DNA from: Bacteroidales bacterium
Lineage (GTDB): Bacteria; Bacteroidota; Bacteroidia; Bacteroidales; P3
Length of the DNA stretch: 64,000 bases
Assembly: GCA_017479385.1 (NCBI GenBank)
Contig: JAFVCE010000013.1
Span: 62,001 to 126,000 of the forward strand
Reading direction: 5' to 3'
Shown one piece after another: positions 1-64,000 of this stretch. Within the stretch, counting starts at the first letter, position 1. Each line of letters opens with the position of its first letter. The translations under genes were made by a program, and so were the position numbers. The notes beneath the pieces were generated by a model. That model ran no database searches. It saw only the letters and a list, made by a program, of their open reading frames with translations, and was not told the DNA's origin.

Positions 1-753
1 CTCAAGGCCGACAGCTTGTTGCTCGTGGCATTGAGCTGGAGTTTTGTGGCGTTCAGCATAGTGTTTGTGCCATTCCCGAGGGCGTTGTTTTTCGGCGAAG
101 CGTTGGCCGTGGTGCTCACACTGCGCCTTGTTGCAGCCGTTTTCTGGCCGCTGATGGCCGTCAGGCGTGCCGCGCCGTGGCTGGTGGGCGTGGTGTTTGC
201 GGCTTTTGTTGCCGACGCACACCACGCTTTGGCCGACACCCGCGTTCAGCACCAGCTCGACACCCAATACCTCGCTCGCCTTAAGGCCGAGGGTGGTAGC
301 GCTGCGCTCAACGACAGCTCTATCAAAACTCACCGTCTGGCTCTGCGCCAAGGCTATCCCGATTGGGCATGGTGTGGTATGGCCGACCGCCTGGGAATAG
401 ACAGCGTCGAGGTGCTGCCCGACTATTGCGACGAGACCTATTGGCGTGAAGCCGTGCAGTCGGGTCCAGCCCAGTATGTCCTCAGACCCAATCACCACGA
501 AGGCATTGGCGTGGTAATTGTCAGGCTGCGGTGCGAGAACGAGTGTGGCATCGAGGCTGTGGCTCGATATCAGCGTCCGCACAACCTGCTCCACACTGTG
601 AGAGAGAAGACCTTCGGCTACCGCTACGACCGCTCTTTCACCATACAGCAGTCTGAGCCCGAGTTTGCGCGCGACGGCTGGTGCTACTATCGCTTTTTTG
701 CCTCTCAAAGTACCACCAAAAACATAACCGAAATTACTATCTACTCTATCTGA
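1..753 (+). CDS. C-terminal part of a polytopic membrane protein (DUF6056-like), cut by the window edge
   Basis: The reading frame is open to base 1 and continues upstream, so this is the 3' end of a longer gene; the first TTG (base 16) is not a convincing start. The visible part begins with two or three hydrophobic segments (to about residue 70), followed by a soluble domain of about 175 residues ending in SIYSI-type polar sequence. Membrane half plus soluble C-terminal domain resembles the DUF6056 proteins common in Bacteroidales polysaccharide loci, but I see no catalytic motif to prove it. Its stop codon directly abuts the start of wecE, so it belongs to the polysaccharide operon and probably acts as a GT-C-type transferase or related inner-membrane protein. 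The assignment to DUF6056 is inference from architecture. Confidence 0.6.
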   Translation, partial: LKADSLLLVALSWSFVAFSIVFVPFPRALFFGEALAVVLTLRLVAAVFWPLMAVRRAAPWLVGVVFAAFVADAHHALADTRVQHQLDTQYLARLKAEGGSAALNDSSIKTHRLALRQGYPDWAWCGMADRLGIDSVEVLPDYCDETYWREAVQSGPAQYVLRPNHHEGIGVVIVRLRCENECGIEAVARYQRPHNLLHTVREKTFGYRYDRSFTIQQSEPEFARDGWCYYRFFASQSTTKNITEITIYSI

Positions 754-1884
754 ATGATTAACATCCCTTTCAATAAACCATTTCTCACGGGACGTGAAAC
801 CGAGTATATACGCCAAGCCGTAGAGTTTGGCAAACTGTCTGGCAACGGCGAGTTCACGCAGCGCTGTCAAAACTACTTCGAACAGCGCTACGGTTTTGGC
901 CGTTGTTTGCTCACCACGTCGTGTACCGACGCGCTCGAGATGGCTGCGTTGCTCTGCCAACTGGAGCCGGGCGACGAGGTTATTGTCCCCTCCTACACCT
1001 TTGTCAGCACAGCTCTGGCCTTTGTTAGGGTAGGGGCGAAGGTGGTTTTTGCAGATAGCTGTACAAACAATCCCAACCTCGATACCGAGGCACTCGAAGC
1101 ACTGGTGACACCACGTACAAAGGTCATTGTGCCAGTGCATTATGCTGGCGTGGCCTGCGATATGGATGCCGTTATGAACGTGGCTCGGTGCCACAACCTG
1201 ATGGTTGTCGAAGACGCTGCACAAGCCATCGATTCGTACTATAAGGGGCGTCCGCTGGGCTCGATAGGCCATCTGGCCGCTTTCTCGTTCCACGAAACCA
1301 AGAACATCATTGCCGGCGAGGGCGGTATGCTGGTCATCAACGACCCAGCACTGGTGGCCCGAGCCGAGATTATTTGGGAGAAAGGGACCAACAGGGCCGA
1401 GTTTTTCCGTGGCGAGGCCAACAAGTATGGTTGGGTCGATATTGGCAGTTCGTTTCTTCCAAGCGAACTGACAGCCGCTTTTCTCTGGGCCCAAATAGAG
1501 CAGTTGGGTGCCATTCAGGCCCGTCGTCAAGCTTTGTGGCAGCACTATAGCGAGCGGCTCGCTCCGCTCGCCGCTTCGGGCCAATTCGAATTGCCCACCA
1601 TTCCCGATTATGCTACCAATAATGCTCATATGTTCTATTTGGTTTGTCACAGCCTCGACGAACGTAGTAACCTCATTGCCAGGCTCAAAGCCGCAGGAGT
1701 ATTGGCGGTGTTCCACTACTTGTGCTTGCACCGGAGCCCCTATTATGCCTCGCACCACGACGGTCGACCTTTGCCAAACTGCGACCGCTACGAGGATTGC
1801 CTGGTTCGCCTGCCAATGTACTATGAGTTGACGTTCGACGATATTGATTTTATCTGCAAAAACTGTGCCAATCATGACCTTTAA
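754..1884 (+). CDS. wecE: dTDP-4-amino-4,6-dideoxygalactose transaminase (DegT/DnrJ/EryC1 family)
   Basis: PLP-dependent sugar aminotransferase of 376 aa, the normal length for WecE/RffA, which converts dTDP-4-keto-6-deoxyglucose to a 4-amino-4,6-dideoxy sugar using glutamate. Visible family features are the N-terminal IPFNKPFLTGRE start, the PGDEVIVPSYTFVSTA segment, the cofactor-binding VVEDAAQ (Asp154) and the Schiff-base lysine in FHETKNIIAGEGG (Lys183). The ATG follows the previous stop directly and the 3' end overlaps the next gene by 11 bases. It supplies a Fuc4N-type amino sugar for the surface polysaccharide. The nucleotide-sugar genes making its substrate (rmlA/rmlB type) are not in the window. 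Confidence 0.93.
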   Translation: MINIPFNKPFLTGRETEYIRQAVEFGKLSGNGEFTQRCQNYFEQRYGFGRCLLTTSCTDALEMAALLCQLEPGDEVIVPSYTFVSTALAFVRVGAKVVFADSCTNNPNLDTEALEALVTPRTKVIVPVHYAGVACDMDAVMNVARCHNLMVVEDAAQAIDSYYKGRPLGSIGHLAAFSFHETKNIIAGEGGMLVINDPALVARAEIIWEKGTNRAEFFRGEANKYGWVDIGSSFLPSELTAAFLWAQIEQLGAIQARRQALWQHYSERLAPLAASGQFELPTIPDYATNNAHMFYLVCHSLDERSNLIARLKAAGVLAVFHYLCLHRSPYYASHHDGRPLPNCDRYEDCLVRLPMYYELTFDDIDFICKNCANHDL

Positions 1885-3421
1885 AGAGTTTTTTTGGCGT
1901 TTTCGTTGGCCGTTATTGCTTTTGCTCAACACTGCCATCTGTGTGCTGGTGGTGCTATTCATGCCGTTCGGGTACGCAGCAAACGACGATACTACCATGG
2001 CTTGTATAGCCAAGGGCTGTATGTTTGGCGCACCCGATAGCCACGTGGTTTACATTCACTTTGTGCTTGGCCAATTGTTGGCGTGGCTCTACGGAGTAAT
2101 GGGGGGGGTAGAGTGGTACACGTTGTTCATGCTTGCTTGTCAGGTGGTGGCAGTCACCGTTGTTGCTGAGCGTGTTATAGAGACCCAGCGCGAGGGCTTC
2201 GGCTTGTGGCTGTCGCTAATAGCCATCTATCTGCTCTATATTAATTTTACTCAGAACCTGACGTTTACTAAAGTGGCTGGTCTGCTGGCCACGGCTGGGG
2301 TGCTGACGATTCTCAAGCAAGGCAACTGGTGGCCTAAAGTGGGTGGTGCCCTGCTCTTCCTGCTCGCCGCTTTGTTACGCTTCGACGCGGCTATGTTTAC
2401 AGGCGTTGCAACCCTGCTACTTTTCCCATTCGTGGTGTCTGGTTCGGGTTTCGACCTGCGCCAATTTGGCACTCTCGCGGCAATCGCCATCATGGCGCTG
2501 AGCCTCAACACAATCAATGGCAACTACTATTTGCGTGACCCCAAGTGGCACGACTACTGGGTGCATAATAGTATGCGTGCAGAGTGCACAGACAGTTATA
2601 GCAATTTTCGTGCCAAAACCAACCTGCCAGAGGGCATAACAGAAAGCGACTATACGTGTCTTTCGTGGTACTTTTTTTACGAAACCGACCGATTTACGAA
2701 CCCTATTATGGAGCAGTTGGTAGCCACAATCAACCAATCGGCATCGTGGCATGGCATACCACACGTTAAGAGGCTGAAACTTATTTTTGTTTGGTATTGC
2801 ATCAAATCTTGGCTCCCATACTTGGCGGTCGTGGCGTTGCTCTATGTGGCAGTGGCCTTCAACTGCCATAAGCGTAGGTGGATATGGTTGGCTGTGGCGC
2901 TTGTTGGTATGGTGGTAGTATGCAACGGGGTGATAATGGTTAGAGTGTTGAAGTACCGTGCTTTGTTAGCCCTGTTGCTGCCCGCTTGGTTCATACCCTT
3001 GTCTCAAGTAAAAATCAAGCGTGCCATACCTATCATGGTTTTAGCTGTAGCACTGTTGCTGCTACAAAATAGGCCGGTAGTGTTAAAGAAACCAACTGCT
3101 ATTGCCGCTGTTAGTCAGTTTATCGGCAGTCGTACACCCATTATACTCTATGGCAATACGCCTGACGCATTCAATATAGAATGCAGCGACGAGGTTTCTT
3201 TCGGATGGGTTAGCCGTATGCCAGGGGCGAATTATGTTCGCAATTTTCCACAACTGCTCGACCCCGAGCGTTACATATTTGTGTGTACCGATACTGGCGA
3301 GGAGGCCGTAGACCAAATGTGCCTCAGTTTGAAAGACCACTATGGCATAGAGGCCAGATACGACTACCTGTATTGCGACTCCACGATAGCCGTTTTCACG
3401 TTGGCTCCAAATAACGAATGA
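1874..3421 (+). CDS. Polytopic membrane protein, GT-C-like glycosyltransferase candidate
   Basis: Integral membrane protein of 515 aa with about ten hydrophobic segments and a soluble C-terminal domain of about 110 residues. I use the ATG at 1874 (MTFKEFFW), which overlaps the end of wecE; the longer reading has no ATG. After the first transmembrane helix comes an Asn-Asp-Asp motif (residues 37-39), the place where GT-C enzymes and GtrII-like glucosyltransferases carry their catalytic acidic residues, followed by a YIHFVLGQLLAWLYG segment. This suggests a polyprenyl-phosphate-sugar-dependent transferase acting on the periplasmic face, but a Wzy-type role is not excluded. Position between wecE and another GT-C-like gene supports polysaccharide assembly. 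Confidence 0.6.
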   Translation: MTFKEFFWRFRWPLLLLLNTAICVLVVLFMPFGYAANDDTTMACIAKGCMFGAPDSHVVYIHFVLGQLLAWLYGVMGGVEWYTLFMLACQVVAVTVVAERVIETQREGFGLWLSLIAIYLLYINFTQNLTFTKVAGLLATAGVLTILKQGNWWPKVGGALLFLLAALLRFDAAMFTGVATLLLFPFVVSGSGFDLRQFGTLAAIAIMALSLNTINGNYYLRDPKWHDYWVHNSMRAECTDSYSNFRAKTNLPEGITESDYTCLSWYFFYETDRFTNPIMEQLVATINQSASWHGIPHVKRLKLIFVWYCIKSWLPYLAVVALLYVAVAFNCHKRRWIWLAVALVGMVVVCNGVIMVRVLKYRALLALLLPAWFIPLSQVKIKRAIPIMVLAVALLLLQNRPVVLKKPTAIAAVSQFIGSRTPIILYGNTPDAFNIECSDEVSFGWVSRMPGANYVRNFPQLLDPERYIFVCTDTGEEAVDQMCLSLKDHYGIEARYDYLYCDSTIAVFTLAPNNE

Positions 3422-3429
3422 TTTAAACA

Positions 3430-4881
3430 ATGAACATTTTGTCGAAGTTTCGTCGAGCAAGTCTCGATACAAAAATCAAGTATGCCATTTTGGCAGTTAT
3501 CACTCTGGTGGTGGCTGTGGCCTACATATTAACTTGCTTACGCCGTGACTACGGTTGCGATGGCGGATACTACCTGGGGTGCGTCAACCTTATAGCCGAA
3601 GGCTATGTGCCATATCGCGACTTTTATTGTGCCTACACGCCATTAAGTTTCTACATGATGTTGCCAGTGCGCCTGCTGGTGAGTGGGCAGAGCAGATATG
3701 CCGTGTTTCTTGGTTTGCAGTATGTGGTGAGCATTGTTAATGCTCTTTTCGTGGCCCTAATTGTTCGTAAACTTACCGCACGGCGCGACATGGCCTACGC
3801 GTCGGCACTATTCTACTGTATGTTCTTTCTCTACAACGAACAAACTGTTATTATGCTTGAAGGCTGGAGTTCGCTGTGGGGTTTGGCTGCAATGGTGCTT
3901 GTGCTGTGTGGCAACGACCGCAAGGTGTGGCGAATGTTGCTGGCTGGAGCGCTCTGTGCGGGCGCATTCCTTGCCAAGCAGTATGGCTTGGTTTTTGCAG
4001 GTGCTGCAGGTGTGGCCTTGCTTGCCGAGGTCGACCGCCCACTCGCCAAGCGCTTGGCAAGTAGCATCTGGCTTGTTGTGGGGTTTGTGGCTGTGGTGGC
4101 GATAACGGTAGCGTTGTTTATTATGTCCGGAACCGATGTTAAAGAGCTCTACAGCAGCGTGATTGGTAGCGGCTATGGAGCGAGCAACCACTTTCATTCA
4201 TATATCTCAGGCGTCGTTATTCTGCTCAAGGCACTGCCGGTCTTGTTGTTTGTGCCAATATTGCTGCAGGGCCGGCGCAGCGAGACTGCTATAGTGGCAG
4301 CCTGCCTGTCGGGAGTGGCTCTGGCTACACTGCAGTTCTTTTTTGCCCCTTTCCCACATTATAATATCTTCGCAGCCCCGTTTGGCATAGTTCTTGCTGT
4401 GCAGATGTGGACTATGGTAATGAATCAGAACAAAAGCCGTTATGCCAAAATGGCATACGTGATACTTGTGGCCATTGCGGTGGGCTTCCCCATGCGGCGG
4501 CTCGCAAAAGTGGATGTGAACTATATGTGCGAAAATCCACGCGCCGAGTGCCAGGCAATAACCTCCGCCCTGCGTCAGACCAAGCAACGCTACGGTCTCG
4601 AAACGGCGTTTGCCGACTGGAGTGCCCTACCATACTACGCCGAGGTTCCGTTCCACCCAGCCTGTATGAAGAAATATGGCTATTCGTTTGGTGGCGGCGA
4701 TACGCCACAAAATATTCTCGAGCGATTAGAGGCCACCGACTGCTTTCTGCATTCAGCCAGCGACCCTAACATCACTCCCGAGGTGAAAAACTACTTTGAG
4801 ACCCACTTCACTCAAGTCGAATCTGGTTGCACGGTAGGTGTCTATGTGCGCAACGAAATATTGGAGGATATCGAGCAATGA
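3430..4881 (+). CDS. GT-C/PMT-like membrane glycosyltransferase (GT39-like)
   Basis: Membrane protein of 483 aa with around eleven hydrophobic stretches. The first periplasmic loop reads DYGCDGGYYLGCVN with Asp44 where PMT/ArnT-like (GT-C) enzymes place their catalytic acid, followed by YVPYRDFYCAYTPLSF, a pattern common in GT39-like Bacteroidota proteins. A soluble C-terminal domain of about 120 residues follows the last helix. The gene starts 8 bases after the preceding stop, and its own stop overlaps the next ATG (ATGA at 4878). Donor and acceptor cannot be read from sequence. It probably transfers a sugar from a lipid carrier outside the inner membrane. Confidence 0.68.
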   Translation: MNILSKFRRASLDTKIKYAILAVITLVVAVAYILTCLRRDYGCDGGYYLGCVNLIAEGYVPYRDFYCAYTPLSFYMMLPVRLLVSGQSRYAVFLGLQYVVSIVNALFVALIVRKLTARRDMAYASALFYCMFFLYNEQTVIMLEGWSSLWGLAAMVLVLCGNDRKVWRMLLAGALCAGAFLAKQYGLVFAGAAGVALLAEVDRPLAKRLASSIWLVVGFVAVVAITVALFIMSGTDVKELYSSVIGSGYGASNHFHSYISGVVILLKALPVLLFVPILLQGRRSETAIVAACLSGVALATLQFFFAPFPHYNIFAAPFGIVLAVQMWTMVMNQNKSRYAKMAYVILVAIAVGFPMRRLAKVDVNYMCENPRAECQAITSALRQTKQRYGLETAFADWSALPYYAEVPFHPACMKKYGYSFGGGDTPQNILERLEATDCFLHSASDPNITPEVKNYFETHFTQVESGCTVGVYVRNEILEDIEQ

Positions 4882-5702
4882 AAGTTCCGATGGTTTCTGT
4901 TCTGATGCCTGTTTACCGCACAGCTCCCTATCTGCGCGAGGCGATGGACAGTATACTGTCGCAAACTTTTGCCGACTTTGAACTCATCGTGCTCAACGAC
5001 TGTTCGCCCGACTCTGCCGAGCAGATACTCGACACCTATCACGACCAGCGCATTGTGCGCTACCTCGGTCAGCAGAACGTGGGCTTGGCCAACGTCCTCA
5101 ACACGGGGCTCGACATGGCGCGAGGCAAATACATAGCCCGTATGGATAGCGACGACATCTCGCTCCCCACTCGTCTCGCCCTGCAGGTGGCCTACATGGA
5201 GGCGCACCCCGAGGTCGACCTCTGCTCTGCCGCTATGCAACTTTTTGGCGACCGCCACGAAATTTGGCAGCGCAGCCAGGACGCAGAGTTGGTGAAAATC
5301 GACGCCCTCTTCCATTCGCCGGTGCTGCACCCTACGTGTGTGTGGCGACGCGAAAGCTTCGAACGAAACAACCTGCGCTACCGTCAGACGATGGTGCCAG
5401 CCGAAGACTACGACCTCTGGACCCGTGCTCTCATTTGTGGCCTGACGTTGACCAACCTTCCTGACGTGCTCTATCGCTATCGCATCCACCCCGGCCAGGC
5501 CACCGCACGCCCCAACCAGATGGAGCAAAAAGTGCGTCAAGGATATATTAAGGTCGTATTAACATCGTTATCACATCGGCAAATCGAGCGTTTTCCGCAC
5601 TGCATCGCAGCCACCATGCTGGCCAATTGTCGAACTCGCTTCTTCAGCCCCACCAAACTACTCAAACGTCTAATCAAAGTTAACCTCAATAGCAAGCGAT
5701 GA
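4878..5702 (+). CDS. Family 2 glycosyltransferase
   Basis: GT-A fold transferase of 274 aa. The ATG at 4878 overlaps the previous stop and has GGAGG 11 bases upstream, so I prefer it to the longer frame. The N-terminus VSVLMPVYRTAPYLREA and the metal-binding MDSDD (Asp90, Asp92, Asp93) are diagnostic for GT2; the EDYDLWTRAL segment is the usual catalytic-base region. It should add one sugar from a nucleotide donor to the growing lipid-linked oligosaccharide on the cytoplasmic side. Bases 5548-5580, codons of about residues 224-234, are three units of the dispersed 11-bp repeat, just after the conserved domain. The stop overlaps the next start. Confidence 0.9.
   Translation: MKVPMVSVLMPVYRTAPYLREAMDSILSQTFADFELIVLNDCSPDSAEQILDTYHDQRIVRYLGQQNVGLANVLNTGLDMARGKYIARMDSDDISLPTRLALQVAYMEAHPEVDLCSAAMQLFGDRHEIWQRSQDAELVKIDALFHSPVLHPTCVWRRESFERNNLRYRQTMVPAEDYDLWTRALICGLTLTNLPDVLYRYRIHPGQATARPNQMEQKVRQGYIKVVLTSLSHRQIERFPHCIAATMLANCRTRFFSPTKLLKRLIKVNLNSKR
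5548..5580 (+). repeat. Three-unit copy of the 11-bp repeat inside a GT2 gene
   Basis: TTAAGGTCGTA, TTAACATCGTT and ATCACATCGGC, coding for KVVLTSLSHR. The first two units match those at 13856-13877 in 20 of 22 bases, although those lie in noncoding DNA. Confidence 0.75.
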
Positions 5703-6652
5703 AACTCTCTGTGGCTATGTGTACATACAACGGCGACCGCTATATCGAACCCATGTTGCGGTCGGTCGCGGCGCAAACGCTCCCAGTCGACGAACTGGTT
5801 GTGTGCGACGACAGCTCTACCGACAGCACCGTCGACCACATCAGCCAACTTGCTACACAACTCGGCCTCAACCTCAGGCTGTACCATTCGCAGCGGCTCG
5901 GTTTGGTATGTAACTCGCAGCGTGCCATCGATTTGTGTACGGGCGACATCATATTTATTGCCGACCAAGACGACGCTTGGCACGCCGACAAGACGACCAA
6001 AGTCGTGGCATGGTTGCAGTCTCACCCCGAGGTCGACGTCCTGTTTACCAACGCCACCCTTATCGATGGCATAGGTGCACCGCTGCCAGGTACGCTCTTC
6101 GACCATTATTTCTCGCCACAAAAGCGCGCCATGTTCGACAGCGGCAGGGCTTTCAGCGCTCTTTCGTCAAACTACGCCACAGCCCCTACCATGGCCATCC
6201 GTAGCCGTTTTGCCAAAGCCAACCCCTTTGCCAAGTATGCCGATGCCGGCATCAGCAACGATTATATCATAGCCCTACTCGCGGCGGCGCAAGACCGCCT
6301 GGGCTACATTGCCGAACCACTCATCGACTACCGTATCCACGCCTCTCAGATGCTTGGGCTATCTGGCAAATGGGGGGGGTATTTAGACCCAGTCTCGACC
6401 GAAGATATGCTCGCAACCCTGCCACCGGTGGCCGATACAGCAACCCGCCTCGAGCAGTGGATGAATGCGCTACGATTCGTGCAGTGGCGCCACCGCACCA
6501 AACATCGCCCCACGGCCCTGGTCTACATACCGCTCTACCTTGGCCGCTATCGCCGCTACTATGGGGCCTCGGCCACGCAAGTGGCTTGGACCGACCTGTG
6601 CCAGTGTGCCAATCACAGTTGGCAAAGACTCAAAAATAAAATCGCCCGATGA
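5699..6652 (+). CDS. Family 2 glycosyltransferase (rhamnosyltransferase-like)
   Basis: GT2 enzyme of 317 aa. The N-terminus LSVAMCTYNGDRYIEPML and the ADQDDAW motif (Asp89, Asp91, Asp92) match the subgroup that includes many rhamnosyl- and galactosyltransferases of O-antigen loci. The central segment ISNDYIIALLAAAQ fits the acceptor half of that subgroup. Start and stop both overlap neighbours by four bases, so translation is probably coupled along the operon. Actual sugar specificity cannot be read from the sequence. Confidence 0.9.
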   Translation: MKLSVAMCTYNGDRYIEPMLRSVAAQTLPVDELVVCDDSSTDSTVDHISQLATQLGLNLRLYHSQRLGLVCNSQRAIDLCTGDIIFIADQDDAWHADKTTKVVAWLQSHPEVDVLFTNATLIDGIGAPLPGTLFDHYFSPQKRAMFDSGRAFSALSSNYATAPTMAIRSRFAKANPFAKYADAGISNDYIIALLAAAQDRLGYIAEPLIDYRIHASQMLGLSGKWGGYLDPVSTEDMLATLPPVADTATRLEQWMNALRFVQWRHRTKHRPTALVYIPLYLGRYRRYYGASATQVAWTDLCQCANHSWQRLKNKIAR

Positions 6653-7509
6653 AGCAGGCCATCATCATAACAGCCTATCGCGACTTGGAGCAGTTGCGCG
6701 ACATCGTGGATTTTTTCGACGACGATTTCGATTTCTATATCCATATCGACCGCAAGTGTGCCGAGCCGCTGCCAAACTTTTGTCACGATGGAGTGCACGT
6801 TGTGCGTCGCTATCGCATTACTTGGGGCTCCGAGCGCCACCTCTATGCCATACTGCACCTGCTGCGAATGACCTGCAACAGCCCGCACCCATACTCATAT
6901 TACCACATAATAACCGCCACCGACTACCCCATAAAACCACTCGCACAGTTCAAGCAGTTCTTCTCGGCCCAAAACACCAAATCGTATCTTGAATGGTACG
7001 AGCTGCCACGAGCCTCGTGGACTGGCGAAGGCGGAATGGAGCGCATAAAATACTATTGGATAGGCAATTCGTGGCGCGACCAACGCCAGCACCCTATGAG
7101 GCTCATGCACGCTCTGCTGAAGCTTCAGCGCAAATTTGGCCTCGACCGCTCGCGCCACGCTTTCGGCTGTTGGTATGGTGGAGGTGGGTACTGTAGCCTC
7201 AGCCATGAGGCGGCCAGCAAGCTGGCCGCCTTCAGCGCGCGCAAGGTGCGCCAGGTAGCTCGCTTTACCCACTGTTGCGAGGAGGTGCTGCCCCACACTG
7301 TGCTCCTCAACGCCTTGCCACACAGTGAGATAGAACCCTACTCATTGCATCTTTCGCTCTGGGACGCTGGCGCTGCAAGTCCGCGACCACTCACCCTTGC
7401 CGACTTGCCTACAATCGAGCAAAGCCCCTGCTTCTGGGCTCGCAAATTCGAACCAGGCACCTCAGACGAACTAAAAACCGCACTCAAAGCACGTCTCATA
7501 AAAAGATGA
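6649..7509 (+). CDS. Beta-1,6-N-acetylglucosaminyltransferase-like protein (GT14, core-2/I-branching family)
   Basis: Protein of 286 aa with the layout of bacterial GT14 'Branch' proteins: AIIITAYRDLEQL at the N-terminus, DFYIHIDRK, a WGSERHLYAILHLLR segment, YYHIITATDYPIKP, and a C-terminal CCEEVLPHTVLLN region. In bacteria such enzymes add branching sugars to polysaccharides. The gene overlaps the preceding GT2 by four bases and closes the first block of the operon; the next gene has its own promoter. Codons at 7208-7231 form a perfect 11-bp GC-rich inverted repeat with a two-base loop (AGGCGGCCAGC / GCTGGCCGCCT). Confidence 0.88.
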   Translation: MKQAIIITAYRDLEQLRDIVDFFDDDFDFYIHIDRKCAEPLPNFCHDGVHVVRRYRITWGSERHLYAILHLLRMTCNSPHPYSYYHIITATDYPIKPLAQFKQFFSAQNTKSYLEWYELPRASWTGEGGMERIKYYWIGNSWRDQRQHPMRLMHALLKLQRKFGLDRSRHAFGCWYGGGGYCSLSHEAASKLAAFSARKVRQVARFTHCCEEVLPHTVLLNALPHSEIEPYSLHLSLWDAGAASPRPLTLADLPTIEQSPCFWARKFEPGTSDELKTALKARLIKR

Positions 7510-7568
7510 AAATCACCAGAGTTGATATAAATCTGAACAATCTGCCGTACAATTTCAGAATAATTTCG

Positions 7569-7576
7569 TAACTTTG
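7569..7576 (+). promoter_or_regulatory. Promoter -7 element (TAACTTTG) of the GT2 gene at 7599
   Basis: TAACTTTG followed by CA, matching the Bacteroidota sigma consensus TAnnTTTG, 22 bases before the ATG. No clear -33 TTTG is visible upstream. Confidence 0.7.
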
Positions 7577-7598
7577 CACCTCAAAAAAACGTAGATAA

Positions 7599-8549
7599 AT
7601 GCGCTTCTCTGTTGTGATACCGGTCTATAATGTCGAACGCTACCTCGGGCAGTGTCTCGACAGTGTCGTTGGCCAGAACTTCGACGACTGGGAGGCTATC
7701 TGCATCGACGACGGCTCAACCGACCGTTCGGCAGACCTCGCTGCCCACTACGCCGCCAACGATAAGCGCATAACCCTCCTGCGTCAGCCAAACGCCGGTC
7801 TCAGCGCCGCCCGCAACGCCGGCCTCAAGGCCGCAAAGGGCGAGTATGTGCTCTTTGTGGATAGCGATGACTACTTGGAAACCAATACTTTAGAGTTACT
7901 TAACAGTCAAATCGATGGTCAAGATATGCTCTGCTTCGGAGGCTGGCGTGGCGATAAAAAGGAGTCACCCGCAGCCGAACAATTCGCCACAGGTTGGGAC
8001 TACTATAACCACCATGCACTCGAGCGACGTGAATTCCCATTCGTGTGCGTCGTGTTGCGGTGCTATCGCCGCAGTTTCTTGGTTGACAATGATTTGTGGT
8101 TCAAGGAAGGCCTGCTGCACGAAGACAATCACTTCACCCCACGTGCCTGCCTCGCCGCGGGGCGCACCTCGGTCCTGGCCGCGCCGCTCTACCACTACCG
8201 GCTGCGCGAGGACAGCATAACTGCCACCCGAACACTCCGCAGCAGGCAGGCTATGCTGCGCATAGCCAACGACCTATCGGCCCTCTTCGCGAATCGCGAC
8301 GACGTGGACACCAGCGTCATTCGTCGCGCCTTGACCCACCACTATCAAGCAGCCTTTGCTGGCGCCACGCGCGCCGAAGACAGCCAGTTGCTGCCACTCG
8401 TAGATTGGCAACTCTACCACGCGGTGAGCCGAACCCGCCTGCGCAGCCGCTTCAACTACGCCATAATGCGCCTCTCGCCCGCGCTTTTCCGTACTGTCAA
8501 CGACCTGATAGAAAGACTGAAACAAACGTCGGCCGCAGCCAAAAAATAA
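7599..8549 (+). CDS. Family 2 glycosyltransferase
   Basis: GT2 enzyme of 316 aa with RFSVVIPVYNVERYLGQCL at the start, the CIDDGSTDRS donor loop and FVDSDDY (Asp88, Asp90, Asp91). The arrangement NAGLSAARNAGL is the classic signature of the EpsJ/WbbD-like GT2 group. Unlike the upstream genes it is separated by an 89-base gap holding its own promoter, so it can be transcribed apart from the upstream block. A noncoding stretch with a transposase remnant follows, which suggests that the polysaccharide locus has been interrupted or rearranged just downstream. Confidence 0.9.
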   Translation: MRFSVVIPVYNVERYLGQCLDSVVGQNFDDWEAICIDDGSTDRSADLAAHYAANDKRITLLRQPNAGLSAARNAGLKAAKGEYVLFVDSDDYLETNTLELLNSQIDGQDMLCFGGWRGDKKESPAAEQFATGWDYYNHHALERREFPFVCVVLRCYRRSFLVDNDLWFKEGLLHEDNHFTPRACLAAGRTSVLAAPLYHYRLREDSITATRTLRSRQAMLRIANDLSALFANRDDVDTSVIRRALTHHYQAAFAGATRAEDSQLLPLVDWQLYHAVSRTRLRSRFNYAIMRLSPALFRTVNDLIERLKQTSAAAKK

Positions 8550-8706
8550 TGGGATTTCTAATTATATGTTGTAATTATAAGCAATCTACGAAGACAAAAT
8601 TGTCATTTTGAGCACTTTTGAATGCTGATTTGAAGATGAGGGGAGGCATTAACAGTTTTTAACTATAAATACTTCATTATTCTTCTATTATTCAAATAAA
8701 TATTCG

Positions 8707-8714
8707 TATCTTTG
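8707..8714 (+). promoter_or_regulatory. Promoter -7 element (TATCTTTG) ahead of the transposase-derived leader
   Basis: TATCTTTG followed by CA in an AT-rich stretch, 27 bases before the first in-frame ATG of the leader ORF (8735). The same transcript would cover the DUF5686 gene. The 150 bases before it (8550-8700) hold nothing else I recognise. Confidence 0.72.
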
Positions 8715-8740
8715 CACCATAATTGAAAACACTGATGATA

Positions 8741-8866
8741 ATGGCAAGCAAGGCTTACAGACAGCAAGGCAATATAGGGCTGTTCGACAACGAGGATACA
8801 TCCATATCTGTAAAGATAGACAGTGAACCATGGTTATATTTAACTATCAAGGAAAACGCGACATGA
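8741..8866 (+). pseudogene. Truncated IS transposase N-terminus, now a 41-codon leader ORF
   Basis: The ORF encodes 41 aa beginning MASKAYRQQGNIGLFDNEDT (an in-frame ATG two codons earlier is possible). This stretch closely resembles, from memory, the first residues of Bacteroidota IS5/IS1182-type transposases, which run on into a 'LsxxGnPLekL' segment; here the similarity breaks off after residue 20. The remaining 21 residues are unrelated and the stop TGA overlaps the ATG of the DUF5686 gene (ATGA at 8863). It is therefore a transposase stub whose promoter and start region sit translationally coupled to the next gene. The family assignment is from recall and needs a database comparison. Confidence 0.6.
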
Positions 8867-11427
8867 CATACCCGAAATATTTGATACTTCTTATTCTACT
8901 GTTGATTGGACACGTAGTAGCGGCCCAAACAACCACGAGCATTGAAGGTGTGGTGGTTGACGCACGTAGCGGAGAGCCACTACCGTTTGTTAATGTTTTC
9001 TGGGTAGGTACATCTCAAGGGACAGTCGCCGACATTGACGGGCACTTTGAACTGAGCAATGACCAAGGACTTGTAAGCATTGCATTTAGATGCATAGGAT
9101 ACCAATCTCAAATCATCTCTCTCTCGGCTGGCAAAAATTTAAAGAATACAAAAGTGAAAATGGAGAGAGACAACTACGATTTGAATGAAGTGAAAATTAC
9201 GGCCAAACGGACAAAATATATACGCAAAGGCAACCCTGCTGTAGAGCTGATAGAAAAGGTGATTGCAAATAAGGATGTGGGACGCGCTGAAGGTAGCGGC
9301 GACTACAAGGTGGATGTGTATGAGAAACTGACAATGGCCATCAGCGATGTCGACATAGACTACGACCGCACGAAACTGCTCGGCAAGTTCTCGTTCCTGC
9401 GCAATTATATCGATACAACACAGAACAACGGCACACCTCTGCTTAACATATCGCTGCGGGAGACGACGGCCAGCGAATACCATAAGCAAACCGGAAGCAC
9501 CCGTCGATACGTTGCAGCACGCCGCATGCAGGGCCTTGATGCTCTACTCGACAAAGAAGGCCTGGCAACCAATATCGACGCAATGTTCACCCGGGTGAAC
9601 ATATTCGACAACAGCATCGAGCTGATGCTGAATCGCTTTGTCAGTCCGCTGAGCAGCACAATGGCAGTGGGATACTACCACTACTACATTATGGACACAG
9701 TGGTAGTGGATGGCGACAGCTGCATAGAGATGGCATTTGCGCCCGTCAACCCCGAAAGCTTCGGCTTCACGGGCTATCTTTACATCATGAACGACAGCAG
9801 CTATGCACTTCGGAAATTCTCCATCAGCACGCCACCCACCATCAACATGAACTTCGTAAGCGACCTCAGCATAGAGCAACAATTCCGGCGGTCGGACAAC
9901 GGATTGTGGGTCGCCGACGAACAACACATATACACACGCTTTTACATCATCGAAGGTTGGCGTGAGTTATACGCTCACCAAACAACCAAATTCGGCGACT
10001 ACTCATTCGGCATAGAGCCCCCCGACACGCTTTTTTCCACATTCGATGGCAATGAAGTTGAAGCGACAGATGCACGCAAGCACAGCAAGACCGAGTGGGA
10101 GACGCTCCGCACCGTGCCCCTGAAAGGGAAAGAGGCGATATTCGACAGCCTACTGATTGAATTGAAACGCGTGCCGGAATTCAACACCATCATCAAGACG
10201 GCACAAGTGTTCGGGTCGGGATACATCCCAACGTCGCTCAACCGAGACAAAAGCCGCCTCGACCTCGGTCCTATCTACAATATGGTGAGCTATAATCCAC
10301 TTGAAGGAATGCGACTGCGCATCGGTGGGATGAGCACCACCAACCTCGACCCACATTGGTTCGCCAATGGGTATGTGGCCTTTGGATTCGACGACCTTCG
10401 ACTGAAACATAGTGCCTCACTCATCTACTCATTCTCCGACAAGAAGTATCACCCCTACGAGTCGCTGCGCCACGCGCTGTACCTAACCAGCAGCTACGAT
10501 GTTGAGGTGCCAGGCATGGACTACTCACTGCTTGACCGAGACAACATATTGATGTCGTTCTCCAAGTCGGGAACCATAGACCGTATGCAATACGTACGCC
10601 GCGTCAAGCTACGCTACGAGCACGAGTTCGCCAATCGTTTCAGCTATGAGCTTTGGGCGCAGTATGAGAACAACGAGCCCGCAGGCGCCTTGCGCTACCA
10701 TCGTATTATGGACGATGGTAGTACCACGCAGGTGCGCTACTTCAACGATGCCAGTTTGGGTATTCTTGTGCGTTATGCTCCTGGCGAACCTCTATATAAC
10801 AACAGATTGGGGCAAGAGTCGCCGTTCAACCTATCGAAGGACTCTCCCGTGTTCCGTATGCAGCATATTGTGGGGCTAATGGAGGATGAGTTTCTGTATA
10901 ATCGCACAGACATCTCTGTCGAAAAGCGTATCTGGCTCTCTGTATTTGGACACATCGATACCAAAGTGCAGACAGGAGTGGTGTGGAATCGCGTTCCCTT
11001 CCCGAAACTATATTCTCCCCCTGCCACAACATCGCTCTTGATGACCCCAAACACATTCAGCCTAATGCAGCCCATGGAATTCATCATGGACCAGTACATC
11101 TCGCTTCACGCCACCTACTATCTCAAAGGGCTTATCCTCAATCGTATCCCATTAGTGAAACGTCTGGGGCTACGCGAGGTACTTTCTTTTGCAGGTGTCT
11201 ATGGAGGTCTCTCTGCCAAGAATACGCCAAACGGCAAAGCCGGTATGTATCAGTTGCCGAATGGATGCTCTCCGATGGGTAGGACACCATACATGGAAGC
11301 AAGCGTCGGTATAGAGAATATATTCAAATTTATTCGCATTGACTATGTGCGACGACTGACATACACCGACGGTCTCAGCCGCTCGCAGAAAGACGGTATA
11401 CGATTCACGTTCAGATTAACACTTTAG
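8863..11427 (+). CDS. DUF5686 outer-membrane protein with carboxypeptidase-regulatory-like domain
   Basis: Protein of 854 aa. I choose the ATG at 8863 because a signal peptide (TYPKYLILLILLLIGHVVAA) begins there and the ATG overlaps the stop of the preceding leader ORF; the frame can also be read from 8830. Residues of about 24-105 form a CarboxypepD_reg-like beta-sandwich (SIEGVVVDARSGEPLPFVNV, VADIDGHFELS) as found in TonB-dependent receptors. The rest matches the Bacteroidota DUF5686 family, ending in an antiparallel, aromatic-rich barrel-like region. It is presumably an outer-membrane protein; no function is established. The following barrel gene lies 18 bases downstream, so they form a pair. 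Codon use is less CTC-GAC-rich than the polysaccharide genes, consistent with separate origin. Confidence 0.85.
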   Translation: MTYPKYLILLILLLIGHVVAAQTTTSIEGVVVDARSGEPLPFVNVFWVGTSQGTVADIDGHFELSNDQGLVSIAFRCIGYQSQIISLSAGKNLKNTKVKMERDNYDLNEVKITAKRTKYIRKGNPAVELIEKVIANKDVGRAEGSGDYKVDVYEKLTMAISDVDIDYDRTKLLGKFSFLRNYIDTTQNNGTPLLNISLRETTASEYHKQTGSTRRYVAARRMQGLDALLDKEGLATNIDAMFTRVNIFDNSIELMLNRFVSPLSSTMAVGYYHYYIMDTVVVDGDSCIEMAFAPVNPESFGFTGYLYIMNDSSYALRKFSISTPPTINMNFVSDLSIEQQFRRSDNGLWVADEQHIYTRFYIIEGWRELYAHQTTKFGDYSFGIEPPDTLFSTFDGNEVEATDARKHSKTEWETLRTVPLKGKEAIFDSLLIELKRVPEFNTIIKTAQVFGSGYIPTSLNRDKSRLDLGPIYNMVSYNPLEGMRLRIGGMSTTNLDPHWFANGYVAFGFDDLRLKHSASLIYSFSDKKYHPYESLRHALYLTSSYDVEVPGMDYSLLDRDNILMSFSKSGTIDRMQYVRRVKLRYEHEFANRFSYELWAQYENNEPAGALRYHRIMDDGSTTQVRYFNDASLGILVRYAPGEPLYNNRLGQESPFNLSKDSPVFRMQHIVGLMEDEFLYNRTDISVEKRIWLSVFGHIDTKVQTGVVWNRVPFPKLYSPPATTSLLMTPNTFSLMQPMEFIMDQYISLHATYYLKGLILNRIPLVKRLGLREVLSFAGVYGGLSAKNTPNGKAGMYQLPNGCSPMGRTPYMEASVGIENIFKFIRIDYVRRLTYTDGLSRSQKDGIRFTFRLTL

Positions 11428-11445
11428 AAAAACACAGCAACTATT

Positions 11446-12096
11446 ATGAAAAGAATATTATTCACGCTGGTGACGCTGGCCGTAGTGGCTTCCCTGTCAG
11501 CCCAAGAAATAGAAAAACAGCCAGTGGTAGATTGGGGGATAAAACTCCAGGCTAACACCTCGAACTATCTGTTCAAGAACATCCCAACTATGCCCGACTT
11601 GTCGTCGAAGATGAAAGCTGGAGCCGAGGTGGGTGGATTCATAAATTTCAACATCACGCAGCGGTTCTATATCCAATTCGGATTGATGGGTACTTTTGAG
11701 CAATGCACTCTCGACTTTGGCGACCATACAGCCACGCTGCAATCATATGCATTGGCAATCCCGGTCTTTGCCCTGTGGCGTTTCGGCAACCATGAGCATG
11801 GCTGGTTTAGTTTTGGAGGAGGCCCCTACACAGAATTCATCTTGTGGGGCGACCTGGAGGGGTTGAACCCTTTCCGCCACGTTGTCACCGACAACACTAC
11901 CGGCCAACAGACCATCGTCACCGCCGATAGCCACTCGGGGCTTGCCGCTTTCATTGGGTATGAACTGCCATGCGGCCTGCAAGTGAACGCCACATATCAT
12001 TTCGGAATATCCGATATGCTCCTCTTCGAGCATGACTCTCGCGACACATATCAGCGTCCTCAAAAGTTGACCCTCGGACTGGGGTGGCACTTCTAA
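11446..12096 (+). CDS. Porin-family outer-membrane beta-barrel protein
   Basis: Secreted protein of 216 aa. A signal peptide (KRILFTLVTLAVVASLSAQ) is followed by alternating hydrophobic and polar strands ending in LTLGLGWHF, a C-terminal aromatic typical of outer-membrane barrels. Segments such as AGAEVGGFINFNITQRFYIQ match the PorT/OmpW-like 'outer membrane beta-barrel protein' family of Bacteroidota. It lies 18 bases after the DUF5686 gene and probably shares its transcript. The exact role is unknown; small barrels of this type are often structural or assist secretion. Confidence 0.78.
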   Translation: MKRILFTLVTLAVVASLSAQEIEKQPVVDWGIKLQANTSNYLFKNIPTMPDLSSKMKAGAEVGGFINFNITQRFYIQFGLMGTFEQCTLDFGDHTATLQSYALAIPVFALWRFGNHEHGWFSFGGGPYTEFILWGDLEGLNPFRHVVTDNTTGQQTIVTADSHSGLAAFIGYELPCGLQVNATYHFGISDMLLFEHDSRDTYQRPQKLTLGLGWHF

Positions 12097-12100
12097 AAAC

Positions 12101-12343
12101 GTGGCACAAAAGGCAATTGCCATTTCCAAACACTTGAGCAACTACAACGATTGGGAACAGTGGTACCATGCGGATGAGTGGCTTATGTTTCAGGAAAACG
12201 TTGGCGAGCGGCTGAGCACTGACGAGATAACGCCGTCTCAGGCGGAGTTGTACGCCACCGTCAGCAACAACAAAGATTCCACACACAAAGCGCAACTTTC
12301 GCCATCAACCAACCGGCATAGGAATAAGAAATGTATACAGTAA
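12101..12343 (+). pseudogene. Internal fragment of an ISL3-like (ISAon1-type) transposase
   Basis: Open frame of about 80 codons without a proper start. The peptide contains HLSNYNDWEQWYHADEWLMF, then VGERLSTDE and SQAELYATVSNNK, which resembles the internal 'hAdeWllFpenxGerLsiDEtslsxgELYTivtNK' block of Bacteroidota ISAon1-family transposases, as I recall it. Everything after about residue 58 is unrelated, and no N- or C-terminal transposase half is present, so this is a decayed remnant. Together with the transposase stub at 8741 it brackets the DUF5686/barrel pair. I found no intact terminal inverted repeats. Confidence 0.6.
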
Positions 12344-12500
12344 TCAATGCAGAACCAATGAGAGGCGAGCCAAAAAGCCTCAGCAAGCTCGTGGTAACTA
12401 CACTGGGAACCACCCTCTATTCGGCCAAGACAGACATCGGCAACCAAACCGTTGATGTAGTCGTGGCAGCCCACAAGAGCGTGGAAGTAACCCAAAAATA

Positions 12501-12596
12501 TTCAACGCGTTGAATATTTTTGGCCAAATCTGTTCAATTGGTTGAAGATTTTCGGCAAAAATTGTTCAGTGTATTGAAAATTTTTCGTATCTTTGC
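12501..12596 (+). repeat. Three tandem 32-bp repeats, operator-like, upstream of the AAA+ ATPase
   Basis: Copies at 12501-12532, 12533-12564 and 12565-12596. Each begins with an inverted repeat (TTCAACGCGTTGAA, TTCAATTGGTTGAA, TTCAGTGTATTGAA), followed by an ATTTT run and then a G/C-containing tail. The period is exactly 32 bp, about three helical turns, so all dyads lie on one face of the DNA. The first copy sits in a perfect 30-bp palindrome (12494-12523). The third copy contains the promoter -7 element of the ATPase gene. This is the form expected of a cooperative autorepressor site. Confidence 0.75.
12588..12595 (+). promoter_or_regulatory. Promoter -7 element (TATCTTTG) of the AAA+/DUF4143 gene
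   Basis: TATCTTTG followed by CAG, 24 bases before the ATG at 12620, embedded in the third 32-bp repeat, so a protein bound to the repeats would block it. Confidence 0.78.
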
Positions 12597-12619
12597 AGTC
12601 GTATTTGACCAAGCCAGCA

Positions 12620-13747
12620 ATGTTAGAGCGAGATATTAAGAATAGGATTTTGAGCAAGTTGCAGCCACAAAAGGTGGCACTCTTGTATGGCGCAAGGCGC
12701 GTTGGAAAGACCGTCTTGACGCAGCAAGTAGCCGCAAGTGTTGGCAGCAATGTGATTTTTCTGAATGGAGAAGAGCCCCAAACGGTGGCTATGCTTTCTG
12801 AACGCTCGGGAGCGAACTACCAGTCGTTGTTTCGCGACGCAGAGTTGCTGGTGGTCGATGAAGCACAGAATGTGGCTGCAATAGGACAAGTCCTGAAATT
12901 GATAGTCGACACTTGCCCGTGGCTGAAAGTTATGGCGTCGGGTTCGTCGTCGTTCGACCTGCAGCAGCAGGTGGGCGAACCTCTCGTGGGTCGTGCCTAC
13001 GAGTTCAGACTTTTCCCCTTTTCGCTCAACGAGTTATCGGCCGTGGTGCCTCGCACCGATTTATGGAAGCACCTCGAAGAGTTTCTTGTCTATGGCTGCT
13101 ATCCGGAACTCTACGGTATAGGCTCGCTGAAAGACAAAGAGGACTACCTTTATGAGGTGTCGCAAGCCTACCTCTATAAAGATGTGTTGAGCATTGAAGG
13201 TGTGAAAAACTCGTCGAAAATGCGCCAACTGCTCCAGTTGTTGGCTTATCAAGTTGGGCAAGAAGTGTCGTATGAGGAGTTGGCGAGCAAGCTTGGGCTG
13301 AGCCGTAACACGGTTGAAAAATATGTCGACCTGCTATGCAAAACATTCGTAATCTACCGTTTGCCGGCTTTTTCGCGCAATCCACGCAAGGAGGTGACTC
13401 GCCCGGGCAAGATATATTTTGCCGATAACGGCATACGAAATGCCTTGATTGGCGACTTCCGCCACTTTGCCCTCAGGCAGGATATAGGTGCTCTGTGGGA
13501 GAACTACATCATTGCCGAGCGCGTTAAGAAACTGAATAATAGGGGCGAACGAGCTAATCTCTATTTTTGGCGCACGTATGAAGGGCAAGAGGTAGACTTG
13601 GTTGAAGAGGTGGGCGACGAGTTGCGTGCCTTCGAGTTTAAGTGGGGCTCGCGCTCGCCAGAGGTACCTTCGGCATTTGCCAAACTCTACCCCAATGCCA
13701 CCTATGAGGTCGTCAATAGAACCAATTTCTTGGACTTTGCTATCTGA
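12620..13747 (+). CDS. AAA+ ATPase with C-terminal DUF4143 domain
   Basis: Protein of 375 aa. I start it at the ATG 12620 (MLERDIKN); the frame extends into the promoter but has no earlier ATG. The N-terminal AAA_14 domain shows Walker A LYGARRVGKT and Walker B LLVVDEAQN, then a sensor-like MASGSSSFDL; the C-terminal DUF4143 half includes a winged-helix-like LASKLGLSRNTVEKYVDLL and a PD-(D/E)XK-like EVDLVE...AFEFKWG segment. Such proteins are widespread, strain-variable genes in Bacteroidota and are often accessory. The cellular function is not established. Three 32-bp dyad repeats cover the promoter, and the winged-helix segment makes autoregulation plausible (inference). Confidence 0.87.
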   Translation: MLERDIKNRILSKLQPQKVALLYGARRVGKTVLTQQVAASVGSNVIFLNGEEPQTVAMLSERSGANYQSLFRDAELLVVDEAQNVAAIGQVLKLIVDTCPWLKVMASGSSSFDLQQQVGEPLVGRAYEFRLFPFSLNELSAVVPRTDLWKHLEEFLVYGCYPELYGIGSLKDKEDYLYEVSQAYLYKDVLSIEGVKNSSKMRQLLQLLAYQVGQEVSYEELASKLGLSRNTVEKYVDLLCKTFVIYRLPAFSRNPRKEVTRPGKIYFADNGIRNALIGDFRHFALRQDIGALWENYIIAERVKKLNNRGERANLYFWRTYEGQEVDLVEEVGDELRAFEFKWGSRSPEVPSAFAKLYPNATYEVVNRTNFLDFAI

Positions 13748-13833
13748 CCAAAATTAGCCTCCTGTCGAGGTTTGCTAAGTGCTTGAAAATCAGCATTTAG
13801 AGGGGTGAGAATGTAAGTTACTGAAAATCAGTG

Positions 13834-14020
13834 TTGTAGATGGGTTGTGGTCGTGTTAAGGTCGTATTAACATCGAGTCAACATCGGGTAGGCCTCATAC
13901 TGGTGTCGAATCACCCTCGGAATGGTACCGAGTCAATCTCGGGTTTGCACCGAGCAAACTGTGGAATAGAACCGAGTTGGCCTCGGACTTTAAGCGAGTA
14001 AATATTGGGTTAGATATTGC
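13834..14020 (+). repeat. Array of 17 degenerate 11-bp units
   Basis: From 13834 the sequence divides without any gap into seventeen 11-base units, for example TTAAGGTCGTA, TTAACATCGAG, TCAACATCGGG, CTGGTGTCGAA, TCACCCTCGGA, ATGGTACCGAG and TTGGCCTCGGA. Positions 8-9 are CG in most units, position 7 is mostly T or C, positions 10-11 are nearly always purines, and positions 3-6 vary freely. The approximate consensus is YYNNNNYCGRR. The array ends where a GC-rich hairpin starts (14016). No ORF accounts for it, since 11 is not a multiple of three. Related units occur at eight other places in the window. The rest of this 13748-14302 gap (13748-13833 and 14045-14302) contains nothing else I recognise. 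Confidence 0.85.
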
Positions 14021-14044
14021 GGCCGCGCGAAACGCGGCCGCAAT
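14016..14044. repeat. Perfect GC-rich hairpin (12-bp stem)
   Basis: ATTGCGGCCGCG, a five-base loop CGAAA, then the exact complement CGCGGCCGCAAT. No T-run follows on either strand, so it is not an ordinary terminator. Its core GCGGCCGC is shared with hairpins at 51035 and, inside birA, at 60138. Confidence 0.7.
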
Positions 14045-14302
14045 GACCCCGCAATAGCCCCGACCTCAATCCGGATATGACCCATCTGCAATGGTAGTAT
14101 ATGTATCGCAAACCAGTTTGTTAGTTTTTTTTGCAGGGCGTTTGCCAAGGCTCGAAAAGCGAAGTCTGTTTGTTCAGCAGAGGGTGCCGTTTGGGAATTG
14201 ATAGGCAAGAGGGCCCAGATTTTTGGCAAATGGAACCGTCTTGGTCTTCGACAACTTTTTTAGGACATTGAATTAATCCAAAACACATAACGTTGAGTGT
14301 CA

Positions 14303-15256
14303 ATGTTTTCGGTCATAATGCCACTCTATAACAAAGAGCCTTACGTGGCGCGCGCAATTGGCAGCGTGCTGGGGCAGACCTGCCAGAATTGGGAGCTGGT
14401 GGTGGTCGACGATTGCTCGACCGACCGCTCGGCCACGGTGGTCGAGGGGTTCGACGACCCACGAATAAGATTTGTAGGGTTAGAGAGTAATGTGGGTGCG
14501 GCTGCGGCTCGCAACCACGGAGTGGCCCTCTCGCGTGGGCAGTGGCTGACGTTTCTCGACGCCGACGACTGGTGGGAACCCACCTTCCTCGACGAGATGG
14601 CCGGCTTGGTGGAGCGATACCCAACGGCTGGCATATACGGCTCGGGCTATTTTATTTCAAAGAACTCGCGTCGCCACGTGGCGCCCGTGGGCGTAGAGTC
14701 AGGCTTCGAGGAGGGCCAAGTCGACTATTGCAAAATCTATGCCAAAACGCTTTGTATGCCACTTTGTACTGGGGCTGTATGTCTCTCTCGCCAAGTGTTC
14801 GACTCTGCTGGCGGCTTTGCCGAGGGCATTGCGCTGGGCGAGGATTTCTTGCTTTGGCTTCCTATTGCGTTGAGCCACAGCGTGGTGCTACTCAACAAAC
14901 CCCTTTCTAACTACAATCAAGACTCTGACCCAACTTTTCGCGGCACGGCACGCCTCCATCCGCCCGAGCGCCATATGTTGTGGCAGTTGCGGCAGTACGA
15001 ACCTCTCGAGGCCTCGAACCCATCATACAAGCGGCTGGTCGACGGGCTGCGCCTCTATGGCCTGTTGCCTTACCTTGTCGAGAGCCGCTACCGCGAGGCT
15101 GCTCGGCGCGAATTGGCCAAAGTAGACTGGGCCTCTCAGCCGCGCCACATCCGCTTTCTTTACCGCCTGCCGTGGTGGCTACTTGGCCTACGCCAGCGCC
15201 TATTGAGGGTGGGTTCAAACGTCAAACAGGCCTTCGTCAGATGCTTATCACGATAG
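14303..15256 (+). CDS. Family 2 glycosyltransferase
   Basis: GT2 enzyme of 317 aa. I use the ATG at 14303 (MFSVIMPLYNKEPYVARA), two codons after a possible GTG. The VVVDDCSTDRS loop and FLDADDW (Asp86, Asp88, Asp89) are the GT2 donor and metal motifs; LGEDFLLWLPIAL corresponds to the catalytic-base region. It restarts the polysaccharide block after the accessory interruption and overlaps the next gene by 16 bases. No consensus promoter is evident in the 250 bases upstream. Donor sugar unknown. Confidence 0.88.
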   Translation: MFSVIMPLYNKEPYVARAIGSVLGQTCQNWELVVVDDCSTDRSATVVEGFDDPRIRFVGLESNVGAAAARNHGVALSRGQWLTFLDADDWWEPTFLDEMAGLVERYPTAGIYGSGYFISKNSRRHVAPVGVESGFEEGQVDYCKIYAKTLCMPLCTGAVCLSRQVFDSAGGFAEGIALGEDFLLWLPIALSHSVVLLNKPLSNYNQDSDPTFRGTARLHPPERHMLWQLRQYEPLEASNPSYKRLVDGLRLYGLLPYLVESRYREAARRELAKVDWASQPRHIRFLYRLPWWLLGLRQRLLRVGSNVKQAFVRCLSR

Positions 15257-16239
15257 ACCCTTCGGGCAATATCCTCTACAAAAGTTTCTACATCGCTGCC
15301 CTCGCAGAGCGCTTTGGCACGGTGCGCTTTCTGTCAGCTCCCTTTGCCGACTTGCCGGCCGAGGTGCGTGGTGGCAATCGCACACTCTTCATTGCCCAAG
15401 GCGAGGGCCGCGAACGCCGCTTTGCGATTGACGGTAGCGACCAGTCGGCAGTCGAGGCCGCGCTCTACGATTGGTGCGACGTTTATGGCCACGTCAACGC
15501 CAACCTCGCTCTCACTCCTTCGGCTTTGCGCCCGAAGTTGGTGCCGCTCTGCCCATCGTTTGCGGTGCGCTGTTGGAGTGTGCCGCAAACACTGTACCAA
15601 AGCGTCAGGTCGCTGCCAAATTGTCAGTCGAGTGTCAGAAAACACTTCGGCAAACACAAGCGCTTGCTCCAGCGTCAACCCATGCGAGCCTATGGCCCGA
15701 CCGAGGTCGAGCAGGGCTTCGTCTTTCATTGCTCCACCCTGTGGCAGAGCGACGAATGGAACCTCAACGACCAAGAGTGCAACCTGGCGCGAGCTTGGTT
15801 CATAAGGGCCTGCAAAGCCACACCCGGACTGAAGTTCGAAGGCGGGCTCGTGTCGCACCGTAGCGACTTGGCTGCCAAGCAATTTGCCGACTGCGCTATT
15901 GGCACTGCCATCTCGTCGGCGCGCTACCTCGAACTCGCGAGGCGTTCTATGTTCGTCTTCAACACGCCTGCCTATTGGGGTTGCAATGGCTGGAAATTGG
16001 GCGAGTATATGGCTCTTGGCAAGGCCATGCTCACCACACCGCTCGTCAACGACCTGCCAGAGCCACTGGTTGGCGGCGTTCATGCCCATTTGGTCGATAA
16101 AACGAGCGAGGATATTGCCGCTGGTGTGGCCTACCTCTCGTTGCACCCGGCCTACTGTCGCACTTTGGGCCAAAACCTCTACCAATACTGGCAAAACTAT
16201 GGCTCGCCGCAGGCAACCCTAAAACTGTTGGGCTTATAG
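15241..16239 (+). CDS. Glycosyltransferase-like protein (GT4/GT-B-like C-terminal half)
   Basis: Protein of 332 aa from the ATG at 15241, which lies 16 bases inside the preceding gene; the frame is open further upstream but that part is a shadow of the GT2 gene. It lacks strong N-terminal motifs. The C-terminal stretch VFNTPAYWGCNGWKLGEYMALGKAMLTTPL with a following LPEPLVGGVH resembles the donor-binding C-terminal domain of GT-B transferases, where the E/G-K-L-x-E-Y-M-A-x-G-K-A pattern contacts the nucleotide. It is most likely a divergent sugar transferase of this pathway. Which sugar it uses is not readable. Confidence 0.65.
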   Translation: MLITIDPSGNILYKSFYIAALAERFGTVRFLSAPFADLPAEVRGGNRTLFIAQGEGRERRFAIDGSDQSAVEAALYDWCDVYGHVNANLALTPSALRPKLVPLCPSFAVRCWSVPQTLYQSVRSLPNCQSSVRKHFGKHKRLLQRQPMRAYGPTEVEQGFVFHCSTLWQSDEWNLNDQECNLARAWFIRACKATPGLKFEGGLVSHRSDLAAKQFADCAIGTAISSARYLELARRSMFVFNTPAYWGCNGWKLGEYMALGKAMLTTPLVNDLPEPLVGGVHAHLVDKTSEDIAAGVAYLSLHPAYCRTLGQNLYQYWQNYGSPQATLKLLGL

Positions 16240-16301
16240 TTCTGGTAAATCGGTCTTGCTTGTAAGGTGATAAATTTTTGGCTTATGCATTTAACCATAC
16301 T

Positions 16302-17021
16302 ATGATACCACGCACGATACATTACTGTTGGTTTGGGGGCGCGCCGTTGCCGCCGTTGGTGGAGCGGTGTATCGCCTCATGGCGAGCACAGATGCCCAAC
16401 TGGCAATATAAATTGTGGAACGAGGACAATTTTGACGTCGATGCCACGTTATATACTCGCGAGGCCTATGCCGCCGGCAAGTATGCCTTTGTGAGCGACT
16501 ATGTGAGGCTCTGGGCCTTGGAACGTGAGGGTGGAGTCTATTTAGACGTCGATTTCGAGGTGTTCAAACCGTTCGACGATTTGCTTTGTCACCACGCATT
16601 TGCTGGCTTCGAGGGGAGTAAGCATCGACCTGTGATGATGGGGGTGTGCGCTTCGGAACCTCGTGGCACCTGGGTGCGCGAGATGTTAGCCGCCTACGAC
16701 GGGTTGCCTTTTCTGCATTCGGACGGTACAGCCGACCTCACTACCAACGTGCAGCGCCTCACATCGCTGATGGCAGCCGGAGGCTTGCGACAGGATGGGT
16801 CGGAGCAGGACTATAAGGACCTGCACGTCTTCCCGGTCGACTACTTCTGCCCTCGCCAGACAACGGGCGAGTACCTCCGCACAGCGAACACCTATTGCGA
16901 CCACATAGGCCTCGGTTCGTGGGCAGATGGTGATGGTGGTTTGAAGCGGCTGCTACTCAATGTAGTAGGCCAACGCAACATGACGCGCCTAATAAAATTG
17001 AAGCGAAAGATAATAAAATAG
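16302..17021 (+). CDS. OCH1-like glycosyltransferase with sugar-binding DXD motif
   Basis: Protein of 239 aa beginning IPRTIHYCWFGGAPLPPL, the hallmark N-terminus of the Gly_transf_sug/OCH1-like (GT32) family. SDYVRLWALEREGGVYLDVD carries the donor-binding DXD (Asp82, Asp84). I start at the ATG 16302, since the frame before it is non-coding. Members usually transfer mannose, galactose or GlcNAc onto capsule or LPS. A 62-base gap separates it from the previous gene and 22 bases from the next, so it probably belongs to the same transcript. Confidence 0.88.
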   Translation: MIPRTIHYCWFGGAPLPPLVERCIASWRAQMPNWQYKLWNEDNFDVDATLYTREAYAAGKYAFVSDYVRLWALEREGGVYLDVDFEVFKPFDDLLCHHAFAGFEGSKHRPVMMGVCASEPRGTWVREMLAAYDGLPFLHSDGTADLTTNVQRLTSLMAAGGLRQDGSEQDYKDLHVFPVDYFCPRQTTGEYLRTANTYCDHIGLGSWADGDGGLKRLLLNVVGQRNMTRLIKLKRKIIK

Positions 17022-17043
17022 CCTTTTTTGCGTTATAAACAAA

Positions 17044-18447
17044 ATGGTACCATTCTTACCAAACAAACTATCGAACACAGCCATCTACCTCTACCTTGGC
17101 TCGCTGGCGGCGGTGACATTCTTCTTCTACCGCTTCGCTATGGGCTTGGATTTCATTGTGATGGGGATTGTTTGGGTGGTGGGATTTTTTGGTTTGGCCA
17201 GCCTGTTAAGCAGGCAGTGGAGCCAAATCAGCGAAAAAGCTTATGTCCGCAATCTACTACTCACAGCGCTGGGCTTGAGGATGTTGTGGGTAGTGTTCAG
17301 CATGGTGTTCTATACACTCAAGACGGGCATACCTTTCGAGTTCGAAGCAGCCGACTCGATGTTCTATCACGGAGAGGCAATGTGGATGTCGCAGGTCCCG
17401 CTCGCAACGGTCGTCGACGTCTTGTTCACCTCGCGCGACGGATGGTCCGACTCGGGCTACCTCTTCTACTTGCAAATGGTGTACCGCATTGTTGGCCCAA
17501 GTGTGCTGGTTGCCAGGTTGTTGAAGTGTGTTTGGGGGACGCTGATGGTCTACTTGCTCTACCGTTTGGCGCAACGCAACTTGGGCGACCAAGCCGGACG
17601 TATGGCCGGCGTGTTTGCCTGCCTCATGCCCAACCTGATAATCTACTGCGGTTTGCACCTCAAAGAGGTCGAGATGTTGCTGCTCATGGTGGCAACGCTG
17701 GAGCGTGCCGACTACCTAATTCGCTCGCGCCACTACACGGTGTTCACCGTGGCCACACCAGTGTTGCTGGCCTTGTCGCTATTCACCTTCCGCACGGTGC
17801 TCGGCATATCGGCTTTCTTCTCAATGGCCACAGCGTTGCTCTTCACTTCGCCACGCGTCATTGGGCGCACCAAGCGCTGGGTGCTCATTGCCTGGTCGGT
17901 GCTGGCGCTGAGCCTCTTGGTCGGCGGCAACTTCACCTCGGAGGTGGCCCAAGTGTGGGAGAACCGCCTTGAGAACCAGGCCGCCAAGCGCGAATACCAA
18001 ACCGCAATGGGTAGCCGTTGGGCCAGATATGCCACCGGAACGGTGATGATGCCAATGATGGTCTTCTTACCTTACCCGACGATGGTCAACGTCAGCGAAC
18101 AATACAACCAACAGGTTATGAGTGGTGGCAACTTTGTGCGCAACTATCTCGGAATATTTGTGCTGATAGCAATCTACAGCGCCGTGTTTGTCAACAAAAA
18201 CTGGCGCGACCTGTCGCTCGTTGGGTCGTTCACGCTGGTCTATCTGGGTATAGTCTCTATGAGCGGATTTGCCAACGCCGAGCGATTCCTGTTGCCCGGT
18301 TTGCCGGGCCTGTTGGTGATGGCAGCCTCGGGTGTGAGCCTGCTCAACGCCAATAACTACCGCGCTGTGCGCTTATGGAGCTTCGTGGTGGTGGCAATGG
18401 CTCTGGGCTGGGCCTACTTCAAGGTGGGCAACCGCGGACTTTTATAA
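17044..18447 (+). CDS. Polytopic membrane protein, GT-C-like or polysaccharide polymerase candidate
   Basis: Protein of 467 aa with about twelve predicted hydrophobic segments. The first large loop contains FEFEAADSMFYHGEAMWMSQ, with an acidic cluster in the position of the GT-C catalytic Asp, and a later loop has GWSDSGYLFYLQMVYRIVG, typical of PMT_2-like dolichyl/polyprenyl-linked transferases. A large mid-protein periplasmic loop after residue 290 is also compatible with a Wzy polymerase. No other polymerase candidate is obvious in this half of the locus, so both roles should be kept open. It lies between the OCH1-like and GT4 genes on one strand with short gaps. Confidence 0.58.
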   Translation: MVPFLPNKLSNTAIYLYLGSLAAVTFFFYRFAMGLDFIVMGIVWVVGFFGLASLLSRQWSQISEKAYVRNLLLTALGLRMLWVVFSMVFYTLKTGIPFEFEAADSMFYHGEAMWMSQVPLATVVDVLFTSRDGWSDSGYLFYLQMVYRIVGPSVLVARLLKCVWGTLMVYLLYRLAQRNLGDQAGRMAGVFACLMPNLIIYCGLHLKEVEMLLLMVATLERADYLIRSRHYTVFTVATPVLLALSLFTFRTVLGISAFFSMATALLFTSPRVIGRTKRWVLIAWSVLALSLLVGGNFTSEVAQVWENRLENQAAKREYQTAMGSRWARYATGTVMMPMMVFLPYPTMVNVSEQYNQQVMSGGNFVRNYLGIFVLIAIYSAVFVNKNWRDLSLVGSFTLVYLGIVSMSGFANAERFLLPGLPGLLVMAASGVSLLNANNYRAVRLWSFVVVAMALGWAYFKVGNRGLL

Positions 18448-18459
18448 CAATCAACCAAC

Positions 18460-19386
18460 ATGACGATGAGAGTACTGATAGTGGCCAGTGGCAATGGGGG
18501 TGGGATGGCGCCGTTCGTAGAAGAGCAGGCCGAGGCCCTGCGCAAGGCAGGAGTCGAGGTGCGCCTCTTTTTGGTTGAAGGTCATGGCGTTATGGGCTAC
18601 CTCAGGAACCTTACTCGACTCAAAGACGACCTCAACACGACCCTAACCCATCTAATACACTGTCATTATGGGCTTTGCGGATTGCTGGCCACGCTGCAGC
18701 ACCGAGTGCCTGTGGTGACAACCTATCACGGCAGCGACGTGAACGACCCTAAGGTGTTGCCATTCAGCCGTTTGGCGGCACGTAGGTCGAGGTTTAATAT
18801 CTTTGTTTCGACCCGATTGGCTTCACGTTGTGGGGCTTCGCGCAGCCGTAGCGCGGTGCTGCCTTGTGGGGTCGACACCTCTCTTTTTCGCCCCATCAGC
18901 CGTGCCGAAGCTCGCCTCCAACTCGGTCTCGACCCATCGGCACGCTATGTCCTTTTTGCCGGAGCGTTTGCCAATGCCGTCAAGAACGCACCTTTGGCCA
19001 AAGCTGCCGTGGCTCTCTTGCCAGGCGTTAAGCTGCTGGAACTCAGCGGCTATTCGCGCCGAGAGGTGGCGTTGCTGATGAACGCTGCCGACGTGCTGCT
19101 CATGACCTCTCACAGCGAAGGGTCGCCCCAAGTGGTCAAAGAGGCTCTGGCTTGTGCCCAGCCTGTGGTGAGCGTCAGCGTGGGCGATGTCCCACTGCTG
19201 CTCGACGGCGTCGAGGGCTGCCACGTGGTGGCTCGCGACCCGCAGGTCATAGCCTCGGCCCTTGTTCGTGCCATGGCCACTGGTCGCACCAATGGGCCCG
19301 GACGTGTGGCTGCCCTCGAATTGGATAACGCCCAAGTGGCTCAAAAATTGTTATCGATATACAAAAATATTCTCGCTCCTAAATGA
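18460..19386 (+). CDS. Family 4 glycosyltransferase (GT-B)
   Basis: GT-B transferase of 308 aa. The N-terminal half has LIVASGNGGGMAPFVEEQAE and HCHYGLCG...VVTTYHGSDV, as in GT4 enzymes; the C-terminal half has LPCGVDTSLF and the retaining-enzyme E-x7-E motif in SEGSPQVVKEAL (about Glu220 and Glu228). It is slightly shorter than the usual 350-380 aa, but both Rossmann halves are present. Its stop overlaps the next ATG. It should transfer a hexose or similar sugar in the cytoplasm during repeat-unit assembly. Confidence 0.88.
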   Translation: MTMRVLIVASGNGGGMAPFVEEQAEALRKAGVEVRLFLVEGHGVMGYLRNLTRLKDDLNTTLTHLIHCHYGLCGLLATLQHRVPVVTTYHGSDVNDPKVLPFSRLAARRSRFNIFVSTRLASRCGASRSRSAVLPCGVDTSLFRPISRAEARLQLGLDPSARYVLFAGAFANAVKNAPLAKAAVALLPGVKLLELSGYSRREVALLMNAADVLLMTSHSEGSPQVVKEALACAQPVVSVSVGDVPLLLDGVEGCHVVARDPQVIASALVRAMATGRTNGPGRVAALELDNAQVAQKLLSIYKNILAPK

Positions 19387-20384
19387 CTACTATTCTGACT
19401 TCCCCCGAAGCCATCGACTCTGCCCAGTGGGATTCGCTGGTGGCCTCATCGCCAGTGGCTTCGTGGTTCCAAACGCGCGAAGCCTACCGCTTCTTCGGCT
19501 CGGCTCCGGGCTACAAGGCCCTCGTGGTAGGGGTCGAGAGCGACGGGCAACTGCGTGGCCTTGTGGTCGTTGCCGTTGCGAGCGGAGCCGGACTGGTAGG
19601 GCGGCTCACGGCTCGTGCCATCATCAACGGCGGTCCACTGCTGGCGCCCGACATTGCCGAAAGCGACCTCCGCGCTCTACTCGATGCCACTATTGCTCTC
19701 TGCAAAAAGTGTGCCATTTACACCGAGACCCGCAATTATGACAGTTATGCCACATGGCGGCCCGTGTTCGAGGCAGCCGGATTCGAATATAAGCCCCACC
19801 TGAACTTCCATATCGATACTTCACTGCCCGATTTTGAGGCTCGAATGAGTCGTTACCGTCGCTACAAGGTGCGCCGAGCCCTGCGCGAAGGGGCCTCGGT
19901 CGACGAAAATCGCTCGCCATCCGAGTTGAAAGATTTTTACGCCATGCTTAACCAACTGTATAAGCAACGCGTCAAGCGCCCGTTGCCCGAGTTTGCATTC
20001 TTCGAGCAACTGCTCCAATTGCCGTCGGCACACCTCTTCCTTGTGCGTCACGAAGGCAAGGTGATTGGCGGAACCCTGTGTGTTGGGCTCGAGGGGCGCA
20101 CACTCTACGACTGGTATGGCTGCGGCGACCGCGAAGTTTCGAAAAGCCTTTTCCCCGACACTCTCGCCACCCATGCGGCCATTGCCTACGCCGCCAACCA
20201 CGGCTATAGCCGTTTCGACATGATGGGTGCCGGCACCCCCGACGACGGTGGTTATGGCGTGCGCGAATTCAAGGCCCAGTTTGGTGGCACTCTGGTCGAG
20301 CATGGCCGCTATCTGTATGTGAACAGCAAGCCCGTTTATTGGCTTGGGTCGATGGTAATCAAGTTGATGAAAGGCAAACAATGA
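19383..20384 (+). CDS. FemAB/BioF2-like acyltransferase (GNAT fold)
   Basis: Protein of 333 aa of the FemAB-like 'GNAT family' group that occurs in exopolysaccharide loci. Visible landmarks are AIDSAQWDSLVASSPVASWF at the start, a SRYRRYKVRRALREG basic region, FLVRHEGKVIGGTLCVGLEG, and DWYGCGDREVSKSLFP followed by GYSRFDMMGAG. These proteins transfer acyl or aminoacyl groups; in polysaccharide clusters they probably decorate amino sugars. The ATG overlaps the preceding stop and its own stop overlaps the DUF354 gene. The substrate is unknown. Confidence 0.8.
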   Translation: MTTILTSPEAIDSAQWDSLVASSPVASWFQTREAYRFFGSAPGYKALVVGVESDGQLRGLVVVAVASGAGLVGRLTARAIINGGPLLAPDIAESDLRALLDATIALCKKCAIYTETRNYDSYATWRPVFEAAGFEYKPHLNFHIDTSLPDFEARMSRYRRYKVRRALREGASVDENRSPSELKDFYAMLNQLYKQRVKRPLPEFAFFEQLLQLPSAHLFLVRHEGKVIGGTLCVGLEGRTLYDWYGCGDREVSKSLFPDTLATHAAIAYAANHGYSRFDMMGAGTPDDGGYGVREFKAQFGGTLVEHGRYLYVNSKPVYWLGSMVIKLMKGKQ

Positions 20385-21421
20385 ATATACTTGTCGACAT
20401 CGGGCACCCTGGGCATGTGCACCTCATGCGCCCTACGGCTGAGGCTCTCGTCGCGCGTGGGCACACCGTTTGCTATTCGGTGCGCGACATACCTGTGGCC
20501 AAGCGGCTGATGGAGTGTTACGGTATGGTGCCATACCTTGACCTCGGAGGGAAGAAGGATTCGCTCTTTGGCAAGGCCATAACGCTTCTGAACCAGGACC
20601 GAAGGCTACTTCGATACGTTAAGCAAAACCATATTGATGTGGGGTTGAGCAGTGGTTTAGCTTTGAGTCATGTGTCGCAACTTACCAAAATGAGGTCATT
20701 GGTGTTCGACGACGACGACGACATAGCCGAACCCCTTGTGGTGCGATTTGGCCACCCATTCAGTCATGCGGTCTTCACACCCGATTGCATACACCGTTCC
20801 ACTCGCCGCGCCGTCTACTATGCAGGAACACACGAACTGGCTTACCTTCATCCCGCACGTTTCAAGCCCGACCCACTGGTGCTACAACGTGCTGGTTTGG
20901 AGCCAGATGAACGCTTTTTCATTGTGCGGTTCGTGGCTCTCAAAGGTCATCATGACATTGGCCAAGCAGGGCTTTCGCTCGGTCAGAAAAAGGCCCTTGT
21001 CGAGGCACTTAAACCCTACGGACGCGTCATCATCACCTCCGAACGGGCCGTCGAGCCGGAGTTTGAACCCTACCGCCTGCCAGTGCCGCCAGAAGAGATA
21101 CACTCGCTGGTGGCCTACAGCTCGCTTTTTGTTGGCGACAGCCAGACCATGACCTCCGAGGCTGCCGTGCTTGGTGTGCCAGCTTTGAAGTGCAACACCT
21201 TTGCCGGACGGCTGTCGGTGCCAAATATGCTGGAAAAGAACTACCAGCTTTGCTACGCCTACACACCTGCCCAGTTTGGCGAAATGCTGCGCCACATCGA
21301 GCAACTGCTCGACCGAGACCCTAATGAGCTGCGAGCTGAATGGCTGGCCAAGCGCGAGCGCATGCTGCAAGAAATGATAGACCCTACCGATTTTTTTGTA
21401 AACTATATAGAAAGCCTGTGA
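20381..21421 (+). CDS. DUF354-family protein
   Basis: Protein of 346 aa from ATG 20381 (ATGA overlap). [20 protein letters not shown] at the N-terminus and the later [22 protein letters not shown] are the conserved ends of DUF354, a GT-B-like family related to UDP-GlcNAc 2-epimerase and MurG folds. DUF354 genes repeatedly sit next to wecB, FemAB-like and acetyltransferase genes in bacterial and archaeal polysaccharide clusters, as here. It is probably a sugar transferase or nucleotide-sugar-binding enzyme, without an established reaction. Confidence 0.85.
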
Positions 21422-21969
21422 AACAACACCTCGAACCCAAACGCCAACCCCTGCCACACTACCGCAGGCAGAGCTTGTGGGCCACCATGCGCACCTCGGC
21501 GCAGCATCATGGCTACCGCTCTGCGCTGTGGTTTGGCCTCGTGCGATGGAAGGACCATGTGCTTAACCAGTGGGCCAAGCGTTGCGCATGGAACGCCTTC
21601 AGAATCAGGTTGCAACGTTGGCGCGGCGTGCAGGTCGGCAAAGACGTACACATAGGTCCCGACTGCATTATCGACTATGCCTACCCCTGCTTTGTGCGTA
21701 TTGATGACGGCGCTTCGCTGGCCGGGAGCGACTACGTTTTGGCGCACAGCACCCCGATGGAGTGCCACCGCAGCAATGCAGAGTCGTTCGTGGCTCCCAC
21801 CATCGTCGGGCGCAACGCTTGGGTGGGGGTGAATGTGACCATACTGCCAGGCATTTGCATAGGCGAAGGTGCCATCGTGGCCGCAGGCTCGGTGGTTACA
21901 GCCGATGTGGCGCCCCACACGCTGGTGGCCGGCGTGCCAGCCAAACCAATAAAAAAACTATCCGAATAG
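21418..21969 (+). CDS. Hexapeptide-repeat (LbH) O- or N-acetyltransferase
   Basis: Protein of 183 aa. The most likely start is the GTG at 21418, which overlaps the previous stop (GTGA), since the ORF before it lies inside DUF354. An ATG exists at 21487. The C-terminal half is a left-handed beta-helix: [37 protein letters not shown] and [13 protein letters not shown], the standard end of maltose/galactoside acetyltransferase-like enzymes. A loop with PMECH carries a possible catalytic His. It should O- or N-acetylate a sugar of the polysaccharide using acetyl-CoA. Confidence 0.85.
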
Positions 21970-21971
21970 CA

Positions 21972-22709
21972 ATGGACTTCACTATCGAAAGGTATCGAGA
22001 CCTGCTTCATGCCCTATGTCAGCATAAGCACCACAGTATCAGGCACGACGTCGACCTCCACCCAGAGCGAGCATTGCGCGTTGCACAGATTGAGGCAGCG
22101 ATGAACGTTCGAAGCACCTACTACTTTCGTTCTATGCACTTTGCGTCTCACGAAGCGGCTATTAGAGCCATTGCCGAGTTTGGCCATCGGGTTGGTTACC
22201 ATTATGAGAACCTTGCAACCTGTGGCGGCGACATGGCTGCCGCCTTTAGCGACTTTAAGAAAAATCTCGAAACACTGCGCAAGATTGCCCCAGTCGAGGC
22301 CATCTGCGCCCATGGCAGTCCGCGCTCGCCATGGAATAGCCAGGACCTTTGGTGTCGCTACGACTACCACGACCTGGGGGTTACGCACGAAGCGATGCTC
22401 GACACCGATTTCTCTACCACTCTCTACCTCACCGATACCGGCCACCGATGGGATGGATATAAAGTGAGCGTGAGGGACAAAGTGCCCCAATATCAGGCAG
22501 AATGGACAAGGGATGGTCTCGCATTCCATTCCACAAACGACATTATCCAAGCCCTACTCAACCCTCAGCACCCCATACACCAAAAGAGCCTCCTCGTCAA
22601 TACCCACCCACAGCGGTGGGTGCCATTCGGGGTAGGGTGGATAAAAGAATTTTTGTGGCAAAATACTAAAAACGTCGCCAAAACGTTACTAATAAAAACG
22701 GCAAGATGA
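21972..22709 (+). CDS. Polysaccharide-deacetylase-like protein (NodB fold)
   Basis: Protein of 245 aa starting at ATG 21972, two bases after the acetyltransferase stop; earlier codons belong to that gene in another frame. The motif HDVD (His25, Asp26, Asp28) near the N-terminus and AICAHGSPRSPWN further on are the metal-binding and histidine motifs of the carbohydrate esterase 4/NodB fold, as found in the shortened 'polysaccharide deacetylase' proteins of Bacteroidota capsule loci. Next to an acetyltransferase and wecB it may remove acetyl groups from HexNAc residues, but a purely binding role is possible because the family here is divergent. The stop overlaps wecB. Confidence 0.75.
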   Translation: MDFTIERYRDLLHALCQHKHHSIRHDVDLHPERALRVAQIEAAMNVRSTYYFRSMHFASHEAAIRAIAEFGHRVGYHYENLATCGGDMAAAFSDFKKNLETLRKIAPVEAICAHGSPRSPWNSQDLWCRYDYHDLGVTHEAMLDTDFSTTLYLTDTGHRWDGYKVSVRDKVPQYQAEWTRDGLAFHSTNDIIQALLNPQHPIHQKSLLVNTHPQRWVPFGVGWIKEFLWQNTKNVAKTLLIKTAR

Positions 22710-23785
22710 AACTTTTGACCATAGTCGGAGCCAGGCCGCAGATAATCAAAGCGGCAGCCCTCTCGCGAGCCGTGGCCGCGGTGGGGCAGGGGCGCGTTGT
22801 GGAGCACCTCCTCCACACTGGCCAGCACTACGACCATAGCCTCTCGGGCCGCTTTTTCGACGAGCTCGGTGTGCCACGGCCCGACTTCAACCTCGGGGTT
22901 GGCTCTGGTCCTCACGGCTGGCAGACGGCACGGATGCTCGAAGGCGTAGAGCAAATCTTACTCGGCAACCACTACGATGGCGTTGTGGTTTATGGCGACA
23001 CCAATTCTACACTCGCCGGAGCGCTGGCGGCCAGCAAGTTACACTTGCCGCTGTTCCACATCGAAGCCGGCTTGCGCAGCCACAACATGGCCATGCCCGA
23101 AGAGGTGAACCGTGTGGTGGCCGACCGATTGGCCTCGCTGCTCTTCGCCCCAACCGCCGAGGCTTGCACTAACCTTCGCCGCGAAGGGTATGTCGAAAAC
23201 ACCATCGTCGAAAGTGGCGACGTGATGTATGACAACGCCCTACACTTCTCGGCCATGGCCGAACAAGCCCCCTCGCTTGCCACCAGCCTCGGCCTCGAAC
23301 ACAAAAGGTTCGTGCTCGCCACGGTTCACCGCGACTTCAACACCGACACCCCCGAACGCCTGCGCGCCATTGTGGCTGCACTCGAGGAGGTAGACCGCCA
23401 CTTCATGCCCGTCGTCATGCCCCTCCATCCACGCACCAAAGATAGGTTAGGGTCGTATCAACCTCGAATAACGGCTGTGTTACAGCCAGTTGGCTACCTC
23501 GAAATGTTGCAACTCGAACGCCACGCCCATGTGGTCGTCACCGACTCGGGCGGGGTGCAAAAAGAGGCCTACTTCCTTGCCACCCCAAGCGTAATCCTGC
23601 GCCCCGAAACCGAGTGGACCGAGATAGTGGCTGCCGGAGCTGCCAAACTGGTCGACGCCGACCCCAAAGCCATAGTCGACGCCTGCCAAACTCTGCAGCA
23701 ACCAAGCCCAGCGAGCACCAACCTCTATGGTGACGGTCACGCCGCCGAAAAAATAATTGCAAAAATTATCGCTTTCGCACAATAA
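22706..23785 (+). CDS. wecB: UDP-N-acetylglucosamine 2-epimerase (non-hydrolysing)
   Basis: Enzyme of 359 aa, the usual WecB length, interconverting UDP-GlcNAc and UDP-ManNAc. Family features are KLLTIVGARPQIIKAAALSR at the N-terminus, VVYGDTNSTLAGALAASKL, HIEAGLRSHNMAMPEEVNR and VVTDSGGVQKEAYFLATPS. It overlaps the deacetylase-like gene by four bases. It would supply ManNAc or, after dehydrogenation elsewhere, ManNAcA. Bases 23447-23468 hold two units of the 11-bp repeat (TTAGGGTCGTA, TCAACCTCGAA), coding for RLGSYQPRI in the variable linker between the two Rossmann halves. Confidence 0.93.
   Translation: MKLLTIVGARPQIIKAAALSRAVAAVGQGRVVEHLLHTGQHYDHSLSGRFFDELGVPRPDFNLGVGSGPHGWQTARMLEGVEQILLGNHYDGVVVYGDTNSTLAGALAASKLHLPLFHIEAGLRSHNMAMPEEVNRVVADRLASLLFAPTAEACTNLRREGYVENTIVESGDVMYDNALHFSAMAEQAPSLATSLGLEHKRFVLATVHRDFNTDTPERLRAIVAALEEVDRHFMPVVMPLHPRTKDRLGSYQPRITAVLQPVGYLEMLQLERHAHVVVTDSGGVQKEAYFLATPSVILRPETEWTEIVAAGAAKLVDADPKAIVDACQTLQQPSPASTNLYGDGHAAEKIIAKIIAFAQ
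23447..23468 (+). repeat. Two-unit copy of the 11-bp repeat inside wecB
   Basis: TTAGGGTCGTA and TCAACCTCGAA, coding for LGSYQPR. The reading frame relative to the unit is the same as in the RND adaptor copy (LRSYQGR). Confidence 0.65.
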
Positions 23786-23841
23786 AAGCACAAACCCTGC
23801 GTTATATTTATTTGCACGCACCATCGCGCGCGTATATTAGT

Positions 23842-24630
23842 ATGCTGAAAATGACAACACATAACTCCATTCGATACTTCATTGTGGCAGCCGTAGCCGC
23901 CATGTTGGCCGCCTCGTGTGTTACCCCAGCCAAGGTCAACTACCTGCAAGACATGATGCCTGGCACGCAAATCGAGCTCGAAAACAAGTTCGAGGCCGTT
24001 ATTAGCCCCTACGACGAGCTCAACATCGTGGTGAGCAGTTTCGACCAAGACCTGGCAGCCCCATTCAACGCCAGCAACCTCTCCTCGTCGGTCGGAGCCT
24101 CGGGTGCCTACCTCGTCGACGTCAACGGCAACATCCAGTTCCCCATACTCGGCGAATTGCACGTGGCCGGCCTAACCCGTCTGCGCCTGCAAGACTCGAT
24201 TGCGGCACGCCTCAAAGACGGCGGCTACATTCCAGACCCCTACGTCATGGTGAGGTTCAGCAACTTCAAGATATTCTTCCTCGGTTCGAACAGCAGCCAC
24301 GTGCTCACCATCCCCAACGAGCACTGCAACTTCCTCGAGGCGCTGGCCATGAGCGGTGGCCTCACCCCCTACACCAATCGCAGCCGCATTGCCGTTATGC
24401 GCGAAGTCGATGGAGTGATGACCATGCGCTACCTCGACCCCCGCTCGTCGAAGATATTCAATGACCCCTACTTCATGCTCCAACAAAACGACTTCATTAT
24501 TACCGACGCCGCCGACTCGCAGGTTATGCGCGCCGAAGTCTCCTACTGGCTGGGGTGGATAAGCACCGGACTCTCATTCGTGTCGCTCGTAACTACGCTC
24601 CTGCTCTACAATAATTTGTCGGCACACTAA
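23842..24630 (+). CDS. Polysaccharide biosynthesis/export lipoprotein (Wza-like)
   Basis: Outer-membrane export protein of 262 aa. The N-terminus has a lipoprotein signal ending in MLAASC; I prefer the ATG at 23842, with 23851 equally possible. The Poly_export domain shows VNYLQDM, YDELNIVVSSFDQDL and VDVNGNIQFPILGELHVAGL, followed by an SLBB-like YVMVRFSNFKIFFLGSNSSHVLTIP. A single hydrophobic segment near the C-terminus (WISTGLSFVSLVTTLLLY) fits the transmembrane helix of the Wza pore. It lies 23 bases before the Wzc-like kinase gene, its functional partner in capsule or exopolysaccharide export. Confidence 0.9.
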   Translation: MLKMTTHNSIRYFIVAAVAAMLAASCVTPAKVNYLQDMMPGTQIELENKFEAVISPYDELNIVVSSFDQDLAAPFNASNLSSSVGASGAYLVDVNGNIQFPILGELHVAGLTRLRLQDSIAARLKDGGYIPDPYVMVRFSNFKIFFLGSNSSHVLTIPNEHCNFLEALAMSGGLTPYTNRSRIAVMREVDGVMTMRYLDPRSSKIFNDPYFMLQQNDFIITDAADSQVMRAEVSYWLGWISTGLSFVSLVTTLLLYNNLSAH

Positions 24631-24653
24631 TACCCCATTCCAAACCCATTGCT

Positions 24654-27152
24654 ATGGCAAACACAACCAACAACTCAACCCAGCAGCAGGCCGACCTCTC
24701 GTTTCTTAATGGCGACAAGACGCCCACCATACACGTCAAAGACATCCTGTTCAGCATTCTGCGCAACCTGCACTGGCTCGTGATATGCGGCGCCATCGGC
24801 GCCTTCGTTGCAACCTACCAGGTGAGGCGCGAAAACAAAATCTATGCCAGTTCGGCACGAGTGATGATTAAGAGCAACACCACCTCCGACAACACCGTGC
24901 GCGACGCCACCATACGCAGCATGTTCAGCGGTCGCCCCATCTATAACACCACCATCAACAACGAGATGATGATTATGACCTCGAAAACCACCATGATGAA
25001 GGTGGTCGAAGAGCTCAAACTCAACGTCTTCTACACCGTCAACACCCGCATCGTCAAACGCTCGAAAGACCTCTATGGCGAGTCGCCCATCGATGTCGAC
25101 TTTATTGACGACGACGGCAACAGCTTTGCATCCTACATCATCACCCCGCTCAACGACCGCCGCGTAATGCTGCAATATGGCGACTACGAGCCCCTGCGTG
25201 TGCGCTTGGGCGACACCGTGACCACCCCCTTGGGACGCATTGCCATCAATCCAACATGGTTCTACACCAGCAGCTACTACGACGTGCCAATCAACGTCAA
25301 CCTACAGAGCGTGGGCGCCGCTGCCGACCGCTTTCGCTTTGCCCTGCAAGTGAGCCGCGACAACGAGTCGAACTCTATTGTCAACCTCTACCTCCGCGAC
25401 CTCTCGCCAGTGCGCGCCGCCGACGTAATCAACAAGGTTATCGAGGTCTACAACAACGATGCCATCAACGACAAACGCCGCATTATTGCCTACACCTACG
25501 ACTACATCAACGAGCGTCTTGCCATTCTGCACTCCGACCTCGGCAACCAAGAAAACGCCCTCGCCACTTTCAAACGCGACAACCAGCTACTCGACATTAG
25601 CAACATTGGCCAAACCTATGTGGCCAGCAGTATCGAGACCTCCGAGGAAATAAAACGCCTGCGCGAACAGCTCTCAATGTCGCGCTACCTGCTACACGTG
25701 TGCGAATCCTACGACGGCTCGCCGCATATCATCTCCGCCTCGGTCGGCATTGAAGACGACAACATCAATGCCATCATCGCTCGCTACAACGAGACGGTGC
25801 TGCAACTCGACAACTACGACAGCCCCAACAACCCCGTGGTCAAGCGTCTCGAAGCCGACCTGTCGGGTATGCGCAACAATATGTCGCGCCTGCTCGAGGT
25901 CTATATCGGCGCCCTCCAAGAACGCTTGGCCAACGCCCAGATTGCCAACACCGCTGCTTCGAACAAAATTCGCCAAGTGCCTGGCAAACAGCTTTATGTG
26001 GAAAACATCGAGCGCTTACAGAAGATAAAGGAGGAACTCTACCTACACCTGCTCTCTAAGCGCGAAGAACTCATGATTAGCCAGCCCAGCATCGAGGGCA
26101 GCGCAAAAATAATCGACGAAGCCCTCGTTAACCGCACGCCCGTCTCGCCCAACGAGAAACGCAGCACCACCACCGGTTTGCTCATCGGCTTGGCTGTGCC
26201 AGTGGCCATCTTCCTCCTACGCCGACTGCTCGACACCAAGGTCAAGTACTATTTCGACGTGCAACGTGGCACTTCGGCCCCATTCCTTTGCGAAATCCAA
26301 GCTCGCGAAAAGAACGACAAACGCAGCATTGTCGTCATCGACAAAAAAATCGACGGCATTAGCGAATCGTTCCGCCTGCTGCGCTCCAAGTTCGACTTTG
26401 TGCGCAACGCCGACGAGAAGCACCAATCTACCGTCGTTATGGTTACCTCGCTCCTGCCCTCGTCGGGCAAGACCTTTATCTCGGCCAACCTCGCCGCCAG
26501 TTTCGGCATTGCTGGCAAGAAGGTGGTGCTCATAGACCTCGACCTGCGCAAGGGGTCGCTCACGCGCGAGTTCTTCACCCGTCGCCGTGTGGGCCTCTCG
26601 GCCTACTTGGCCGGTAAGGTAGACGATATAGACCGCATTGTGCACCACGATGTGGTGGCCAAGGGGGTCGATACCATCTTTACCGGCGTCATCCCACCCA
26701 ACCCGACCGAGATGCTCTCGAACGGCCGTATGGACGAACTTGTCCGCCAGTTGCGCAGCAGCTACGACTACATCATACTCGACTGCGCGCCCGTGGGTTT
26801 GGTGGTCGATGTCGACATAATAAAGCATTTTGTCGACAACACCCTCTTCATCATCCGCTCGGGTATGTTCGACAAGCGCCTGCTCTCCGAGGTCGACAAG
26901 ATGTATACCGACAACCAGTTCCCCTCGATGGCAATTGTCCTCAACGACGTGCACTACAAAAAGCTTACCCACTACGAACGCAAGTATGGCTACGGCTATT
27001 GCTATGGTTATGGCTACGGCTATGGTTATGGCTACGGCTATGGTTATGGCTACGGCTATGGTTATGGTTACGGCACCGACGACGAAAGCGAAAAGGGCGA
27101 ACCCTCGGCCGAAGACTTGCCAGAACCCGACACCGCCAACCAGCAAAGCTGA
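24654..27152 (+). CDS. Wzc-like polysaccharide co-polymerase and tyrosine autokinase
   Basis: Inner-membrane protein of 832 aa. A Wzz domain with a first transmembrane helix near residues 40-60 (LHWLVICGAIGAFVATYQVR) is followed by a long coiled-coil periplasmic part and a second helix near 505-520. The cytoplasmic kinase has Walker A LLPSSGKTFIS (about residue 600), Walker A' VVLIDLDLRKG and Walker B YDYIILDCAPVG. The tail holds about 14 Tyr-Gly dipeptides (about 777-806), the autophosphorylated Tyr cluster of BY-kinases, encoded by 18-bp tandem repeats. It controls chain length and export with the Wza-like protein. The next 225 bases contain no convincing gene. Confidence 0.93.
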   Translation: MANTTNNSTQQQADLSFLNGDKTPTIHVKDILFSILRNLHWLVICGAIGAFVATYQVRRENKIYASSARVMIKSNTTSDNTVRDATIRSMFSGRPIYNTTINNEMMIMTSKTTMMKVVEELKLNVFYTVNTRIVKRSKDLYGESPIDVDFIDDDGNSFASYIITPLNDRRVMLQYGDYEPLRVRLGDTVTTPLGRIAINPTWFYTSSYYDVPINVNLQSVGAAADRFRFALQVSRDNESNSIVNLYLRDLSPVRAADVINKVIEVYNNDAINDKRRIIAYTYDYINERLAILHSDLGNQENALATFKRDNQLLDISNIGQTYVASSIETSEEIKRLREQLSMSRYLLHVCESYDGSPHIISASVGIEDDNINAIIARYNETVLQLDNYDSPNNPVVKRLEADLSGMRNNMSRLLEVYIGALQERLANAQIANTAASNKIRQVPGKQLYVENIERLQKIKEELYLHLLSKREELMISQPSIEGSAKIIDEALVNRTPVSPNEKRSTTTGLLIGLAVPVAIFLLRRLLDTKVKYYFDVQRGTSAPFLCEIQAREKNDKRSIVVIDKKIDGISESFRLLRSKFDFVRNADEKHQSTVVMVTSLLPSSGKTFISANLAASFGIAGKKVVLIDLDLRKGSLTREFFTRRRVGLSAYLAGKVDDIDRIVHHDVVAKGVDTIFTGVIPPNPTEMLSNGRMDELVRQLRSSYDYIILDCAPVGLVVDVDIIKHFVDNTLFIIRSGMFDKRLLSEVDKMYTDNQFPSMAIVLNDVHYKKLTHYERKYGYGYCYGYGYGYGYGYGYGYGYGYGYGYGTDDESEKGEPSAEDLPEPDTANQQS
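27006..27075 (+). repeat. 18-bp tandem repeats encoding the Tyr-Gly tail of the Wzc-like kinase
   Basis: Three near-perfect copies of GGTTATGGCTACGGCTAT plus a partial fourth, each coding for three Gly-Tyr dipeptides. Copy number could change by slippage in steps of six residues without breaking the frame. Confidence 0.85.
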
Positions 27153-27377
27153 TACCAGCCAGAAAAATATTTGCCCGTAAACAACAGAAAACGAACGCAA
27201 CAATGACCGCCATCTGCCACACTCAAACGTCCAGCAAAGCCGCTCCACGCAGTTCGGCAGCCCCCACCATAGCGGTCAAGAACAAGGAGCGGGGCACAAT
27301 GTTATAGAACAAAAAATCAGTTAACGATTGCAATAAACCTGCTCTATCAAGTACTAAAATAAACATTACGCACCACT

Positions 27378-28865
27378 ATGAAGAAATTTTTCCTAACACT
27401 GATAGCTATATTGACCCTGTTGCTCGCCTCCCAGGCCCAGCAGCGCCCTGCCGACACTGTGCGCCACCGCGGCCCCTTTCGCGGTTTTGCCCTCGGCGTT
27501 GACCGCGACACACTGAGCTGGCTTGTGGCTTCGCCGTTCGACAACTGGTACATCAAGACCGAGGGCGGCGTCAACACCTTTATAGGCAATGAAATAGACA
27601 ACGAGGCTCGCTTCAACAAGCTCAACTACCACCTCGCGGTCGAAATCGGCAAATGGATGATTCCAGACCTCGCCGTCTCGCTCCGCGCCTCGCTCTACAG
27701 CGTCGACGGCCAGTCTATCTATGGCCGCCACCCATTCATCAACAAAACCACCGACCGCCATACCACTCACATCAACACCGACGAGAACGGCACCGTCGAG
27801 TTCTACTACCCCTTCCACGCCAGTGCCCTCTCGCTCATGGGCAATGTTACACTCGACTGGACCAACTTCTTATACGGCGTCGAGGTAGGCTACCGCACCC
27901 GCTGGCACGTCTTCTCTATGGTCGGTTTCGGCCCCTCCATGCTCTTCGGCTCGCTGCGCAACCCCATGGTCAGCGCCCGCGATGGCGTCGAGCTTGGCTC
28001 GTTCTATCGCAACTTCGAGCTTGCTTTCGACTTCTACACCGGTGTCGAATACATTGCCAGCGAGCACGTTACCTACAGCGCCACGGCCGGCATCTTCGGC
28101 TCCGAATCAACCTGGGACTGGTCGCCCTACAACTCGTCGCGCCGCACCAACATCTTCGACCTCATACCCTCGCTCTCGGTTGGTGCCAAATTCAACCTCA
28201 TCAAAGGCGTTCGCAAATACGATGTCAACAGCGGCGTAACCAGCGATGTCGACGTCTTCCACCGCTTCCAATACCTCGATATGCGCAAAATAAACAACCG
28301 TATCGACCGCCTCGAGGTGATGCGCGACTCGCTCAAAGAGGCCGCCGACCAGGGCCTTGTCGACCAAAGCCTGCTCGACTCGCTCGAATTCCAAATTGGG
28401 CGCCTCAACGACTCGCTCGACAGCCTCCGCCAACAAAATCCACCCGCCAACGTGCTCGACGAACTGCTCGAGGCCAACGAGTTCCTCAACCTCCCGGCCG
28501 TCGTGGTCTACTTCGACCTCGACAAATGGGCGGTCGACCTCAACGCCCGCAGACGCTTGGCCAACTTCGCCCGCGAGGTTCTCGCCAGCCAATACGACAC
28601 CTGCGAGTTCTACGTCATAGGCGCGGCCGACTCTCTCACCGGCTCCATCTCGCACAACTGGACTCTCTCCGACAACCGCGCCAGCGTTGTGCGCGACATC
28701 CTCATCAGCAAGCACGGCATGAACCCCGACCTGCTCGTGCTCTACCCCGTGGGCGGTATCACCGTCTACGAACCAAAAGAAAACAACCGTATGACCCTCG
28801 TCATACTCAAGACGCCCGAAACCGAGGCCATCATCCGCAAATGGCCACGCACCGAGCGCCGCTAA
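27378..28865 (+). CDS. OmpA-family outer-membrane protein
   Basis: Protein of 495 aa with a signal peptide (MKKFFLTLIAILTLLLASQAQ). Residues of about 30-290 look like an outer-membrane barrel with many aromatic-ended strands (VEIGKWMIPDLAVSLRASLY, LYGVEVGYRTRWHVFSMVGF); residues 300-355 form a short coiled coil. The C-terminal OmpA-like peptidoglycan-binding domain reads VVVYFDLDKWAVDLNARRRL and later LSDNRASVVRDILIS. It anchors the envelope and may act as a porin. It is the last gene of the polysaccharide block, 225 bases after the kinase gene, with a strong hairpin downstream. Confidence 0.88.
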   Translation: MKKFFLTLIAILTLLLASQAQQRPADTVRHRGPFRGFALGVDRDTLSWLVASPFDNWYIKTEGGVNTFIGNEIDNEARFNKLNYHLAVEIGKWMIPDLAVSLRASLYSVDGQSIYGRHPFINKTTDRHTTHINTDENGTVEFYYPFHASALSLMGNVTLDWTNFLYGVEVGYRTRWHVFSMVGFGPSMLFGSLRNPMVSARDGVELGSFYRNFELAFDFYTGVEYIASEHVTYSATAGIFGSESTWDWSPYNSSRRTNIFDLIPSLSVGAKFNLIKGVRKYDVNSGVTSDVDVFHRFQYLDMRKINNRIDRLEVMRDSLKEAADQGLVDQSLLDSLEFQIGRLNDSLDSLRQQNPPANVLDELLEANEFLNLPAVVVYFDLDKWAVDLNARRRLANFAREVLASQYDTCEFYVIGAADSLTGSISHNWTLSDNRASVVRDILISKHGMNPDLLVLYPVGGITVYEPKENNRMTLVILKTPETEAIIRKWPRTERR

Positions 28866-28911
28866 CCCCTCGGCCAGCCCGTCGCCCACGGGTCAGGTAG
28901 CGCCGAGCGCC

Positions 28912-28948
28912 CAATAGGGGCCGCAGCCGCAGGCTGCGGCCCCTATTG
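28912..28948. terminator. Long GC-rich hairpin after the OmpA-family gene, possible terminator
   Basis: Perfect 17-bp stem (CAATAGGGGCCGCAGCC and its complement) with a three-base loop GCA, 46 bases after the stop. A weak TTGTTT follows rather than a long T-run. It lies between convergent genes and belongs to the same style of GC hairpin as those at 14016 and 51035. Confidence 0.55.
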
Positions 28949-29070
28949 TTTCCACTCAAAAACAACCACCTCCCTTTCGATAAAAATTTTGCGACAAACG
29001 GCACATTTTGCCCCAAAATGGCCTCCTGCCACCACTTCGTAACTACTTAATTTTTAGCGCCTAAACCCCA

Positions 29071-29125
29071 CTTGGGTCTGGTTAAGGAGGGGTTAGGGTC
29101 GTATTGAGGTCGAACAAGCCTTGAT
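29071..29125 (+). repeat. Five-unit copy of the 11-bp repeat family
   Basis: Units CTTGGGTCTGG, TTAAGGAGGGG, TTAGGGTCGTA, TTGAGGTCGAA and CAAGCCTTGAT run without gaps. Together with the 20 bases before them they match, with few differences, the reverse complement of 43824-43885. The copy lies in the 319-base gap between the convergent OmpA-family and comF genes; nothing else is seen there besides the hairpin. Confidence 0.8.
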
Positions 29126-29184
29126 ATTCAACCACATAGCACTCGATAAAAACGGCTCGAAAACAGCCCTCGCAACCCACCTTT

Positions 29185-29868
29185 TCACGCCACACACAGC
29201 GTGGCAACACTAACCTTCACCCCCTCTACAGCGAGCAATACCCCTGCGCAAGCCGCCAACGTCGCGCCCGTTGTCATAACATCGTCGACCAGCAGCACGT
29301 GCCTCCCCGCAACCGCCTCGGGCCGCACCACGCTGAAAGCCCCTGCCACATTCTCGCGACGCTCGGTAGGCGACTTGTGGGTCTGGCTGCCAGTGTTGCG
29401 CGCCCGCCTCACAGCGCCACCCACCACCGGGCAGCTAAACACCTGCGCAATCCCCTCGCACAGCAACCGGCTCTGATTGTAGCCCCTCTTCAACCGCCGC
29501 CAAGCATGAAGCGGCACCGGCACCAACACCTCCACATCGCCAAACCTGCCCGACCCCTGCAGGGCTATGCCCAGTTGCCTCCCCATCATCAGCGCGAGCT
29601 CACTATTGCCATGATACTTTATTGAATGGACCACTCTCTGGCTAATCTCGCCCCTACCAAAATGCATGAGCGACGTTGCTGCTTCGATGTCGGCCATAGC
29701 TTTGAGCTGTCGCTCGGCTTGGTTGCCGGCCTGTGGCGCGAAGCCCGTCAGCGGCAAATCCATCAGGCATTGGGCACACAATTGTCGCTCGCCCCCAACC
29801 AAAATCTCACCACAACCAACACACTGTGTCGGGAACAGGAAGTGTAGCAAGTCCGACGTCAATCCCAT
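29185..29868 (-). CDS. ComF-family phosphoribosyltransferase-like protein
   Basis: Protein of 227 aa. The N-terminal Cys cluster (CVGCGEI, LCAQCLMDL) forms the zinc finger of the double-zinc-ribbon ComF family, and the C-terminal half is a PRTase fold with VLVPVPLHAWRRLKRGYNQS and the PRPP loop VLLVDDVMTTGATL. ComF/GntX proteins are linked to DNA uptake and recombination; in Bacteroidota the role is unproven. Its start lies 10 bases inside the end of queA, so the two are co-translated. Confidence 0.9.
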   Translation of the reverse strand: MGLTSDLLHFLFPTQCVGCGEILVGGERQLCAQCLMDLPLTGFAPQAGNQAERQLKAMADIEAATSLMHFGRGEISQRVVHSIKYHGNSELALMMGRQLGIALQGSGRFGDVEVLVPVPLHAWRRLKRGYNQSRLLCEGIAQVFSCPVVGGAVRRARNTGSQTHKSPTERRENVAGAFSVVRPEAVAGRHVLLVDDVMTTGATLAACAGVLLAVEGVKVSVATLCVA

Positions 29869-31076
29869 GGCAGCAACAAGCAGCTGTCGCCATAGCTCAA
29901 AAAGCGGAAGTGGTGCTCTATGGCGTATTTGTACGCCTCGCGCCAGCGGTCGCCAACCAGTGCCGATACGAGCAAGAGCAGTGTGCTCTTGGGTTGGTGG
30001 AAGTTGGTAATCAGTCCGCCAATGGTGCGGTAGCGGTAGCCCGGGGCTATGATGAGGCGCGTCTCGCCGTCGAGTGTCGTCTTCCCCTGTCGCTCAAGCC
30101 AGGCCACAACGTTGGCAAAAGCTTCGCTGCTGCCAATCGTGCTATCGTTGCGATATGGTTCCCACTGGTCGATGCTCATGGCCGGCAGGTCGGGGTTTGT
30201 GGCCAAAGCCGCTCCAAACCAGTAGACCGACTCGAGGGTGCGCACCGTGGTGGTGCCCACGGCTATGGGCTTATGACCTTCGTGTGCTATGAGGCGGCGC
30301 AGGTTGTCGGCACTTATCTGTACCTGCTCAGTGTGCATGGCGTGGTCGCCAATGGTGGCTGTGGCGACCGGTTTGAAGGTCCCTGCACCCACGTGCAAGG
30401 TTATATATTCGGTTTCTATGCCCTTGTCAGCGAGGTCGTTCAGCACCTTCGGCGTGAAGTGCAGGCCCGCCGTCGGGGCAGCCACAGAGCCTTCGTGGCG
30501 CGCATAAACCGTTTGGTAGCGTTGCGAGTCGGCCTCTTCGGCCTCGCGTCCGAGGTAGGGTGGGAGAGGGATTACGCCTGCTGCGTCGATAACCTCGGCA
30601 AAACTCGCGCCGCCAGTCCATTCAAAGTCCACCAACCACGAGTCGCCCTCTGGCTGGCGCCGGGTTGCGGTTAGGGTTTGCACCTCCTCGTTGGTCCGAA
30701 ACTCGAGGCTGAGCGAGCCTTCGCGCCACCGCTTGTTGTTGCCAATGAGGCAGAGCCACGTGCACCTCTCGCGCATTTCGAACGCCTGCGCTACGGGTGT
30801 GAGGTAGGGCTCGAGGCAGAATACCTCGATTGTGGCGCCCGAAAATTTGCGGAAAAAGAGGCGGGCGTGGATGACCTTGGTGTTGTTGAACACGAGCAGC
30901 GAACCGCTTGGCAGCAGGCCGGGCAGTTGGTCGAAACGGTGCTCGTCGATGCCTGTAGCGGTGAGCCGAAGCAGGCGCGAGTGGTCGCGTTCGGCCATTG
31001 GGTAGCGCGCAATCAGTTCGTCGGGCAGCGGGTAGTCGTAGTCGGCTATAGCTATGTTCTTCAATTCGTCAAGCAT
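29859..31076 (-). CDS. queA: S-adenosylmethionine:tRNA ribosyltransferase-isomerase
   Basis: QueA transfers and isomerises the ribosyl moiety of AdoMet onto preQ1-modified tRNA to give epoxyqueuosine. The protein of 405 aa begins with a DYDYPLPDELIARYPMAERDHSRLL stretch typical of QueA and contains LLVFNNTKVIHARLFF, GAGTFKPV near the middle and LITNFHQPKSTLLLLVSAL near the end. It is longer than the roughly 350 aa of E. coli QueA, as in many Bacteroidota. It overlaps pssA by eight bases and comF by ten, giving a pssA-queA-comF operon. Confidence 0.93.
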   Translation of the reverse strand: MLDELKNIAIADYDYPLPDELIARYPMAERDHSRLLRLTATGIDEHRFDQLPGLLPSGSLLVFNNTKVIHARLFFRKFSGATIEVFCLEPYLTPVAQAFEMRERCTWLCLIGNNKRWREGSLSLEFRTNEEVQTLTATRRQPEGDSWLVDFEWTGGASFAEVIDAAGVIPLPPYLGREAEEADSQRYQTVYARHEGSVAAPTAGLHFTPKVLNDLADKGIETEYITLHVGAGTFKPVATATIGDHAMHTEQVQISADNLRRLIAHEGHKPIAVGTTTVRTLESVYWFGAALATNPDLPAMSIDQWEPYRNDSTIGSSEAFANVVAWLERQGKTTLDGETRLIIAPGYRYRTIGGLITNFHQPKSTLLLLVSALVGDRWREAYKYAIEHHFRFLSYGDSCLLLPWD

Positions 31077-31755
31077 GTTGTTTGCGCTGTGTTAAGGCCG
31101 AAAGGATTATGTACCAGATAATTATGAGCGATATAGCAATCCAGTTGCGAGTGGCGGCAATGATTACTGCGCACCCAATGAGGAACAGGTAGGGAATGCG
31201 GTTGGTGCGCCACGAGAGGTCGCTAAAGTCGAACTTGAGCGAGAACATTGGCAGTTCGCTTACCATGAGCACGCAGGTGACGAGCGAGACGACGGCCAGG
31301 GCCACTGCCTGCCAGTCGGCGAGACCCACGTAGAGGCCGCTCAATGCGAGGCCTACCCAGATAAGGGCGTTGCTCGGCACCGGAAGGCCGAGGAATGAGT
31401 GCCCTTGTCGAGTGTCGAGGTTGAATTTGGCCAATCGGTAGGCTCCGAATGCGGGTATGAGCAGGGCCACGTAGGCTATCCACTGCAACGAGCTGTAGCG
31501 CAGAATGTTGAAGAGGATGAAGCCTGGCGCCACGCCCGAGGTAACCACGTCGGCCAGCGAGTCGAGCTCTTTGCCCATAGGCGAGGCAACTTTGAGCAGT
31601 CGGGCACTCAACCCGTCGAAGAAGTCGAACAGTATGCCGAGCAGTATTAGGAGCGAGGCGTTGGCAATCATGCCTTTGACAGCGAGTCCTGTTGCCAGCA
31701 CACCGCACATCAGGTTGCAGAGTGTTATGAGATTGGGTATTTGGCGTTTGAGCAT
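31069..31755 (-). CDS. pssA: CDP-diacylglycerol--serine O-phosphatidyltransferase
   Basis: Integral membrane enzyme of 228 aa making phosphatidylserine, the precursor of phosphatidylethanolamine. The CDP-alcohol phosphatidyltransferase motif D-G-x2-A-R-x8-G-x3-D-x3-D is intact in DGLSARLLKVASPMGKELDS, followed by LAD. Six or so hydrophobic helices fill the rest, and KRQIPNLITLCNLMCGVLA at the N-terminus is typical of Bacteroidota PssA. It is first of the pssA-queA-comF unit; I see no consensus promoter immediately upstream. Confidence 0.92.
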   Translation of the reverse strand: MLKRQIPNLITLCNLMCGVLATGLAVKGMIANASLLILLGILFDFFDGLSARLLKVASPMGKELDSLADVVTSGVAPGFILFNILRYSSLQWIAYVALLIPAFGAYRLAKFNLDTRQGHSFLGLPVPSNALIWVGLALSGLYVGLADWQAVALAVVSLVTCVLMVSELPMFSLKFDFSDLSWRTNRIPYLFLIGCAVIIAATRNWIAISLIIIWYIILSALTQRKQHA

Positions 31756-31798
31756 GGCTTGTGGCGTTAGTTTTGCTTGGTTAGTGGGTGTATACTTT

Positions 31799-31826
31799 CG
31801 CGGAGCGCGATGTTTGGCGCTCCGCG
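31799..31826. terminator. GC-rich hairpin between the lipoprotein gene and pssA, possible terminator
   Basis: CGCGGAGCGC, an eight-base loop, then the exact complement GCGCTCCGCG. It lies 40 bases past the stop of the - strand lipoprotein gene. No T-run follows, so termination activity is uncertain. Confidence 0.45.
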
Positions 31827-31865
31827 GTTAGTGGTTTTGGGGTGTTGAGCAATTGGTAGGACGGG

Positions 31866-33692
31866 TCAGTACAGTTTTACGATGAGTTTGAATTCTTCGT
31901 CGTCCCAATATTCTTTAAACTCGACGTCGGCGGCGGCACGTTTTTTGTAGTCGTACTTGTCGTCGATAGAGGCTTTGAGGTTTTTGAGTGCGTTGTCCTT
32001 ATCGCCAAGACGGGCGTAGCAAACGGCGCGCAGGTAGTTGACGTCGGCGTTTTGGTCGAGGCAGCAGTCGAGGGTGCGAATGGCGGTGCCGGTTTCGTCG
32101 TTCATCAGTTGGGCGAAGGCGAGGTTGAAGCTGCAGGTGTTGCTGCGCAGGGCCTGCTGGGCCTCTTCGTAGTTGCCGCGCTTGAGGTTGAGGATAGGAA
32201 TGTTGGCTGCGGCGTCGCTACTGCCTTGGCGCTGAGCCTCTTCGAAGTAGTATTTGGCCAGCGCGTAGTCTTTCTGAGCCAGGCAGAGCAGGCCGGTGTT
32301 GTTGAGCACGTCGGGGTTGTGGGGGTTGATGTCGCGAGCCACGTTGAGGTAGCGTTCGGCTTCGGCATAGTCTTCGAGGTAGAAGGCTATGGCTCCAGCG
32401 TTGTTCCAAGCGGCCCATTCGGCGCTGTGGTTTTCGGTGGCCCACTTGTAGTATTTCATTTTGGTGTCGTAGTTGTAGTTGATGTAGGCGGCGTACATGA
32501 GTTCGTCGAACGAGAGTTTGGCGGGGTTGAGGGAGGCTTGTTTGGCCAGTTCTTGGTCGGTTTTGCGAGCTTCGGAGTAGTAGAGGGCTATCTGTGCACG
32601 GCGCAGGTTGGGGAATATTTCGCTACCCAATTCGCTGTACGACTCGGCCATGTTCTTTATCATTTGTTCGCGTTTGACGAGGTTTTGCTGGGTTTCGACG
32701 ATGTTGATTACGGCGTGTTTGTCTTGCATATTGCTTTGCTCGACCATGACCACGAAGTGTACCCAGTCTTCGCCGGCGGCTCGGGTGGTGATGACTATTT
32801 TTTTGAGCTCTTGGAATTTGTAGTATTCTAAGTCTTGGGGTTTCACTTTGGCGCGTTTGGCCATGATGGTGAGCACTTCGTCGAGCACTTTGTGGAGTTG
32901 TGCGGTGGCTACGTCGGCGCGATTTTTAGACACTCCCACGTTGTGGGTTTCTTCGCCTTCGGGCGAGGCCCAACCGGTGATGCTAATCTGTTTGGGGAGG
33001 CCTTGTTCGAGCATGACTCGTTTTAGGTTTTGGAGTTGGGCTTGGGCGTCGAAGCGACGGTTCATTTCGAAGTTCCAGTCGAGGTTGGAGGTGCCGTTGA
33101 GGAAGTAGATGTCGGCCGTTTCGACTATGCCTTGGGTTTTGTTGTAGTTGATGGGGGAGATGGAGATGTTGCCTTTGATGTCGACCCACGAGGCGGTGTT
33201 GTTGACGCCGTCGGATATGAGTACGGGTGGGAATTCGACGCCTTTGTTGTCGCGCAAAACGTCGTCGGCAAAGCGAGCATCTTCGTTGGTTTTGCTGGCT
33301 TTGTAGCCGACGGGGGTGAGGGTGACGCGACCGGTTTCCATACCGGGTTTGAAGTCGAAGACGTCGCTGTAGGTGAAGCGGCCTCCGTTGGCGTAGTTCA
33401 TTATGGTGCCGTCGCCGCTCACTTTTTCGCCTTTGAGGGTGATGGGTTCGAGGGGGATGTTGCCACCTTCCCAGGTGAAGACGGGTTGGAGGAAGACGGC
33501 TACGCCTTTGTCGAAATATTTTTCGGGTATGGCGCCGGTGAAGTTGACCACCACTTTGTCGTCCATGGTTTCGACGGGGTTGGGGTTGGCTTGGTAGCGC
33601 ACTTTGCCTGCGTTGTTTTTCATTTTCGACAATCCGTTGCATCCCACGAGCATGAGGGAGGCTAATACGACGGTGAAAATCGTTTTTTTCAT
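31866..33692 (-). CDS. Envelope lipoprotein with OmpA-like and TPR regions
   Basis: Protein of 608 aa with a lipoprotein signal (KKTIFTVVLASLMLVGC). The N-terminal 200 residues are beta-rich; residues of about 200-330 resemble an OmpA-like fold (VETADIYFLNGTSNLDWNFE, ISITGWASPEGEETHNVGVSKNRADV), although an unusually long helical insert follows. Residues of about 360-590 are tetratricopeptide repeats (WAAWNNAGAIAFYLEDYAEAERYLNVA, NTGLLCLAQKDYALAKYYFEEA). It probably sits in the outer membrane facing peptidoglycan and acts as a scaffold or assembly factor. It has its own promoter at 33821 and a hairpin behind it. Confidence 0.75.
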   Translation of the reverse strand: MKKTIFTVVLASLMLVGCNGLSKMKNNAGKVRYQANPNPVETMDDKVVVNFTGAIPEKYFDKGVAVFLQPVFTWEGGNIPLEPITLKGEKVSGDGTIMNYANGGRFTYSDVFDFKPGMETGRVTLTPVGYKASKTNEDARFADDVLRDNKGVEFPPVLISDGVNNTASWVDIKGNISISPINYNKTQGIVETADIYFLNGTSNLDWNFEMNRRFDAQAQLQNLKRVMLEQGLPKQISITGWASPEGEETHNVGVSKNRADVATAQLHKVLDEVLTIMAKRAKVKPQDLEYYKFQELKKIVITTRAAGEDWVHFVVMVEQSNMQDKHAVINIVETQQNLVKREQMIKNMAESYSELGSEIFPNLRRAQIALYYSEARKTDQELAKQASLNPAKLSFDELMYAAYINYNYDTKMKYYKWATENHSAEWAAWNNAGAIAFYLEDYAEAERYLNVARDINPHNPDVLNNTGLLCLAQKDYALAKYYFEEAQRQGSSDAAANIPILNLKRGNYEEAQQALRSNTCSFNLAFAQLMNDETGTAIRTLDCCLDQNADVNYLRAVCYARLGDKDNALKNLKASIDDKYDYKKRAAADVEFKEYWDDEEFKLIVKLY

Positions 33693-33820
33693 ATCCTTTT
33701 TTTCAATTTTTTGACCCTTTGAACGGCTTGGTACTTTTGGTTAAGTTGCACATTGTTAGTCGTTTAAGTGCTGCGCCCGATGGCTTTTGGTGGCTTTGGG
33801 GCGTGGCATTAAACGGCTTG

Positions 33821-33828
33821 CAAATATA
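33821..33828 (-). promoter_or_regulatory. Promoter -7 element (TATATTTG) of the TPR/OmpA-like lipoprotein gene
   Basis: Read on the - strand: TATATTTG followed by CA, with a TTG about 20 bases upstream, close to the -33/-7 spacing of Bacteroidota. It is 129 bases before the ATG, leaving a long leader. The rest of the 33693-34093 gap holds only G- and T-rich sequence and the 11-bp repeat copy. Confidence 0.7.
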
Positions 33829-33966
33829 CGAAATTTTATTGGACTACACAATTTTTTTTTGTTGGCCGTGTTTCAGGGGTGTTTTTTGGTTGTGGTTTGG
33901 GGCTGTTGGGGCGTGGGTTGTGGGGGGCGAAGTGGGGGCTTTTGGGGGGGTGTTAAGTGGTTGAGT

Positions 33967-34021
33967 GTCAGGCGTTGTTCGACCTCAATACGACCTTAAC
34001 CCCTCTTTGATACGACTTTGG
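33967..34021 (-). repeat. Five-unit copy of the 11-bp repeat family
   Basis: On the - strand the units read CCAAAGTCGTA, TCAAAGAGGGG, TTAAGGTCGTA, TTGAGGTCGAA and CAACGCCTGAC. It lies 73 bases after the tolC-like gene, in the sense direction of both flanking genes. Four of the five units closely match those at 59561-59615. Confidence 0.8.
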
Positions 34022-34093
34022 TGTTGATTATTAGGTGGTTAGGGGTGCTGTTTTTTGGGGGAATGTGGAGGTGGGTTGGTTGGGCTTGGCCGT

Positions 34094-35527
34094 TCAGGGT
34101 TGGAGCATGAGGGTGTATGTTTTGTGGCGCAGGCGGTAGGTGATGAGTTGGTCGGTGAGGTCGGCGCGAGCTTGTTGGAGCAGCATTTGGGCTTCGAGTA
34201 GTTCGCCGGTTGTGGCAAGGCCTGCTGCATAGTAGGATTGGACTTCGCGCAGGTTGTCGGCAGCGTCGTCGACGGCTTGTCGGCGGACGCTGACCAGTGC
34301 CAGTGCTTCGGCGGCTTGGTTGCGGGCTTGTTGCAGTTGTAGGGCGAGTTGTTGGCGGAGGTCGATGTTGCGCCATGCTGTTTTTTCGAGTTCGAGGTGC
34401 TGTTTTCGAGCGTTGTGTGATGTTTCCCACCAGGCGGTGAGGGGTATGTTGAGTGTGGCGAAGACGAGGCCGTGGGGGTTGAGGTTGGTGCCGCCGGTGT
34501 TGCTCAGGCCGTAGGTGGCGCCGACGGCTAATTGTGGCAAGGCTTGGCCGAGGGCCATGCGGTAGCGCAGGTGGTCGGCCGATACGGCGAGGTTGAGCAG
34601 TTGGGCTTCGGGGCGGCGGTCGGCGAGTGTGGCGAGGCTGGTGCTGTCGGCCAGTGGCATGGTGGGCAGGTGGGTGCCGAGGCTGTCGGCTGGGGTGAGG
34701 GTGGGTGTGTAGTCGAGGCCGATGTATTGGCAGAGGGCCATGAGGGCGAGTTGCAGGCCGTTGTCGAGTTGTGTCGTCTGGGCGGCGAGTTCGTTTTGGC
34801 GCAGTTTGACTTTGAGCAGGTCGTTGCGGCCGATGACGCCGGCGGCGTGGGCGGCTTCGGCGTCGTGGCGCAGGGTGTCGAGCAGGGTTTGGGCTTCGGA
34901 TAGGGTGTTGCGTTTTTCGAGCAGCGAGGCGATGAGCCAGTAGCGTTGTTCGACGCCGAGGGTTACCTCGTTGGTGGCTATCTGTAGTTGCAACTGTGCG
35001 GCGTCGACGCCAAGTTGGGCCAGCTCGTTGCCGCGCGATATTTGTCCGCCGGCGTAGAGGGGCCATATTAGTGTGGCGCCGGCCGTGAGGCCGTGGTCGA
35101 GCATTTGCAGTGTGGCGTTGTAGTCGAAGTGGTTGGCTATTTCTTGCAGCAGTGCGTCGAGGTTGATGTTGAGGCCGAAGCCGTCGATTAGTTGTTGTAG
35201 CTGCTCTATGCGGCCGTCGGCGGTTTGGCCGTCGAGTGTTAGGTCGAGGTTGAAGTCGACGCCCGACTGGCTGCCGTCTTTCGAGGCCTGAATGTCGACA
35301 AGGCTGCCGTCGGCTTGGAAAGCGGCTGCCGAGAGCGATACGGTGGGGAAGTGGTGGGTGAAGGCGGCTTTGCTTGTTTGGCGAGCACTTTCGAGGTCGA
35401 GTTGTGCAACGCGCATGGCGGCTTGGTTGCGCAGGGCGAGGGCCACGCAGCTGTCGAGGCTGAGCGGTTGTGCGGCGAGGCCGAGGGCGGCCAAGCACAG
35501 GATGAGGGTCAGTGCGTGGGCTTTCAT
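34094..35527 (-). CDS. TolC-family outer-membrane efflux protein
   Basis: Protein of 477 aa with a signal peptide (MKAHALTLILCLAALGLAAQ) and the duplicated helical OEP architecture: LSLDSCVALALRNQAAMRVA near the N-terminus and long coiled helices such as RDEVTLGVEQRYWLIASLLEK-like sequence in the middle and AEALALVSVRRQAVDDAADN near the end. It forms the outer-membrane channel of the tripartite RND pump encoded immediately upstream, and its start overlaps the permease stop by four bases. Substrate unknown. Confidence 0.9.
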   Translation of the reverse strand: MKAHALTLILCLAALGLAAQPLSLDSCVALALRNQAAMRVAQLDLESARQTSKAAFTHHFPTVSLSAAAFQADGSLVDIQASKDGSQSGVDFNLDLTLDGQTADGRIEQLQQLIDGFGLNINLDALLQEIANHFDYNATLQMLDHGLTAGATLIWPLYAGGQISRGNELAQLGVDAAQLQLQIATNEVTLGVEQRYWLIASLLEKRNTLSEAQTLLDTLRHDAEAAHAAGVIGRNDLLKVKLRQNELAAQTTQLDNGLQLALMALCQYIGLDYTPTLTPADSLGTHLPTMPLADSTSLATLADRRPEAQLLNLAVSADHLRYRMALGQALPQLAVGATYGLSNTGGTNLNPHGLVFATLNIPLTAWWETSHNARKQHLELEKTAWRNIDLRQQLALQLQQARNQAAEALALVSVRRQAVDDAADNLREVQSYYAAGLATTGELLEAQMLLQQARADLTDQLITYRLRHKTYTLMLQP

Positions 35528-38500
35528 TGGGCGGTGGGGTTAGTGCGGTCGAATAGTTTCCAGTAGGCCACGGGCATGACGGTGACGATGAGGCCGATGG
35601 CGCAGAGGGTGCCGAAGCATATCACTATGCCCATGGGCATCCAGAGCGTGGAGCGGTGTATTATCATAGGTATAACGCCCACGGCGGTGGTGGCCGAGGT
35701 GAGGAAGATGGGCCTCATGCGGCGTCGGCCAGCTTCGAAGGCTACTTCGCGCAGCGGCAGGCCTGTGGCGCGTAGTTCTTCGGCATAGTCGAACATGACT
35801 ATCGTGTTGCGCACGTTGATTCCTATCAGGCTCACGATGCCTATGATAGCGGTGAGGCTCACGTCGCACCCGAATATCCACAGCCCGAGGAAGGCGCCCA
35901 GCAGGCACAGCATGGTGCCGCAGAGGGCGAGTAGGGTGAGGCGTATTTTTTTGAAGTTGAAGAGTAGGAAGAAGAAGACTATGGCCACCGAGGCGCATAG
36001 GCCGATGATGATGTCGCCCATCGTGTCGTTGTTCACGCCGTTGAGGCCGCCGTAGCTCATCGTCACCCCTTCGGGCAGCGAGGGGCGGAAGTGGTTTTCG
36101 AGCCAGGGTTTGAGCTCCTTCATCACTACGGGTTGGCTCTTGCCGTAGCGCAGGTCGGCGCCCACAGTGAGGCAGGGCGAGCCGTTGCGGTGGGCAATGC
36201 GGGCGGGCTTGAAGTCGGGGCTGATGTCGGCCACTTGGCGCAGGGGCACCCACACGCCGGGCATGGCGGTGGGCACCATCAGGTTGGCCAGGCGGGCCAC
36301 GTCGCCCGGTTGCTGATTGTCGTCGGTGTAGAGCGTTACTTGCATCTTGTAGTCGTCCTCCCAAATGGTCGTTATCGGCACTCCACTGTAGAGGGCGGCG
36401 AGGTTGGCCGAGAGCATGGCTTTGGTAATGCCGAGGCGCGAAGCCTCGTCGGCTTTGAGGTCGAGGCGAATCGAGGGCAGTGAGCCGTCGAAGTCGCTGT
36501 GTACCCAAATCAGGTCGTCGCAGTGGGTGCGCATATACATCATCAAAGAGTCTGCCATTCGGCGCAGGTCTGACAAATTGTCACCCCGCAGGCGCACCTC
36601 GACTGGGTTGGCCACGGCCTGGTAGTCGAGCTGCTTGAACCTCACCGAGGCCTCGGGAAAGAGGTCTATGCTGCTGTCGGTGTAGCGTTCTATAAGCTTC
36701 TCTGTCTGTCGGTTACCTGTTGTTTTGACAATCATTTGGGCGTAGTTCTTGCCGGGCATTTGTGGGCTATAGGTGGCCATGAAGCGCGGCGAACTGGTTC
36801 CGACAAAGGTGGTGACACTCTCGATGCTGTCGTTGTCGCGCAGCATCTGCTCCACGCGTTGGCTCACGGCGGCAGTGTTCTCGAGGGTCGAACCTTCGGG
36901 CATATAGATTTCGACGGCAAAGCTGTCGCGCTCGGCCTTGGGCATGAGCTGCAGAGGTAGGTGCAGAAAGATTATCACCGCCAACGCAACCGAAGCCACT
37001 CCGGTGCCAATGGTGAGCCATGGCCGAGCAAAACACGAGCGTAGCAGTCGTTCGTAGCCCCCCTCGAGGGTTTCGAAAAAGCGGTTCTGTACCCTTGCCA
37101 TGAGGGTGCCGGTGGCTTTGGGGCGGCCGTCGGCAATCATGCGTTGCTCCAACCTCGGGGTGAGCAGCATGGCCAACGCGAGCGACACGCCCAGCGAGAG
37201 GCTGATGGTGGTGGGGAAGAACTTTACAAAGTCGGCCAGCGGCCCGTGCATAGTGAAAAGGTAGGGGAAGAATATGCCACTAATGGCAATGGTGGCCACC
37301 AGCAACGAGGGGAAGAAGACCTTGGCGCTGGCCACGGCGGCCTGCCAAGGGGCCATGCCGTGGCGCAGGTTGTCCATATAGCCATCAATCATCACAATCG
37401 AGTCGTCTACAATCATGCCGAGGGTGACTATGAGCGCTGCGAGGGTTACGATATTCATCTCGTAACCAACAATATACATAATGCCGATGGTGATGGCTGT
37501 TGTTAGCGGGATTTCGATGGCCGGAATGAGCGCCGACGAGAGTGGGAAGAGAAGCAGCATGACGGCAATGACCACGAGAATGGCGGTTAGGAGGTCGGTC
37601 ATGAAGCCCCAGATGCTTTCGTCTACCACTTTAGGCAGGTCGGTAATGCGGTAGAGGCCCACGCCGTCGGGTAGCAGGCGGGCGAAGTCGGACAATTCGG
37701 CGTCGACCGCGCGGCCAAACTTGACTATGTTGTTGCCCGGCCTCATTTCGACCGAAAGCACGAGGGCGTGGCGCCCGTCTTTGGTGATGTATGACGAAGG
37801 GGCAGAGTATTGGCGTTCGATTCGCGCCACGTCGCGCAGGCGCATCGTCTGGCCGGTGGGGAGGGCGAGGATAACGTGGTCGGCAATCTCGCTTTCCGAC
37901 TTGAATGGCGACACAATGTGGAGTGGCATCACGTTGCTGCTATCGGCCAGCGTGGCGCCAATGCTGAGCAGGCCTTGCGAGAGCATTCCTGCCGCAATGG
38001 TTTGCTGGTTTATGCCGTAGGCTGCCAAGCGCGACTGGTCGAGGTGGACGGCAATCTCTTCCTGCTGCTCGCCAAACGAGCGTATGTTGCCCACGGCTGG
38101 CACTCGGCGCAGACGGGCTTTGAGGTCGCTCATGTAGCGTTCCATCTCGCGGTAGGTCTTGTTGTCAGAATCCATCGTGATGAGGAGCGACGAGGTGTTG
38201 CCAAAGTCGTCGACCACGGCAATGCCCAGCACGCCGGCTGGCAGCCTGGTTTTGAAGTCTTTTAGTCCGTGTCGAATTTTGGACCACACCTCGGTTTGGT
38301 TGTGAACGCTGTTGACGAGTTCGACGTAAATGTAGACTATTCCCTCTTTGGTGTAGCTGTAGGTTTTTTCTTTGTCGACCTCTTGAAAAGTGAAGAGGTA
38401 GTCTTCGAGTGGCGAGGTTAGCTGCTGCTCAACCTCTTCGATGTCGGCTCCTGGGTAGATGGCGGCCACGATGCCTTGGCGGATGACGAATTCGGGGAAC

Positions 38501-38616
38501 TCGTGCTTGTTCATGTGGATGAGGCCAAAGATGCCAAAAACGACCAGCAGTCCCACTATGAGGAACACTATCTTGGCGTTGGCCATGACGGTCTCGAAAA
38601 ATCCACTGCGTTTCAC
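35524..38616 (-). CDS. RND efflux transporter permease (AcrB/MdtC-like)
   Basis: Inner-membrane proton-driven exporter of 1030 aa, the normal RND length. It shows twelve-helix topology with two large periplasmic loops, and the paired aspartates of helix 4 are present in GMIVDDSIVMIDGYMDN, together with GPLADFVKFFPTTISLSLGVSLALAML. The N-terminus is FFETVMANAKIVFLIVGLLVVFGIFG, typical of the HAE1/CusA-like group. Four-base overlaps with both the adaptor and tolC genes make it the middle of a three-gene pump operon. Drugs, bile compounds or lipids are possible substrates. Confidence 0.94.
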   Translation of the reverse strand: MKRSGFFETVMANAKIVFLIVGLLVVFGIFGLIHMNKHEFPEFVIRQGIVAAIYPGADIEEVEQQLTSPLEDYLFTFQEVDKEKTYSYTKEGIVYIYVELVNSVHNQTEVWSKIRHGLKDFKTRLPAGVLGIAVVDDFGNTSSLLITMDSDNKTYREMERYMSDLKARLRRVPAVGNIRSFGEQQEEIAVHLDQSRLAAYGINQQTIAAGMLSQGLLSIGATLADSSNVMPLHIVSPFKSESEIADHVILALPTGQTMRLRDVARIERQYSAPSSYITKDGRHALVLSVEMRPGNNIVKFGRAVDAELSDFARLLPDGVGLYRITDLPKVVDESIWGFMTDLLTAILVVIAVMLLLFPLSSALIPAIEIPLTTAITIGIMYIVGYEMNIVTLAALIVTLGMIVDDSIVMIDGYMDNLRHGMAPWQAAVASAKVFFPSLLVATIAISGIFFPYLFTMHGPLADFVKFFPTTISLSLGVSLALAMLLTPRLEQRMIADGRPKATGTLMARVQNRFFETLEGGYERLLRSCFARPWLTIGTGVASVALAVIIFLHLPLQLMPKAERDSFAVEIYMPEGSTLENTAAVSQRVEQMLRDNDSIESVTTFVGTSSPRFMATYSPQMPGKNYAQMIVKTTGNRQTEKLIERYTDSSIDLFPEASVRFKQLDYQAVANPVEVRLRGDNLSDLRRMADSLMMYMRTHCDDLIWVHSDFDGSLPSIRLDLKADEASRLGITKAMLSANLAALYSGVPITTIWEDDYKMQVTLYTDDNQQPGDVARLANLMVPTAMPGVWVPLRQVADISPDFKPARIAHRNGSPCLTVGADLRYGKSQPVVMKELKPWLENHFRPSLPEGVTMSYGGLNGVNNDTMGDIIIGLCASVAIVFFFLLFNFKKIRLTLLALCGTMLCLLGAFLGLWIFGCDVSLTAIIGIVSLIGINVRNTIVMFDYAEELRATGLPLREVAFEAGRRRMRPIFLTSATTAVGVIPMIIHRSTLWMPMGIVICFGTLCAIGLIVTVMPVAYWKLFDRTNPTAQ

Positions 38617-39647
38617 TGTTCGGCTATGATTAAGGGGGTGTTGTCGCCAATTTTCAGGGTGCCGTCGGTCACCACACGGTCGCCCACGACCAGGCCGCTA
38701 TCTACAATGACACCGGTGGCCGTCATGTCGCTCAGCCTGATGTAGCGACGCGCAGCGGTGCCGCTGTCGGTAACAATCCACACAAAGCGGCTCCCGTCGG
38801 GGTCAATCTGTATGGCACGGCGTGGCACTTCGCAACCTGTGGCGCCGGTGTGGCTGGCAAAGTTTGCGCGGCAAACCATGCCAGGGAGCAGGGCTTTGTC
38901 GGCACCAGCAATGGCAAGGCGCACACGGTAGGTGTGGGCCAGGAGGTCGGCCTCGACTGAGCGCTCTTCTACTCGACCTTGATACGACCTTAACCCGTCG
39001 GCAAGTAGTGTTATGGTGGCTCGGTCGCCGAGGGCGATTTTGTTGATGTCGACCTCGGGAATGTTGAGGCGAGCGTGTAGTTGGCCGAGGCCTACGATGG
39101 TGACCACAGGTTGGCCTGGGGCTACCATGGTGCCTGGTTCGACCAGGCGCGACCCTATAACGCCGCTGCATGGGGCGGTGAGCCGGCAGTTGTCGAGCGC
39201 GCGGCGAGCTATGTCGGCCATGGCTTGGGCTTGTTCGTATTGCGACTTGATTTCCACCCACTTAACTTCGGGCAGGCTGCCGCTGTCATACACCTGCTTC
39301 GAGCGCCGATAGCCGTCCTCGGCGCGAGCCAGCGTGGCTCGTGCTGCGCGGTAGGTCGAGGCTGCGGCTGCGGTATCGGTCTCGGCCAAGAGTTGGCCAG
39401 TGGTTACGGTCTGCCCCTCGCGCACGTGGACTGCAACGAGCCTTCCGGCGGTTTCGAAGCCAAGGCTTGTGCGGAAGTCTTCTTCGATGGTGCCCACATA
39501 TTCGCGGCTGCTTTCGGCTGTGTTGGCCTCGACAGCGATGGTCTTCACCGTGACGGCGTTGGATGTGGCGAGTTGGTCGGCCTTGTGGTGGCAGGCGGCG
39601 AGGCAAAGCGCTGCAGCTGTGGTTATTATGAGAACGTGGTGGCGCAT
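38613..39647 (-). CDS. RND efflux periplasmic adaptor (membrane fusion protein)
   Basis: Lipoprotein adaptor of 344 aa; the signal ends in ALCLAAC. The biotinyl-lipoyl-like half-motifs are GRLVAVHVREGQTVTTGQLL and LTAPCSGVIGSRLVEPGTMV, with an alpha-hairpin between them and a beta-barrel after (LARLNIPEVDINKIALGDRATI-like). It connects the permease to TolC. The gene lies 10 bases after recQ, so it may be transcribed from the recQ promoter. Codons at 38961-38993 carry three units of the 11-bp repeat, coding for GLRSYQGRVEERS in the barrel domain. Confidence 0.92.
   Translation of the reverse strand: MRHHVLIITTAAALCLAACHHKADQLATSNAVTVKTIAVEANTAESSREYVGTIEEDFRTSLGFETAGRLVAVHVREGQTVTTGQLLAETDTAAAASTYRAARATLARAEDGYRRSKQVYDSGSLPEVKWVEIKSQYEQAQAMADIARRALDNCRLTAPCSGVIGSRLVEPGTMVAPGQPVVTIVGLGQLHARLNIPEVDINKIALGDRATITLLADGLRSYQGRVEERSVEADLLAHTYRVRLAIAGADKALLPGMVCRANFASHTGATGCEVPRRAIQIDPDGSRFVWIVTDSGTAARRYIRLSDMTATGVIVDSGLVVGDRVVTDGTLKIGDNTPLIIAEQ
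38961..38993 (-). repeat. Three-unit copy of the 11-bp repeat inside the RND adaptor gene
   Basis: On the - strand: TTAAGGTCGTA, TCAAGGTCGAG and TAGAAGAGCGC; the first unit is identical to the commonest unit of the family. It lies within codons and is in the sense direction. Confidence 0.7.
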
Positions 39648-39657
39648 GGGTGGGTGT

Positions 39658-41865
39658 TTAGTGTCCGAAGTCTGAAAGGAATTTTATTCTCATCAGGCGT
39701 ATCTCCTCGTGGGTGTAGTCGGGGTCGTCAGAGAATTCTTCGTAGGCGTCGTCGAGGCTGCCACTTGGTGCTTCGTGCCAGTAGTCGAGGATGGCATCTT
39801 GGTGGTCGGGCTCGATGTTTTGGTCTATGTAGTAGTCTATATTTATCTTGGCTCCGCTCGAAATGATGTGTTCTATCTCGGTCAGCAGGTCGTCGAATGT
39901 CAGACCTTTGGCCCGCGCAATGTCGTCGAGCTGCAGCTGGCGGTCTATGCTTTGGATGATGTATACTTTGAGTAGCGATTTGTTTGGTGCAGAGCGTATT
40001 ACGAGGTCTTGCGGACGCTCGATGTCGTTGGTTTCGACGTAGTTTTTGATTAGTTCAACGAATGGCTCGCCATATTTTTGGGCTTTGCCAATGCCTACGC
40101 CAGAGCAACGCGATAGTTCCTCGATGTTGATGGGGTACTGTATTGTCATGTCGCGCAGCGAGCGGTCTTCGAATATCACATAGAGGGGCAGTTTTTGCTT
40201 CGAGGCGATTGATTTGAGGAGCGATTTGAGCTGGGTGTAGAGGGCTTCGTCGCCCACAGCCGATGCGCCGAGGTCGGGCGCAACCTCGTCGTCAGAATCG
40301 TTGTCAGAGTCGGCGCTCTTGTAGTCGCGGTCGGCAATGACATAAATCTCGTAGGGTTTGCGCATAAATTCGCGTCCGGCAGGGGTTACCTTGACTGTGC
40401 CAAATGTCTCGACCTCTTTGACAAGCATTCCCTCGAAGAGGGCTTGGCGAATAGCAGCGCGCCAAAAGGTGTCGGGCTTGTCGGCTCCTTGGCCAAATTG
40501 GGGCAGCTGGTCGTGGCGGTAGGAGCGGGTGATGGAGTTTTTGCGGCCTTGAATGACGTCTATTATCTCTTTCGGCTTGAAGGCTTGCTTCATGGCGATG
40601 ATGGTCTCGATGAGGTAGGCCATCTCTTCGTGGGCTTCGACGCGCGGTTTGGGATTGACGCAGTTGTCGCAGTGGCCGCAGTTCTCTTGGTTGTAGCTCT
40701 CGCCAAAATAGTGCAGTATGGCGCGCCGACGGCAGGTCGAACTTTCGGCGTAGGAGACCACCTCTTGCACCAGTTGTATGGCCATTTCCTGCTCGGTGAG
40801 GTTCTTGTCGGAGAAGAATTTGTAGAGCTTTTCGATGTCTTGCTCGCAGTAGAAGGCAATGCAGCGGCCCTCGCCTCCGTCGCGGCCAGCGCGGCCAGTC
40901 TCTTGGTAGTAGCCTTCGATGGATTTGGGTATGTCGTAGTGGATGACGAAGCGCACGTCAGGCTTGTCGATACCCATGCCGAAGGCGATGGTGGCCACGA
41001 TGACGTCGACCTCTTCGCGCAGGAATTTGTCTTGGTTTTCGGAGCGAATCTTGTTGTCCATGCCGGCGTGGTAGGGCAGGGCTTTGATGCCGTTGAGTAC
41101 GAGCAGGGCCGCCATATCTTCAACCTTTTTGCGGGTGAGGCAGTAGATGATGCCGCTCTTGCCGGGGTTTTCTTTGATGAAGCGGACAATCTCTTTGTGT
41201 AGTTGTAGCGGGTCGGCCGGTTTGGGGCGCACTTCGTAGAAGAGGTTGGGCCGGTTGAAGCTCGAGACAAACTGGCGAGCGCTCTCCATCTGGAGGTTTT
41301 TGATAATGTCTTGCTGCACTTTTGGTGTGGCCGAGGCGGTGAGGGTGAGCAGTGGCACGTTGTTGCCGATGGCGTTGATAGCGGTGCGCAGGCGGCGGTA
41401 TTCGGGCCTGAAGTCGTGCCCCCACTCCGAGATGCAGTGGGCCTCGTCGATGGCGAAGAACGATATTCTTATTTGTTTGAGGAAGTCTACGGTCTCCTCT
41501 TTCGAGAGGGTTTCGGGTGCCACGTAGAGCAGTTTGGTGCCACCTTTGAGCAGGTCTTCCTTGACCTCGGCAGTTTGCGCGCGAGAGAGGGAGGAGTTGA
41601 GGAAGTGGGCCACGCAGTTGTTGCCAGCCGTGAATCGCACAGCGTCTACCTGGTTCTTCATCAGCGCTATCAGCGGCGAGACCACGATGGCGGTGCCGTC
41701 GAGTATCATGGCCGGCAGTTGGTAGCACAAACTTTTGCCTCCGCCGGTGGGCATGATGACGAAGGTGTCGTTGCCGTCGAGCAGCGATTGGATGATTGCC
41801 TCTTGGTCGCCTTTGAACTGGTCGAACCCGAAAATTTCCTTTAACTTTTTTTGAAGCTCTTTCAT
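39658..41865 (-). CDS. recQ: ATP-dependent DNA helicase RecQ
   Basis: Protein of 735 aa from the ATG at 41865 (MKELQKKLKEIFGF); the frame extends upstream through the promoter but without sense. Superfamily 2 motifs are Walker A MPTGGGKSLCYQLPAM (about residues 38-53), FFAIDEAHCISEWGHDFRPEY, LTASATPKV and GRAGRDGGEGRC. An RQC zinc site (CRRRAILHYFGE, CGHCDNC), an HRDC-like helical segment (ELSRCSGVGIGKAQKYG) and a C-terminal helical extension follow, as in the long Bacteroidota RecQ. It unwinds forked and recombination intermediates. Its promoter overlaps that of kdsD. Confidence 0.94.
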   Translation of the reverse strand: MKELQKKLKEIFGFDQFKGDQEAIIQSLLDGNDTFVIMPTGGGKSLCYQLPAMILDGTAIVVSPLIALMKNQVDAVRFTAGNNCVAHFLNSSLSRAQTAEVKEDLLKGGTKLLYVAPETLSKEETVDFLKQIRISFFAIDEAHCISEWGHDFRPEYRRLRTAINAIGNNVPLLTLTASATPKVQQDIIKNLQMESARQFVSSFNRPNLFYEVRPKPADPLQLHKEIVRFIKENPGKSGIIYCLTRKKVEDMAALLVLNGIKALPYHAGMDNKIRSENQDKFLREEVDVIVATIAFGMGIDKPDVRFVIHYDIPKSIEGYYQETGRAGRDGGEGRCIAFYCEQDIEKLYKFFSDKNLTEQEMAIQLVQEVVSYAESSTCRRRAILHYFGESYNQENCGHCDNCVNPKPRVEAHEEMAYLIETIIAMKQAFKPKEIIDVIQGRKNSITRSYRHDQLPQFGQGADKPDTFWRAAIRQALFEGMLVKEVETFGTVKVTPAGREFMRKPYEIYVIADRDYKSADSDNDSDDEVAPDLGASAVGDEALYTQLKSLLKSIASKQKLPLYVIFEDRSLRDMTIQYPINIEELSRCSGVGIGKAQKYGEPFVELIKNYVETNDIERPQDLVIRSAPNKSLLKVYIIQSIDRQLQLDDIARAKGLTFDDLLTEIEHIISSGAKINIDYYIDQNIEPDHQDAILDYWHEAPSGSLDDAYEEFSDDPDYTHEEIRLMRIKFLSDFGH

Positions 41866-41883
41866 AATTCGAAAAAAAAGTCG

Positions 41884-41891
41884 TACCTTTG
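41884..41891 (+). promoter_or_regulatory. Promoter -7 element (TACCTTTG) of kdsD
   Basis: TACCTTTG followed by CAG on the + strand. The kdsD start codon lies about 60 bases downstream. Confidence 0.75.
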
Positions 41892-41910
41892 CAGTCCGGA
41901 ATTTTAGAAA

Positions 41911-41918
41911 CAAAGTTA
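41911..41918 (-). promoter_or_regulatory. Promoter -7 element (TAACTTTG) of recQ
   Basis: Read on the - strand: TAACTTTG, about 45 bases before the recQ ATG. It lies just downstream of the kdsD -7 element, so the two polymerase footprints overlap. Confidence 0.65.
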
Positions 41919-41947
41919 ATAAAAAATTCGCAAACCGCAAAATATTT

Positions 41948-42922
41948 TTGGCTTTGAAAACGAAAGAAGAATTGAAACGCATTGCTACTCAGGTGTTTGA
42001 GGATGAAAAAAAAGCAGTCGCCCATCTCGCCGATTTGCTCGACGATAGTTTCGCGGAGGCTGTCGAAATCATTTTTTCGACCCCCGGAAGGGTGGTTATT
42101 ACCGGTATTGGCAAGAGCGCAAACATAGCCCAGAAGGTGGTTTCGACTTTCAATTCGACCGGCACCCCGGCTCTCTTTATGCACGCCGCCGATGCCATTC
42201 ATGGCGACCTCGGCATGGTGCGCCCAGACGACGTGGTGCTCTGCCTCTCCAAGAGTGGCGATACCCCCGAAATCAAGGTCCTTGTGCCACTCATCAAGAG
42301 TTTTGGCAACCCCCTTATTGCAATAGTGGGCAACACCTCGTCGTTCCTTGCCTCGCAGGCCGACGTGGTGCTCAACGTCACCGTAGACCACGAGGCTTGC
42401 CCCAACAACCTGGCTCCCACCAGCAGCACCACGGCCCAGCTGGTTATGGGCGACGCGCTGGCCGTGGCCCTCATCGAGTGTCGCAACTTTACGGCTTCGG
42501 ATTTTGCCCGCTTCCACCCTGGCGGAGCCCTCGGCAAGCAGCTTTATCTGCGTGTGAGCGACCTTTACCCCCTCAACGAGCGCCCCGAAGTGGCCCCATC
42601 GACCCCCTTGCGCGAAACTATTATCGAGATGACTTCGCGCCGCTTGGGCTGCGCTGTGGTAACTGTCGAGAGGCGCGTGGCCGGCATTATTACCGACGGC
42701 GACCTGCGCCGTATGTTGCGCAGCTACACTTCGCTCGACGGGCTGACGGCGGCCAACGTCATGACCCCCAACCCCAAGACCGTGATGGCCGACGAGTTTG
42801 CCGTCGCCGCGCTCCATATCATGCACCGCTCTGCCATCACCCAGCTCGTGGTGACCGACTCCGAGGGGCGCTACCTCGGTGTGGTGCACATGCACGACAT
42901 TATCCGCGAAGGAATAATCTAA
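41948..42922 (+). CDS. kdsD: Arabinose-5-phosphate isomerase (KdsD/KpsF family)
   Basis: Enzyme of about 324 aa converting ribulose-5-phosphate to arabinose-5-phosphate, the first step to Kdo for LPS. The N-terminal SIS domain shows VVITGIGKSANIAQKVVSTF, a TGTPALFMHAADAIHGDLGM stretch and LCLSKSGDTPEI; LAPTSSTTAQLVMGDALA is the family signature. Two CBS domains follow (MTPNPKTVMADEF). No ATG exists; the start is a TTG at 41948 or 41954. It is followed after 18 bases by lptB, grouping LPS precursor and transport genes. Confidence 0.92.
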   Translation: MALKTKEELKRIATQVFEDEKKAVAHLADLLDDSFAEAVEIIFSTPGRVVITGIGKSANIAQKVVSTFNSTGTPALFMHAADAIHGDLGMVRPDDVVLCLSKSGDTPEIKVLVPLIKSFGNPLIAIVGNTSSFLASQADVVLNVTVDHEACPNNLAPTSSTTAQLVMGDALAVALIECRNFTASDFARFHPGGALGKQLYLRVSDLYPLNERPEVAPSTPLRETIIEMTSRRLGCAVVTVERRVAGIITDGDLRRMLRSYTSLDGLTAANVMTPNPKTVMADEFAVAALHIMHRSAITQLVVTDSEGRYLGVVHMHDIIREGII

Positions 42923-42940
42923 ACCCCACTCCTCACTGCT

Positions 42941-43687
42941 ATGCAACTCAGAACCGAAAACGTAGTCAAGATATACCGCTCTCGCACCGTGGTCAATCAC
43001 GTCAGCGTCAACGTCGAACAAGGCGAGATAGTGGGCCTGCTCGGCCCCAACGGCGCTGGCAAAACCACCACTTTCTATATGATTGTGGGCATAATCAAGC
43101 CCTACGATGGGCACGTCTACCTCGACCAAACCGACATAACCTCCATGCCTATGTTTCGCCGCGCCAAGCTCGGCATTGGCTACCTGGCTCAGGAGGCCTC
43201 GGTCTTTAGGCAGATGACGGTGGAGGACAACATTGCCTCGATTCTCGAGTTCAGGCGCGACCTCACCCGCGCCCAGCAGCGCGAGAAACTCGAAAGTCTG
43301 CTCGACGAATTCCGCCTGCAGCATATTCGTCGCAGCCGCGGCATACAGCTCAGCGGTGGCGAGCGTCGCCGCACCGAGATTGCCCGTGCGCTGGCCAACG
43401 ACCCCCGCTTCTTGCTGCTCGACGAGCCTTTTGCGGGCGTCGACCCCATTGCTGTGCAGGATATTCAAGACATCGTGGCTCACCTCAAGGACCGCAATAT
43501 CGGCATCCTCATCACCGACCACAATGTGCGCGAAACCCTCGCCATTACCGACCGCGCCTACCTGCTTTACGAGGGGTCGGTGCTCCACCACGGCACCCCC
43601 GAGGATATGGCTGCCGACCCCGATGTGCGCGAAAAGTACCTCGGCCGCGACTTCGAGTTGCGCCGTGCCCGCACGGTAGAGATTTAG
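42941..43687 (+). CDS. lptB: LPS export ABC transporter ATP-binding protein
   Basis: ATPase of 248 aa that powers extraction of LPS from the inner membrane with LptFG. Visible motifs are Walker [11 protein letters not shown], the Q-loop [17 protein letters not shown], signature [15 protein letters not shown] and Walker [13 protein letters not shown]. The short insertion and the [10 protein letters not shown] end fit LptB rather than other ABC ATPases. The kdsD-lptB arrangement is conserved in many Gram-negative bacteria. No LptF/G gene is in the window. Confidence 0.94.
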
Positions 43688-43823
43688 GTCGGTAGGGCCA
43701 ACGGCTCTCCAAAAACGCGCCATCCGCCAACCAGCAACCACCGGCCACCGCCATGGGCTCGCCCCGCGGTCGAATGGCCGGCGGTGGAAAAATTGCTTTG
43801 CGCTGTTGAAAACTTGTTCATTC

Positions 43824-43867
43824 TTCGATGTTAATACGACCTTAACCCCTCCTTAACCCGACCCAAG
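43824..43867 (-). repeat. Four-unit copy of the 11-bp repeat family
   Basis: On the - strand: CTTGGGTCGGG, TTAAGGAGGGG, TTAAGGTCGTA and TTAACATCGAA. It abuts the terminator hairpin at 43881 and, with about 18 further bases, mirrors 29051-29114. It lies between the convergent lptB and subtilase genes; the preceding 130 bases hold only an imperfect GC-rich dyad. Confidence 0.8.
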
Positions 43868-43880
43868 TGGGTGGGCGCTG

Positions 43881-43922
43881 AAAAATGAAAATTCGTGGCC
43901 TCGACCACGAATTTTCATTTTT
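43881..43922. terminator. Bidirectional rho-independent terminator between lptB and the subtilase gene
   Basis: An 18-bp perfect stem (AAAAATGAAAATTCGTGG and its complement) with loop CCTCGA. On the + strand it runs into eight T residues; on the - strand the stem itself ends in five T. It serves the convergent genes. Confidence 0.85.
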
Positions 43923-43971
43923 TTTCCTGGAGAAGATTGGTATGTTTGTTGTGGAAGATACGTGTCAATCT

Positions 43972-46407
43972 CTAAAAGGCTACCACTTTGGCCAGTGGGC
44001 GGAGGTTGATGGTGGCCACATAGATGCCTCGGGTTGGCAGGGTGCAGTGCCAGCCGTTGGCGGCGTTGGCTGTGGCTACGGTGCGGCCAGCCATATCGAC
44101 CAAGGTTACCTCTTGGTTGCTTGTGGCACCAGCAATGGAGACTTCGAGCCCGTCGACGCTGATGGTGGGCAGCGGCGCGCAGTCGGCCTCGTCGATGGCC
44201 GTGGTGTTGCGCAGAAAGTTGGCGGTGAGCGACAGGTTGCGGTTCACGGTGATGGTGCGGCTGGCGTGGGTGTCGGCATCGTTCCAGCGGTCGAATGTGG
44301 CGTTGGCTGCCGGTGTGGCCACGATGGTGATGACGGTGGCCGAGTCGTAGGTGCCCGCGCCGCTAACGGTGCCAAGCGAGGGGTCGTTGACGCTGAGGCT
44401 GACGGTGTAGGTGGGCGGCGTATGGGGTGTTGGCGGTGTGCGGGGTGTGGTCAGTCCGCCCAGAGCGTCGATTTTGCCGTAGCCCCAGCTGTTGCTGCCG
44501 CCGGTGGGTATGAGGCCGGTGTGGCTGTCGGTGCGCGAGGTGCGGCTGATGATGTCTTTGGCCGCGGTGAGCGAGAGGTCGGGGTTGTGTTGCAGCCAGA
44601 GGGCTATGATGCCAGTGACCATGGGTGCCGCCATCGAGGTGCCCATTTCTAAGGCGAAGTAGTCAGACCCGTCTTGTAAGACTACGTAGGGGTTGTTTGT
44701 GTTGGCCTGGTTGGAGTATCTGTTGATTGGGGCCACAATCACACCAGGGGCGGCGACGTTGGGTTTGACGCGGCCGTCGAGCGTTGGCCCATGCGACGAG
44801 AAGTAGGTTAGTTCGCCCATCGGTAAGATGGAGTTGAACGAGTAGCCAGAGCCGTTGGTGCTCTGCCATTCGTTCTTGGTGGTGTAGGCCCCTACGCTGA
44901 TAATGCTGTTGCCCACGCCGCCTATTTCGCCTACCGAATAGTCGGGGTCGCCAGCGGTGACGGCGCTGAAGCCACAATCGATGAACGAGTGTCTCCAGCT
45001 CCAGAGGTGGACCGTGTCGCCCGGTTGGGCATTGACGGCGATGAGCACTTTTTGGCGCGACGACGATTCGGCCGAGGCATCGATTGTAACGTAGAATTCG
45101 GGACGGTTGTTAGGGTTGTTGGCGGCGGCGCCGCAGTAGTAGTCGAAGGTTATGCTCTCGTTGTCGCTATCGGTCAGGGTCTCGGTGTCGTTGTTGTCGT
45201 CAGAGACGGTGTGCCAGTAGCCGGTGGCGTCGAAGCGGCCGGTGGCGCTGTCGAGTATGCAAAATCCGGCCTTGAAGTCGCTGCCCACCGAGCCCCAAAT
45301 GTCGATGTAGGCTTGGCCCGAGCCGCTGGGTATGTCTACCACGGTGTAGAGCAAGGTGTCGGTGGCGGTAAATATTTTGCTAACGTGAATGCTGTCGTTG
45401 GCTTCGTTGCCGGCCGAACCAACCAGCAGCAGGCCTGTGGGGTGGTCTTGTAGCAGCAGGTCGCAGTATCGGTCGAATCCCGAGGTGCCGTCGTGGGGGC
45501 CAATGTGCCCGCCAATGCTCATGTTGATAACGCAGGGTTTGCCAACCGAACGGGCGTAGGCGGCAATGTATTCTATGCCGTCGTATATGCCGCTGCTCGA
45601 CATAGTGGTTTCTACCATCACGATGTCGGCCCCCGAAGCTATGCCTTGATAGGTGCGAGATTGTGCAGAGAGGCCTCCGCGGCCGGTGGCAATGCCTGCC
45701 ACGTGGGTGCCGTGAACTTCGTCGCTGTTTGTTGTGCCATAGGTAGTAAAACTCGAGGTTAGCTCTTGCCCATAGTCGAATCCCGACGGGTGGGGGCCGC
45801 TGCTCGAGGTCTGTATCCATACGCGTTTTATGCGTGTGTTGTTGTTGGCGTCGTAGAAGGTGGGGTTGTTGAGTTGAAATCCGATGTCGATAATGCCAAC
45901 CACCACGCCGGTGCCATCGTATGCCTGGTCGAGGCCGGTGCCATCGTATGCCTGGTCGGCACCAACGTCGGCGCGCGCTTGGTCGAGAAGGGGGTGAGCC
46001 ACAACGCCTATGTCGAGGCGCTGGCAGAGCCCCGAGGTGTAGAGGCCGAGCAAGCTGTCGAGTGGCAGGCTCAGGGTGGCGGCGAGTCCGCGAAGCGTCT
46101 TGATGGTAGCGCCGTGGCGTTCAAGCTGTTTGGCCTCGGTGGTAGCGGCCAGGGTGGCAAAGAGTTGCACGGTTATGCCGCTCTCGTTGCGAGGCAGGTG
46201 GTAGCGCAGGGCTATGGCTTCGGGCGATACACCCTGGTAGAGGTCGGCTACGAGCATTGCCGTGGTGGCCGAGAGGCCACTGCTGGGTAGGCCGCCCACA
46301 GTTTGCGTTTTGGGCGTAGAGAGCGGAGTGGGCTTGAGCTCACGATTTTGTGCCACGAGAGGCCAGGCTGCTACAAGCAGCATGATTGCGGCGAGAGTGC
46401 GTTTCAT
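43972..46407 (-). CDS. Secreted subtilisin-like serine peptidase (S8) with T9SS-like C-terminus
   Basis: Protein of 811 aa. A signal peptide (residues 1-19) is followed by a prodomain (about 25-140) and the S8 domain with Asp174 in VGIIDIGF, His232 in VHGTHVAG and Ser591 in GTSMAAPM, so the triad is complete; a 220-residue insert precedes the serine part. A proline/threonine linker leads to a repeat-type beta domain and a C-terminal domain with DMAGRTVATA and RGIYVATINL, the pattern of T9SS type A sorting domains. It should be exported to the surface. A 9-residue tandem duplication (DQAYDGTGL/DQAYDGTGV, 152-169) lies just before the catalytic Asp. It overlaps its partner gene by four bases. 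Confidence 0.92.
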   Translation of the reverse strand: MKRTLAAIMLLVAAWPLVAQNRELKPTPLSTPKTQTVGGLPSSGLSATTAMLVADLYQGVSPEAIALRYHLPRNESGITVQLFATLAATTEAKQLERHGATIKTLRGLAATLSLPLDSLLGLYTSGLCQRLDIGVVAHPLLDQARADVGADQAYDGTGLDQAYDGTGVVVGIIDIGFQLNNPTFYDANNNTRIKRVWIQTSSSGPHPSGFDYGQELTSSFTTYGTTNSDEVHGTHVAGIATGRGGLSAQSRTYQGIASGADIVMVETTMSSSGIYDGIEYIAAYARSVGKPCVINMSIGGHIGPHDGTSGFDRYCDLLLQDHPTGLLLVGSAGNEANDSIHVSKIFTATDTLLYTVVDIPSGSGQAYIDIWGSVGSDFKAGFCILDSATGRFDATGYWHTVSDDNNDTETLTDSDNESITFDYYCGAAANNPNNRPEFYVTIDASAESSSRQKVLIAVNAQPGDTVHLWSWRHSFIDCGFSAVTAGDPDYSVGEIGGVGNSIISVGAYTTKNEWQSTNGSGYSFNSILPMGELTYFSSHGPTLDGRVKPNVAAPGVIVAPINRYSNQANTNNPYVVLQDGSDYFALEMGTSMAAPMVTGIIALWLQHNPDLSLTAAKDIISRTSRTDSHTGLIPTGGSNSWGYGKIDALGGLTTPRTPPTPHTPPTYTVSLSVNDPSLGTVSGAGTYDSATVITIVATPAANATFDRWNDADTHASRTITVNRNLSLTANFLRNTTAIDEADCAPLPTISVDGLEVSIAGATSNQEVTLVDMAGRTVATANAANGWHCTLPTRGIYVATINLRPLAKVVAF
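45907..45960 (-). repeat. 27-bp tandem duplication in the subtilase gene
   Basis: Two 27-base copies (45907-45933 and 45934-45960), identical over the first 25 bases, preserving the frame and duplicating the nine residues DQAYDGTGL/V. Confidence 0.85.
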
Positions 46408-46868
46408 TGCGGTTTGACTTTCAGGTTGTTGATGTTTATTTGGGTCGACATTTCGATTCGGGCGGCCTTTTTCGAGTCGACGAATTTTACGTAGCGGCGG
46501 GCCGGTATGAGGGCCGTGAAGTTAAGGCTGCCTGCGGTTGTGGGGTGCAGGCCGTAGTGGCGCAGGTCGCGACTCGAAGGCTCTTCGTTCATCCTGACAA
46601 AGGCTTGGACGTAGCATTTGCGCTGCTTGACGAGCAGTTTGTGGCGAGCCACGAGGGCGCTATCGCGTGGGCCAACGCGGTGGCCGAGGTTTTGCAGGTC
46701 GCGGTAGAGCATGGCGGCTTGGGCCGAGAGGTGGGTGGCATCGCTGTCGGGCTGCGCTACGGGGGTGGGCTCCTTCATGTTGGGGGTGTCGAGGGTGCGT
46801 TGCCCCAGAGCTACGAATGTGGCAGCGACGGCCAATATTATTGTGAGTATTATTCGTTTCATTATCAA
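46404..46868 (-). CDS. Secreted stand-alone propeptide-like protein, partner of the subtilase
   Basis: Protein of 154 aa with a signal peptide (RIILTIILAVAATFVALGQ); an ATG two codons in is equally possible. Its mature part aligns along its length with the prodomain of the downstream subtilase: residues 46-61 (THLSAQAAMLYRDLQN) with subtilase 43-59 (SGLSATTAMLVADLY), the YVQAFV strand with TVQLFA, and 120-141 with the region before the catalytic domain. It has no protease domain and ends in STQININNLKVKPQ. By analogy with I9-like propeptides it may chaperone folding or inhibit the protease in trans (inference). It overlaps the protease start by four bases. Confidence 0.72.
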   Translation of the reverse strand: MIMKRIILTIILAVAATFVALGQRTLDTPNMKEPTPVAQPDSDATHLSAQAAMLYRDLQNLGHRVGPRDSALVARHKLLVKQRKCYVQAFVRMNEEPSSRDLRHYGLHPTTAGSLNFTALIPARRYVKFVDSKKAARIEMSTQININNLKVKPQ

Positions 46869-46904
46869 TGTGTTAAAGTGCTATGCACGCTTGTTATGTT
46901 TGTG

Positions 46905-46912
46905 CAAAGATA
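46905..46912 (-). promoter_or_regulatory. Promoter -7 element (TATCTTTG) of the propeptide-like/subtilase operon
   Basis: Read on the - strand: TATCTTTG followed by CAC, 37 bases before the start of the small secreted protein. Confidence 0.75.
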
Positions 46913-46941
46913 CGCAAAATATTTAATTCTTGGCTAAATGT

Positions 46942-46987
46942 TGCAAAAAAAAGCACTCCCCCGAGCCGTGTGGGTTGAGGGGGAGTG
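46942..46987 (-). terminator. Rho-independent terminator of kbl
   Basis: On the - strand CACTCCCCC, a 16-base loop and CGGGGGAGTG-type complement are followed by a run of eight T, 34 bases after the kbl stop. Confidence 0.85.
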
Positions 46988-47020
46988 GTGGTTAGTGGTT
47001 GTGTTTCGTGGTGGCGAAAG

Positions 47021-48205
47021 TTATTTGCCTTCGATTTCGGCGCGCACTTTCTTGAAGGCCTCGATGCATTTGTCGAGGTGTTCGTGCTCGTGGGCAGCAC
47101 TGATTTGGACGCGAATGCGAGCCTGGCCTTTGGGCACCACGGGGTAGTAGAAACCGGTGACGAAGATGCCTTCTTCCTGCATCTTGGCGGCATATTGCTG
47201 GCTCTTGGCAGCGTCGTAAATCATGACGGCGCAGATGGCGCTTTCGCTGGGTTTGCAGTCGAAACCTTCTTCCTTCATGCGGCGCAGGAAGTATTCGGTG
47301 TTTTCGTGCAGTTTGTCTTGCAGGGCGTTGGTCTCGCTCATTAGTTCGAACATACGAATGCCGGCAGCCACGAGGCCTGGGGCCATACTGTTCGAGAAGA
47401 GGTAGGGGCGCGAACGCTGGCGCAGCATATCGATAATCTCTTTGCGGCCGGTGGTGAAACCGCCCATGGCGCCACCAAAGGCTTTGCCGAGGGTGCCGGT
47501 GAGAATTTCGATTTGGCCACGCAGGTTGTAGCGCTCGGTGACGCCGCGGCCGGTTTTGCCAACCACGCCGGCGCTGTGGCTTTCGTCGACCATCACCATG
47601 GCGTCGTATTTCTGGGCCAAGGCGTATATTTTGTCGAGCGGGCATACGTTGCCGTCCATCGAGAAGACACCGTCGGTAACGATAATGCGGAAGCGGTTCT
47701 TCTGAGCGGCTTTGAGTTGCTCTTCGAGGTCGGCCATGTCGGCGTTGGCGTAGCGGTAGCGCTGGGCTTTGCAGAGGCGTACGCCGTCGATGATAGAGGC
47801 GTGGTTGAGGGCGTCGCTGATAATGGCATCCTCTTCGGTGAGGAGGGGTTCGAATACTCCGCCGTTGGCGTCGAAGCAGGCGGCGTAGAGTATGGTGTCT
47901 TCAGTGCCAAAGAACTCGCTAATTTTCTGCTCAAGCTGTTTGTGTAGGTCTTGGCAGCCGCAGATAAAGCGGACCGAGGCCATACCGTAGCCACGGGCGT
48001 CCATACCGGCCTTGGCGGCCTTGATGAGCTCGGGATTGTCGGCTAAGCCCAGATAGTTGTTGGCGCAGAAGTTGAGGCATTTTTTGCCTTTCACCATGAT
48101 TTCGGCACCCTGGGGGCTCTCGATAATGCGTTCGTGTTTGTAGAGTCCGGCGGCTTCGATGTCGGCAAGCTCTTTCTGAAGGTGTTGTTGGAACTTAGTG
48201 TACAT
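47021..48205 (-). CDS. kbl: 2-amino-3-ketobutyrate CoA ligase (glycine C-acetyltransferase)
   Basis: PLP enzyme of 394 aa of the alpha-oxoamine synthase family, splitting 2-amino-3-ketobutyrate with CoA into glycine and acetyl-CoA in threonine degradation. Visible are NYLGLADNPELIKAAK, YGMASVRFICGCQDLHKQLE, VMVDESHSAGVVGKTGRG and the Schiff-base lysine in TGTLGKAFGGAMGG. Length and N-terminus (FQQHLQKELADIEAAGLYK) fit Kbl rather than BioF or serine palmitoyltransferase. A tdh gene is not adjacent. It is a single-gene transcript with promoter at 48261 and terminator at 46942. Confidence 0.93.
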   Translation of the reverse strand: MYTKFQQHLQKELADIEAAGLYKHERIIESPQGAEIMVKGKKCLNFCANNYLGLADNPELIKAAKAGMDARGYGMASVRFICGCQDLHKQLEQKISEFFGTEDTILYAACFDANGGVFEPLLTEEDAIISDALNHASIIDGVRLCKAQRYRYANADMADLEEQLKAAQKNRFRIIVTDGVFSMDGNVCPLDKIYALAQKYDAMVMVDESHSAGVVGKTGRGVTERYNLRGQIEILTGTLGKAFGGAMGGFTTGRKEIIDMLRQRSRPYLFSNSMAPGLVAAGIRMFELMSETNALQDKLHENTEYFLRRMKEEGFDCKPSESAICAVMIYDAAKSQQYAAKMQEEGIFVTGFYYPVVPKGQARIRVQISAAHEHEHLDKCIEAFKKVRAEIEGK

Positions 48206-48260
48206 ATTATCAGATGTTTATATTTTTTTTAATGTCGTTTACGGCTTGTTTATCGAAAGG

Positions 48261-48268
48261 CAAAGATA
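48261..48268 (-). promoter_or_regulatory. Promoter -7 element (TATCTTTG) of kbl
   Basis: Read on the - strand: TATCTTTG followed by CC, 55 bases before the kbl ATG, preceded by an A/T-rich stretch. Confidence 0.75.
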
Positions 48269-48362
48269 CAATTTTTTTCGCGATTAGTGCTTTTTTTTTT
48301 GCATGAGGGGGCAAAATTTCGCTTTCGCGCAGGGTGTCAGATGTGGGTTAATGGTGTTGTTT

Positions 48363-50168
48363 TCAGTGTGTTTGCGGCATGGCAACCACTGCCTGACTTT
48401 GGGGTGGTAGCAGGGCTCTATTTTGGGCAAAGATGTCGAGAAACGAGAGGCTCACGGGGTCGAGGTACTGGTGCGAGTAGTCGTGCCACACAAAGCCGTT
48501 GCGGGCGTGGCGCTCGAAGGCTTCGGCATTGACTTCGGGGCAGGGGGTGGGCATGAGTCGCCAGCAGTAGCCCTCGGCTTGCAGCCGGCCGTGGAAGTAG
48601 GGCTCGAGGCGTTCGTAGGCGTAGTGGCTCAAGTATACAGGTCGGTCGAATGAGTTGCTGCTCAGCGTGTTGAGAAACCGAGCAAAGCCTATCAGGTTGA
48701 TGTTGGCAATGGTTATGTCTGGTCGCACTCCCTCGACGTAGTGTAGTTCCCAAAGTGGGAAAGTGTCGTTATCTCCAAACGTGAAGAGCAGGGCGTTGTC
48801 GTCGCACGACTGCAGGTGGTTGAGCGCTATGTCGTGGGTGGCAAAGTTGTTGTGTCGGTCGTGGTCGTGCCAGTTGGCTATGCACATCCACAGCGGCACG
48901 GCGGCAAGCAGAGCCATGACGGTTGGTTGTAGTTTCGGGCGTTGGCGTTCGGCCAAGCCGAGTAGTATGGCCGAGGCTTCGGCTATCCAAAAGCCTATGG
49001 CATAGAACGATAGTACGTAGGCGTAGTCGCGCTCTCGTGGTTCGTAGCAGGGGTGGTTAAGGTAGAAGTTGAGCAGTGGCCCGCCAAAAAGCAGCAGTGT
49101 TGCCGGCAGTGCGAGCAGCAGCAGGTTGGTAGATAGGTTGCGCCGACGGCACGTTTCGAGCAGTCCGATAGTGGCCAGCAGTAGTGGCACAATGTAGAGA
49201 ACCGGCCTGTTGTCGCCCTCGCGTAGGCGTCCGCCGAAGTTTTCGAGTAGGTAGCGTCCGTACATATAGCCCAACTGGTAGGTTACGTAGTAGCGCAGGT
49301 TGGCCCAGAGGGTGTTGCCTCCACCCGACCACTCGGCAGCTGCCGCGCTGTCGCGTTCGCGCCATAGGCGTGGGTAGAGCGGTGCTTTTTCGTATTGGTC
49401 GCGTCGCAGGTAGTGGGCAAAGTCGGTTGCAGAACTCCCGCCCATGCTGTTGATTGGTGGATTGGTTCGAGCCATGACTGGTATTGTGGCGTAAGGGGTT
49501 AGCCCCACAACGAAGAGCAGTAGCATCATGGCCACGGTGATACATTGTTGGCGACGTTGTTGTCGCGGTGCGCTGAAGTAGATGACTATGGCGGCAGGCA
49601 GGGCGAGTAGTGTCATTAGGTGTACGCAAAGTCCGAGTCCGACGAGCAAGGCTGTGAGCAGCAGGCGTCGCCTGTCGGGCACTATGCGCCACCGTAGCAT
49701 TATCCATACGGTTAGCGAGCAGAAGAGCATTGCCAGTCCGTAGACTTCGCTTTCCACGGCCGAAAACCAAGCTGTATGGCAGAAGGCGTAGCTCATAGCC
49801 CCGACTGCGGCAGAGAGGTGGCGCGCTGTGGCAGTGGTTGCCGAGTGGCCCAGTCGCCACAGGTCTATAATGCTGCGATACAGCACCATTGTTGTTAGGC
49901 CAGCGGCAATGGCGCTGAGCCAGTTGCAGCAGCGGGCCACAGTCGTCGGCGATGGGGCGAGCAACGTGCAGAGGTGGGCGAGCAGTTGGTAGAGTGGCGC
50001 TCCTGGGGGGTGACCTACCCATAGCCGTTGGCTGATGGTGATGAACTCGCCACAGTCCCACCAACTAACGCTCCTGTCGGCGGTGAAGCAGTAGACGGCA
50101 GTGGCTGCAAGCGCCACGAGCCATCCTACTACCAGTTCACTACGGCTTTGTTGAAGATGTCTTCGCAT
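48363..50168 (-). CDS. DUF2723 membrane protein (GT-C-like)
   Basis: Membrane protein of 601 aa with about twelve helices in the first 420 residues. The N-terminal WWDCGEFITISQRLWVGHPPGAP is the DUF2723 signature, with the acidic residue of GT-C enzymes in the first loop. A soluble C-terminal part follows, carrying FGDNDTFPLWELHYVEGVRPD, also conserved in this family. It is shorter than the 1000-residue Bacteroidota versions, which carry extra C-terminal domains. It may transfer sugars to proteins or lipids in the periplasm. Its ATG lies 40 bases inside the lptE-like gene. Confidence 0.85.
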   Translation of the reverse strand: MRRHLQQSRSELVVGWLVALAATAVYCFTADRSVSWWDCGEFITISQRLWVGHPPGAPLYQLLAHLCTLLAPSPTTVARCCNWLSAIAAGLTTMVLYRSIIDLWRLGHSATTATARHLSAAVGAMSYAFCHTAWFSAVESEVYGLAMLFCSLTVWIMLRWRIVPDRRRLLLTALLVGLGLCVHLMTLLALPAAIVIYFSAPRQQRRQQCITVAMMLLLFVVGLTPYATIPVMARTNPPINSMGGSSATDFAHYLRRDQYEKAPLYPRLWRERDSAAAAEWSGGGNTLWANLRYYVTYQLGYMYGRYLLENFGGRLREGDNRPVLYIVPLLLATIGLLETCRRRNLSTNLLLLALPATLLLFGGPLLNFYLNHPCYEPRERDYAYVLSFYAIGFWIAEASAILLGLAERQRPKLQPTVMALLAAVPLWMCIANWHDHDRHNNFATHDIALNHLQSCDDNALLFTFGDNDTFPLWELHYVEGVRPDITIANINLIGFARFLNTLSSNSFDRPVYLSHYAYERLEPYFHGRLQAEGYCWRLMPTPCPEVNAEAFERHARNGFVWHDYSHQYLDPVSLSFLDIFAQNRALLPPQSQAVVAMPQTH

Positions 50169-50725
50169 AGCTCGGTGACGATTTCGCTCACCAAGCTTTG
50201 TTCAACAGCCGAGAAGTCTTGCGAAGCCGAGTAGTCGCGGTAGCGCGAGAACTGCTGCTCGAAGTCGGAATCGGGGGCCTTGGTGTTGACGAAAGCGGCT
50301 TTGATGGTTATGGTGAGGCGGTTCATAGATACCTCGTCGCCCGAAGTGAGGGCCGAGGCGCGTGTGGTGTAGCTCACAATTTCGCCCGATAGTTGCAGGT
50401 CTCCGCCGTCGTCGACAACGGTTAGTGTGGTTTGCGAAGCAAACATATTGCGCAATTCGTCGCTCAAGGTTTGGCTCAACTGCGGGTTGACGGTCGAGGC
50501 GTAGTTTGGGAATTGCTTGACCGATATGGTCTTGGCATCGGGTGGAATTGAGGCTCCGGTGAAGCTGTAACTCCCTGTACAACTTGAGGCTGCGAGCGTC
50601 ATGGCCACGACAACAGCTGCCATTATGAAGCGTCGCCACGATTTTAGAGCATAGTAGTTGCGAGCCGGCGTGTTGTGGGGCGTCGGCTGGCGTAGTTGTC
50701 TTGATGTGTGGCGACTGCAATTCAT
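50129..50725 (-). CDS. lptE: LptE-family LPS-assembly lipoprotein
   Basis: Lipoprotein of up to 198 aa. The lipobox is AASSC (Cys49) behind the hydrophobic FIMAAVVVAMTL; the first 27 residues are unusually long and polar, so translation may start later than the ATG at 50725. The mature part YSFTGASIPPDAKTISVKQFPNYAS and the later SGEIVSYTTRASA are the conserved core of the Bacteroidota LptE family, which plugs the LptD translocon in the outer membrane. Upstream is a 56-codon gene, downstream DUF2723, all on one transcript from 50943. Confidence 0.85.
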   Translation of the reverse strand: MNCSRHTSRQLRQPTPHNTPARNYYALKSWRRFIMAAVVVAMTLAASSCTGSYSFTGASIPPDAKTISVKQFPNYASTVNPQLSQTLSDELRNMFASQTTLTVVDDGGDLQLSGEIVSYTTRASALTSGDEVSMNRLTITIKAAFVNTKAPDSDFEQQFSRYRDYSASQDFSAVEQSLVSEIVTELCEDIFNKAVVNW

Positions 50726-50737
50726 GGTTTGTGTGGT

Positions 50738-50908
50738 TTAGTAGTCTCTCGAATCTTCGTCAATGCGCTGCTCGTCTTCTAACTGCCAGAGCATATAGTC
50801 GGCTTGTTGCATGACGTAGTTTAGCACCTCGACTTTTGTGGTGAGGGAGTTGATGTTGGATATTTCGGTGACCAGCTGGTCGATTTTTTGTTTGAAAGAG
50901 ACGTCCAT
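50738..50908 (-). CDS. Small conserved-looking protein of 56 aa upstream of lptE
   Basis: An ORF of 57 codons from the ATG at 50908 to the TAA at 50738, 12 bases before the lptE-like ATG. The peptide MDVSFKQKIDQLVTEISNI continues into a heptad-like helix (LTTKVEVLNYVMQQADYMLW) and an acidic tail ending in EDSRDY. It has no signal peptide or membrane segment. A consensus promoter lies 35 bases upstream and the ORF is the first of the transcript. The helical, amphipathic composition argues for a real protein; function unknown. Confidence 0.65.
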   Translation of the reverse strand: MDVSFKQKIDQLVTEISNINSLTTKVEVLNYVMQQADYMLWQLEDEQRIDEDSRDY

Positions 50909-50942
50909 AGCGTTTGTCGTTTATTCTTTTGTTAAGCGATTG

Positions 50943-50950
50943 CAAATTTA
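50943..50950 (-). promoter_or_regulatory. Promoter -7 element (TAAATTTG) of the small ORF-lptE-DUF2723 unit
   Basis: Read on the - strand: TAAATTTG followed by CA, 34 bases before the small ORF. Confidence 0.7.
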
Positions 50951-51034
50951 CACAAAAAATCTGAAACGGCGGCCGATTGGTCAAAAAATCGGCTACGATT
51001 TGTTGTATGATGGTGGTAGACAGAGAGTTGGTGA

Positions 51035-51063
51035 TAGGGCGGCCGCGCAGCGGCCGCCCTATT
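51035..51063. repeat. Perfect GC-rich hairpin (13-bp stem)
   Basis: ATAGGGCGGCCGC, loop GCA, then GCGGCCGCCCTAT. It lies 60 bases past the phosphohexomutase stop, without a T-run on that strand. It shares loop and GC core with hairpins at 28912 and 60138. Confidence 0.7.
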
Positions 51064-51122
51064 ATACCAGACTATTCTCGCCTCGCTACGGGGCGGGAGG
51101 TTATTTTTTTTGCTTGCTTTGG

Positions 51123-52874
51123 CTATTTCAGCCCCATGCTGACTTGGATTGATTCGATTTTGGTGTCGAGGGCTGTGTTGGTGGCATCGAAACATTCGCT
51201 GCAGCACAATTCGCCTTTTACCGAGAAATAGAACTTGATTTTTGGTTCGGTGCCGCTTGGGCGGACGGTGATTTTGTTACCACTGGCGGTGTAGAACTGC
51301 AGTACGTTGCTGGTGGGCAGGTCGAGGTGCTCGGTGCGCCCGGTGAGCAGGTCGCGACTTTCGTGCAGTTGGTAGTCTTTGATGCAGACCACTTGGTCGC
51401 CGTCGATGTCGCGCGGCGGATTGGCGCGGTATTGGCGCATCATTTCTTGGATTTCTTCGGCACCACTTTTGCCTTTACGAACCACCGAGAGTAGCCCCTC
51501 TTTGTAGAAGCCGTATTGTTTGTAGATGTCTACCAGCAGGTCGAAGAATGTTTTGCCTTGTTCGGCGGCCCAGGCTGCAATTTCGGCAATCATAGAGCAG
51601 GCACTAACGGCGTCTTTGTCGCGCACGAAGTCGCCAATCATGTAGCCGTAGCTCTCTTCGCCACCGGCGATGAAGCTTTCGAGGCCTTCGAGTTCGCGTA
51701 TTTTGCCGGCGATGAACTTGAAGCCGGTGAGCACGTCGTAGATTTTAATCCCGGCGCGGGTTGCAATGTCGGCTGGCAGTTCACTGGTGACAATGGTTTT
51801 GACCATAAACTCGTTGCCTGTGAGCATTTGTTTTTCCTGCCATTGGCGCACGATGTAGTAGAATAGTACGCTCATGGTTTGGTTGCCGTTGAGGAGCATC
51901 CATTCGCCGTCGGGGCGCTTCACGGCCACGCCAACGCGGTCAGCGTCGGGGTCTGAGGCAAACACGATGTCGGCATCGATTTGTTGTGCCAACTCCACGG
52001 CCATACGCATGGCTGGCTTCTCTTCGGGGTTGGGGCTTGGGGTTGTTGGGAAGTTGCCGTCGGGCACGGCTTGCGCCTCGACAACGTTGACGTTTGTGAA
52101 ACCCAGTTGTTTGAGCATTCTCGGTATGAGGACGATGCCGGTGCCGTGCAGTGGGGTGTAGACTATCTTGATGTCGTGATGTTTCTTTATCAGGTCAGGG
52201 TTGAGCGAGTTTTGGGCCACGCGGTCGAGGTAGATTTGGTCTAATTCTTCGCCAATGGTGATGATGTTCTGCTCGCCACCGGTCATGCGGACGTCGCCCA
52301 TGTGTTTTATTTTCAGCACCTCGTCGATTACGGCTGTGTCGTGTGGGGCAGTCAGTTGGCAACCGTCGCTCCAGTAGGCTTTGTAGCCGTTATATTCTTT
52401 GGGGTTGTGGCTGGCGGTGAGCATGACACCAGTGTGGCAATGGTAGTGGCGGACGGCGAAGCTGAGTTCGGGGGTGGGTCTCATGCCGTCGAAGAGGTAG
52501 ACTTTGAAGCCATTAGCGGCGAGCACTGCGGCCGTTATTTCGGCAAATTCGCGGCTGTGGTTGCGGCTGTCGTGGCTGATGGCGGCGCGCAGTTCGGGCT
52601 CTCCACTGAATTGTTGGCGCACGTAGTTGGCCAGGCCTTGGGTGGCCATGGCCACAGTGTAACGGTTCATGCGGTTGGTGCCAACGCCCATGATTCCGCG
52701 CAGGCCGCCTGTGCCGAACTCGAGGTGGCGATAGAAGCTCTCGTTGAGCTCCTGTGGGTCATGTTCGGCCATGTCGCGGATTGCCTGTTTGGTGGCTTCG
52801 TCGTAGTCGCCTTCGAGCCATGCGAGGGCGTTCTGTTTGGCGCTGTCGTCAATATTCAGTTTCGTGATGTCCAT
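51123..52874 (-). CDS. Phosphoglucomutase/phosphomannomutase family protein
   Basis: Phosphohexomutase of 583 aa, the size of the Bacteroidota PgcA/Pgm2-like group, interconverting hexose-1- and hexose-6-phosphates. The phosphoserine loop is VMLTASHNPKEYNGYKAYW, the metal loop FASDPDADRVGVAV, and the sugar loop GGEESYGYMIGDFVRDKD; the C-terminal phosphate-binding loop is TVRPSGTEPKIKFYF. It links glycolysis with nucleotide-sugar synthesis and so feeds the polysaccharide locus. Own promoter at 52923; neighbouring genes are not co-directional partners in function. Confidence 0.93.
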   Translation of the reverse strand: MDITKLNIDDSAKQNALAWLEGDYDEATKQAIRDMAEHDPQELNESFYRHLEFGTGGLRGIMGVGTNRMNRYTVAMATQGLANYVRQQFSGEPELRAAISHDSRNHSREFAEITAAVLAANGFKVYLFDGMRPTPELSFAVRHYHCHTGVMLTASHNPKEYNGYKAYWSDGCQLTAPHDTAVIDEVLKIKHMGDVRMTGGEQNIITIGEELDQIYLDRVAQNSLNPDLIKKHHDIKIVYTPLHGTGIVLIPRMLKQLGFTNVNVVEAQAVPDGNFPTTPSPNPEEKPAMRMAVELAQQIDADIVFASDPDADRVGVAVKRPDGEWMLLNGNQTMSVLFYYIVRQWQEKQMLTGNEFMVKTIVTSELPADIATRAGIKIYDVLTGFKFIAGKIRELEGLESFIAGGEESYGYMIGDFVRDKDAVSACSMIAEIAAWAAEQGKTFFDLLVDIYKQYGFYKEGLLSVVRKGKSGAEEIQEMMRQYRANPPRDIDGDQVVCIKDYQLHESRDLLTGRTEHLDLPTSNVLQFYTASGNKITVRPSGTEPKIKFYFSVKGELCCSECFDATNTALDTKIESIQVSMGLK

Positions 52875-52922
52875 ATTTGCGCGTTTTTTGATTTTTTAAG
52901 ACTTTGTAAATACTATTTTTTG

Positions 52923-52930
52923 CAAAGTTA
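52923..52930 (-). promoter_or_regulatory. Promoter -7 element (TAACTTTG) of the phosphohexomutase gene
   Basis: Read on the - strand: TAACTTTG followed by CA, 49 bases before the ATG and just past the stop of the GT2 gene. Confidence 0.75.
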
Positions 52931-52945
52931 CGTTATTTTTTTCGA

Positions 52946-54184
52946 TTAGCAGCCATTGCCAGAGTATTTTTTTTCGTCCCTCAGTGCTATTTCTTTGAGG
53001 TATAGAGAGTTGCGGTATTCGCTGATGGACTCGATGGGGTCGGTGACGAAGTCGACAGGGGGCTCGACCGGTGGCAATTGGGCCTGCATTGTGCGGAGGT
53101 ATTGAAGTATTCGTAGGCCGTCGACCTTTTCGGCGCAGGCGCGGACGAAGTGGTTGATTGTCTTGAAGTTGCGGCGCAGTGGACCCCAAAGGTCGTCGCT
53201 GCCGGTTTGTTGGCGAAGGAAGTCGCTCATAGGTGTTTCGGTGTCGCCGGAGTAGAGGTGGGGCATAGTGGCAAAGGTCTCGGCAACGAGGTCGAACGAC
53301 GCGGGGTTGTAGAACGGGTAACGCTCGCTTTGGGTCGCGAGGCCCATGTCGACGGCCGGCCCAGTGCCAAACGGCACTCGGTGTGAGACTCGGCTTGACG
53401 GATATACTATTGCACTTATGTCGTTGAGTATCAAGCCGGTTTTGGCGAATTTCTGCATAAGGTAGAAGTCCTCGCCGCCAGCCAATGGGGTTATGCCCCC
53501 CACACGGCGATAGGCCCAGAGCGGGAAGGCCATTGCCGAACCGAGGGCGCTTATGGCGTAGGGGTTGCTGATGCGCAGCAGGTTGATGAAGTAATGGCGC
53601 ATATAGCACTCGTAGCGGAGCAGGGCTCTATTCGATGTTGACAGCACCTCAACCCGACCTTGACCCGATGTTGACAGCACCTCAACCCGACCTTGACCCG
53701 ACCCGTCACCGATGTCGACTTGGTGGTAGTATGGAATTTGTGCGGCGCAACAGTGGGGGTGTTTGTTAAAGCTGTCGAGCAGGGTTTGGCAGTAGTTTTC
53801 GTCGACCGTGGTGTCGGCGTCGAGGCTGGCGACGATGGTGTTGGGCGAGCAGGTAGCAGCAATGGCGTCGAACAGCGTTTTCCGAGCCCAACCCACGCCT
53901 CTTTTGCGCCCTGTCCAGCCGTGACCAGGGCTGCTGCGGTCTATGATTGTGGCTTCGGGGCAGAGTCTTGGTAGCAGGTTGAGCAGTGCCTCGTTGTTGC
54001 GGCACGTGGCGCGCTGGTGCTCATCGGGCGAGGTGTGCCACTCGTCGGGCTGGTTGACACATATATATAATGTGTAGTTGCGGTTGGTTTGTTGGCGGAG
54101 GCAGGCTGCGAGGTTGGGTAGTGTTTCCAGCTCGTCGGTGGCTGGTATGGCTATGGCAATATGGTTGTAGGGGTCGGTAGCCAC
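52946..54184 (-). CDS. Family 2 glycosyltransferase with an in-frame 11-bp-repeat insertion
   Basis: GT2 enzyme of 412 aa. The N-terminus HIAIAIPATDELETLPNLAAC and the DXD in VASLDADTTVDENYC are the GT-A donor motifs; GGEDFYLMQKFAKTG gives the catalytic-base region. Residues of about 163-184 read GQGRVEVLSTS twice, encoded by six units of the 11-bp repeat (53631-53696). They lie between AAQIPYYHQ and LLRYECYMRHYF, parts that would otherwise be contiguous, so this is a tolerated loop insertion. Seven bases separate it from the M14 gene. Its acceptor is unknown, and it lies far from the main locus. Confidence 0.85.
   Translation of the reverse strand: MATDPYNHIAIAIPATDELETLPNLAACLRQQTNRNYTLYICVNQPDEWHTSPDEHQRATCRNNEALLNLLPRLCPEATIIDRSSPGHGWTGRKRGVGWARKTLFDAIAATCSPNTIVASLDADTTVDENYCQTLLDSFNKHPHCCAAQIPYYHQVDIGDGSGQGRVEVLSTSGQGRVEVLSTSNRALLRYECYMRHYFINLLRISNPYAISALGSAMAFPLWAYRRVGGITPLAGGEDFYLMQKFAKTGLILNDISAIVYPSSRVSHRVPFGTGPAVDMGLATQSERYPFYNPASFDLVAETFATMPHLYSGDTETPMSDFLRQQTGSDDLWGPLRRNFKTINHFVRACAEKVDGLRILQYLRTMQAQLPPVEPPVDFVTDPIESISEYRNSLYLKEIALRDEKKYSGNGC
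53631..53696 (-). repeat. Six-unit 11-bp repeat array inside a GT2 gene (33-bp tandem duplication)
   Basis: On the - strand: TCAAGGTCGGG, TTGAGGTGCTG, TCAACATCGGG, then the same three again with the last ending in CGAA. The 33-bp duplication keeps the frame and encodes 11 residues twice. Confidence 0.88.
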
Positions 54185-54191
54185 GAGGCTC

Positions 54192-55394
54192 TCACTGTTT
54201 GACTACGCGCACGGGTTTGCCCTCGACGTTGATGACGTATACACCAGCGGCGTTTTGACTTAGGTCGTAGTGGTATGTGCCGTTGGCTGTCTTTATGGTG
54301 ACAGGGCCCGAAGTGGGGTTAGGTGCCACGCTTATCTCGCTCTGGTCGGCCAGTGGTTTGCGTATGCCAGCAACTGGCATCATTGGGCAGTTGTAGATTT
54401 CGCGAATATAGTTGATGAGCGACTTGCTTTGTGCTTTCCAATAGTTGTCGAGTTGGCTGGTGCTGAGGGTTTTAGAGGTAGAGAGTTCCATCGTCATTTC
54501 GTGGCAATTGGCGTAGTAGTTGGCCCAATCTTGGCGGCCGTTGCTAATAACGTACCAGTCGCCACCCGAGGTTACGCCGCCCATGGTCCGGAACATATTG
54601 GGTGCCACGGCGCGTGCGGTGTCGACAAAGCGTTGGCTCACCTCTTGCCACCAGGTGGCGTCGGGGTGGGAGCGTTCGGCGGCGGTGAAACTGTCCCAGG
54701 GGTAGTTCATCACCTCGGCGCCTCCGTGCAGGTTGGCGCTCAAGATGAATTGGCGGTTGAGCATATAGTTCATCATGGCCTTGTTTTCGGGCTGCAGGCT
54801 GTCTTCGGGCTCAACCCCGAATGGGTCGGGCCAGTTGCGGTTCAGGTCTACGCCGTTGGCGTTGTATCGACGCGAGTAGGCCAAAGTGTTGTTACTCAGG
54901 TAGTAAGTACCGTCGGGGTTGGCCAGTGGGTTGATGTATATGCACACGTTGGTAACCAGATTTTGGATAGCGGTGTCGGTCTCGTAGCCGCGCACCAGCG
55001 AGTCGATGAGGCGCAGCATGAGGTAGTAGCCCGTCACCTCGTCGCCGTGGATGGTCGACGAATAGAAGAAGTTTGGAGCCGTGGCGACGCAGTTCTGGTT
55101 GTAGTGGATTACTGCGCTAAGTATCAAGCGGTTGTTGACGCTTCGGCCGATGGTGTCGATGGTGCAGATGTGGGGGTAGTTGCGTGCAAAGCGTGCCATC
55201 ATCTCGAGGTACACCTCGTAGGTTGGGTAGCGGTCCCACGTGTCCATCTGGTCTATGGTTGAGGCCATATTCACGGCTTTGGTCTCGAGGGGTTCTGCGG
55301 CTGGTGGAAAGGCGTCGGGCCTAATGGGGTGTTGGGCCACAGCCGCGGCTGTCAGACCAAATATTAATATGATAGAGATGAGGGCGCGTTTCAT
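54192..55394 (-). CDS. Secreted M14-family zinc carboxypeptidase with T9SS C-terminus
   Basis: Protein of 400 aa from the ATG at 55394, which begins a signal peptide (KRALISIILIFGLTAAAVA) and overlaps the gtrA-like stop; upstream codons are out of frame with that gene and not used. Zinc ligands are His116 and Glu119 (STIHGDEVTG) and His223 (SANLHGGAEV); the catalytic Glu303 lies in TMELSTSK. YNANGVDLNRNWPDPFG is the substrate-binding stretch of M14. The last 60 residues (SVAPNPTSGPVTIKT, AAGVYVINVEGKPVRVV) form a T9SS type A sorting domain, so it is secreted or surface-attached. Confidence 0.92.
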   Translation of the reverse strand: MKRALISIILIFGLTAAAVAQHPIRPDAFPPAAEPLETKAVNMASTIDQMDTWDRYPTYEVYLEMMARFARNYPHICTIDTIGRSVNNRLILSAVIHYNQNCVATAPNFFYSSTIHGDEVTGYYLMLRLIDSLVRGYETDTAIQNLVTNVCIYINPLANPDGTYYLSNNTLAYSRRYNANGVDLNRNWPDPFGVEPEDSLQPENKAMMNYMLNRQFILSANLHGGAEVMNYPWDSFTAAERSHPDATWWQEVSQRFVDTARAVAPNMFRTMGGVTSGGDWYVISNGRQDWANYYANCHEMTMELSTSKTLSTSQLDNYWKAQSKSLINYIREIYNCPMMPVAGIRKPLADQSEISVAPNPTSGPVTIKTANGTYHYDLSQNAAGVYVINVEGKPVRVVKQ

Positions 55395-55813
55395 TTTTGT
55401 GTGGTTTGTTTGCGGAAAGTGAATAGCAGGTTGCCAAAGAAGTTCCACAGGGTGGTGATGACGATGGCAAAGAACTTGAGGATGTAGAAGCGCCAGTCGG
55501 CGTTCCAGTCGGGCAGCGCGCGGCCAAAGAGCCAGAGTGTCAGTGTGCTTATGCCGAGCCCGACAAGCGAGACGACGAGGAATTTGCCGTATTCTACACC
55601 CACCTGCTTCTCGTGGCTGCGGAAGGTCCATATTCGGTTAAGGAAGTAGTTCGACGTGGCTGCAACCGTGAAGCTGATGGCGTTGGCCCAGAGCGCGGGC
55701 AGGCCCACCACCTCTTTCATTAGGAAGAGTACGGCATAGTCCACAATCATGCCACTGAAGCCGACGATGCCGAATTTGGCGAACTTGATTATGAGCTGTT
55801 TGAGTTTTTCCAT
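55391..55813 (-). CDS. GtrA-family membrane protein
   Basis: Four-helix membrane protein of 140 aa with the GtrA features KFGIVGFSGMIVDYAVLFLM, ISFTVAATSNYFLNRIWTF and a C-terminal NFFGNLLFTFRK. GtrA proteins are thought to flip or hold polyprenyl-phosphate-linked sugars for envelope glycosylation. The gene overlaps the M14 peptidase gene by four bases, an arrangement with no obvious functional reason. It starts 12 bases after the stop of the secreted unknown gene upstream. Confidence 0.9.
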   Translation of the reverse strand: MEKLKQLIIKFAKFGIVGFSGMIVDYAVLFLMKEVVGLPALWANAISFTVAATSNYFLNRIWTFRSHEKQVGVEYGKFLVVSLVGLGISTLTLWLFGRALPDWNADWRFYILKFFAIVITTLWNFFGNLLFTFRKQTTQK

Positions 55814-55825
55814 GCTCTAACGGGG

Positions 55826-56458
55826 TCAGAATTGTTTTTCTTCGGGAGAGTGTATGATACCCGTTTTGCGCACGCGTTGGCCTTTGCCACGGTCTTTTGG
55901 ACGGCTGATGCGAGGACCCGGTTTCTTGACGCGTGGCAGGTATTCCACGTCACCTTCGCCGTTCACCTCCAGGCCGTAGACCTTTTTGGTGTCGAGGTTG
56001 ACTTTTAGGTGCCAGTAGCGGCCGCAGCCGCCGCGGGTGAGGATGATGTCGTCGGCCAGACGCTCGCGGGTAACGTTGTCGTCCCAAATGCCGTTAATCC
56101 AGATGATGTGGGCGCCAGTTACGTCGGTAAATCCCACATACTGACGGCGATACATTCTCATGTGCTCGTCGATTATTGGGCAGCGACCCTCTTGGTTTAT
56201 GTGGTCGCGGTTCACGTAGTCGATTTTTTTCTGCATAAGGCGTTCGGCCTCAACAATGTCGGCGTCTGACGGGGTGTAGCGGCCGTCCTGACTCTCGATG
56301 GTGAAGTCCACCTCCCAGTCTTGATGGAAAGCATAGCCGTAAAAGTTATAGCCTTGCACCTCGGCCGACTTCCAGGTTTCGACCGGTTCGATGTATTCTT
56401 GAGCGCTGATTGTTGCACCTATTGTGATGAAAATCAGCATTATGATTGTTTTTTTCAT
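55826..56458 (-). CDS. Secreted protein of unknown function
   Basis: Protein of 210 aa with a signal peptide (KKTIIMLIFITIGATISAQ). The mature part has a WKSAEVQGYNFYGYAFHQDW segment, an Asp-rich region, and TRGGCGRYWHLKVNLDTKKVYGLEVNG, which looks like one compact domain. The tail is strongly basic and proline-rich (VKKPGPRISRPKDRGKGQRV). I do not recognise the family. It is first in a transcript with gtrA-like and M14 genes, promoter at 56486. Confidence 0.7.
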   Translation of the reverse strand: MKKTIIMLIFITIGATISAQEYIEPVETWKSAEVQGYNFYGYAFHQDWEVDFTIESQDGRYTPSDADIVEAERLMQKKIDYVNRDHINQEGRCPIIDEHMRMYRRQYVGFTDVTGAHIIWINGIWDDNVTRERLADDIILTRGGCGRYWHLKVNLDTKKVYGLEVNGEGDVEYLPRVKKPGPRISRPKDRGKGQRVRKTGIIHSPEEKQF

Positions 56459-56485
56459 TTTTGCGGACTATATTGTTCCAATCTG

Positions 56486-56493
56486 CAAAGATA
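56486..56493 (-). promoter_or_regulatory. Promoter -7 element (TATCTTTG) of the secreted-unknown/GtrA/M14 operon
   Basis: Read on the - strand: TATCTTTG followed by CAG, 28 bases before the ATG at 56458. Confidence 0.75.
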
Positions 56494-56617
56494 CAACTTT
56501 TTCTTGATTTGTCGAAAAAAAGTTGGTCGTTTTTAAATATTATTTGTTTTGTGTGTGGTTTTTGAGCTATTTGAGTGCTATTTTCGAGTGGGTTTTTGGG
56601 GGTGGCCATGCGTGTTC

Positions 56618-57163
56618 TTATAGGCGGCCGAAGGCCGCCACGTAGCGCACTTCGTCGCCAGCGTTGTGGCATAGGGTGAGCCATGTGTTGTGGTCGATGT
56701 TGTTCGAAAAAAGCCTCAAATTCAGTTCGTTAGCTTTTGTTATGGCACCTACGAGCGAGCCAAAGCCTACGATGCCGGTGCCTTGCTGTTTGAGGAAAGC
56801 TTCTTTGGCGGTCCAGAGGCGAAGAAACTGCATATCGGGGTCGTCGGCTTGGGTTATGGATTGGTATTCGTCGGCAGAAAGTACCCTACGTAGTAGGGTA
56901 GGTGATATGCGGCGGCGACCCTCGATGTCGATGCCTACCGCGCTGTCTGACAGGGCTGCGGCCACATGCGTGCGACAGTGGCTGAGGCTGATGCACAGTT
57001 CGGGGTGGTTTGTCAGCAGTGGCTGCCCTTTTGGCGAGTGGCCGATAGCGGGCAGTGGGTCGGCTGTGCCCCGGTCGGCAAGCAGCAGGCCGACGAGTTT
57101 TCGGCAGGCCTCGCGTTGCTCGGCCTGCCGCGCCACGAGTGGTAGCAGGGCGTAGGTCGTCAT
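56618..57163 (-). CDS. 4'-phosphopantetheinyl transferase superfamily protein
   Basis: Enzyme of 181 aa that loads the phosphopantetheine arm of CoA onto carrier proteins. The magnesium-binding motifs AVGIDIEGRRRIS and LWTAKEAFLKQQGTG are intact, with ISLSHCRTHVAAA as the N-terminal substrate region. The size lies between AcpS and Sfp, as in Bacteroidota 'Sfp-like' enzymes. It overlaps the Sua5/YrdC gene by four bases. The very end of the gene is a GC hairpin (56623-56639, GGCGGCC loop GAA). Confidence 0.9.
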   Translation of the reverse strand: MTTYALLPLVARQAEQREACRKLVGLLLADRGTADPLPAIGHSPKGQPLLTNHPELCISLSHCRTHVAAALSDSAVGIDIEGRRRISPTLLRRVLSADEYQSITQADDPDMQFLRLWTAKEAFLKQQGTGIVGFGSLVGAITKANELNLRLFSNNIDHNTWLTLCHNAGDEVRYVAAFGRL

Positions 57164-57723
57164 GGGCGTAGGATGGTTATTGAGCCGTCGTTTTCGAGGC
57201 GGACAATGCGCGACGGAGCGTTTGTGCCCAAGTTGCCAGCTTCGGCCGGCACAGCGTAGCCCACGGCCGCTACGAGGGCGGGGGCAATCTCGCTACGGGT
57301 TGCTGCTGGGGGCTTGCCGCTGAGGTTGGCCGAGGTGCTTACCACCGGCAGGCCGTAGGCCTGCAAAAGAGCGAGGCAGAAGGGGCTGCCTTTTGGCAAG
57401 CGCACACCCACTGTGCCGTCGGCTGCCAAGAGGTTGGTTGCCAGGCGGTTGCCGAAAGGGAGTAGCGAGGCCGGCATGACCACCGTCGTGGGGCGTTCGG
57501 CCGAGTGGAGCAGGGCTCCGGCGGGGTTGTCGGGCGGCACCCATTCGGGTGCCGCCAAGATGAGCATGGCACGCGACGGGTCGCGTTGCTTCAGGGCGTA
57601 GAGTTGGCCAACGGCCTCGGCGTTGGTGGCATCGCAGCCCAGGCCCCAAACCGTGTCGGTGGGGTAGAGCAGGGTTTGCCCGCGGCGTAGGGCGTCGACC
57701 GATTTTTGTATCGCTGTTTCCAT
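57160..57723 (-). CDS. Threonylcarbamoyl-AMP synthase (Sua5/YciO/YrdC family)
   Basis: Protein of 187 aa with the YrdC fold: GQTLLYPTDTVWGLGCDA at the N-terminus, LKQRDPSRAMLIL, and PVVSTSANLSGKPPAATRSE. It forms threonylcarbamoyl-AMP for t6A37 of tRNAs decoding ANN codons (TsaC-type length, without the Sua5 C-terminal domain). It is first of a two-gene transcript with the phosphopantetheinyl transferase. Promoter at 57737. Confidence 0.92.
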   Translation of the reverse strand: METAIQKSVDALRRGQTLLYPTDTVWGLGCDATNAEAVGQLYALKQRDPSRAMLILAAPEWVPPDNPAGALLHSAERPTTVVMPASLLPFGNRLATNLLAADGTVGVRLPKGSPFCLALLQAYGLPVVSTSANLSGKPPAATRSEIAPALVAAVGYAVPAEAGNLGTNAPSRIVRLENDGSITILRP

Positions 57724-57736
57724 AATTTTCGGGCTG

Positions 57737-57744
57737 CAAAGTTA
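57737..57744 (-). promoter_or_regulatory. Promoter -7 element (TAACTTTG) of the Sua5/YrdC gene
   Basis: Read on the - strand: TAACTTTG followed by CAG, just 14 bases before the ATG, implying a very short leader. Confidence 0.72.
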
Positions 57745-57775
57745 GCATTTTTTTCGCAAATCCAAAAAAAATGTG

Positions 57776-57783
57776 TAAATTTG
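57776..57783 (+). promoter_or_regulatory. Promoter -7 element (TAAATTTG) of the POT transporter gene
   Basis: TAAATTTG followed by CAC, 70 bases before the ATG, divergent from the Sua5/YrdC promoter. Confidence 0.72.
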
Positions 57784-57852
57784 CACATTGTTTTATTTAG
57801 GAAGCGAAAAATTAACTAAAATTAACAGATTAATAATCAAAAAATTACAACT

Positions 57853-59457
57853 ATGTTTAAAGGACATCCGAAAGGTTTAATTGCAGCGGCGCTCAGCAAC
57901 ATGGGCGAGCGTTTCGGTTATTACATCATGAATGCCGTCTTGCTGCTATTCCTCTGTTCCAAGTTCGGCATTGCCGACGAGGTGGCGGCCATTATCTACG
58001 CCGTGTTCTACTTTGCAATCTACGTGCTCAGCCTGCCCGGCGGCATTATTGCCGACCGCCTGCAGAACTATAAGGGCACCATCCAGGCTGGCTTGCTCAC
58101 CATGGCCGCCGGCTACGTCATTCTCTCTATCCCCCTGATGGGATTTCTCGAGAACCCCGCTGCCAAGACCGGCATTTTGGTTCTGACCTGTGCCGCGCTG
58201 CTCATCATAGCCTTCGGTAACGGCCTCTTCAAGGGCAACCTGCAGGCTTTGGTGGGTCAGATGTACGACAACCTCGAGGCCGAAGCCGCCAAGAAAGGCC
58301 CCGAAGCCCTGGCCGAAGCCAAGAGCAAACGCGACCCTGGTTTCCAGATTTTCTACGTCTTTATCAACATCGGTGGTGTGCTCGCTCCCTTTGTGGCACC
58401 CTCGTTGCGCCAATGGTGGCTCGGCCTTAAAGGCATGACCTACAACGCCGACCTCCCAGCCCTCTGCCACCAATACATTTCTGCCCCCGCCGCTATGGAC
58501 CCCACCGCCATGGCCAACCTCAACACCCTTATGGCCCAGGCCAATAGCAACTTCACTGCCGGCTCCGATATGCTGGGCGCCTGCATGAGCTACCTCGAGG
58601 TGTTCAACACCGGCGTCCACTACTCGTTCCTCGCCTCGGTGGCTGCCATGCTCATCTCGCTCGTCATCTTCCTCTGCACCAAAAAAGGTATGCCCGACCC
58701 GCAGAAGAAGGTTGCCGCCTCGGTCGAAGACACCACCGTCAACGTCGAACTCAGCGCCGCCGAGCGCGAGGCCATGGCCAAAGACGTCAAGCAGCGCATG
58801 GCCGGCCTCTACGCCGTGTTGGGTATTTGCGTCTTCTTCTGGATGGCTTTCCACCAAAACGGCCAGTCGCTCTCGCTCTTTGCTCGCAACTTCGTCAACT
58901 CCGAAAGCGTAGCCCCCGAGGTGTGGCAGTTCCTCAACCCCGCCCTCGTCATCCTGCTCACTCCCGTCATCATGTGGCTCTTCGGCACCCCGTGGGGACG
59001 CAAATTCTCGACCCCACGCAAGATAGCCCTCGGCATGGGCTTCGTGGCGCTGGCCTACCTCTTCCTCTCTGTGCTTTGCGGCATCATTGGCTACCCCAAC
59101 GGCACCGACTACCTGGCACAGGATGTGGCCACCCGCTTGCCCAAGAGCGGCGCATGGGTGCTCATCGTGACCTACTTCTTCCTCACCGTGGCCGAACTCT
59201 TCATCAGCCCGCTCGGCTTGAGCTTCGTGTCGAAGATTGCTCCTAAACACATTCAAGGCATCTGCCAAGGCCTCTGGCTCAGCGCCACCGCCATCGGCAA
59301 CCTCCTCATCATGGTAGGCCCGTTCCTCTTCAACCGCATGCCCAAACTGTGGATGTGCTGGGCCGTCTTCCTCATCATCTGCCTCATCGCCATGATAATC
59401 ATGTTCGGTATGCTCAGCTGGCTCGAGCGCATCACTGCCGACAAGAAAGAAGCCTAA
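57853..59457 (+). CDS. Proton-dependent oligopeptide transporter (POT/PTR, MFS)
   Basis: Transporter of 534 aa with about fourteen helices. The N-terminus KGLIAAALSNMGERFGYYIM contains the E-R-F-x-Y-Y motif that binds protons and peptides, and DPGFQIFYVFINIGGVLAP is the second POT signature. A long loop between helices 6 and 7 carries a charged segment. It imports di- and tripeptides with protons, fitting an organism with several secreted peptidases. It is transcribed alone and ends in a strong terminator at 59494. Confidence 0.92.
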   Translation: MFKGHPKGLIAAALSNMGERFGYYIMNAVLLLFLCSKFGIADEVAAIIYAVFYFAIYVLSLPGGIIADRLQNYKGTIQAGLLTMAAGYVILSIPLMGFLENPAAKTGILVLTCAALLIIAFGNGLFKGNLQALVGQMYDNLEAEAAKKGPEALAEAKSKRDPGFQIFYVFINIGGVLAPFVAPSLRQWWLGLKGMTYNADLPALCHQYISAPAAMDPTAMANLNTLMAQANSNFTAGSDMLGACMSYLEVFNTGVHYSFLASVAAMLISLVIFLCTKKGMPDPQKKVAASVEDTTVNVELSAAEREAMAKDVKQRMAGLYAVLGICVFFWMAFHQNGQSLSLFARNFVNSESVAPEVWQFLNPALVILLTPVIMWLFGTPWGRKFSTPRKIALGMGFVALAYLFLSVLCGIIGYPNGTDYLAQDVATRLPKSGAWVLIVTYFFLTVAELFISPLGLSFVSKIAPKHIQGICQGLWLSATAIGNLLIMVGPFLFNRMPKLWMCWAVFLIICLIAMIIMFGMLSWLERITADKKEA

Positions 59458-59493
59458 ACCCCACTGCCCAAGTCGCCCACGACTGGGCCCATC

Positions 59494-59533
59494 TGGCGGG
59501 GCCCCCTTTTCGGGGGTCCCGCCACTTTTTTTT
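59494..59533 (+). terminator. Rho-independent terminator of the POT gene
   Basis: GGCGGGGCCCCC, loop TTTTC-type, then GGGGGTCCCGCC (one G-T pair), followed by ACTTTTTTTT, 36 bases after the stop. Confidence 0.88.
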
Positions 59534-59560
59534 GCCGTCGTAAGTGCCTGTAATACAGGG

Positions 59561-59615
59561 TTGAGGAGGGGTTAAAGAGGGGTTAAGGTCGTATTGAGGT
59601 CGAACAAGGCTTGAT
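59561..59615 (+). repeat. Five-unit copy of the 11-bp repeat family
   Basis: Units TTGAGGAGGGG, TTAAAGAGGGG, TTAAGGTCGTA, TTGAGGTCGAA and CAAGGCTTGAT. It lies between convergent POT and birA genes, in a 321-base gap that otherwise holds the two terminators. Confidence 0.82.
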
Positions 59616-59697
59616 ATTGAGGCATTTACGACTGCAAAAAAGTAGCATTGCAGGGGCTATTCTACCCCAGCCAACTGCACCCATAATAATAAAACTT

Positions 59698-59729
59698 ATG
59701 AGGGTATTCCTTTTGTGGGATACCCTCAT
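59698..59729 (-). terminator. Rho-independent terminator of birA
   Basis: A 13-bp stem (ATGAGGGTATTCC with one wobble pair) and a six-base loop; on the - strand it is followed by AAGTTTTATTATTAT, about 50 bases after the birA stop. Confidence 0.75.
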
Positions 59730-59778
59730 CGTAGGTGATTTTAGGTTCTTGCTGCGACCTCACTCTGGCGAGCAGCCC

Positions 59779-60510
59779 TCAGTCGTCGAAGAGGAATTCA
59801 ACCTCCTTCATCGCGCAGCGCAGTTGCACTCCCTCGGCGGTGGCGAGCAGCAGGTGGCCCTCGTCGTCTGTGCCGGTGGCGGTGGCCGTCAGTTCGCGGT
59901 CGTGGTAGCGGTAGCGCGCAGCCACGTTGCGGCGGTAGAGAAGGCCCAAGTAGTCGGCCTCCAACTCGGCCGTGCGGCCCTGGCGCAGTGTCTCGTATCG
60001 GCGTTGGAGGGCTGTGAGCAGCAGTTCGAGCTCGGCTTCGGGGTCATAGTGCCGGCCGGTGAGCAGCACGAGCGAGGTGGGCCGCCCTGCCTCGGGGCCG
60101 AAGTGGGTCTGGTTCAGGTTCAGACCTATGCCACACACGGCGGCCGCGAAGCGGCCGCCGCATAACCGCGACTCGATGAGTATGCCGCTCAGCTTGCGGT
60201 CGCCAACCATCACGTCGTTCGGCCACTTCAGGCTCACCCCCTCAACCCGCTGTCGCGCATAGTCGGCCACACCCAAGGCCACGGCTTGGGTAAGCCCAAA
60301 TTGGCGCGCTGGCAGCAGGAACGTGGGTTTAAGCAGCAGGCTGAAGGTCAGGTTCAACCCCGGCTCGCTCGCCCAGTGGTTGCCCTGCTGGCCGCGCCCG
60401 GCGGTCTGGCTGCGGGCAGCCACCACGGTCCACTCCTCGGTTTGGTCGAGTGGCAACTCGCCACAGAGGCGGTTGGTTGAGTCGGTTGTGTCGAACCACG
60501 TGATATTCAT
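59779..60510 (-). CDS. birA: Biotin--[acetyl-CoA-carboxylase] ligase
   Basis: Enzyme of 243 aa without an N-terminal DNA-binding domain (class I). WFDTTDSTNRLC at the N-terminus, TAGRGQQGNHWASEPGLNL and LKWPNDVMVGDRKLSGILIE are the biotin- and AMP-binding loops. It attaches biotin to carboxylase carrier proteins. Codons at 60138-60160 form a perfect 10-bp hairpin (CGGCGGCCGC, loop GAA), encoding CGGRFAAAVCG, which sits in the core of the enzyme. It lies 11 bases after the CoA-transferase stop. Confidence 0.92.
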   Translation of the reverse strand: MNITWFDTTDSTNRLCGELPLDQTEEWTVVAARSQTAGRGQQGNHWASEPGLNLTFSLLLKPTFLLPARQFGLTQAVALGVADYARQRVEGVSLKWPNDVMVGDRKLSGILIESRLCGGRFAAAVCGIGLNLNQTHFGPEAGRPTSLVLLTGRHYDPEAELELLLTALQRRYETLRQGRTAELEADYLGLLYRRNVAARYRYHDRELTATATGTDDEGHLLLATAEGVQLRCAMKEVEFLFDD

Positions 60511-60521
60511 TGCCTTAGTGG

Positions 60522-61829
60522 CTATTCGGTTACGTATTTACATTGGAAGCGACGCTCGTACTCCTCTATCAGCAGTGGGCGGAAGTCGGGGTGCGCAATC
60601 TTAATCAGGTCCTCGGCGCGGTGTTGCAGGGTGCGCCCTTTGAGGCGAGCAATACCATATTCGGTAACGATATAGTTCACGTCGTTGCGCGTTGTGCTCA
60701 CAGCCGAGCCCGGTGTGAGGAACGGCTTGATGCGCGAAATGGTGCCGCCGGCCGCGGTGCTGGGCATGGCAATAATGCTCTTGCCCTCGCGCGCCATCGA
60801 CGCTCCGCGCACAAAGTCAATCTGTCCACCAATGCCGCTATACTGGCGCATACCTATGCTCTCGCTGGCCACCTGACCCATCAAGTCGACCTCGAGGCAC
60901 GAGTTGATAGAAATCATGCGGTATTGCTGGGCAATGATGAGCGGGTCGTTGGTGTAGTCTACCGGGTAAAGCTCAATCTGCTCGTTGCCGTCAACAAAGT
61001 CGTACAGCTCGCGGCTACCCATTACGAAAGTGGCCACCACCTTGCCCTTGTGCATAGTTTTGCGGCTGCCGTTGATAATGCCCTTCTTCATCAGTTCGGC
61101 CACCCCGTCCGAGAACATCTCGGAGTGAATGCCGAGGTCGTTCTTGTCGCCCAAAGCGTTGAGCACAGCGTTCGGAATGGCGCCAATGCCCAGTTGCAGG
61201 GTCGAGCCGTCGGTTACGAGCGAGGCGCAGTTGGTGCCAATGGCCTGCTCCACCTCAGACGGAGCCTCAGAGTGCAGCTCGGGCAGCGCATAGGCGCAGG
61301 GAATAATGTGGTCTATCTGCGACACGTGAATCATGCAGTCGCCATAAACGAAAGGCATCATCTCGTTGGTCTCGATAATCACGCTCTTGGCGCAGCGAAT
61401 GGCGGCAAGTGCGTAGTCGCACGAAAGGCCGAGCGAGCAGTAGCCGTCGTCGTTGGGCGGAGTGGCTTGAAACACAGCCACATCGCACGGAATTTCGTCG
61501 CCAATCATGCTTGGCACATCGTGAAAATAGGCTGGGAAGAAGTCGCCTGCTAAATGGTTGACCGCCTCGCGCGAGTTGCCGCTCAAGAAGTTGCTCACGT
61601 GGCGAAAGTGGCCGTAGCAGCGCGGGTGTAGCAACTCGTTGTCGCCCAGCGTGGTCATGTGGAAAATGAGCACATCGTTATAGTCTTCGCAGTGCTCGGC
61701 CATAGCGTGAGGAATGATTTTGGGGACTGCCGCGGCGTGACCCAGCACCACGCAGTCGCCATCGTGTATGTCCTTAATGGCGTCCTCGGGGCGCGACACC
61801 TTTCTTTTATATTCGTCTTTCCAATTCAT
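60522..61829 (-). CDS. Acetyl-CoA hydrolase/4-hydroxybutyrate CoA-transferase family protein
   Basis: CoA transferase of 435 aa. The family motifs are LGIGAIPNAVLNAL, the active-site glutamate in LGIHSEMFSDG, and the C-terminal GGQIDFVRGASMAREGKSI with YIVTEYGIARLKGRT. Such enzymes move CoA between acetyl-CoA and butyrate, 4-hydroxybutyrate or succinate; in fermenting Bacteroidales they serve acetate, butyrate or propionate formation. Which acid cannot be decided here. Own promoter at 61895; birA probably reads from it as well. Confidence 0.9.
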   Translation of the reverse strand: MNWKDEYKRKVSRPEDAIKDIHDGDCVVLGHAAAVPKIIPHAMAEHCEDYNDVLIFHMTTLGDNELLHPRCYGHFRHVSNFLSGNSREAVNHLAGDFFPAYFHDVPSMIGDEIPCDVAVFQATPPNDDGYCSLGLSCDYALAAIRCAKSVIIETNEMMPFVYGDCMIHVSQIDHIIPCAYALPELHSEAPSEVEQAIGTNCASLVTDGSTLQLGIGAIPNAVLNALGDKNDLGIHSEMFSDGVAELMKKGIINGSRKTMHKGKVVATFVMGSRELYDFVDGNEQIELYPVDYTNDPLIIAQQYRMISINSCLEVDLMGQVASESIGMRQYSGIGGQIDFVRGASMAREGKSIIAMPSTAAGGTISRIKPFLTPGSAVSTTRNDVNYIVTEYGIARLKGRTLQHRAEDLIKIAHPDFRPLLIEEYERRFQCKYVTE

Positions 61830-61894
61830 AGGTTATGAGCTATTTGTTTGTTATAGTGACATTTACGTTCGAGTGTCTAAAAAGTTTCGTTTTG

Positions 61895-61902
61895 CAAAAT
61901 TA
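61895..61902 (-). promoter_or_regulatory. Promoter -7 element (TAATTTTG) of the CoA-transferase gene
   Basis: Read on the - strand: TAATTTTG followed by CA, 66 bases before the ATG. The remaining 61903-62122 stretch holds nothing I recognise. Confidence 0.7.
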
Positions 61903-62122
61903 CGCAATTTTTACATACCTACAAAGAAAGACTTCATATTTATTTTTCGCCATCTCGGCAGAGTGCAGTGCCAAAAGAAAAAGGGCTTTCCGATTGGGTC
62001 TGCATCCGAGTTTTTACTCGCTGGCAGGGGTAAAACTCTCTCGTGGCAAAATATGCGTGCCGCGAGGTCTGCTGCTATACGCAGTGTGCGCCACAAGCTC
62101 GCTCTGTGCGAGGAATGTGGGT

Positions 62123-62768
62123 TTACTGTATCAGCAGTTTCTTGGTTGTGGTGCCGGCGGTTGTTACGAGGCGGACGAGGTAGGAGCCTTGCGGCAGGTG
62201 CGAGGTGTCGTATTCGCCTATATTATAAAACTTAACAAAGTGTCGATGGACAAGGCCATATATAGTCAAAGTGTCGTCGGTAAGTATCCTATTGATTACG
62301 TTAGCCCAGTAGCAATTGTCATTATTAGGTAAATTAGAGATTATATATCCATTAGTGGAAGGGTTTGCAAGGCACGAATCTGCAGGGGAAAGGTACAAGT
62401 CGCCATCGAGTAGATTGAATTTTGGTATGTCGTCTTGAGCCACAGAGCCCAAAGCGAGTATGGTGGCGAGGGATAGTTCATATTCGACATAATTTTTTTG
62501 ATTATTATTAGAAGCATATAACGGTGTCAGTAGTGTTATGTACAGTACTTGGCGGATAGAGTATCTGTACTTGATGGTACACTGAAAGGCTATTGTACGC
62601 AAAAACGTAGGACCCTATGCTGCCAAGATTTTGTTGATTAGGAGCTTAAGAAACATACTCGATGGTGGCATCTTGAGCAGACATTGGGCTGTTGAGACCT
62701 GCCAAGATGGTTACGATGGCTACGAGGATGAGCCTCCAGATTGGTTTTTTTGTAATTTTTGTGTTCAT
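62123..62768 (-). pseudogene. Decayed T9SS-secreted protein gene
   Basis: An ORF from the ATG at 62768 encodes a clear signal peptide (WRLILVAIVTILAGLNSPMS, cleaved before AQDATIEYVS) but stops at TAA 62646 after 40 residues. In the same frame beyond that stop the DNA still reads sensibly (APNQQNLGSIGSYVFAYNSL, then YHQVQILYPPS) until a second stop. The frame then shifts to one ending in TSHLPQGSYLVRLVTTAGTT and KKLLIQ, a T9SS type A sorting domain (from 62602 the second frame is open). One nonsense change and one frameshift thus separate signal, body and sorting domain. Promoter at 62832 looks intact. A short real 40-aa peptide cannot be excluded. Confidence 0.65.
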
Positions 62769-62831
62769 ATTTATTTGGTTTTGGTTGATATTCAAATGGT
62801 TATGTATGCGATACACCATACAATCTACCTA

Positions 62832-62839
62832 CAAAGGTA
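62832..62839 (-). promoter_or_regulatory. Promoter -7 element (TACCTTTG) of the decayed T9SS gene
   Basis: Read on the - strand: TACCTTTG, with TTTG about 20 bases upstream, 64 bases before the ATG at 62768. Confidence 0.72.
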
Positions 62840-62899
62840 GAAATATTTTTGAATAAAACCAAATTTTTTTCGAATTTTTTAGAGTCAGTTTATTATTAG

Positions 62900-62939
62900 T
62901 AAAAAAGAAAAAGCGCCGGTTGTTTAGACCAGGCGCTTT
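62900..62939 (-). terminator. Rho-independent terminator of frr
   Basis: On the - strand AAAGCGCC, a loop that pairs internally (GGT/ACC), GGCGCTTT, then TTCTTTTTT, 24 bases after the frr stop. Confidence 0.85.
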
Positions 62940-62963
62940 GTGTGTTGAAAACTGTGGTCGAGG

Positions 62964-63527
62964 TCAGACGGTCATGATTTCTTTCTCTTTGGTGCTGAAG
63001 ATTTTATCACATTCGGCGATGTATTTGTCGGTGATGTCTTGAAGCTCTTTCTCGACTTGTTTCACCTCGTCTTCGGGTACCGATTTGTCTTTGAGTTTCT
63101 TCACTTTATCCATCACGTTGCGACGGGCGTTGCGGATGTTGACTTTAGAGTTCTCGACCTCGGATTTGGCGGCTTTGGTGAGTTCGCGGCGGCGCTCCTC
63201 GGTGAGGGGAGGGACGATGATGCGCAAGAGGTCGCCTTCGATACGGGGGGTGAAGCCGAGGTTGGCATCGAGGATGGCTTTGTTGATGGTGGAAACGATA
63301 GATTTCTCCCACGGTTGGATGACGATGGAGCGTGCGTCGGGGGTGTTGATGTTGGCAACCTGGCTGATGTCGGTGGGGGTGCCGTAGTAGTCGATTTTTA
63401 CCCCTTCGAGCATTCCTGGATTGGCTTTGCCGGCGCGTATTTTGGCCAGTTCCTTCTCGAGGAAGTTGATTGCGCTGTGCATACTGTTTTTAGCCTCGTC
63501 GAGGCAGGCTTTTGATAGGTCGTTCAT
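62964..63527 (-). CDS. frr: Ribosome recycling factor
   Basis: Protein of 187 aa, the standard RRF length, which with EF-G splits the post-termination ribosome. SMHSAINFLEKELAKIRAGK and NPGMLEGVKIDYYGTPTDIS with VANINTPDARSIVIQPWEKS are the conserved helix-1 and domain-II stretches; RRELTKAAKSEVENSKVNIR is the hinge to the third helix. It lies seven bases after pyrH, the conserved pyrH-frr order, and ends in a strong terminator. Confidence 0.96.
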   Translation of the reverse strand: MNDLSKACLDEAKNSMHSAINFLEKELAKIRAGKANPGMLEGVKIDYYGTPTDISQVANINTPDARSIVIQPWEKSIVSTINKAILDANLGFTPRIEGDLLRIIVPPLTEERRRELTKAAKSEVENSKVNIRNARRNVMDKVKKLKDKSVPEDEVKQVEKELQDITDKYIAECDKIFSTKEKEIMTV

Positions 63528-63534
63528 AATATTT

Positions 63535-64000
63535 TTAGTTTTTGGTTACTTCGGTTCCGATAGGTTCGCCGCTCACCACGCGAAGCAGGTTGCCCGGACG
63601 GTTCATGTCGAAGACGTAAATGGGCAGGTTGTTTTCTTCGCAGAGTGCAAAGGCGGTGAGGTCCATGACTTTGAGTTTGCGGTTCATGGCTTCGGCAAAG
63701 GTGAGGTGTTGGAATTTCTGTGCCGAGGGGTCTTTCTCGGGGTCTGCGGTGTAGATTCCGTCGACGCGTGTGCCTTTGAGTATGGCGTCGGCCTCGATTT
63801 CTATGGCGCGCAGGGTCGAGGCGGTGTCGGTGGTGAAGAAAGGGTTGCCGGTGCCACCACCAATGATGACCACGCGGCCATCGGTCAGTGCCTCTTGTGC
63901 GCGGCGGCGGCTCATGGCTTGGCAGATGGGTTCGATGGTGAGGCCGCCAAGCAGTTCGGTTCGCAGGCCTTGGCGTTCGAGTTCGGCCTGTAGAGCAAGG
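63535..64000 (-). CDS. pyrH: UMP kinase, C-terminal part (5' end outside the window)
   Basis: The frame is open to base 64000; the visible part, about 155 residues, includes RVVIIGGGTGNPFFTTDTAS, the nucleotide-binding glycine-rich loop of the amino acid kinase fold, then AILKGTRVDGIYTADPEKDP and YVFDMNRPGNLLRVVSGEPIGT at the end, all typical of bacterial PyrH. It phosphorylates UMP to UDP and is the start of pyrimidine nucleotide supply. An ATG inside the frame at 63915 is not the true start, since upstream codons (LGGLTIEPICQA) match PyrH. Confidence 0.94.
   Translation of the reverse strand, partial: LALQAELERQGLRTELLGGLTIEPICQAMSRRRAQEALTDGRVVIIGGGTGNPFFTTDTASTLRAIEIEADAILKGTRVDGIYTADPEKDPSAQKFQHLTFAEAMNRKLKVMDLTAFALCEENNLPIYVFDMNRPGNLLRVVSGEPIGTEVTKN

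What the first reader, a model, noticed from the sequence alone, without database searches (positions are those of the whole stretch)
13834..14020. A 187-bp array of seventeen 11-bp units with fixed and variable positions
The sequence falls into 17 contiguous 11-mers with no insertion or deletion. Positions 7-11 are constrained (mostly YCGRR) while positions 3-6 differ almost freely (AAGG, AACA, GGCC, GGTG, ACCC, GGTA, AATC, TGCA and so on). Ordinary tandem repeats drift without such a position-specific split. Eleven bases is one turn of A-form helix, or about one turn of B-DNA, so an array-binding protein or a structured RNA is conceivable. It lies in a gene-free stretch beside a strain-variable AAA+ gene and ends exactly at a GC-rich hairpin. 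I do not know a described element of this form.
Basis: seen in the sequence. Interest (0 to 1): 0.85.

Follow-up and report, generated by a model that had tools for sequence, protein, structure and literature searches.

The report
Helix-phased repeats between facing genes
A short DNA pattern that recurs every 11 bases, with little but a CG-containing core held constant, sits in most gaps between genes that run head-on into each other in a small group of related bacteria, which suggests an unrecognised DNA-level signal that handles the end of transcription or the twisting stress built up there.

Summary
The array is real (lag-11 identity 72/176; 0 of 5000 shuffles reach it). It is one copy of a dispersed family: 91 arrays in 777 kb of this genome, 2 in reversed sequence. 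A conserved core is followed by a tail in which little but CG(A) at one phase of 11 bp survives (93 of 147 tail CGAs at one phase, 12 one base off). The fixed triplet changes from TCG to CGA along the array. In three related species, ladders of four or more CGA at 11-bp steps occupy 51 of 78 convergent gaps, 2 of 81 divergent and 17 of 199 co-directional ones; periods 8-10 and 12-14 give at most 2 gaps per class. Of 51 convergent gaps of 100 bp or more, 44 hold exactly one core array. RNA folding is below that of ordinary gaps; terminal repeats do not covary. Best reading: a duplex-DNA element at convergent 3' ends, wrapped or bound once per turn; gyrase is the leading candidate, unproven. In other congeners 11-bp arrays have other units and contexts, so the convergent rule is clade-limited.

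The parts
13821..13831 (+). Head palindrome CTGAAAATCAG, followed after 7 nt by GATGGG; head of the T3 type
   Evidence: G000:C1:75821-75843 = window 13821-13843; the corresponding palindrome of T1 copies covaries at three pairs
13834..13888 (+). Conserved core units 1-5 (TTGTAGATGGG TTGTGGTCGTG TTAAGGTCGTA TTAACATCGAG TCAACATCGGG)
   Evidence: dispersed matches, all but the self-match within query positions 1-63
13889..14020 (+). Degenerate tail units 6-17, keeping mainly YCGR every 11 bp
   Evidence: pattern over other T2/T3 copies
14016..14044 (.). GC-rich hairpin, 12-bp stem, 5-nt loop, no T-run; the last array unit runs into it
14045..14074 (.). C-rich stretch after the hairpin with units in inverted orientation (weak, read by eye)
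   Evidence: tandem period 11 at 14038-14062
29071..29114 (+). T1 array, intergenic, convergent context
33978..34021 (-). T1 array, intergenic, co-directional context
43824..43867 (-). T2 array, intergenic, convergent context
59561..59604 (+). T1 array, intergenic, convergent context
53631..53718 (-). Array inside a glycosyltransferase gene (52949-54184, -): about 21 extra amino acids in frame (SGQGRVEVLST repeated); 53633-53701 is a perfect 33-bp tandem of 2.1 copies
18603..18646 (-). Array-like units inside a glycosyltransferase ORF (18460-19386, +)
5537..5569 (+). Short core match inside an ORF, 26.9 bits
38972..39004 (-). Short core match inside an ORF, 35.2 bits

Best explanation
The array is one copy of a dispersed double-stranded-DNA element that marks the gap between convergent genes. 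SHOWN by computation: a family of conserved cores with free tails; an exact 11-bp phase of CG; change of the fixed triplet from TCG to CGA along the array in the own species; one element in most convergent gaps; near absence from divergent gaps; the same phase and context in two related species. INFERRED: the sequence is read on the duplex, once per helical turn, because phase survives where sequence does not. Alternating A/T-rich and G/C-rich half turns with a reversal of polarity suggest DNA wrapped in two opposed arms around a two-fold symmetric complex. PROPOSED: DNA gyrase, or a protein that works with it, is that complex; positive supercoils pushed together by two facing RNA polymerases are trapped exactly there, and the array is a built-in landing site.
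For: Convergent gaps of at least 100 bp with an array: 22 of 23 and, on a contig not used to train the profile, 23 of 28; divergent 0 of 24 and 3 of 30. CGA ladders of four or more in gaps of 80-900 bp: own 30 of 53, sister G114 16 of 20, G135 5 of 5 convergent; 1 of 57, 0 of 19, 1 of 5 divergent; periods 8-10 and 12-14 at most 2 gaps in any class. Exactly one core array in 44 of 51 convergent gaps and two in 1; random insertion at that occupancy would give about 32 gaps with two or more (my Poisson arithmetic). Tail phase: CG at phase 7 in 70 of 158 (+76 to +130) and 58 of 176 (+130 to +200), no CG phase upstream (p 0.23); A and T runs are phased as well. 93 of 147 tail CGA at one phase, 7 and 5 one base off. 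T at phase 7 is only 0.06 and 0.11 in the two tail stretches, so plain C-to-T decay does not explain the residue. TCG-to-CGA change in 49 T1 and 35 T2/T3 copies; TCG before CGA in 31 of 36 ordered own convergent gaps. RNA folding scores below those of ordinary gaps. An 860-aa frame with six GyrA C-terminal repeat hits is encoded. Passages read: E. coli gyrase motif with two periodic 47-bp regions, gyrase downstream of operons (PMC6379681); positive supercoils accumulate between convergent genes (PMC8360656).
Against: No binding or expression data exist here. The E. coli gyrase motif has a 10-bp G/C phase, not 11. One arm can run past 130 bp, longer than the published motif. The polarity reversal was not reproduced outside the own species: the sister has 4 informative convergent gaps, 1 for and 3 against, and 4 co-directional ones, 0 for and 3 against; G135 has no informative convergent gap. 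Upstream of the core A and T runs also show some phase (AAA p 2e-14, TTT p 4e-6, best near 11.5 and 10), so one-sidedness holds for CG only. In congener G028 the arrays lie mainly in divergent or co-directional gaps (13 and 8 of 23); six other congeners together give 2 of 29 convergent gaps; the two array loci listed in G149 are not convergent. In E. coli, downstream gyrase enrichment was reported as not hard-wired in sequence. Orientation in co-directional gaps is biased (17 versus 4), which a symmetric site need not show. The three species share homologous cores, so they are not fully independent.
Confidence: 0.35

Rival explanations
1. Protein filament or roadblock: a DNA-binding protein sits once per turn, touching CGA, spreads from the core, and stops RNA polymerase or keeps the two facing transcription units apart (insulator).
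For: Polar contact: in-phase tail CG is followed by A in 93 of 132 and preceded by T in 30 of 132; strict phase; one per convergent gap; orientation bias in co-directional gaps, 17 versus 4.
Against: No protein identified; polarity reverses along the array in the own species; terminator-like sites were called on 28 of 44 and 20 of 44 sides of convergent gaps with one array, so blocking is not obviously needed, although that caller is not strand-specific (49 and 51 of 160 on sense and opposite strands of co-directional gaps without an array).
Confidence: 0.22
2. Mobile or selfish repeat (MITE-like) that multiplies and survives only where harmless, that is at 3' ends.
For: T1 has inverted ends of about 19 bp; 16 of 91 arrays overlap called ORFs, among them an in-frame glycosyltransferase insert absent from congeners; lineage-specific amplification.
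Against: One per gap rather than random numbers; no convincing target duplication; T2 and T3 lack the inverted ends; conserved phase in otherwise free tails; no Y1 transposase of the REP type (other transposases not searched).
Confidence: 0.25
3. Rho-dependent terminator: YC steps every 11 nt form a Rho loading ladder.
For: Position at 3' ends. The C-rich strand of the core is G-poor; in the tail the element's own strand, which is sense to the upstream gene, is mildly C-rich (C 0.29, G 0.22, my sum for +76 to +131) with C at phase 7 the most conserved base, so each strand has a C-richer half.
Against: In co-directional gaps the C-rich strand of the core is antisense to the upstream gene in 17 of 21; an RNA ladder should not need an exact 11-bp phase over 15 units (inference); the CG step rather than YC alone is kept.
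Confidence: 0.15
4. Structured RNA or cruciform.
For: Strong hairpins lie near some copies (21 of 46 convergent ones); z below -2 in 15 and 17 of 49 T1 regions; G028 and G012 carry inverted 11-mer arrays.
Against: Median folding z of arrays is -0.7 to -1.2 against -2.4 in 50 co-directional gaps without arrays; inverted ends show no covariation beyond one outer pair at p 0.02.
Confidence: 0.03

Closest known systems
REP/BIME elements of enterobacteria (BIME-2 as gyrase sites)
   Same: Many copies, intergenic, gyrase sites over-represented in BIME-2 (passages of PMC6379681; abstract start of PMC2817692 in a search listing)
   Different: REPs are palindromes with a Y1 transposase relative; here 11-bp direct units, phase kept without sequence, no Y1 transposase found
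BrickBuilt MITE of Porphyromonas gingivalis
   Same: Tandem units inside an intergenic repeat with leader and tail in a Bacteroidales genome (abstract and passages of PMC4596501)
   Different: 23-nt units, 19 copies, TIRs like IS5-family ones; here 11-bp degenerate units, 91 arrays in 0.78 Mb, tied to convergent genes
PINSR, 188-bp repeat of Prevotella intermedia
   Same: Lineage-specific intergenic repeat with 177-184 copies (passages of PMC4755523)
About 11-bp periodicity of bacterial genomes
   Same: Period near the helical turn (abstract start of PMC4132750 in a search listing)
   Different: That is a genome-wide bias; here discrete arrays, CG-centred and restricted to particular gaps

Membership tests
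MITE | terminal inverted repeats | tested here: inconclusive
   T1 has inverted ends of about 19 bp as a consensus; T2 and T3 do not
MITE | target-site duplication | tested here: not met
   50 T1 copies, many registers scanned: flanking direct repeats of 4 bp in at most 3 copies; best excess at 3 bp 7 against 1.5, at 2 bp 12 against 4.5, in different registers
MITE | parent transposase with the same ends | not tested
   only Y1 transposases were searched
REP/BIME | RAYT (Y1) transposase in the genome | tested here: not met
   0 matches to PF01797 in the own genome; 5 of 14 control genomes ring
REP/BIME | high copy number, intergenic, 3'-end bias | tested here: met
   91 arrays in 34% of the genome, 75 intergenic and 16 in called ORFs; contexts
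BrickBuilt | 23-nt spacerless repeats | tested here: not met
   11-bp degenerate units
Gyrase site | two G/C-phased arms around a centre | tested here: inconclusive
   T1: CG phased at units 0, 2 and 3, absent or rare at units 4-5, phased again from unit 6 (units 2-3 fixed by my regular expression); period 11 not 10; T2/T3 have no such gap
Gyrase site | gyrase binding or cleavage | not testable with these tools
   needs Topo-Seq; a frame with six GyrA C-terminal repeats is present
Rho terminator | C-rich, G-poor strand in the sense of the upstream gene | tested here: inconclusive
   core orientation is the opposite in 17 of 21 co-directional gaps, but the tail is mildly C-rich in the sense direction
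Rfam RNA families | match above gathering score | tested here: not met
   0 matches in the window

The most novel reading that the evidence does not exclude
Convergent gene junctions in this clade carry a hard-wired helical code: about 100-200 bp in which little but a CG(A) contact once per 11-bp turn is kept, reversing polarity along the way, so that a two-fold symmetric wrapping machine (gyrase or a new nucleoid protein) docks wherever positive supercoils collide. The same 11-bp grammar with different words is used elsewhere in the genus.
Probability: 0.3. Interest if true: 0.92.

Novelty: new variant of a known kind. Interest (0 to 1): 0.77.

Why it matters
If right, it gives a sequence-encoded answer to how a bacterium manages facing transcription units, and makes the question of whether topoisomerase sites are hard-wired in the genome testable by deleting or re-phasing single arrays. 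It also shows a mode of conservation (phase kept, letters lost) that ordinary searches see poorly: the window has no Rfam match, and blastn with the focal array aligned only its first 63 bases to other copies, although the tail phase is shared.

Tried and rejected
Rejected or weakened: chance; lone tandem repeat; RNA stem between the inverted ends; RNA structure generally; REP/RAYT; classical MITE; genus-wide 3'-end rule (go against it). Not settled: Rho (on re-checking the tail is C-richer in the sense direction, so I withdrew an argument and raised this rival from 0.12 to 0.15); a substitute for intrinsic terminators (28 of 44 and 20 of 44 sides called, shuffled 7 of 51, but the caller gives 49 and 51 of 160 on the two strands of co-directional gaps without arrays, so it is not strand-specific); orthologous gap comparison (7 syntenic gaps found, none convergent).

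Limits of the counts. The own-species profile is insensitive in the sister (6 of 20 convergent gaps at 16 bits), so the ladder statistic was used there. The ladder of four or more was first applied to own and sister together; G135 was the fresh test, with 5 convergent gaps only. At period 11 the triplet GAC also makes ladders (11 of 53 own convergent gaps), as expected from CGAC; five other triplets gave at most 2. Gene calls come from a home-made hexamer caller; some contexts may be wrong (C5 368230 counts as empty though its printed sequence shows an element cut by a gene call). T1 copies were collected with a regular expression, so the invariance of units 3-4 is by construction. In one search five of nine homologues gave a readable alignment across the insert; for the other four my script picked a wrong frame. 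G114 is taken to be the same genome as G083 (L031) because contig numbers and places agree. The 60 relatives did not include G114 or G135. DNA uptake sequences were considered and not pursued (search listing only).

Full report
Observation. The 187 bp at 13834-14020 form 17 contiguous 11-mers. Identity at lag 11 is 72/176 against 44.4 +- 5.8 in dinucleotide-preserving shuffles (0 of 5000), with harmonics at 22, 33 and 44. The array lies between an AAA_14/DUF4143 ATPase gene ending at 13747 and a family-2 glycosyltransferase gene starting at 14297. It is preceded by the palindrome CTGAAAATCAG and ends in a 12-bp GC hairpin (14016-14044).

A family. A search of the own genome gave 41 matches; apart from the self-match they align to the first 63 bases (40 of 178 candidates were scored, so this is a lower bound). 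0 of 60 relatives matched at E <= 0.001; the two species found later to share the family were not among them. A unit profile trained on contigs C1 and C14 and applied unchanged to C1, C14 and C5 (777 kb) finds 91 arrays of at least 24 bits, 75 intergenic and 16 in called ORFs, and 2 in reversed sequence. Three types share the core: T1 with inverted ends (TAACTGCCTGATATTCAGG...CTTGATATTCAGGCAGTTA), T2, and T3 with the palindromic head, to which the focal array belongs. The window holds nine arrays of that score.

Where they lie. Convergent gaps of 100 bp or more hold an array in 22 of 23 (C1, C14) and 23 of 28 (C5, not used to train the profile); divergent in 0 of 24 and 3 of 30; co-directional in 10 of 68 and 10 of 60. 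At 30 bits or more, of 51 convergent gaps of that size 44 hold exactly one, 1 holds two and 6 none; of all 62 convergent pairs 17 have none, 8 pairs having gaps under 60 bp. At this occupancy independent insertion would give about 32 gaps with two or more (Poisson arithmetic of mine). Two of the six empty ones contain, by eye, a cut element (C5 368230) or a different 11-bp array (C14 99955) in the sequences printed. Of 72 intergenic arrays of 30 bits or more, 46 are convergent, 17 co-directional with the G-rich strand in the sense of the upstream gene, 4 the other way, 3 divergent and 2 at contig ends.

Phase without sequence. With cores masked, lags 11, 22, 33, 44, 55, 66 and 77 are all among the ten highest in convergent gaps; in divergent gaps they are not, and co-directional gaps show a weaker lag 11. 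Downstream of 50 T1 cores, CG falls at one phase of 11 in 70 of 158 cases at +76 to +130 and 58 of 176 at +130 to +200, fading beyond 200; upstream CG has no phase, though A and T runs have some. The tail reads roughly NNNNNNNCGAY per unit. Of 147 CGA in the tail 93 are in phase, with 7 and 5 one base off, so indels seem not tolerated even where letters are free. In-phase CG is followed by A in 93 of 132 and preceded by T in 30 of 132. Along the element the triplet changes from TCG (first units) to CGA (tail), in T1 and in T2/T3 alike. In the own genome TCG precedes CGA in 31 of 36 ordered convergent gaps; in the sister only 4 convergent gaps are informative and 3 of them go the other way, and G135 has none, so the reversal is established for the own species only.

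Related species. Tex downstream sequence led to a sister species (RUG14866; L031, genome handles G083 and, by matching contigs, G114) with its own version. The core pattern TTAAGGTCGNNNTWACATCG occurs in 3 of 119 genomes of the genus searched, own included: G000 36, G114 16, G135 5 times; backwards control 0. CGA ladders of four or more at 11 bp in gaps of 80-900 bp: convergent 30 of 53, 16 of 20 and 5 of 5; divergent 1 of 57, 0 of 19, 1 of 5; co-directional 9 of 150, 7 of 39, 1 of 10 in own, sister and G135; periods 8-10 and 12-14 give at most 2 gaps per class. Six other congeners gave 2 of 29 convergent gaps and G149 of another family 0 of 19. Yet 11-bp arrays with other units are widespread: five CGA at 11-bp steps occur in 64 of 120 genomes of the genus, own included, and in 24 of 294 other genomes of the order; in some congeners the backwards control is also high, so there the period rather than CGA is the constant. 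In 260 kb of G028 period 11 alone is seen among the five periods tested, with hairpin arrays in mixed contexts and T3-like arrays in divergent gaps in 8 of 11 cases. The convergent rule is therefore, on present data, a property of the three-species clade.

Mobility. Arrays also sit inside genes, in frame. The glycosyltransferase at 52949-54184 carries about 21 extra residues that five readable homologues lack (nine were tried), and matches in many congeners break off near residues 156 and 184. The same peptide occurs in another own frame of 360 aa. The insert includes a perfect 33-bp tandem. So units spread and duplicate; target duplications were not found.

Mechanism. RNA is disfavoured: the inverted ends do not covary, and folding scores are weaker than in 50 ordinary gaps, though 15 and 17 of 49 T1 regions fall below z -2. 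Rho is weakened by the orientation of the core and by the exact phase, but the tail is C-richer in the sense direction, so it stays open. A duplex-reading complex fits best. Positive supercoils are trapped between convergent genes (PMC8360656, passages), E. coli gyrase has a motif with two phased arms and lies downstream of operons (PMC6379681, passages), and phased G/C is discussed as helping wrapping (PMC12393610, passages). The own genome encodes an 860-aa frame with six GyrA C-terminal repeat hits. Against this: 11 not 10 bp, a long arm, orientation bias, a reversal not reproduced in the sister, and other contexts in other congeners. I therefore rate gyrase or a partner as the most likely single mechanism but well below even odds.

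Literature. In the listings of ten answered searches I saw no description of such arrays; the library lacks most subscription journals. Nearest are BrickBuilt (PMC4596501) and PINSR (PMC4755523).

Noticed in passing
window 52949-54184 and G000:C16:52499-52639: In-frame array insert (SGQGRVEVLST repeats) in a glycosyltransferase, and the same peptide in another own frame; recalls repeat insertions in coding genes of other bacteria (the comparison is from memory).
   Followed up: partly
G028 C1 (L229-L241), e.g. 7471-7621: Inverted arrays of CGATTGTTCTT units forming long hairpins; the genome has 204+193 matches to the 5xCGA/11 pattern.
   Followed up: partly
G012 C16 (L174-L178) at 2003 and 14148: TTACGGTAGTA units repeated and then inverted around a short loop, two near-identical copies.
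   Followed up: no
G149 C1 92725-92827 and C2 85468-85548: In another family of the order, highly degenerate CGA-every-11-bp arrays, outside convergent gaps.
   Followed up: partly
G027, G073, G012 stretches: Tandem repeats of period 7 are frequent in these congeners (75, 125 and 80 sites per Mb against 7.7 in G000).
   Followed up: no
sister loci L140-L148: T1-like cores embedded in a longer repeat flanked by ATGTTAAATTTTAACAT-like palindromes.
   Followed up: no
window 12492-12584: A 32-bp imperfect tandem repeat just upstream of the AAA+ gene.
   Followed up: no
window 26985-27074: Five 18-bp copies TATGGTTATGGCTACGGC.
   Followed up: no
G000:C22:34628-34740: Long nearly regular array of CGACCTTAACC/CGACCTCAACC units.
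   Followed up: no
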